Assembly (NCBI GenBank): GCA_030619415.1
Contig: JAUXBM010000004.1
Span: 1-19,899 of the forward strand
Reading direction: 5' to 3'
Length of the DNA stretch: 19,899 nt
DNA from: Chlorobiota bacterium
GTDB lineage: Bacteria > Bacteroidota > Bacteroidia > Bacteroidales > F082
A program made the position numbers and the translations under genes. Positions 1 through 19,899 of the stretch are shown here, piece after piece. Every line of letters begins with the position of its first letter. Within the stretch, counting starts at the first letter, position 1. The notes beneath the pieces were generated by a model. The model worked only from the letters and a program-made list of their open reading frames with translations, was not told where the DNA came from and made no database searches.

Positions 1-897
1 GGTTACGATGTGAAGGTCATTGTTGATATGAGTGAATACGATTTCTCTGATGTGGTTAATAATATCTCAGGTGAGGGAGGAATGAACCAGTTTTATTGGG
101 GCAATGGTTTTAAAATAGGTAAGCACCTGAGAGCAGGATTTGATGCTACATTAATTCTTGGTGAAGGCAGGCGAAGCAGCATGGTTTATTTCCCTGATTC
201 GTTGCTAATATTTGGCGTTAAAGCCTTAACCAAAACAAGGTCAGGCGATTTTATATTTGACTATGGTCTTCAATACGACATTCCGTTTAAAGATGGCAAA
301 ATGTTGACGCTTGGTCTTGTATACTCCAATACCTTTTATATAAATGCCAAACGAGAAGCAGTGTCGTATACGCTTCTGGGCGGTTTTGACGATGCTGTTG
401 AAAACCCAATCGACACCATTTTCCATCAGGCCGAAACGAAGGGGCTTATTATTTTGCCTGACCATATCGGTTTTGGATTTATGTATAGAAATTCAAATTC
501 CTGGTTAATTGGCGCTGATTTTGAATGGCAAAATTGGTCGAAGTTTGAATCATTCGGCCACTCAGATTCGCTGGATGATGCGTGGCGTATTGCCCTTGGG
601 GGTCAGTACACACCCAAACATACAAGCATCTCCTCTTTATTCTCACGCATGTCGTACCGTCTCGGTTTTCGTTATACAAACTCTTATTTAAGCTTATTAG
701 GACATCCAATTGATGAGTATGGCATAAGTTTTGGATTTGCTTTCCCAATGAAGAAATCAAGAACAGGCATTGACCTGGCATTTGAATATGGACAGCGTGG
801 AACAACAAAAGATAATTTAATACAGGAAAATTTCTTTAATATTTCATTAGGAGTGTCTATCTTTGAAAGTTGGTTCCACAAACGGAGATATAGATAA
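1..897 (+). CDS. Outer membrane protein, OmpP1/FadL-like (5'-truncated by window edge)
   Basis: The frame is open to the first base of the window (G-Y-D-V-K precede the GTG at position 10), so the true start and signal peptide lie outside. About 298 residues are visible. They show alternating polar/aromatic beta-strand patterning and a G-x-G-G-M-N-Q-F-Y-W-G-N-G-F-type segment near the start of the visible part, as in Bacteroidota porins annotated as outer membrane protein transport protein or long-chain fatty acid transporter-like. By family it is a monomeric beta-barrel in the outer membrane. The substrate cannot be told. It is followed after 18 bp by the TPR gene, and this OMP-TPR-LptC order is, as I recall, common in Bacteroidota. 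The C-terminus (F-H-K-R-R-Y-R) lacks the usual terminal aromatic residue. The barrel class is fairly sure, the FadL assignment less so. Confidence 0.72.
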   Translation, partial: GYDVKVIVDMSEYDFSDVVNNISGEGGMNQFYWGNGFKIGKHLRAGFDATLILGEGRRSSMVYFPDSLLIFGVKALTKTRSGDFIFDYGLQYDIPFKDGKMLTLGLVYSNTFYINAKREAVSYTLLGGFDDAVENPIDTIFHQAETKGLIILPDHIGFGFMYRNSNSWLIGADFEWQNWSKFESFGHSDSLDDAWRIALGGQYTPKHTSISSLFSRMSYRLGFRYTNSYLSLLGHPIDEYGISFGFAFPMKKSRTGIDLAFEYGQRGTTKDNLIQENFFNISLGVSIFESWFHKRRYR

Positions 898-915
898 TAT
901 AACATAAATCACAAA

Positions 916-2313
916 ATGATGAAAGTAAAATCATTAATTTTCATGCTAAGTTTAATTTTCAGCCTGCAAGCTTTAGCAGATGAGCCGGTTAAACCAAACA
1001 AACCACAAAGCACTGAGCCTAAGTATGGAACAGACAGTGTAGCCTGTGTTCAGAATCTTTCATTGTATCGCGAATCATATAAACAATGGAAGGCGAGCAA
1101 GTACAAAAGTCCAGCCGTTTCGCACGCAATGGAAAATTGGCACTGGGTATTTGCCAACTGCCCACGGTCGACTGAAAACCTGTACATTGATGGTGTAAAA
1201 ATGACGAATTATTATATCAAGAAGGCTAAAGACGATGCACGGAAAGAAAAATTGATTGATTCATTAATGCTGATTTATGATTATAGGATTAAATACTTCC
1301 CCAACCACTATAAAACTAAAAAACCCCAGGTTGGAAAAATTTTAGGATACAAAGGCGTTGACCTGTATAAACTCAGGCCTCAGGAGTATATCCAATCACA
1401 CGACATCCTGAAGGAATCAATTGAACTCGACAAAGAAAATGCAAAAGGTCCGGTATATGTTTACTATTTCAGGGGTGTAACTAAAATGGCCATGAAAGGC
1501 GATACAGATACTGCCGCCGTTGTGGATGCTTATGATGTGATTAGTGGATATCTCGAATCGAATATTATTAAGTACAAAAAAGCGGGTAAAGACAAAAAAG
1601 TTCAGGAATACGAAAACATATTGGGGAACATTGAGAGTACATTTGAACCGTTTGCCCAGTGCCCTGATTTGGTCAGGATTTATCAGCAGAAATTTGACCA
1701 CGATCCCGAAGATGCAAACCTTGTAAAGAAAATTGTCAAGTTGCTCGACAAAAAGAAATGCTACGAAGACCCACTTTATTTTGAAGCGACGGTAAGCCTT
1801 TACGATCTTGAGCCTTCACCAGAGTCGGCTTACCTGATTGGTAAAATGTTACTCAAACAAAAACGCTATGTTAATGCAATTCCCTATATGGAGGACGCTA
1901 CGCAAATGGATGACCAGGAGAAAGTGGATGATGCCTTCATTTTCCTGGCTGAAATATACCGTGCATTAGACAATTTCCCGAAAGCAAGACAAATGGCACT
2001 TAAAGCTTCTAAGCAGAACCCTATATGGGGAGAGCCTTATCTTTTTATTGGCGATTTATACGCGATGAGCGCGAAAAAGTGTGGCGACAACGACCTGACC
2101 AGGAAAGTGGCTTATTGGGCTGCCATTGATAAATATAACAAAGCCAAAAGAGTAGATCCTGAATTGACCGATTTAGCCAACAAACGGATCCGCACTTATT
2201 CGGCTTACTTTCCTCAGACTGAAGTGATTTTCTTTTATAATTTAACCGAAGGGGAATCATATGAGGTTGGTTGCTGGATTAATGAAACAACCAAGGTTAG
2301 GGCGGCTAAATAG
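916..2313 (+). CDS. Secreted tetratricopeptide-repeat protein
   Basis: This 465-residue protein has a clear Sec signal peptide (M-M-K-V-K then a hydrophobic core, likely cleaved after A-L-A near residue 21). Helical repeats fill the rest. The clearest TPR-like units are around residues 300-415, with segments such as A-Y-L-I-G-K-M-L-L-K-Q-K-R-Y and F-L-A-E-I-Y-R-A-L-D-N-F-P-K-A. The last ~30 residues (a V-I-F-F-Y-N-L-T-E-G segment, then G-C-W-I-N-E-T-T) look like a conserved non-TPR tail. It is probably periplasmic and acts as a protein-interaction scaffold. Its position between an outer membrane barrel gene and the LptC-like gene (17 bp before the latter) suggests a role in envelope assembly, but that is inference from context. 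The ATG at 916 is followed by a second ATG; either could be used. Confidence 0.8.
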   Translation: MMKVKSLIFMLSLIFSLQALADEPVKPNKPQSTEPKYGTDSVACVQNLSLYRESYKQWKASKYKSPAVSHAMENWHWVFANCPRSTENLYIDGVKMTNYYIKKAKDDARKEKLIDSLMLIYDYRIKYFPNHYKTKKPQVGKILGYKGVDLYKLRPQEYIQSHDILKESIELDKENAKGPVYVYYFRGVTKMAMKGDTDTAAVVDAYDVISGYLESNIIKYKKAGKDKKVQEYENILGNIESTFEPFAQCPDLVRIYQQKFDHDPEDANLVKKIVKLLDKKKCYEDPLYFEATVSLYDLEPSPESAYLIGKMLLKQKRYVNAIPYMEDATQMDDQEKVDDAFIFLAEIYRALDNFPKARQMALKASKQNPIWGEPYLFIGDLYAMSAKKCGDNDLTRKVAYWAAIDKYNKAKRVDPELTDLANKRIRTYSAYFPQTEVIFFYNLTEGESYEVGCWINETTKVRAAK

Positions 2314-2330
2314 CGCTTATCTCCTGAAAA

Positions 2331-2894
2331 ATGATTAAAACACTCATATTGGGCACCCTCGCAACTTTGATTGTGGCGGTGCTTTTTTCGTGTGAAAACT
2401 CGATGACTGTAATTCAGGAAATCACAAAACAAGACTCCTTACCTGTTGTAACTGCTTACGATATCGAATATACACGGACTGATTCCGGTTACAAACAAGT
2501 GGTTTTAAAAAGTGTTTTAATGGAACGTTTTGATGGGAAAGACCCTTATTCGGTTTTTCCGGAAGGATTCGAAGTTTCTTTTCATGATACAAGCGGAAAA
2601 GCGACCTCTTCAATAAAAGCCAATTATGGAATACGCTACGAGAAACGCAAATTTTTGCGTGCACGCAATAACGTAGTGGTTATTAACTTTGACACCGATG
2701 AACAACTGGAGACCGAAAACCTCGTCTGGGACCAGAAAAAGAAAATAATATATTCGAATACTTTCGTGAAAATATCTTCTCCTGATAAAGTTGTTTATGG
2801 CGATAGCATGCATGCAACCGAAACATTCAGCGAACGGGAAATATTTAATTTCAGGGGGGTTCTGGAAGTTGAAGAGGACAGCATTTCCGATTAA
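2331..2894 (+). CDS. lptC: LPS export protein LptC-like lipoprotein
   Basis: The 187-residue product starts with a hydrophobic stretch ending in the lipobox-like V-L-F-S-C (Cys about residue 21), so it is likely a lipoprotein facing the periplasm. The body is beta-rich and matches the LptC/OstA-like jellyroll pattern seen in Bacteroidota: the segments A-Y-D-I-E-Y-T-R-T-D-S-G, Y-S-V-F-P-E-G-F-E-V-S-F, K-A-N-Y-G-I-R-Y and L-V-W-D-Q-K-K-K-I-I-Y-S-N are typical. LptC links the LptB2FG ATPase in the inner membrane to the LptA bridge that carries lipopolysaccharide to the outer membrane. Unlike E. coli LptC, which has an N-terminal transmembrane anchor, this form appears lipid-anchored. It lies 17 bp after the TPR gene and is probably cotranscribed with it. 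Confidence 0.82.
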   Translation: MIKTLILGTLATLIVAVLFSCENSMTVIQEITKQDSLPVVTAYDIEYTRTDSGYKQVVLKSVLMERFDGKDPYSVFPEGFEVSFHDTSGKATSSIKANYGIRYEKRKFLRARNNVVVINFDTDEQLETENLVWDQKKKIIYSNTFVKISSPDKVVYGDSMHATETFSEREIFNFRGVLEVEEDSISD

Positions 2895-2908
2895 ATTTAG
2901 GCCATATA

Positions 2909-2989
2909 ATGAACAACATTTTACATATTTTTTCTAACAAATTTCTTTTTGGTGGTATTTCTGATTTTATCTTAACCCATTTATTGTGA
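2909..2989 (+). other. Possible 26-codon leader ORF overlapping the next gene's start
   Basis: ATG at 2909 opens a 26-residue hydrophobic, Phe/Ile/Leu-rich peptide ending L-T-H-L-L. Its TGA stop overlaps the GTG start of the following gene (GTGA, 2986-2989). The arrangement would allow translational coupling. It may also be chance, because the region is AT-rich and no homologue is known to me. Confidence 0.18.
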
Positions 2990-4254
2990 GCACCTCCGGG
3001 CTGATTATCATCATTATGGTTTTGCTTTCCGGGTTTTTTTCGGGGATGGAAATTGCCTTTGTTAGCGCCAACAGGCTGAAGCAGGAACTCGATTTGAAAA
3101 AGAATATTTTGTCGGCACGGATTTTAGCCGTCTTCTATAAAAACCCCTCCAGGTTTATCGGGGCCCTTTTGCTCGGCAACAATATCGCACTGGTAATTTA
3201 TGGTATTACCATGGCTATCATTTTAAAACCGTTATTAATTGGGCTGCTGCCTGATGGTTATGCTACTGAATTTATCATTTTACTTTCGCAGACCATTCTA
3301 TCAACCATCATCATTTTGGTTACGGCAGAGTTTATTCCCAAAGTGCTTTTTAGGATCAACGCAAATTCAATCCTCAAATTTTTTGCTTTGCCCGTCTGGC
3401 TATTCTATTTCATTTTTTATCCATTGATTTTACTTTACATCGGCTTTGCAGAAATTTTACTCAAAAAGATTTTTAAAGTACAGCTGGCTTCCTCCTCCTA
3501 TAATTTTAGTTCAATCGATTTAGAGGAATATGTCAAAGAATACCTGCCTGATGAGGAGAAAAAAGATGAATTCCCCCAGGAAATGCAAATGATACAAAAT
3601 GCGATGGGTTTCAAGAATATTAAATTGCGTGATTGCCTTGTACCCAGAACCGAAATTGTTGCAATTGATAAAAAAAACAACATCCAGACTTACCGGGAAT
3701 TATTTATTAAAACCGGCCATTCTAAATTAATGATCTACGAAGAAAACATCGATAAACTAATCGGTTATGTTCATGCTTATGATATGTTCAGTAAACCATC
3801 CGGCATTGATAAAATAATAAGAAAAGCAGATGTATTTCCCGAAACAATGGCTGCCAACCAGGTGCTGAATAATTTCATTAAAAACCACAAAAGTGTGGCA
3901 GTTGTAGTTGATGAGTTTGGTGGAACTTCGGGAATTGTGACCATGGAAGACATTATTGAAGAGATTTTTGGTGAGATTGAGGACGAATATGACACGGAAC
4001 AAACAGTTGATAAACAGGTTTCTGACAACGAATACATTTTTTCGAGCAGGCTCGAAATAGATTATCTCAACGAAAAGTACAAACTAAACATCCCTGTTTC
4101 TGACGAATACGAAACCTTGGCCGGATTTATTTTACATCATCACGAAAGCATCCCTTCTGCCGGCGAAAAAATTGAAGCCTATCCGTTCCGTTTTACAGTT
4201 TTAAAATCAAGCGGGAACAAAATCGATGAAGTAAAATTACAGGTGGCTGGGTAA
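2986..4254 (+). CDS. CNNM/CorC (HlyC)-type membrane protein with CBS pair
   Basis: The product has 422 residues. Residues 1-185 are the DUF21/CNNM membrane domain with the hallmark F-F-S-G-M-E-I-A-F-V-S-A-N-R near residue 20 and several hydrophobic segments. Residues ~205-335 form a CBS pair, including L-R-D-C-L-V-P-R-T-E-I-V-A-I-D and the diagnostic V-V-V-D-E-F-G-G-T-S-G-I-V-T-M-E-D. A CorC_HlyC domain follows to the C-terminus. Family members are linked to Mg2+/Co2+ homeostasis; the old name hemolysin is not informative. GldE of gliding Bacteroidota belongs to the same family, but no gldD is seen beside this gene. The start is the GTG at 2986: an in-frame TGA sits 24 bases upstream and no ATG lies between. 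It follows the LptC-like gene by 91 bp. Confidence 0.88.
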   Translation: MSTSGLIIIIMVLLSGFFSGMEIAFVSANRLKQELDLKKNILSARILAVFYKNPSRFIGALLLGNNIALVIYGITMAIILKPLLIGLLPDGYATEFIILLSQTILSTIIILVTAEFIPKVLFRINANSILKFFALPVWLFYFIFYPLILLYIGFAEILLKKIFKVQLASSSYNFSSIDLEEYVKEYLPDEEKKDEFPQEMQMIQNAMGFKNIKLRDCLVPRTEIVAIDKKNNIQTYRELFIKTGHSKLMIYEENIDKLIGYVHAYDMFSKPSGIDKIIRKADVFPETMAANQVLNNFIKNHKSVAVVVDEFGGTSGIVTMEDIIEEIFGEIEDEYDTEQTVDKQVSDNEYIFSSRLEIDYLNEKYKLNIPVSDEYETLAGFILHHHESIPSAGEKIEAYPFRFTVLKSSGNKIDEVKLQVAG

Positions 4255-4530
4255 ATATCCACCCACATAGCGTGTAGATTTCAAATTGAAATACATTTTG
4301 CTTACACTTTAGTAATCAGCGCAGATAGATAACAAGTAATTATTGACCCCATTTTTTCGAAAACACAATTCGAACCTTTCAGAATAAGCGGAGTAAAATT
4401 ACGTATTGCTCTTATTTCCTGGTGTTTACAAGTGTGTTATTTGGACAAAATTCAATTTAGAATTTTTTTTTCATACTTTGGAAGACATTTGTACATTTGC
4501 ACCTCGATTTTTGACAATAAAATATAAGAA
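4255..4530 (+). other. Intergenic region before the prolyl isomerase gene
   Basis: No gene is seen in these 276 bases. They hold a perfect 7-bp inverted repeat (ATTTCAA at 4278-4284, TTGAAAT at 4286-4292, one-base spacer) with no T-run after it, an AT-rich stretch, and the -7-like element described separately at 4492. Confidence 0.4.
4492..4499 (+). promoter_or_regulatory. Bacteroidota-type -7 element (TACATTTG) for the ppiD-like gene
   Basis: TACATTTG matches the TAnnTTTG consensus of the primary sigma factor of Bacteroidota. It lies 32 bp before the ATG at 4531, predicting a leader of about 25 nt. A convincing -33 TTTG at the usual distance is not seen (an 8-T tract lies upstream at 4463-4471), so this rests on the -7 match and position. 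Confidence 0.5.
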
Positions 4531-6663
4531 ATGGCTGTTATAGGAAGCATTAGAAAACGTTCTTCGTTACTGGTAATTATCATCGGTGTGGCACTGGCTG
4601 CATTTGTATTGGGTGACTTTGCCAGAGGCGGACGTATGGGCAATCAGGAAGTAAATATTGGAATAGTTGAAGGTGAGGAGATCACTTATCAGGAATTCAG
4701 CTATAAATTAGATCAGAATATTCAGGCTACCAAGCAACAACAACAAAAAGAACGCCTGACACCGGACGAAACATTCAGTCTGCAAAATGAAACATGGAAC
4801 CAGATGGTTGGGAATGTTTTATTGCAGAAAGAATACGAAGCTTTAGGACTTGAAGTAACGGTTGAAGAACTTGATGACTTGATTCGTGGTGCAAATCCCC
4901 ATCAGTTGATCATCCAGTCGTTCACAAATCCGCAAACCGGAATGTTCGACAGGAATTCTGTTGATCAGTTTATCGCATCGCTCGACAGGCAATCTCCCGA
5001 GACCCAACAACAATGGATCATATTCGAAGAGTATATCAAAAACGATCGGTTAAGGATAAAATATAACACACTGATCAGCAAAGGATATCATGTGCCCGTA
5101 CTACTTGCGAAATTGGCTTACGAAAACGAAAATAACAAATCAAGCATTGAATTCATCTCACGAAAATTTGTTGATGTTAGTGATAGCCTCATTTCCCCGA
5201 CTGATGATGATTATGAACGTCAATACGAAATTCACAAAGAGCAATATAAACAGGATGCATTCAGGGTATTCGATTATGTAATTTTCAATATCGATCCTTC
5301 AGATAAAGACCTTGAAGCTGCAAGAACAGAAATGAACATCATTTACGATGAATTTCAACTGTCAGAAGATCCGGCACGTTTTGTTCTGGTCAATTCAGAT
5401 GTTAACTATGATAGTTCATGGAAAGCGGAAGGAACGCTTCCTGTCGAAATCGATTCGATCATGTTTAATAGCGAAATCGGAACGGTTGTCGAGCCATACA
5501 TTGTTAACAATACATACTACATTGCCCGTTTGATGGATATTGCGCAAAGACCCGATTCGCTAAGGGCCAGTCATATCTTGATCTCGTACCAGGGCGCAGC
5601 ACAGGCAATGCCCGAAGTATCTATTACGAAAGTGCAGGCGGAACTACTTGCAGATAGTTTAAAGAATGTGCTGGTGGCCTCTCCGGGAAGATTTGTTGAA
5701 CTTGCAAAAGTGTATTCAAACGACCCGATGGTTAGCGGAAATGATGGTGATCTTAACTGGTTTGAAGATGGCAGAATGATGCCGGAATTCAACGAAACAG
5801 TAATCAACAACAAAATAGGCAGTATCAATTTGGCTGAAACCCCTTATGGTTATCACATAATTATAGTAACCGGTAAAAAAGACCTTTCTAAGAAAGTGAG
5901 GGTTGGTATTGTTGAATCAGAAGTAATTCCAAGCAACGAAACTTACCAGCATTTATATGCCCAGGCAAGTAAACTTGCCTCCGAAAGCAGATCGGTAGAA
6001 GATTTTGATGCTGCTGTTAACGAGGAAGGTTTTAACAAACGCACATCGAATAATATAAAAGAAATCAATAACCGGATTACCGGTCTTAACAGTCCACGCC
6101 AGATTATCCGTTGGGCATTTGGTAGAAATCTACAAGTGGGAGAAGTTGAGGTTGGTGATGTGTCTAATGTATTTGATTTAGATGGTCAATTTGTAGTTGC
6201 TGTTCTTACTAAAAAAGCAGAAGAAGGTTATCCCCAGATGGATGAGGTTAAAAAAAGGCTCAAGAATTTCGTAAACAACGATCTGAAAGGAAAATTGATT
6301 GTTGAAGAAATGAATGGTATGGATGACGATTTCGACAAATTGACCGAAGCCGGTTTCAATAAATCTGATATGGCGTCTATTACCTTTGATTCGAGAAACA
6401 TCATCGGTTTTGGTACAGAAAGCGAAGTGATCGGAACCATATTTGGTAAAATGGAAGGCGATCAATTTGGACCCGTAGTTGGTAAAGGCGGGGTATTTCT
6501 TGTTAAAGTTGGCAACACTACTTTAGCCAGCGAACAAGCCAGTTACCTGACGACAATTAATAAATTACAAAAAGCTTACGAAACGAGGGTAGGCCAGGGA
6601 TTTGCTTTCAAAGCACTTGAAAACACTTCAGATATCGAAGACAATAGAATTTCGTTTTATTAA
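4531..6663 (+). CDS. ppiD: PpiD/SurA-like membrane-anchored peptidyl-prolyl isomerase
   Basis: This is a 710-residue protein. A short basic N-terminus and one transmembrane helix (about residues 12-30, L-L-V-I-I-I-G-V-A-L-A-A-F-V-L) are followed by a SurA_N-type chaperone region. A parvulin (PPIC-type) rotamase domain at about residues 342-450 begins L-R-A-S-H-I-L-I-S-Y and includes F-V-E-L-A-K-V-Y-S-N-D-P, G-D-L-N-W-F and Y-G-Y-H-I-I-I-V-T. A long C-terminal region follows. By family the protein is anchored in the inner membrane and helps fold envelope proteins leaving the Sec translocon. Length and order fit Bacteroidota proteins usually annotated as peptidylprolyl isomerase. It closes the envelope gene block but has its own promoter element and a terminator. 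The symbol is by analogy: one parvulin domain with an N-terminal anchor. Confidence 0.88.
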   Translation: MAVIGSIRKRSSLLVIIIGVALAAFVLGDFARGGRMGNQEVNIGIVEGEEITYQEFSYKLDQNIQATKQQQQKERLTPDETFSLQNETWNQMVGNVLLQKEYEALGLEVTVEELDDLIRGANPHQLIIQSFTNPQTGMFDRNSVDQFIASLDRQSPETQQQWIIFEEYIKNDRLRIKYNTLISKGYHVPVLLAKLAYENENNKSSIEFISRKFVDVSDSLISPTDDDYERQYEIHKEQYKQDAFRVFDYVIFNIDPSDKDLEAARTEMNIIYDEFQLSEDPARFVLVNSDVNYDSSWKAEGTLPVEIDSIMFNSEIGTVVEPYIVNNTYYIARLMDIAQRPDSLRASHILISYQGAAQAMPEVSITKVQAELLADSLKNVLVASPGRFVELAKVYSNDPMVSGNDGDLNWFEDGRMMPEFNETVINNKIGSINLAETPYGYHIIIVTGKKDLSKKVRVGIVESEVIPSNETYQHLYAQASKLASESRSVEDFDAAVNEEGFNKRTSNNIKEINNRITGLNSPRQIIRWAFGRNLQVGEVEVGDVSNVFDLDGQFVVAVLTKKAEEGYPQMDEVKKRLKNFVNNDLKGKLIVEEMNGMDDDFDKLTEAGFNKSDMASITFDSRNIIGFGTESEVIGTIFGKMEGDQFGPVVGKGGVFLVKVGNTTLASEQASYLTTINKLQKAYETRVGQGFAFKALENTSDIEDNRISFY

Positions 6664-6684
6664 TCTTTCGTATTAAAAAAGTCT

Positions 6685-6719
6685 AAGGCATCTGTGATGA
6701 AAACGCAGATGCCTTTTTT
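6685..6719 (+). terminator. Intrinsic terminator between convergent ppiD-like gene and rodA
   Basis: A perfect 10-bp stem (AAGGCATCTG at 6685-6694, CAGATGCCTT at 6706-6715) closes an 11-nt loop and runs into TTTTTT on the plus strand. An A-run at 6675-6680 could give the minus-strand transcript a weaker U-run, so the element may also serve rodA, whose stop codon is at 6722-6724. Confidence 0.9.
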
Positions 6720-6721
6720 GT

Positions 6722-7981
6722 TTACAAGATATTCAGCCTGTCCGCATCTTGTTTGATAAAGATAAAAAGCAGTATTGTAAACGCCCACAAAGAAGATCCT
6801 CCGTAACTAAAGAAAGGGAGCGGTATCCCCACAACCGGAGCCAGGCCGATGGTCATACCAATATTTACGGCAAAATGAAAGAACAATATCGAAGCAACTC
6901 CATACCCATAAATCCTGCTAAATACTGATCGTTGACGCTCGGCCAGCCATATGAGCCGAATGAGCAATGTTAGAAAAATAAGGACCACGGCCGACACGCC
7001 AAAAAAGCCCCACTCCTCACCCACAGTGCAAAAAATGAAATCGGTATCCTGTTCAGGAACAAACTGGTACCGTGTTAGCATTCCTTCCCGGAAACCCTTC
7101 CCGGAAAGGCCACCTGACCCAATTGCAATCATCGATTGATTTACATTATAGCCGGCACCTTTTAGGTCTTTCTCAATACCCAGTAAAACATTTATGCGTT
7201 TCTTCTGATGGGATTCTAATACATTTTCAAAGGCATAGTTTACACTGAAAACAAATGCTGCTGAAAGAATAACTGAAACAACAATCCCCTTCCAATGCTT
7301 TCGGGTACTTTTAAAAAGGATCACAATCAACACCACAATACCCAAAATAACACCGACTACAACAAGCTCCGAAAATAACAAGGTCACGATAAAAAGGAGC
7401 GCCATCACAAGCCCAATAATAATGATCGTTCCGGATAAGCCCTCGCGAAATAAAACAATGATAAAGGCCGAGTAAACCAATGCTGATCCAGTATCGTTTT
7501 GTAGCAAAATAAGCAATGCCGGAAAGATGATGATTGCAGATGCTACAATCCTTGTCCGCATCCGCTGCATATTTGTATCCAGCATACTCAGGTATCTGGC
7601 AAGTGCCAGGGCCGTGGCAAATTTTGCAAATTCAGACGGTTGAATGGCGAAGCTGCCAATCTGAAACCACGATCTTGATCCTGCCACGGTTTTCCCAAAC
7701 AGCAAAACAGCCACCAGCAAAGCAATCATCAGCAGATAAATAAAAAAGGAGAATCCTGAAAAGAATTTTGCATCTATAATTAGAATGACAATGGCTAAAA
7801 CCACAGCCATTCCAATCCACAACATTTGCTTTCCGTAACGTTCAGACAAGTCGAAAATACTGCCCGGTTCAGCGCCTGATGAAGCAGAATAAATACTAAT
7901 CCACCCCATAAATACGAGCATCGCATATAAAAGGATTGTCAACCAATCGATGCTATTCAATATTTTTTCGCGCCTTATCAA
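6722..7981 (-). CDS. rodA: Rod-shape-determining peptidoglycan glycosyltransferase RodA
   Basis: The 419-residue polytopic membrane protein is of the SEDS (FtsW/RodA/SpoVE) family. Signatures seen include I-G-S-G-G-L-S-G-K-G, P-E-Q-D-T-D-F-I-F-C-T-V-G-E-E-W-G-F-F-G and G-I-P-L-P-F-F-S-Y-G-G-S-S-L. The Asp in the E-Q-D-T-D-F segment belongs to the periplasmic loop known to be needed for lipid II polymerisation. RodA works with PBP2, and the mrdA gene is directly upstream (35 bp gap, same strand). The order mrdA-rodA supports RodA over FtsW. The start is taken as TTG at 7981: there is no in-frame ATG between an upstream TAG and this codon, and I-R-R-E-K-I-L-N-S-I-D-W-L-T is the expected cytoplasmic lead into the first helix. 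Confidence 0.95.
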   Translation of the reverse strand: MIRREKILNSIDWLTILLYAMLVFMGWISIYSASSGAEPGSIFDLSERYGKQMLWIGMAVVLAIVILIIDAKFFSGFSFFIYLLMIALLVAVLLFGKTVAGSRSWFQIGSFAIQPSEFAKFATALALARYLSMLDTNMQRMRTRIVASAIIIFPALLILLQNDTGSALVYSAFIIVLFREGLSGTIIIIGLVMALLFIVTLLFSELVVVGVILGIVVLIVILFKSTRKHWKGIVVSVILSAAFVFSVNYAFENVLESHQKKRINVLLGIEKDLKGAGYNVNQSMIAIGSGGLSGKGFREGMLTRYQFVPEQDTDFIFCTVGEEWGFFGVSAVVLIFLTLLIRLIWLAERQRSVFSRIYGYGVASILFFHFAVNIGMTIGLAPVVGIPLPFFSYGGSSLWAFTILLFIFIKQDADRLNIL

Positions 7982-8016
7982 TATTTCAAGTGGGTTTTTA
8001 AGATTCTATAATCAAT

Positions 8017-9843
8017 TTAATTATCACGGCGTTCGGGTGGATTCGTTATAAGGTCACCTTCAAACATTTTTTGCTCATACGCTTTCCTGCTTACCTCACC
8101 TGTCAAATATTTCTCAATCATAAGACTGGAAATGGGAGCAGCCCAGGTTGATCCATAACCCGAGTTCTCAACAATCACCGACAATGCAATCTGTGGATCA
8201 TCCATTGGTGCAAAAGCAATAAAAATTGAGTGATCGGCACCATGCGGGTTTTGTACTGTGCCTGTTTTACCGCATTGTTTGATACTATCCATTTTATAAT
8301 AACGGGCTGTGCCATGCTCCCCTTCAAAAACGGTAAGCATCGCTTTTTGAACAATTTCAAAATACCTGGAATCAACTGTTGTTTCTTTTCTCGTCCTGGC
8401 CATTTCCGCTTCAGCATCTACATTCCCGACAACATGGGGTGGATAATAATATCCTTTGTTGGCAATAATAACCGCCAGGTTTGCCAACTGGACAGGGGTA
8501 ACCAATATTTCACCCTGCCCGATACTAAGGGATCTAACCGTCAACGCATTCCACGATCCCCGATAAACCTTGTCGAAATAAGCATTGGCGGGAATATTGC
8601 CCTTCACCTCATAAGGGATGTCAGTATCGAATTTCTGGCCAAACCCAAAACTCATTAAATGATCGTACCAGGCCTTGTATCCTTTTTGTGGATCATGGTA
8701 TTTGGGGTTGTTTAATGTTGCCTTGTATGTACTCCAAAAATAAGCGTTGCACGATTGCTGAATGGCTTCCTCCAGATCGAGTGGTGTTTTATGATCGTGT
8801 GTGCATCTTATCGGTCGGGTTAATTTCCCCTGGCAGGAAAACTCCGTGCGAGGCGTTATGGCACCCTCTTGCAAGGCGATCAATGCGTTGACCATTTTAA
8901 AAGTAGAGCCAGGAGGATAGGTCCCCATGATGGCCCTGTTCATCAATGGTTTCAGGGAGTCTTCATTCAGCTTTGTAAAATTTTCCGAGCGCTCGCGACC
9001 AACCAGCATATTGGGGTCAAAAGTGGGGCTGCTGACAAGCGCCAATATCTCACCCGTTTTTGGGTCGATCGCAACAACGCTTCCTTTTTTCATGGTCATC
9101 AATTGCTCAGCATAATGCTGTAGCCCAGCATCCAGCCCCAATGCTATATTTTTGCCGGGTATGGCCAATGTATCAAACTTACCTTTGCTGTAACTTCCTT
9201 TTTCGCGGTTGTGGACATCGACCTCTATCACTTTCATGCCTTTCTCTCCACGCAACTTTTTTTCATAATATCTTTCAATACCTGATTTACCAATGTAATC
9301 AGACGCTTTATAAAACGGATCTTTATCGAGTTCCGACTGGCTCACTTCGCCGATGTTTCCTAAAAGGTGCGCAGCAATGGGCAAAGGATATCGGCGCAAT
9401 GTACGGGTTTGAGAATAGAAACCCGGAAACTGGTAAAGTTTTTCCTGGATGATGGCAAAATCTTCTTTCGATATCTGTTTCTGAAACACAGATGGTTTGT
9501 AACGGGAATATCTTCTTGCTTTGGTAAGCCGCTTTACAAAAGTACTGGTATCGATACCCACCAACTTGCAAAAAGTGAGTGTATCCATATTTTTCACCTG
9601 GCTTGGTATTACCATCATGTCGTAAGCAGCCTCATTGTAAACCAACAAGTTGTTGTTCCGGTCGTAAATTCGTCCGCGTGGCGGATATTGCCGCACAGAC
9701 CGCAAAACAATATTATCAGCCGACAACTTATAATGGATGTCAATGATCTGCAAATAAAAAAGCCGGGAAAGGTAAATTATTGCAACCAGAACAAATACGC
9801 CGATAATCACATACTTCCTGCTTGAATAATCTTTTACATACAT
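8017..9843 (-). CDS. mrdA: Penicillin-binding protein 2 (elongasome transpeptidase)
   Basis: The 608-residue class B PBP has an N-terminal transmembrane helix (about residues 12-31), a PBP dimerisation/pedestal region starting Y-P-P-R-G-R-I-Y-D-R-N, and a transpeptidase domain with all three active-site motifs: S313-T-F-K (in Y-P-P-G-S-T-F-K-M), S364-C-N and K526-T-G. It cross-links peptidoglycan during cell elongation with RodA as the partner glycosyltransferase. In many Bacteroidota mreB/mreC/mreD sit just upstream; here the upstream DNA is a receptor pseudogene and palindromic repeats. A -7-like element is seen at 9882-9889. The assignment as PBP2, and not the division protein FtsI, rests on its partnership with rodA and overall length. 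Confidence 0.95.
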   Translation of the reverse strand: MYVKDYSSRKYVIIGVFVLVAIIYLSRLFYLQIIDIHYKLSADNIVLRSVRQYPPRGRIYDRNNNLLVYNEAAYDMMVIPSQVKNMDTLTFCKLVGIDTSTFVKRLTKARRYSRYKPSVFQKQISKEDFAIIQEKLYQFPGFYSQTRTLRRYPLPIAAHLLGNIGEVSQSELDKDPFYKASDYIGKSGIERYYEKKLRGEKGMKVIEVDVHNREKGSYSKGKFDTLAIPGKNIALGLDAGLQHYAEQLMTMKKGSVVAIDPKTGEILALVSSPTFDPNMLVGRERSENFTKLNEDSLKPLMNRAIMGTYPPGSTFKMVNALIALQEGAITPRTEFSCQGKLTRPIRCTHDHKTPLDLEEAIQQSCNAYFWSTYKATLNNPKYHDPQKGYKAWYDHLMSFGFGQKFDTDIPYEVKGNIPANAYFDKVYRGSWNALTVRSLSIGQGEILVTPVQLANLAVIIANKGYYYPPHVVGNVDAEAEMARTRKETTVDSRYFEIVQKAMLTVFEGEHGTARYYKMDSIKQCGKTGTVQNPHGADHSIFIAFAPMDDPQIALSVIVENSGYGSTWAAPISSLMIEKYLTGEVSRKAYEQKMFEGDLITNPPERRDN

Positions 9844-9881
9844 CTAAAAACCAATGGTCGGGGGAAATGAACCGAGTCATG

Positions 9882-9889
9882 CAAAGTTA
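9882..9889 (-). promoter_or_regulatory. -7-like element (TAACTTTG) for mrdA-rodA
   Basis: On the minus strand TAACTTTG matches TAnnTTTG and lies 38 bp before the mrdA ATG (9843), predicting a leader of about 30 nt. No -33 TTTG is seen at standard spacing. The DNA beyond it (9890-9960) holds nothing else I recognise. Confidence 0.38.
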
Positions 9890-9964
9890 GCTGTTTTACT
9901 GAAGTATCAGTTTGTATTTGAATCGTTGAGTAAAAATATTTTGTTGCCCACTTTATTATCTGTC

Positions 9965-10039
9965 GTCCTTTTAGGACTTTCATCGACACATCCCGAAGGG
10001 ATGGCATGATTTTCAGCCCTTACATTCATGTTTGGGCTG
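9965..10039. repeat. Cluster of three short stem-loops, REP-like interspersed element
   Basis: Three stem-loops follow one another: GTCCT/AGGAC (9965-9969, 9973-9977, loop TTT); CATCCC/GGGATG (9989-9994, 9998-10003, loop GAA); and CAGCCC/GGGCTG (10014-10019, 10034-10039, 14-nt loop). The set sits just beyond the 3' end of the receptor pseudogene and has no T-run typical of a terminator. Similar CATCCC-GAA-GGGATG elements are, as far as I recall, scattered between genes in Bacteroidota genomes. A REP-like repeat is therefore my reading, but its copy number cannot be seen here. Confidence 0.55.
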
Positions 10040-10063
10040 CAAAACATATCCCAAAAAACAATT

Positions 10064-10980
10064 CTAAAAATTGATCACAAATTGTGGGATGATCAACATG
10101 CCCAATTGATAGGTATAGTAAACCTCGCCGGTGGAACGGTTGAAATTCTGGGCATAAATATTTTGTGTATTAAATATATTCTGAAAATCGATGGCTATCT
10201 CTGTATCCAGCTTTTTCATGTTCATCCTGAAATAAATTTTCAGGTCGGTGCGGAAATAGTTCGGGAATTTTTCTTCATAAGCCTGGTCAAAATAATAAAC
10301 CGGCCTATTCTCAAGTTTTGATTGTTCTTCGTTGATCAGTATATATCGTCGTCCGCCGGCATAACTCAGTTTAATGTCAAAACCGATAAAACGTTGTATC
10401 TGCGTTAACTTTTGGTTGTCGCTGTTTTTGTGCAACTGGAAATCCTTCCCGAAAAGGGCATTGATGATGAAATTGCTGTTGAAAGCGGTATTCCGTTGTA
10501 CACCATCGCTTCCTTTATACATTGATTGAAACAAAGAAACTGTACCGAGGTAATACATGCCCTTTTTCAGGAATTGTTCGATGGTGAGTTCCAGCCCATA
10601 ATTCTGACCCGTCCCGGTACTTTTGAGTGTATCGGGTGAATAAAAATAAAACTCGGAACCCTGGTTAAGAATGGAATAAGGATCGGGTTCGTGACCGTTT
10701 ACAGCCGCTTTGTAAATGGATTGGTAGTATGCTTCTGTTTTGAATCGCAGTGATTGGTTGATGCTTAAATCGTAGCCCAGCACAAAATGATGGCTTTTGA
10801 GCATACTCAGGTCCGTATTGAACTTTTGGTAGGTTCCGTCAGCTTGCAGTGACTCTTTGTTATAGGTCAGGGCCGATAAAATCTGGCTGTGCAAACCATA
10901 TCCAAAACTAATCGCCGATGCAGGCTGGATATCAGGAATGGTAAAAGAATTATGTAAACAGAAAGTAGCGTTTTATTCAT
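10064..10980 (-). pseudogene. TonB-dependent receptor remnant: signal peptide joined out of frame to C-terminal barrel
   Basis: On the minus strand an ATG at 10980 encodes a normal signal peptide start (M-N-K-T-L-L-S-V-Y-I-I-L-L-P-F-L-I-S-S-L). That frame stops about 17 codons later. In the next frame a sequence without its own start reads I-S-F-G-Y-G-L-H-S-Q and continues to the stop at 10064-10066. This part, roughly 290 codons, is the C-terminal barrel of a TonB-dependent receptor, with strands such as H-F-V-L-G-Y-D-L-S-I and F-K-T-E-A-Y-Y-Q-S-I-Y, a D-F-Q-N-I-F-N segment, and a terminal I-N-F beta-signal. The plug and most of the barrel are missing. Such receptors usually exceed 700 residues, so more than 1 kb was probably lost near 10915-10925. 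The fragment from a TTG at 10894 (276 aa) is unlikely to function. Confidence 0.8.
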
Positions 10981-11014
10981 AATCATTTTTGGATCACAGA
11001 TCCGTTACCCTGTA

Positions 11015-11037
11015 GGTCGGAATTGCAAATTCCGACC
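11015..11037. repeat. Perfect 10-bp palindromic hairpin, REP-like
   Basis: GGTCGGAATT (11015-11024) and AATTCCGACC (11028-11037) are perfect reverse complements around GCA. No T-run follows on either strand, so it is a poor intrinsic terminator. It lies between the start of the receptor pseudogene and the 3' end of the upstream membrane protein gene. It resembles short interspersed palindromes of Bacteroidota, but only one copy is in this window. Confidence 0.5.
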
Positions 11038-11109
11038 ATCAAGATACTTTATAAGGACAGCAAAAATATCAAAGGGATTTAAACGTAATAAATAAAAGAA
11101 AAATTAATT

Positions 11110-11823
11110 TTAGGGAAGAGATTTCTGGTTTTTTCGAAATATTAAATAAATACTTATCAGGATCAAAAACTCACCAATACCAAACAAAATCCAGTTAAAC
11201 TGTTCGGGTACATATGTAGTAATAGCATCAACAAAACCAGGTTCTGACAGTATGGCTCCGCCGTTAAAATTTTCACTTGCGTAAAGCAGCCATGCGTAAT
11301 CCTCGATAAAGCTGAAAAAGATCAAAACAGCACCGGTTATCAATACTATCCAAACTAAGAATCCAGCAATAACCCGGCGACCTTTAAACTCTGTTCGGGC
11401 TACCATCGTTCCAAAAACGATCATTGTAAAGGCACAAATGAGTGGGGCCAAAACAGGCCCGATCCAGGTGATGGGGATCAGGAAAAGGATATCCCAGGTC
11501 AGCAGCGATTCAGGCCAATCCAAAAAGAGCTTCAGGCCAACGTAATAGAAAATATCCCAAATACCAAAAGTGTATAAAAACCAGGCAAATTTTCCGTTCG
11601 CAGATTTTCCAACCAAAAGTCCAATACTGATCAGCATCACCAGCGTGGTTACTTCCCTGACCAGTTCAATGCCAAAAATTCCCGGCTCAATGATTGCCAA
11701 TGGAAAATCAAAGCCATCAGGATAGTAGATTTCACGCAGATAAACAACGACAACAGCTTCAAGAAATCCCATTGATATGGCGAAAATGCCAACTATAAGG
11801 AATTTATTGTAAAGCGGTTTCAT
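11110..11823 (-). CDS. Polytopic membrane protein of unknown function
   Basis: The 237-residue product is very hydrophobic, with about six or seven likely transmembrane segments. Conspicuous motifs are M-G-F-L-E-A-V-V-V-V-Y-L-R-E-I-Y-Y-P at the first helix, F-G-I-W-D-I-F-Y-Y-V near residue 90, and W-P-E-S-L-L-T-W-D-I-L-F-L-I-P followed by W-I-G-P-V-L-A-P. I think I have seen this pattern in uncharacterised proteins of several phyla, but I cannot name the family. Its ATG overlaps the TGA of the preceding lipoprotein gene (ATGA, 11820-11823), so the two are probably translationally coupled. Nothing in the sequence points to a substrate. Confidence 0.75.
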   Translation of the reverse strand: MKPLYNKFLIVGIFAISMGFLEAVVVVYLREIYYPDGFDFPLAIIEPGIFGIELVREVTTLVMLISIGLLVGKSANGKFAWFLYTFGIWDIFYYVGLKLFLDWPESLLTWDILFLIPITWIGPVLAPLICAFTMIVFGTMVARTEFKGRRVIAGFLVWIVLITGAVLIFFSFIEDYAWLLYASENFNGGAILSEPGFVDAITTYVPEQFNWILFGIGEFLILISIYLIFRKNQKSLP

Positions 11824-12386
11824 CTTACATTGGTGGTGGGGGCTGAGATACGGATTATCGGTGGAGTTTCAACCACATTGCTTTTGTTTAAAGCACGGTC
11901 GATGATGTAAACACTGAATTTAATCGTATCGAAATCAGACAACGGATTGTAAATAAACAGTGTATCCTGGATGGTTCCCTTAATTGCCTGTGACGCAATT
12001 TTGGGAATTAATACCGGGATGCGTGAATTAAAAGTAAGGGTATCATATTTCTGATCAACAGGGTTCCACCATACCAGCGGCACTTCAACAAATTCCCCGT
12101 TTTGCATTTCAAAATAATCGATGACCATATTGTAATAATACTCACTTCCCGGGTTGTATGGGGGATATATATCGTCGTCATCAAGACCAATGTCACCATT
12201 GCCATCTGTGTAAGAAATTATCAACACACCCCTTTCGGTAATACCCGTGCTTGGGTTATAACCTACCAGGAAATTTTCGTATTTGATTACAGGTTCATCA
12301 GGAAATTCTTCAAACTTTCTGCAAGAATCTATGCCGATCATCAGAATCAACACAAGAATTACCGTTATTTTTGTAATCGTTTTCAT
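11820..12386 (-). CDS. Hypothetical lipoprotein
   Basis: This 188-residue protein has a signal sequence ending in I-G-I-D-S-C-R-K (Cys about residue 22), so it is likely lipid-anchored. The rest is beta-rich, with S-Y-T-D-G-N-G-D-I-G-L-D-D-D-D-I-Y-P-P-Y near residues 58-77. Similar Asp/Gly-rich segments occur in Bacteroidota surface lipoproteins and can bind Ca2+, though that is not shown here. I recognise the general type (Bacteroidota lipoprotein starting S-C-R-K-x-E-E-F-P) but no function. It is the first gene of a two-gene unit with the membrane protein whose start it overlaps, and it is divergent from the LuxE-like gene with only about 40 bp between the starts. Confidence 0.72.
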   Translation of the reverse strand: MKTITKITVILVLILMIGIDSCRKFEEFPDEPVIKYENFLVGYNPSTGITERGVLIISYTDGNGDIGLDDDDIYPPYNPGSEYYYNMVIDYFEMQNGEFVEVPLVWWNPVDQKYDTLTFNSRIPVLIPKIASQAIKGTIQDTLFIYNPLSDFDTIKFSVYIIDRALNKSNVVETPPIIRISAPTTNVR

Positions 12387-12433
12387 GTTAGACCTGAATA
12401 TACTGTCTCATTTTTTGACAGCCTCAGGTGATT

Positions 12434-13456
12434 ATGTCAATAAGCAACAATTGCACCAAAATTATGCCGCAACCCGGATCGATCGAAAAAACCATTTTCA
12501 AGATAGACAATCCTGATGCATTTAACGTTGCGGCACTCCAAATATTTCATTACCAATACAAAAGTAACGCAGTTTTTCGGGATTTCATAAATCGTTTGCA
12601 AATAAACCTTGAATCGATTGATCATTTCTCGCAAATTCCTTTTCTGCCAATTGAGTTTTTTAAAACCCATCGATTGGTCAGCGGCCACTTTAAAGAAGAA
12701 GTAATTTTTTCGAGCAGCGGAACCACAGGTGGGCAAAAAAGCAGGCATTATATAAAGGACACGAGCCTGTACGAACATAGTTTTCAGAAAGGGTTTCAAC
12801 TGTTTTTTGATGAACCGGAAAAGTATGTGGTCCTTGCTTTGCTGCCCTCATACCTTCAACAGGAGGATTCTTCATTGGTTTACATGGTCGACCGTTTAAT
12901 GAAGAAAAGCAATCGTCCTGAAAATAGTTTTTATTTAAATGATTATGATATACTCGCCGGTCAATTGACATCACTCAAAAAACAAAACAAGCGCGTGATA
13001 CTGTTTGGCGTTACTTACGCTTTGCTGGATTTGGCTGAGCAGTTTCCTTTAAATTTTCCTGAACTCACCATTATCGAAACAGGCGGAATGAAAGGAAGAC
13101 GAAAGGAAATGGTACGGGAAGAATTGCATGATAAATTGAAAAAAGCCTTTCATGTGAAGAAGATTTATTCAGAATATGGGATGACCGAATTGTTGTCGCA
13201 AGCCTATTCGTTGGGCGAAGGAATTTTTAAAACTCCACCCTGGATGAAAATCCTGATACGTGATCCAAACGATCCTTTAACCATGCTGAAGGAGGGTAAA
13301 ACGGGTGGCATCAATGTGATCGACCTTGCCAATATTCATTCGTGCAGTTTTATTGCCACACAGGATTTAGGAAAGCTACATCAAAAAGGAAGCTTTGAAG
13401 TGCTTGGCAGGTTTGACAATAGCGATGTACGGGGTTGCAATTTGTTGGTTGGATGA
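12434..13456 (+). CDS. LuxE/PaaK-like acyl-activating (acyl-protein synthetase) family protein
   Basis: A roughly 340-residue adenylate-forming-type protein. It carries the phosphate-binding loop F-S-S-S-G-T-T-G-G (about residues 91-99) and the motif Y-S-E-Y-G-M-T-E-L-L-S-Q-A-Y (about 243-256), typical of acyl-protein synthetase LuxE and phenylacetate-CoA ligase relatives. It is short and lacks a full C-terminal lid domain. In bioluminescent bacteria LuxE activates fatty acids, but no luxCD genes are here. Stand-alone members in Bacteroidota have no fixed role that I know of. Possible starts are GTG at 12428, ATG at 12434 and ATG at 12464; the last gives an N-terminus closest to what I expect for relatives. 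The gene is alone on the plus strand, flanked by minus-strand genes. Confidence 0.78.
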   Translation: MSISNNCTKIMPQPGSIEKTIFKIDNPDAFNVAALQIFHYQYKSNAVFRDFINRLQINLESIDHFSQIPFLPIEFFKTHRLVSGHFKEEVIFSSSGTTGGQKSRHYIKDTSLYEHSFQKGFQLFFDEPEKYVVLALLPSYLQQEDSSLVYMVDRLMKKSNRPENSFYLNDYDILAGQLTSLKKQNKRVILFGVTYALLDLAEQFPLNFPELTIIETGGMKGRRKEMVREELHDKLKKAFHVKKIYSEYGMTELLSQAYSLGEGIFKTPPWMKILIRDPNDPLTMLKEGKTGGINVIDLANIHSCSFIATQDLGKLHQKGSFEVLGRFDNSDVRGCNLLVG

Positions 13457-13460
13457 AAAC

Positions 13461-13482
13461 GTTCGAGCGTGGACGCTCGAAC
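13461..13482. repeat. Perfect 10-bp palindromic hairpin, REP-like
   Basis: GTTCGAGCGT (13461-13470) and ACGCTCGAAC (13473-13482) are perfect reverse complements around GG. It begins 5 bp after the stop codon of the LuxE-like gene. There is no T-run after the stem. It could stabilise the mRNA 3' end; the GTTCGAGCG-type palindrome also resembles interspersed repeats of Bacteroidota. Confidence 0.5.
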
Positions 13483-13576
13483 CGGGGAATGGGTCAAGAG
13501 TTGCACATGAACTAATACCAAATAGTTATCAGAATGTGCCTTTTAAATAAAAATATTTTTTCGCTTGGCGATTTAC

Positions 13577-13612
13577 AAAAATTCTTGCATCCGTACGGAC
13601 GGAAGAATTTTT
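13577..13612 (+). terminator. Possible terminator with nested palindrome
   Basis: AAAAATTCTT (13577-13586) pairs perfectly with AAGAATTTTT (13603-13612). The 16-nt loop contains a second palindrome, TCCGTACGGA (13590-13599). The right arm runs into T's on the plus strand. It lies about 120 bp after the LuxE-like gene and could end its transcript. The stem is AT-rich, so strength is uncertain. The rest of 13483-13707 shows no gene I would support. Confidence 0.45.
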
Positions 13613-13707
13613 TAAAGAAGCTAAGTGGGAAAAGATAAAGATTGAATGGCGCATTTTGGTGATTAATTGGTATAAACCCCAGTTTAGAAAAACCTAAAAA
13701 ACACCTT

Positions 13708-14388
13708 TTAAAATAAACTTCCCTGTTCGGGCTCGTCAACAGGGATCACCAGTTGTTTATGGTTATTGGCAGGCGAATTAATCTTTTTCGAAATTGAGTA
13801 AGCGCTCATTTTGTTCTCATCGAAAGGTTTTAGCATATTGATTAAAACGGTTTGGTCATTTTCTTTCATCCACGCTTCTTCCGATTCCATGGGTAAAATC
13901 ACCGGCATCCGGTTGTGAATGGATTCCATTAATTTATTGGGTGACGTGGTGAGTATCGAAAAAGTATGAACCGGTCTCTCTTCAGCATCTTTCCAAACTT
14001 CCCAAATACCGGCCATCGCAAACAATTCTTCACTTTTCAGGAAAATGCGAAAAGGGGTTTTGTTCGCATCCTTTCGCCACTCATAAAATCCATTGGCGGG
14101 AATCAAACACCTTCGCTTTTTAAAAGCATTTTTAAAAGCCGGTTTTTCGGTTATCGATTCAGACCTGGCGTTGATCATTTTAAAGCCAATCTCTGGATCT
14201 TTCGCCCAAAAGGGAATGAGGCCCCATTTAAAATAACTCAACCGGCCGGGCTCTTCATTGGTTATAACCGGTAGTTTTTGTGAAGGTGCACAATTGTAAT
14301 TTGGTTTATAAAACTCGTCGAACACTTCAATGTTGAAGCGCTCAGAGATATGCCTGCCTTTTACCGAAAGCTGAAATCTTCCGCACAC
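13708..14388 (-). CDS. SRAP-family abasic-site DNA-protein crosslinking protein (YedK/HMCES type)
   Basis: The 226-residue protein begins M-C-G-R-F, exposing Cys2 after Met removal as in all SRAP proteins. The other key residues are in place: N73 in M-I-N-A-R-S-E, E103 in N-G-F-Y-E-W and H158 in I-H-N-R-M-P. In the family Cys2 forms a thiazolidine crosslink with abasic sites in single-stranded DNA, protecting the lesion near replication forks. The last residues, E-Q-G-S-L-F, resemble the bacterial sliding-clamp binding pentapeptide (QL[SD]LF). It starts 5 bp after the Nudix gene's stop codon and is probably cotranscribed with it. Family and catalytic assignment are firm; the clamp motif is inference. 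Confidence 0.95.
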   Translation of the reverse strand: MCGRFQLSVKGRHISERFNIEVFDEFYKPNYNCAPSQKLPVITNEEPGRLSYFKWGLIPFWAKDPEIGFKMINARSESITEKPAFKNAFKKRRCLIPANGFYEWRKDANKTPFRIFLKSEELFAMAGIWEVWKDAEERPVHTFSILTTSPNKLMESIHNRMPVILPMESEEAWMKENDQTVLINMLKPFDENKMSAYSISKKINSPANNHKQLVIPVDEPEQGSLF

Positions 14389-14393
14389 TTTTG

Positions 14394-14840
14394 TTAATGA
14401 TTAATGGTTGATTGGCGCAATACTTTGGTTGCCATTTTGATCACTTCATTGTGATCGAATGCAAGCAGTGGCAAATTATCAATTTTAAACCACTTTGCAT
14501 CGCTGGCATCATCCCCGGCAACCGCATTTTGGCCATCTTCGAGGATTCCCCAGAAAATAACTGAAATGGTTCTTCCACGGGGATCTCTGTCCAAAGCACT
14601 GAAAGCGTGTAATTGTTTTAATTCAATATTCTTCAGGGCAGTTTCTTCTTCGAGTTCCCGCACTACTGCCTCTTCCAGTGTTTCGTCCATATCCACAAAT
14701 CCTCCGGGTAATGCCCAGTCTCCTTGAAAAGGTGGAAACTTCCGCTGGATAAGCAGCAATTCAAAGCTTTCTTTTTTTCTTCTAAACACAGTTGCATCCA
14801 CCGTTAGCGAAGGACGTGGATATTTATAGGTGTATGTCAA
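14394..14840 (-). CDS. Nudix hydrolase
   Basis: A 148-residue protein with the Nudix box at about residues 46-68: G-F-V-D-M-D-E-T-L-E-E-A-V-V-R-E-L-E-E-E-T, which keeps the catalytic REUxEE core. Ala replaces the usual Gly near its end. Features S-A-L-D-R-D-P-R-G-R-T-I-S-V and L-P-L-L-A-F-D-H-N-E-V resemble the ADP-ribose pyrophosphatase-like/NrtR-related branch, but the substrate cannot be fixed from sequence. The start is the TTG at 14840, giving M-T-Y-T-Y-K-Y-P-R-P, the expected N-terminus. A TAA lies a few bases upstream in frame, and the only in-frame ATG is inside the Nudix box. It is the first gene of a pair with the SRAP gene. Confidence 0.9.
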   Translation of the reverse strand: MTYTYKYPRPSLTVDATVFRRKKESFELLLIQRKFPPFQGDWALPGGFVDMDETLEEAVVRELEEETALKNIELKQLHAFSALDRDPRGRTISVIFWGILEDGQNAVAGDDASDAKWFKIDNLPLLAFDHNEVIKMATKVLRQSTINH

Positions 14841-14890
14841 AATTTATTGAATTATAAAGTAACTCGCCAATAAAAGTAACAAATTTCCAT

Positions 14891-14916
14891 AAAAAAATCC
14901 CGGTGTTAACCGGGAT
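14891..14916 (-). terminator. Intrinsic terminator of the first DIPF-repeat gene
   Basis: On the minus strand ATCCCGGT and ACCGGGAT form a perfect 8-bp stem with a 4-nt loop (arms 14909-14916 and 14897-14904), followed at once by six to seven T's. It lies 55 bp after the stop codon of the repeat-protein gene and insulates the downstream Nudix gene. Confidence 0.92.
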
Positions 14917-14971
14917 CTTCATCATTATGAAATTAACAATTACAATCAATACGTTGAATTTCGAAGTGCAT

Positions 14972-15430
14972 TTATTTGTTTAATGCTTGTAAATAAAGGT
15001 TGCAATTGTATTTTGAGATTGCGTATGTATCGAAAGGAATATCATTTACATAATCCTCATCTTCAAAATCAAAGCTGATGGTCGAAGCATTTGTGTAGTT
15101 ACTTTTAGTAGATACAGTTTCGGTATCAAAAGGAATATCTTCTACAAATGATTCATCTTCAAAAAGATAATCTTCAGCCAGGGCTTTTTCATAAAGGCAA
15201 TCGGCTGTTACACACTCAATATATAAAGGTATATCGTTGATGTAAGCTTCTTCTTCAAAATCGAAAGTTGTTGAACCCGATGTTACCATCAGGGATATTT
15301 CTTCAGTATTAAAAGGGATGTCGTTTACATAAATTTCATCTTCAAAGTTAAACTCCAAAGCCATTAAGCTTCCGGCGAACATCAGTGTGGTTGTTAATGC
15401 GATAGCGAATGTTGTTTTTAATGTTTTCAT
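14972..15430 (-). CDS. Small exported acidic protein with four DIPF repeats
   Basis: The product is 152 residues. A signal peptide (M-K-T-L-K-T-T-F-A, cleavage likely near residue 24) is followed by four copies of a repeat around F-E-[DE]-E-x-[YF]-[IV]-[NE]-D-I-P-[FL]. The second F of each copy is at residues 29, 58, 90 and 122, so the spacing is 29, 32 and 32. Between repeats 2 and 3 is a CX4C pair (C73, C78) in E-C-V-T-A-D-C-L-Y-E-K-A-L. The protein is strongly acidic and probably periplasmic or secreted. I know of no function. The frame is open upstream to 15466, but the sigma-54-type promoter at 15461-15476 overlaps that region, so ATG 15430 is chosen; it also gives a normal signal peptide. 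It is paralogous to the next gene upstream. Confidence 0.85.
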   Translation of the reverse strand: MKTLKTTFAIALTTTLMFAGSLMALEFNFEDEIYVNDIPFNTEEISLMVTSGSTTFDFEEEAYINDIPLYIECVTADCLYEKALAEDYLFEDESFVEDIPFDTETVSTKSNYTNASTISFDFEDEDYVNDIPFDTYAISKYNCNLYLQALNK

Positions 15431-15460
15431 CTTAGTATTTTTTACAATTGTTTTAACCTT

Positions 15461-15476
15461 ATCCAATCGCGTGCCA
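15461..15476 (-). promoter_or_regulatory. Sigma-54 (-24/-12) promoter of the first DIPF-repeat gene
   Basis: On the minus strand TGGCACGCGATTGGAT matches the RpoN consensus TGGCACGrNNNTTGCW at all of the -24 box, with GG correctly spaced from a partial -12 box (TGGA for TTGC). It lies 30 bp before the ATG, predicting a start of transcription near 15450 and a leader of about 20 nt. The same element precedes the paralogous gene. Confidence 0.75.
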
Positions 15477-15562
15477 ACATTTTTAATTATTTGTTTTTAT
15501 GCATTTTACAGAGTTTTATTGATTTTTAACAGGTATGGGCAATGCCATTTTAGCGCACACAA

Positions 15563-15579
15563 TTGTACACTAGCGGACA
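15563..15579 (-). promoter_or_regulatory. Putative enhancer-binding-protein site (UAS) of the first DIPF-repeat gene
   Basis: TTGTACACTAGCGGACA (plus strand) is an imperfect palindrome of the TGTnC...CGGACA type, starting 87 bp upstream of the end of the -24 element. It matches the site before the paralogous gene at 13 of 17 positions, and about 6 of 10 flanking bases on one side also agree. The position fits the usual 70-200 bp range of sigma-54 activator sites. Confidence 0.62.
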
Positions 15580-15600
15580 GGGTTCTGAGCGAACAGAAAT

Positions 15601-15631
15601 AAAAAATCCCACCTCGAAATTCGAAGCGGGA
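15601..15631 (-). terminator. Intrinsic terminator of the second DIPF-repeat gene
   Basis: On the minus strand TCCCGCTTCGAA pairs with TTCGAGGTGGGA (arms 15620-15631 and 15607-15618, two G-U pairs in RNA), followed by TTTTTT. It lies 44 bp after the stop codon at 15675 and directly before the upstream activation site of the next gene. Confidence 0.88.
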
Positions 15632-15674
15632 CCTTTCATCAAAACTTTAGTCGAAATGCTTAGCCTGTTGGGGA

Positions 15675-16109
15675 CTATTTTATATGTGCATAATGGTCGA
15701 GAAAAGTTTTAGCTGCAATTGAGTATGTGTTGAATGGAATATCATCCACATAAAGTTCCTCCTCCATTTCAAAATCAACATTCATGGAATTGGATTTATT
15801 GCTGTTAGCGGAAATTTCTGCTGTATTGATTGCAATGTCATCGATATAGGTTTCTTCCTCAAAATCGAAGTCAACTGCGATCGCTTTAAGATAGATGCAA
15901 TTTTTTGCAATACATTCTGTATTAAAAGGGATATCGTTTATGTAAGGTTCATCCTCAAAATCATATTCCATTATAAAAGCTGACATGTTGTTATCGGAGC
16001 CCATATTTGAAGCATTTCCATTTAGTACTGCGTTCATCGCCACTAAATTTATGGCAAACGCAATTCCCAGAATGAGCATCAGTGCGGTATAAAATTTTTG
16101 TGTTTTCAT
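15675..16109 (-). CDS. Small exported acidic protein with three DIPF repeats
   Basis: The product is 144 residues. A signal peptide (M-K-T-Q-K-F-Y-T-A-L..., cleavage likely after A-M-N-A near residue 27) and an N/S-rich linker precede three repeats. Equivalent positions 51, 83 and 115 give an exact 32-residue period. Repeat cores are F-E-D-E-P-Y-I-N-D-I-P-F-N-T, F-E-E-E-T-Y-I-D-D-I-A-I-N-T and M-E-E-E-L-Y-V-D-D-I-P-F-N-T. A CX4C pair (C66, C71) lies 15 residues after the first repeat's reference position, as in repeat 2 of the paralogue, so these three repeats align with repeats 2-4 of that protein. Predicted periplasmic or secreted, function unknown. It is monocistronic, with its own sigma-54-type promoter and terminator. 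Confidence 0.87.
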   Translation of the reverse strand: MKTQKFYTALMLILGIAFAINLVAMNAVLNGNASNMGSDNNMSAFIMEYDFEDEPYINDIPFNTECIAKNCIYLKAIAVDFDFEEETYIDDIAINTAEISANSNKSNSMNVDFEMEEELYVDDIPFNTYSIAAKTFLDHYAHIK

Positions 16110-16147
16110 TTTTTTAGTCTTTTAGTGTTTCTCACGATTATTGTATT

Positions 16148-16163
16148 AGCCAACCGCGTGCCA
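16148..16163 (-). promoter_or_regulatory. Sigma-54 (-24/-12) promoter of the second DIPF-repeat gene
   Basis: On the minus strand TGGCACGCGGTTGGCT matches the RpoN consensus TGGCACGrNNNTTGCW with both invariant GG and GC at the correct spacing; the -12 box reads TGGCT for TTGCW. It lies 38 bp before the ATG at 16109, giving a predicted leader of about 28 nt. Confidence 0.82.
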
Positions 16164-16249
16164 AACTTTATATCTAGCTGATATTAAGTTTTTAACAGTG
16201 AAATGTTAAGGGGTTTTAACAACCATATTTGTCATTTTCCCGTACGGAA

Positions 16250-16266
16250 TTGTGCGGTATCGGACA
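16250..16266 (-). promoter_or_regulatory. Putative enhancer-binding-protein site (UAS) of the second DIPF-repeat gene
   Basis: TTGTGCGGTATCGGACA (plus strand) is an imperfect palindrome (TGTGCG-GTAT-CGGACA) starting exactly 87 bp from the end of the -24 element, the same distance as at the paralogous gene. Confidence 0.65.
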
Positions 16267-16294
16267 TAATTAGCACTGAAAAATGGCTAATTAT
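16266..16294. repeat. 9-bp inverted repeat downstream of rsmI
   Basis: ATAATTAGC (16266-16274) and GCTAATTAT (16286-16294) are perfect reverse complements with an 11-nt loop. It abuts the UAS of the repeat-protein gene and lies 31 bp after the rsmI stop codon. With no T-run after it on the minus strand it is a weak terminator candidate; an operator is also possible. Confidence 0.4.
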
Positions 16295-16325
16295 CGATTG
16301 AAAGGAATAAGGAAACCTTGAGATG

Positions 16326-17003
16326 CTAAACAGGAGGTCCAACAACAATAACGATCTCTCCTTTAATGGTCCTGGTCTTGAAGTGATCAAATACTTCCTG
16401 TAAAGTGCCCCGTACATTTTCTTCATGTATTTTGGTTAACTCCCTTGAAACGGAGACGTTGCGTTCGGGGCCAAAATGTTCAATAAATTGCCCGATCGTT
16501 TTTAACAGCCGGTGTGGAGACTCGTACAATATTAATGTGCAGGGAAGCTGAGAAAGTATTTTTAACCTTGTTTGGCGGCCTTTTTTGTGCGGAAGAAAAC
16601 CCTCGAAAAAAAACTTTTCACAGGGCATTCCCGAGTTGACCAGGGCAGGCACAAAAGCTGTTGCTCCAGGCAAACACTCAACCTGAATATTATTTTTAAT
16701 GCATTCCCGCACAAGTAAAAAACCAGGATCAGAAATAGCCGGTGTTCCCGCATCTGTAATCAGTGTCATTGTTTCGCCACCCAACAACCTTTCAATAAGT
16801 GAGTGCAATACTTTATGCTCGTTAAATTGATGATAGGCATATTTCCTCGTATCGATTCCATAATGCTTCAACAATTTCCCGCTTGTGCGTGTATCTTCGG
16901 CCAGGATAAGGTCCACTTCTTTTAATATCCTGATCGCCCGAAGCGTGATATCTTCCAGGTTACCAATGGGTGTAGGGACGATGTATAGTTTTGATGAATC
17001 CAT
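16326..17003 (-). CDS. rsmI: 16S rRNA (cytidine(1402)-2'-O)-methyltransferase RsmI
   Basis: The 225-residue protein is of the tetrapyrrole-methylase-like fold. RsmI hallmarks are L-Y-I-V-P-T-P-I-G-N-L-E-D-I-T-L-R-A at the N-terminus, I-L-A-E-D-T-R-T-S-G-K-L-L, L-I-T-D-A-G-T-P-A-I-S-D-P-G, C-L-P-G-A-T-A-F-V-P-A-L and Y-E-S-P-H-R-L. It 2'-O-methylates C1402 of 16S rRNA in the ribosomal P site using S-adenosylmethionine. It is shorter than E. coli RsmI (286 residues) at the C-terminus, ending G-E-I-V-I-V-V-G-P-P-V, and so lacks the C-terminal helical extension. Its ATG overlaps the stop codon of the M28 peptidase gene by one base (TAATG), so they are cotranscribed. Confidence 0.95.
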   Translation of the reverse strand: MDSSKLYIVPTPIGNLEDITLRAIRILKEVDLILAEDTRTSGKLLKHYGIDTRKYAYHQFNEHKVLHSLIERLLGGETMTLITDAGTPAISDPGFLLVRECIKNNIQVECLPGATAFVPALVNSGMPCEKFFFEGFLPHKKGRQTRLKILSQLPCTLILYESPHRLLKTIGQFIEHFGPERNVSVSRELTKIHEENVRGTLQEVFDHFKTRTIKGEIVIVVGPPV

Positions 17004-18259
17004 TAATTTAGTTGACTTACATAAGTGGTCAGTAATTTAAAAAGCCCGTCGTAAGCGGTGAACGGAAAATGATCATTCACATCGTTCACCGTGTGATATT
17101 CCATATGCTCCTTGCCACGGGTGTATATAAAAACAGCCTTTACCCCCTTCTGATAAAACGGACAATGATCGCTGTTGCAGGCCTCACCCCGGTCTTTGAT
17201 TTCCGGTAAATAATTGTTTTTCTCATTGATTGCTACCATTTCATCAAACAATCCTTTATAGGCTTTTCCATTTACAATCGTAATTCCTTCACTGCCGCTT
17301 CCCACCATATCGAGGTTGATCAGCAGTTGAATGCTTTCGAGCGGGAAGAGCGGGTTTTCAGCATAATAAGACGATCCTTGCAGGCCGGCTTCTTCGCCGC
17401 TGAAGGCCATAAAAACAATGGAATAATCGGGTTGATTCCCCGGCTGTGCATAGTGCCTTGCCAAATCAATGAGCATCGCGGTTCCGCTGGCATTGTCGTT
17501 GGCACCCGGAAACCAGGCCCTTTTTCCCATCATCCCAAGATGATCGTAATGGGCTGAAAAAACAATGAAACTGTCAGGTCTGGTTTTACCTTCGACGTAT
17601 GCGATAATATTTTGTGTGGGATAGTTTAAAATGTATTCATTCTCTATGTTTAGTTTAATTGTTGATGCCTTCTGTGGGATCTTATCCTTCATGGCTTTTA
17701 TCCAATAAGTAGATTCCACCATTGCACCATCCTTAACAGACCACACTGGTGTATTATCAGTAAGAACAATGAAGCCCAAAACGCCCGGAACCGTTTTTCC
17801 ATAAATTTCCCTGAATTGATTATTGGTAACCAAAAAACTACCGGCGACGGATTTCCCTTCCAGAAAAAAATTCAGTTTTTTATGGCTGTCAACATCATCC
17901 GGCAGAAATAACAAAGTGTATTCCCCTCTGATTGTTGAGGCAGAACTGCTGATGACAAAGTCGCTTCCCGGCTGTAATTTATTTCCGTCAATACTAACCT
18001 TCATCCTTCCGGGGAAAGTATTCATGGAAAAATTATAATCCTGAAAATAAGTACTGTCTAATGGATTTATTCCATTTTTCTCAAATTGGGATACCAGGTA
18101 ATCTGCAGCTTTTTTATCGCCATATTTTACATATCCCCGGCCATAAAAACTTTTGCCTGCAAGTTTGTTGAGCACTTCCCTGGCATAGCCTACATCTTGT
18201 GATGAAGCCGAAAATACAATGAAAAAAACAAGCTGAAGTGCAATTAATTTTTTGATCAT
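17003..18259 (-). CDS. M28-family zinc metallopeptidase (exported)
   Basis: The 418-residue protein has a signal peptide (M-I-K-K-L-I-A-L-Q-L..., cleavage near S-A-S-S-Q) and an M28 catalytic domain in the C-terminal half. The metal-ligand and catalytic segments are all present: S-A-H-Y-D-H-L-G near residue 236, G-A-N-D-N-A-S-G near 250, S-G-E-E-A-G-L near 287, N-L-D-M-V-G near 315, and Y-H-T-V-N-D-V near 389. An insert region resembling a PA-type domain lies between about residues 75 and 220. Family members are aminopeptidases or carboxypeptidases using two zinc ions; specificity is not evident. Predicted periplasmic. It starts directly after the stop codon of the preceding gene. Confidence 0.92.
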   Translation of the reverse strand: MIKKLIALQLVFFIVFSASSQDVGYAREVLNKLAGKSFYGRGYVKYGDKKAADYLVSQFEKNGINPLDSTYFQDYNFSMNTFPGRMKVSIDGNKLQPGSDFVISSSASTIRGEYTLLFLPDDVDSHKKLNFFLEGKSVAGSFLVTNNQFREIYGKTVPGVLGFIVLTDNTPVWSVKDGAMVESTYWIKAMKDKIPQKASTIKLNIENEYILNYPTQNIIAYVEGKTRPDSFIVFSAHYDHLGMMGKRAWFPGANDNASGTAMLIDLARHYAQPGNQPDYSIVFMAFSGEEAGLQGSSYYAENPLFPLESIQLLINLDMVGSGSEGITIVNGKAYKGLFDEMVAINEKNNYLPEIKDRGEACNSDHCPFYQKGVKAVFIYTRGKEHMEYHTVNDVNDHFPFTAYDGLFKLLTTYVSQLN

Positions 18260-19135
18260 CTAATCAAATTTTCTGTCTAATAATAATTTCAATTTTAAAA
18301 AGGCTTCATTGTCATCCGCCCATTGATTCTGAATTTTCATTTCAAGTAAGTAGGTGTCAATACCCTGCTGATTTTTCAGCTCATTTAATTCATCGATTAC
18401 TTTGTTATACCTGCCCAGGTCGCCATTAAACAGCTCGTTGATGAATAGAAATTTTTCGTTAATACCAATCGCCTGTTTTAAATCAGAGATCTGTGAATGC
18501 TGCATTTTTGCCGCTACCGAAGAATCATCTTTTTTACCGAGTTTATCGGCAACAGTTTCTTCGGTATTCGATGAGAACAAATCGAAAGTTGTTCTGGAAG
18601 TTGTTGTTGTCTCATCACTATGGGCGACAGATGGTTCTTCTTTTATGGTTACTTTAGGTTCTTCCGTTTTCAAGATGTTTCCAACAGGATCATCGAAATT
18701 CTCTGTTCTTCTTTTTCCAGATGGGGTTGATGTCGCTTCCCTTTTTATTTCATCTTCCGATTCAACCACAACCTCAGTAGAATCCTCTGCCTGTTTCTCC
18801 TCCTCTCCCTTAGCCTCGGCCTTCGCCTTAACCACAGCCTTTTCCTCCACTTTCATCTCTACTACCGAAGGCTTCGGCTGGGTTCTCTCTGTGCTGAGTG
18901 CCACTTCTGGTATTTCAGCCTCAGGCATTGTTTCGGGTAGTACGATCGTCCTTAGGTGTGCGCTACCTTCAATTTTAAGTTTCAATATTCTGTCATACAA
19001 TTTTCGGGTGCTATCCAACAGTAGGTCAGCATCTAACTGATGTATCCTGGTGGTCATTTTTTTTAGTCGTTTTACGTGTGCCTGAAGGGTGTCAAGGTCC
19101 AGTCCGATATCTGTAAGCTGCTTATCCTTTTCCAT
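18260..19135 (-). CDS. Hypothetical protein with coiled-coil head, disordered acidic linker and conserved C-terminal domain
   Basis: The protein has 291 residues. Residues 1-60 look helical/coiled-coil (L-Q-A-H-V-K-R-L-K-K-M and K-L-Y-D-R-I-L-K-L-K). Residues 65-215 are low complexity, rich in E, K, T, S, V and A. The last ~75 residues form a compact segment with D-L-K-Q-A-I-G-I-N-E-K-F-L-F-I-N-E-L-F-N-G-D and a Y-N-K-V-I-D-E-L-N stretch. I recall the C-terminal segment from uncharacterised Bacteroidota proteins; no function is known to me. There is no signal peptide, so it is cytoplasmic. It is the first gene of an operon with the M28 peptidase (stop and start adjacent) and rsmI, divergent from tdk. 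Confidence 0.78.
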   Translation of the reverse strand: MEKDKQLTDIGLDLDTLQAHVKRLKKMTTRIHQLDADLLLDSTRKLYDRILKLKIEGSAHLRTIVLPETMPEAEIPEVALSTERTQPKPSVVEMKVEEKAVVKAKAEAKGEEEKQAEDSTEVVVESEDEIKREATSTPSGKRRTENFDDPVGNILKTEEPKVTIKEEPSVAHSDETTTTSRTTFDLFSSNTEETVADKLGKKDDSSVAAKMQHSQISDLKQAIGINEKFLFINELFNGDLGRYNKVIDELNELKNQQGIDTYLLEMKIQNQWADDNEAFLKLKLLLDRKFD

Positions 19136-19190
19136 TAACGGGGTTGTTTTGAATAATTTGTATTTGCTTTAAAAATGGTAAAAAGTATTG

Positions 19191-19198
19191 TAAATTTG
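19191..19198 (+). promoter_or_regulatory. -7-like element (TAAATTTG) for tdk
   Basis: TAAATTTG matches TAnnTTTG and lies 39 bp before the tdk ATG. A TTTG at 19163-19166 is 24 bp upstream, somewhat longer than the usual -33 to -7 spacing. Confidence 0.5.
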
Positions 19199-19205
19199 TC
19201 TCTTT

Positions 19206-19213
19206 CAAAATTA
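19206..19213 (-). promoter_or_regulatory. -7-like element (TAATTTTG) for the 19135-16326 operon
   Basis: On the minus strand TAATTTTG matches TAnnTTTG, 71 bp before the ATG at 19135. It is back-to-back with the tdk element, so the two divergent promoters would overlap. No clear -33 element is seen. Confidence 0.38.
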
Positions 19214-19236
19214 AGAAGAATATCAACATTTAGCGG

Positions 19237-19812
19237 ATGTTTCTGGAAAAAGACCGCAACAGTTCGGAACGGACCGGATGGTTGGAAGTAATATGTGGTT
19301 CGATGTTTTCGGGTAAAACCGAAGAGTTGATTCGTCGGCTGAACCGGGCGCGAATTGCGCAGCAAAAAGTTGAAGTCTTTAAACCGGCTGTCGACATTCG
19401 TTACAGTGAAGAGGAAGTAATATCGCACGACGCCAGTAAAACATCTTCCATCCCTGTTCAAAATGCCTCCCAAATTTTGTTTTATGCTGAAGACTTTGAA
19501 GTAGTCGGCATTGATGAAGCGCAATTTTTTGGGAATGAACTTGTATCGGTTTGCACTGAACTGGCGAATAAAGGAAAACGGGTAATCGTTTCAGGACTGG
19601 ATATGGATTTTCAGGGAAACCCTTTCGGCCCCATTCCTCAATTGATGGCTATTGCCGAATATGTAACAAAAGTCCATGCCATTTGCATTAGGTGCGGTAA
19701 CCTGGCACAACATTCTCACCGAACGGTTGAAGACGAGAGCCTGGTTATGTTGGGAGAAACTGATGTTTATGAACCACTCTGCCGGCGGTGTTTTAATGAG
19801 CACAAAAAATAA
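19237..19812 (+). CDS. tdk: Thymidine kinase (type II)
   Basis: The 191-residue enzyme phosphorylates thymidine with ATP in the pyrimidine salvage pathway. It shows the P-loop G-S-M-F-S-G-K-T (residues 21-28), D53-I-R-Y-S-E and S-H-D, the catalytic Glu94 in I-D-E-A-Q-F-F, the [12 protein letters not shown] segment, and the structural zinc cysteines C150/C153 and C182/C185. Length and motifs are those of the type II family. It is divergent from the M28/rsmI operon with about 100 bp between starts. Confidence 0.96.
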
Positions 19813-19882
19813 AACAAATCAATTCAGCTTGTTATACTAATTTGGGGTTGATTTGGATTACTGTCATTTCTCGCTTTTTTAC

Positions 19883-19890
19883 TATGTTTG
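19883..19890 (+). promoter_or_regulatory. -7-like element for a gene beyond the window
   Basis: TATGTTTG matches TAnnTTTG, nine bases before the window end and 70 bp after tdk. Nothing else is recognisable in 19813-19899. Its target, if any, lies outside. Confidence 0.3.
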
Positions 19891-19899
19891 CCGACTCAA

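Follow-up and report, generated by a model that had tools for sequence, protein, structure and literature searches.

Two neighboring genes of a Bacteroidales genome are each preceded by a sigma-54-type −24/−12 box and, at the same distance further upstream, by a related palindrome. From this twin arrangement the initial annotation had concluded that one enhancer-binding protein recognizes the palindrome and that the spacing is under selection. The locus thus raises the question whether such an arrangement recurs at other genes and, if so, which activator would serve it. As argued below, the two promoters probably belong to a wider gene switch of mostly uncultured Bacteroidales which is operated by one regulator.

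Twin promoters and paralogous genes

The window, that is the whole stretch of 19,899 nucleotides that was analysed, is contig C14 of a 1.65-Mb assembly which is 56% complete. The features relevant here are:

14972–15430, minus strand: gene A (P0001, 152 amino acids), a small protein with four FEDExYINDIPFDT-type units and, judged by eye, a signal-peptide-like start
15461–15476, minus strand: sigma-54 −24/−12 box of gene A, TGGCACGCGATTGGAT, with A and not C as the −12 base
15554–15559, minus strand: TGTGCG, probably the proximal half-site of the second dyad of gene A, which is degenerate and weak here
15564–15579, minus strand: TGTCCGCTAGTGTACA, the distal dyad and putative enhancer of gene A, which matches 9 of 10 core bases and lies 87 bp from the box
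15675–16109, minus strand: gene B (P0002, 144 amino acids), a paralogue of gene A that contains three repeat units and, again by eye, has a signal-peptide-like start
16148–16163, minus strand: sigma-54 −24/−12 box of gene B, TGGCACGCGGTTGGCT, GG-N10-GC
16241–16250, minus strand: ATTCCGTACG, where gene B has a weak, degenerate second dyad
16251–16266, minus strand: TGTCCGATACCGCACA, the distal dyad and putative enhancer of gene B, which matches 10 of 10 core bases and lies 87 bp from the box

The boxes lie on the minus strand 30 bp (gene A) and 38 bp (gene B) before the start codons at 15430 and 16109, as annotated, and transcription is predicted to start at about 15450 and 16137, respectively. 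Both boxes have the TGGCA context with GG at −25/−24. Ten bases after the GG, at positions −13/−12, gene B has GC and gene A has GA, so that the annotated combination of GG and GC is complete in the second box only, the first one having A at −12. The 1.65-Mb assembly contains six matches to the strict box pattern TGGCAYGNNNTTGNH, two of them being the boxes of the window, compared to two matches of the reversed control. Dyad cores with at least 9 of 10 bases occur twice in the window, both times here, with 0.35 expected per window from mononucleotide shuffles. On the plus strand the 16-bp cores read TGTACACTAGCGGACA (15564–15579) and TGTGCGGTATCGGACA (16251–16266). It is for these cores that the distance of 87 bp holds; the 17-mers of the initial annotation begin one base earlier and are strictly 86 bp away, and their identity of 13/17 is right by hand count.

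The paralogy of the two genes is confirmed by a search with P0002, which recovers the reading frame of P0001 (6.8e-23, 47% identity). On the contrary, the DNA between box and palindrome is not mostly dissimilar as had been annotated: the two spacers are identical at 45 of 87 bases, compared to 26 ± 4 in shuffles. The pair is therefore probably the result of a duplication and, as the spacers keep this homology, its equal spacing taken alone is weak evidence for selection. We rejected it as a proof and used evidence from other genes instead.

Recurrence at homologous and unrelated genes

Neither gene A nor gene B matches a Pfam or NCBIfam family above cut-off. Public proteins contain 133 homologues of the repeat family, and among the 120 listed no precomputed Pfam domain was found. 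We surveyed the promoters of 55 homologous gene rows, 30 of which pass the box score. One of the 30, G020:C98:863, is a false positive and is counted with the other class of promoters described below. Each of the other 29 rows has a dyad in which 8 or more of the 10 core bases match, and 28 reach 9 or more; in the null from mononucleotide shuffles the share is 0.17%. The dyad is 85–89 bp away in 27 of the 29 rows; of the two outliers, one contains a site of equal quality at 86 bp. These sigma-54-type rows carry upstream TGTNCG-N4-CGNACA; the conservation upstream of homologues, on which the initial annotation had made its proposal depend, is thus borne out. The promoter on G011:C24 is a thirtieth member of the sigma-54 type.

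The rest of the family has a different promoter. Leaving out G011:C24 and G020:C67, which has 15 upstream bases, 24 assignable promoters remain, and 23 of them (G014:C120 is the miss) contain direct repeats of the type CCATTCACCGA that are 21 bp apart. Counted from where the second repeat begins, a TAnnTTTG element follows at 41 bp in 20 of the 23, and three have no TAnnTTTG. Among the 30 box-bearing rows the 21-bp repeat pair is found only in the false positive. Because the rows with box and dyad separate from the rows with repeats, one gene family is split between two rigid promoter architectures. Both types are present in the own genome: the sigma-54 type twice on C14 and once on C71, the other type on C42 (L052) and C37 (L053), the latter two being accompanied by 21 homologue promoters in relatives. 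This other half of the family bears on the possibility that the boxes are chance matches and that transcription of the genes comes from an ordinary housekeeping promoter, since its promoters show that TAnnTTTG does occur in the family. But neither window gene has a TAnnTTTG within 200 bp upstream or a repeat pair, and the box-bearing rows lack the pair outside the false positive, so that we regard chance boxes as extremely improbable.

LytTR regulators bind direct repeats spaced by about two helical turns, and the repeat-type promoters are perhaps LytTR-controlled. At L231:8843–10728 (G013:C17) genes which by reading code for a LytTR-like response regulator and a LytS-like kinase are located just downstream of activator-linked ABC/FtsX-type genes; they might form a connection between both promoter types.

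Across 198 genomes, a strict box-plus-dyad pattern with an allowed distance of 73–103 bp was found 135 times, in 80 of them, compared to 18 times for the reversed control. In 101 of the 135 the distance is 84–89 bp. Smaller groups at 75–78 bp (15/135) and at 95–97 bp (6/135) could represent one helical turn less or more; of three such cases inspected, L069 and L093 are plausible and L095 lies inside a coding sequence. A relaxed dyad at 82–91 bp yielded 143 matches in 40 of 61 genomes, compared to three in the control.

From the loci fetched, 148 distinct sites were scored. Their box scores fall into two groups, 141 sites with 3.9 or more and seven with 0.9 or less, and the cut was set after this gap had been seen. 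The first downstream open reading frames of the 141 sites were sorted by motif, and their numbers mirror the loci fetched (many, not all matches) rather than genome-wide frequencies: repeat family 37, TolC/OEP 31, ABC ATPase 18, HlyD-type adaptor 16, TonB_C-like 8, tricorn-like/PD40 7, S46 5, DUF5916-like 4, FtsX/MacB permease 3, NUDIX 2, other 4, and none within the fetched DNA 6. Domain scans were done with one representative for most of these classes; the TonB_C-like target scores 23.9 bits, just under the cut-off of 24.6. While 28 of the 141 sites (17 ABC ATPase, 11 HlyD) stem from loci that were fetched via the activator gene described below, the other 113 likewise have a spacing of 84–89 bp.

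In the 141 boxes, G is found at −13 in 135 and C at −12 in only 24, though the score favored C; the rarity of this C counts against the regulon proposed here. The −12 element of these sites resembles TTNG[TA]T, not TTGC. A second dyad with at least 6 of 10 bases accompanies 121 of the 141 sites, mostly 20–22 bp nearer to the promoter. The consensus of the putative binding site is better written TGTNCR-N4-YGNACA, usually with this second, weaker dyad.

Enhancers of sigma-54 promoters are generally regarded as working at variable distances, and a near-fixed distance is therefore unusual. It might be argued that gene and promoter were duplicated together, so that the equal spacing is merely inherited and uninformative on the mechanism, and the spacer identity in the window, well above that of shuffles, is what such an event would leave behind. 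However, the distance of 84–89 bp recurs at unrelated gene families and across genera, which makes mere inheritance very improbable. The constrained spacing proposed initially is thus supported by this recurrence and not by the twin pair alone.

Small secreted-looking proteins with other acidic repeats were also seen under the sigma-54/dyad arrangement in G031 and G034 (L221, L222, L226). The repeat is xESWMTAPF-like in L221 and L222 and ESWM/ENWM in L226.

A candidate activator

Sigma-54-dependent transcription requires rpoN, on whose presence the initial annotation had made its proposal depend, and here the evidence is divided. The gene was not found in the own, 56% complete assembly, and it was found in 37 of 40 relatives and in four of five of the same genus. 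It was not found either in G002, which is 92% complete and yet has four sites; both negative results count against the proposal. The search for a sigma-54 activator gene in the genome, which had been recommended as a check, gave nine PF00158 matches, four of them strong.

One of these activators, P0123, is an NtrC-type response regulator encoded on contig C80 of the same assembly next to a histidine kinase gene. All of its domains score above cut-off (Response_reg 64.3, Sigma54_activat 223.9, and HTH_8 51.5 bits), and it remains under every NCBIfam equivalog cut-off among the 25 matches listed. In proteins of the P0123 type the loop which contacts sigma-54 is GAFTDA at 106 of 110 loci and GSFTDA at one (it was not located in three) and not GAFTGA; this counts against the assignment, and we do not call P0123 canonical. 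A change at this position of the GAFTGA loop can be functional.

The gene of P0123 and a divergent ABC ATPase gene have between them two dyads in tandem, at 86 and 64 bp from TTGGCATAGAATTAG, a box which reads towards the ABC gene. A divergent sigma-54 promoter beside the activator gene is present in all 29 loci of close orthologues analysed (L118–L146), with dyads at 85–86 and 63–64 bp except in L136, which has the nearer one only; L147, beyond these 29 loci, has a site at 85 bp. The divergent gene codes for the ABC ATPase in some genera and for an HlyD-type adaptor in others. Near relatives of the activator locus are found in metagenome-assembled genomes labelled Bacteroidetes, Bacteroidales, Marinilabiliales, Lentimicrobium and in some cases Chlorobiota; among more distant relatives, a few bear the labels Ignavibacteriales or Cyclobacteriaceae. 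The survey was then widened to 80 activator loci, a set that overlaps the 29; here the divergent promoter is present in 36 of the 79 loci with enough upstream DNA and absent from 43, which counts against the assignment. In 55 of the 80 loci the 200 bp in front of the activator gene contain a dyad with at least 9 of 10 bases (null 0.2%), which suggests that the activator may regulate its own gene. That 25 of the 80 activator genes have no upstream dyad again counts against P0123.

The distribution of sites and activator was compared in 61 genomes, with orthologues defined by at least 70% identity and with activator-adjacent sites excluded (adjacency judged by eye from the coordinates). Sites are present in 31 of 32 genomes with a P0123 orthologue vs 8 of 29 without; the p value of 9e-9 is not corrected for relatedness and, as the genomes are related, overstates their independence. 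Five of the eight site-bearing genomes without the orthologue have a relative of 53–57% identity. Three remain, which counts against P0123: G011 (83% complete), which has sites and in which no P0123 orthologue was found, and G032 and G141, each with a single match and no orthologue. Seven genomes from the taxonomic family of the host have neither orthologue nor sites and fall into five genera (G008, G010, G015/G044, G018/G047, and G045). The repeat family tracks the activator as well: it is detected in 19 of 41 genomes, the own genome counted, namely in 18 of 22 with an activator orthologue vs 1 of 19 without.

Alternatively, another activator of the genome, or several, might bind the dyads, and P0123 would merely neighbor one of the targets. 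Besides the sites in G011, the four strong activator genes in the assembly leave room for this, and others may be encoded in the missing 44%. Three of the four types of activators, P0123, L001, and L003, were compared by distribution. The L001 type was rejected since it is present in 60 of 61 genomes including site-less ones, and the L003 type (29 of 61 genomes) since it is missing from G001–G004, which have sites. The distribution of the sites fits P0123 (31/1 vs 8/21) better than the L001 or L003 types, and a dyad adjoins the activator gene in all 29 close orthologues and in 55 of the 80 wider ones. We thus consider a different activator improbable. That one activator recognizes the palindrome, as proposed in the initial annotation, appears well supported on sequence grounds, as the arrangement recurs at unrelated genes and beside one NtrC-type activator gene, and P0123 is our candidate.

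The L001 activator of the own genome (L001:808–2034, G000:C124) has no receiver domain and is followed by a small gene (L001:275–811). This pair resembles a pair of sigma-54 regulator and LptE listed for Flavobacterium psychrophilum (PMC9723704).

Relation to known systems and proposed mechanism

Like activators of the NtrC, AtoC, and ZraR types, P0123 combines a receiver, a sigma-54 AAA+ domain, and a Fis-type HTH, the kinase gene is located alongside, and dyads lie upstream of −24/−12 boxes. It differs from these in the GAFTDA loop, in the near-fixed spacing of 84–89 bp, and in scoring below the NCBIfam equivalog cut-offs. The exporter among the targets has a likeness to the darobactin exporter DarBCD: its adaptor matches the DarC model (1.3e-55, 188.8 of 450 bits required), its permease the DarB model (5.9e-33, 113.8 of 700 bits), and its ATPase the DarD model (5.2e-83, 277.8 of 375 bits). 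Because all three scores are below the curated cut-offs, we do not file it as a member of DarBCD.

The statement that sigma-54 regulons are poorly described in Bacteroidota is only partly correct. In F. psychrophilum a sigma-54 regulon has been mapped and one such promoter confirmed by mutagenesis, and for others there are predictions (PMC9723704; PMC12316311). The F. psychrophilum regulon shares with the present one the phylum, the −24/−12 promoters, and the themes of protein quality, envelope stress, and exported proteins. Its Table 2A contains chaperones, Lon, and gliding genes, but not TolC, S46, or the repeat proteins described here, and the part of the report considered gives no enhancer or activator assignment (PMC9723704). 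A survey from 2025 predicts that antimicrobial-peptide ABC permeases of Bacteroidia are under sigma-54 control, so that FtsX-type permeases are targets in both cases. As far as its text was considered, it differs in being a promoter-matrix prediction by COG without enhancer, activator, or TolC, and its filter kept only GAFTGA proteins, so that a GAFTDA activator would be dropped (PMC12316311). In the literature searched, mostly without subscription papers, neither the activator nor the dyad nor the regulon is described in titles or beginnings of abstracts, the motif word is absent, and no Bacteroidales sigma-54 regulon with an assigned activator or enhancer was found.

The boxes and dyads with their spacing, the targets, the linkage to the activator gene, and the co-occurrence were computed; from these we infer binding, phosphorylation, transcription starts, and signal. 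Taken together, we consider it likely that the two window genes belong to a sigma-54-dependent regulon of secreted and envelope proteins which would be driven by P0123 from an enhancer 84–89 bp upstream of the −24 box. The adjoining histidine kinase presumably phosphorylates P0123, which would then bind to one dyad of the type TGTNCR-N4-YGNACA or to two, of which the second is usually 20–22 bp nearer to the promoter, and from there contact the sigma-54 polymerase at TGGCAY-type promoters. Thereby the small secreted repeat proteins including the pair of the window, TolC, and an exporter of HlyD plus MacB/FtsX-type ABC proteins would be induced, as would S46 and tricorn-like peptidases and the small TonB_C-like protein. 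Judged from the types of targets only, envelope or peptide stress is the likeliest trigger.

A more speculative and rather unlikely reading is that repeat proteins, peptidases, TolC-ABC exporter, and the two-component sigma-54 switch together form a secreted-peptide circuit. If so, the small proteins with their several copies of the acidic FEDExYINDIPFDT-type unit would be multi-copy precursors or decoys acting extracellularly. Processing or transport of such peptides would fall to the co-regulated peptidases (S46 and tricorn-like) and the TolC-ABC exporter, and the switch would sense the peptides or what they neutralize. In this context, distant genomes put the xESWMTAPF proteins of L221 and L222 under the same enhancer. 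As paralogues in the same genome are under the second promoter type, two pools of repeat proteins could be set independently of each other.

The proposed P0123 regulon is ordinary in kind, a sigma-54 promoter with its activator, and new in content as far as the literature searched is concerned. Distinctive are the strict enhancer spacing, the non-canonical loop of the activator, and the split of one gene family between two promoter types. With P0123 a sigma-54 regulon of the Bacteroidales would gain a candidate activator, a putative binding site, a distance rule, and a list of targets, and an unnamed family of secreted repeat proteins would be tied to efflux and peptide breakdown.
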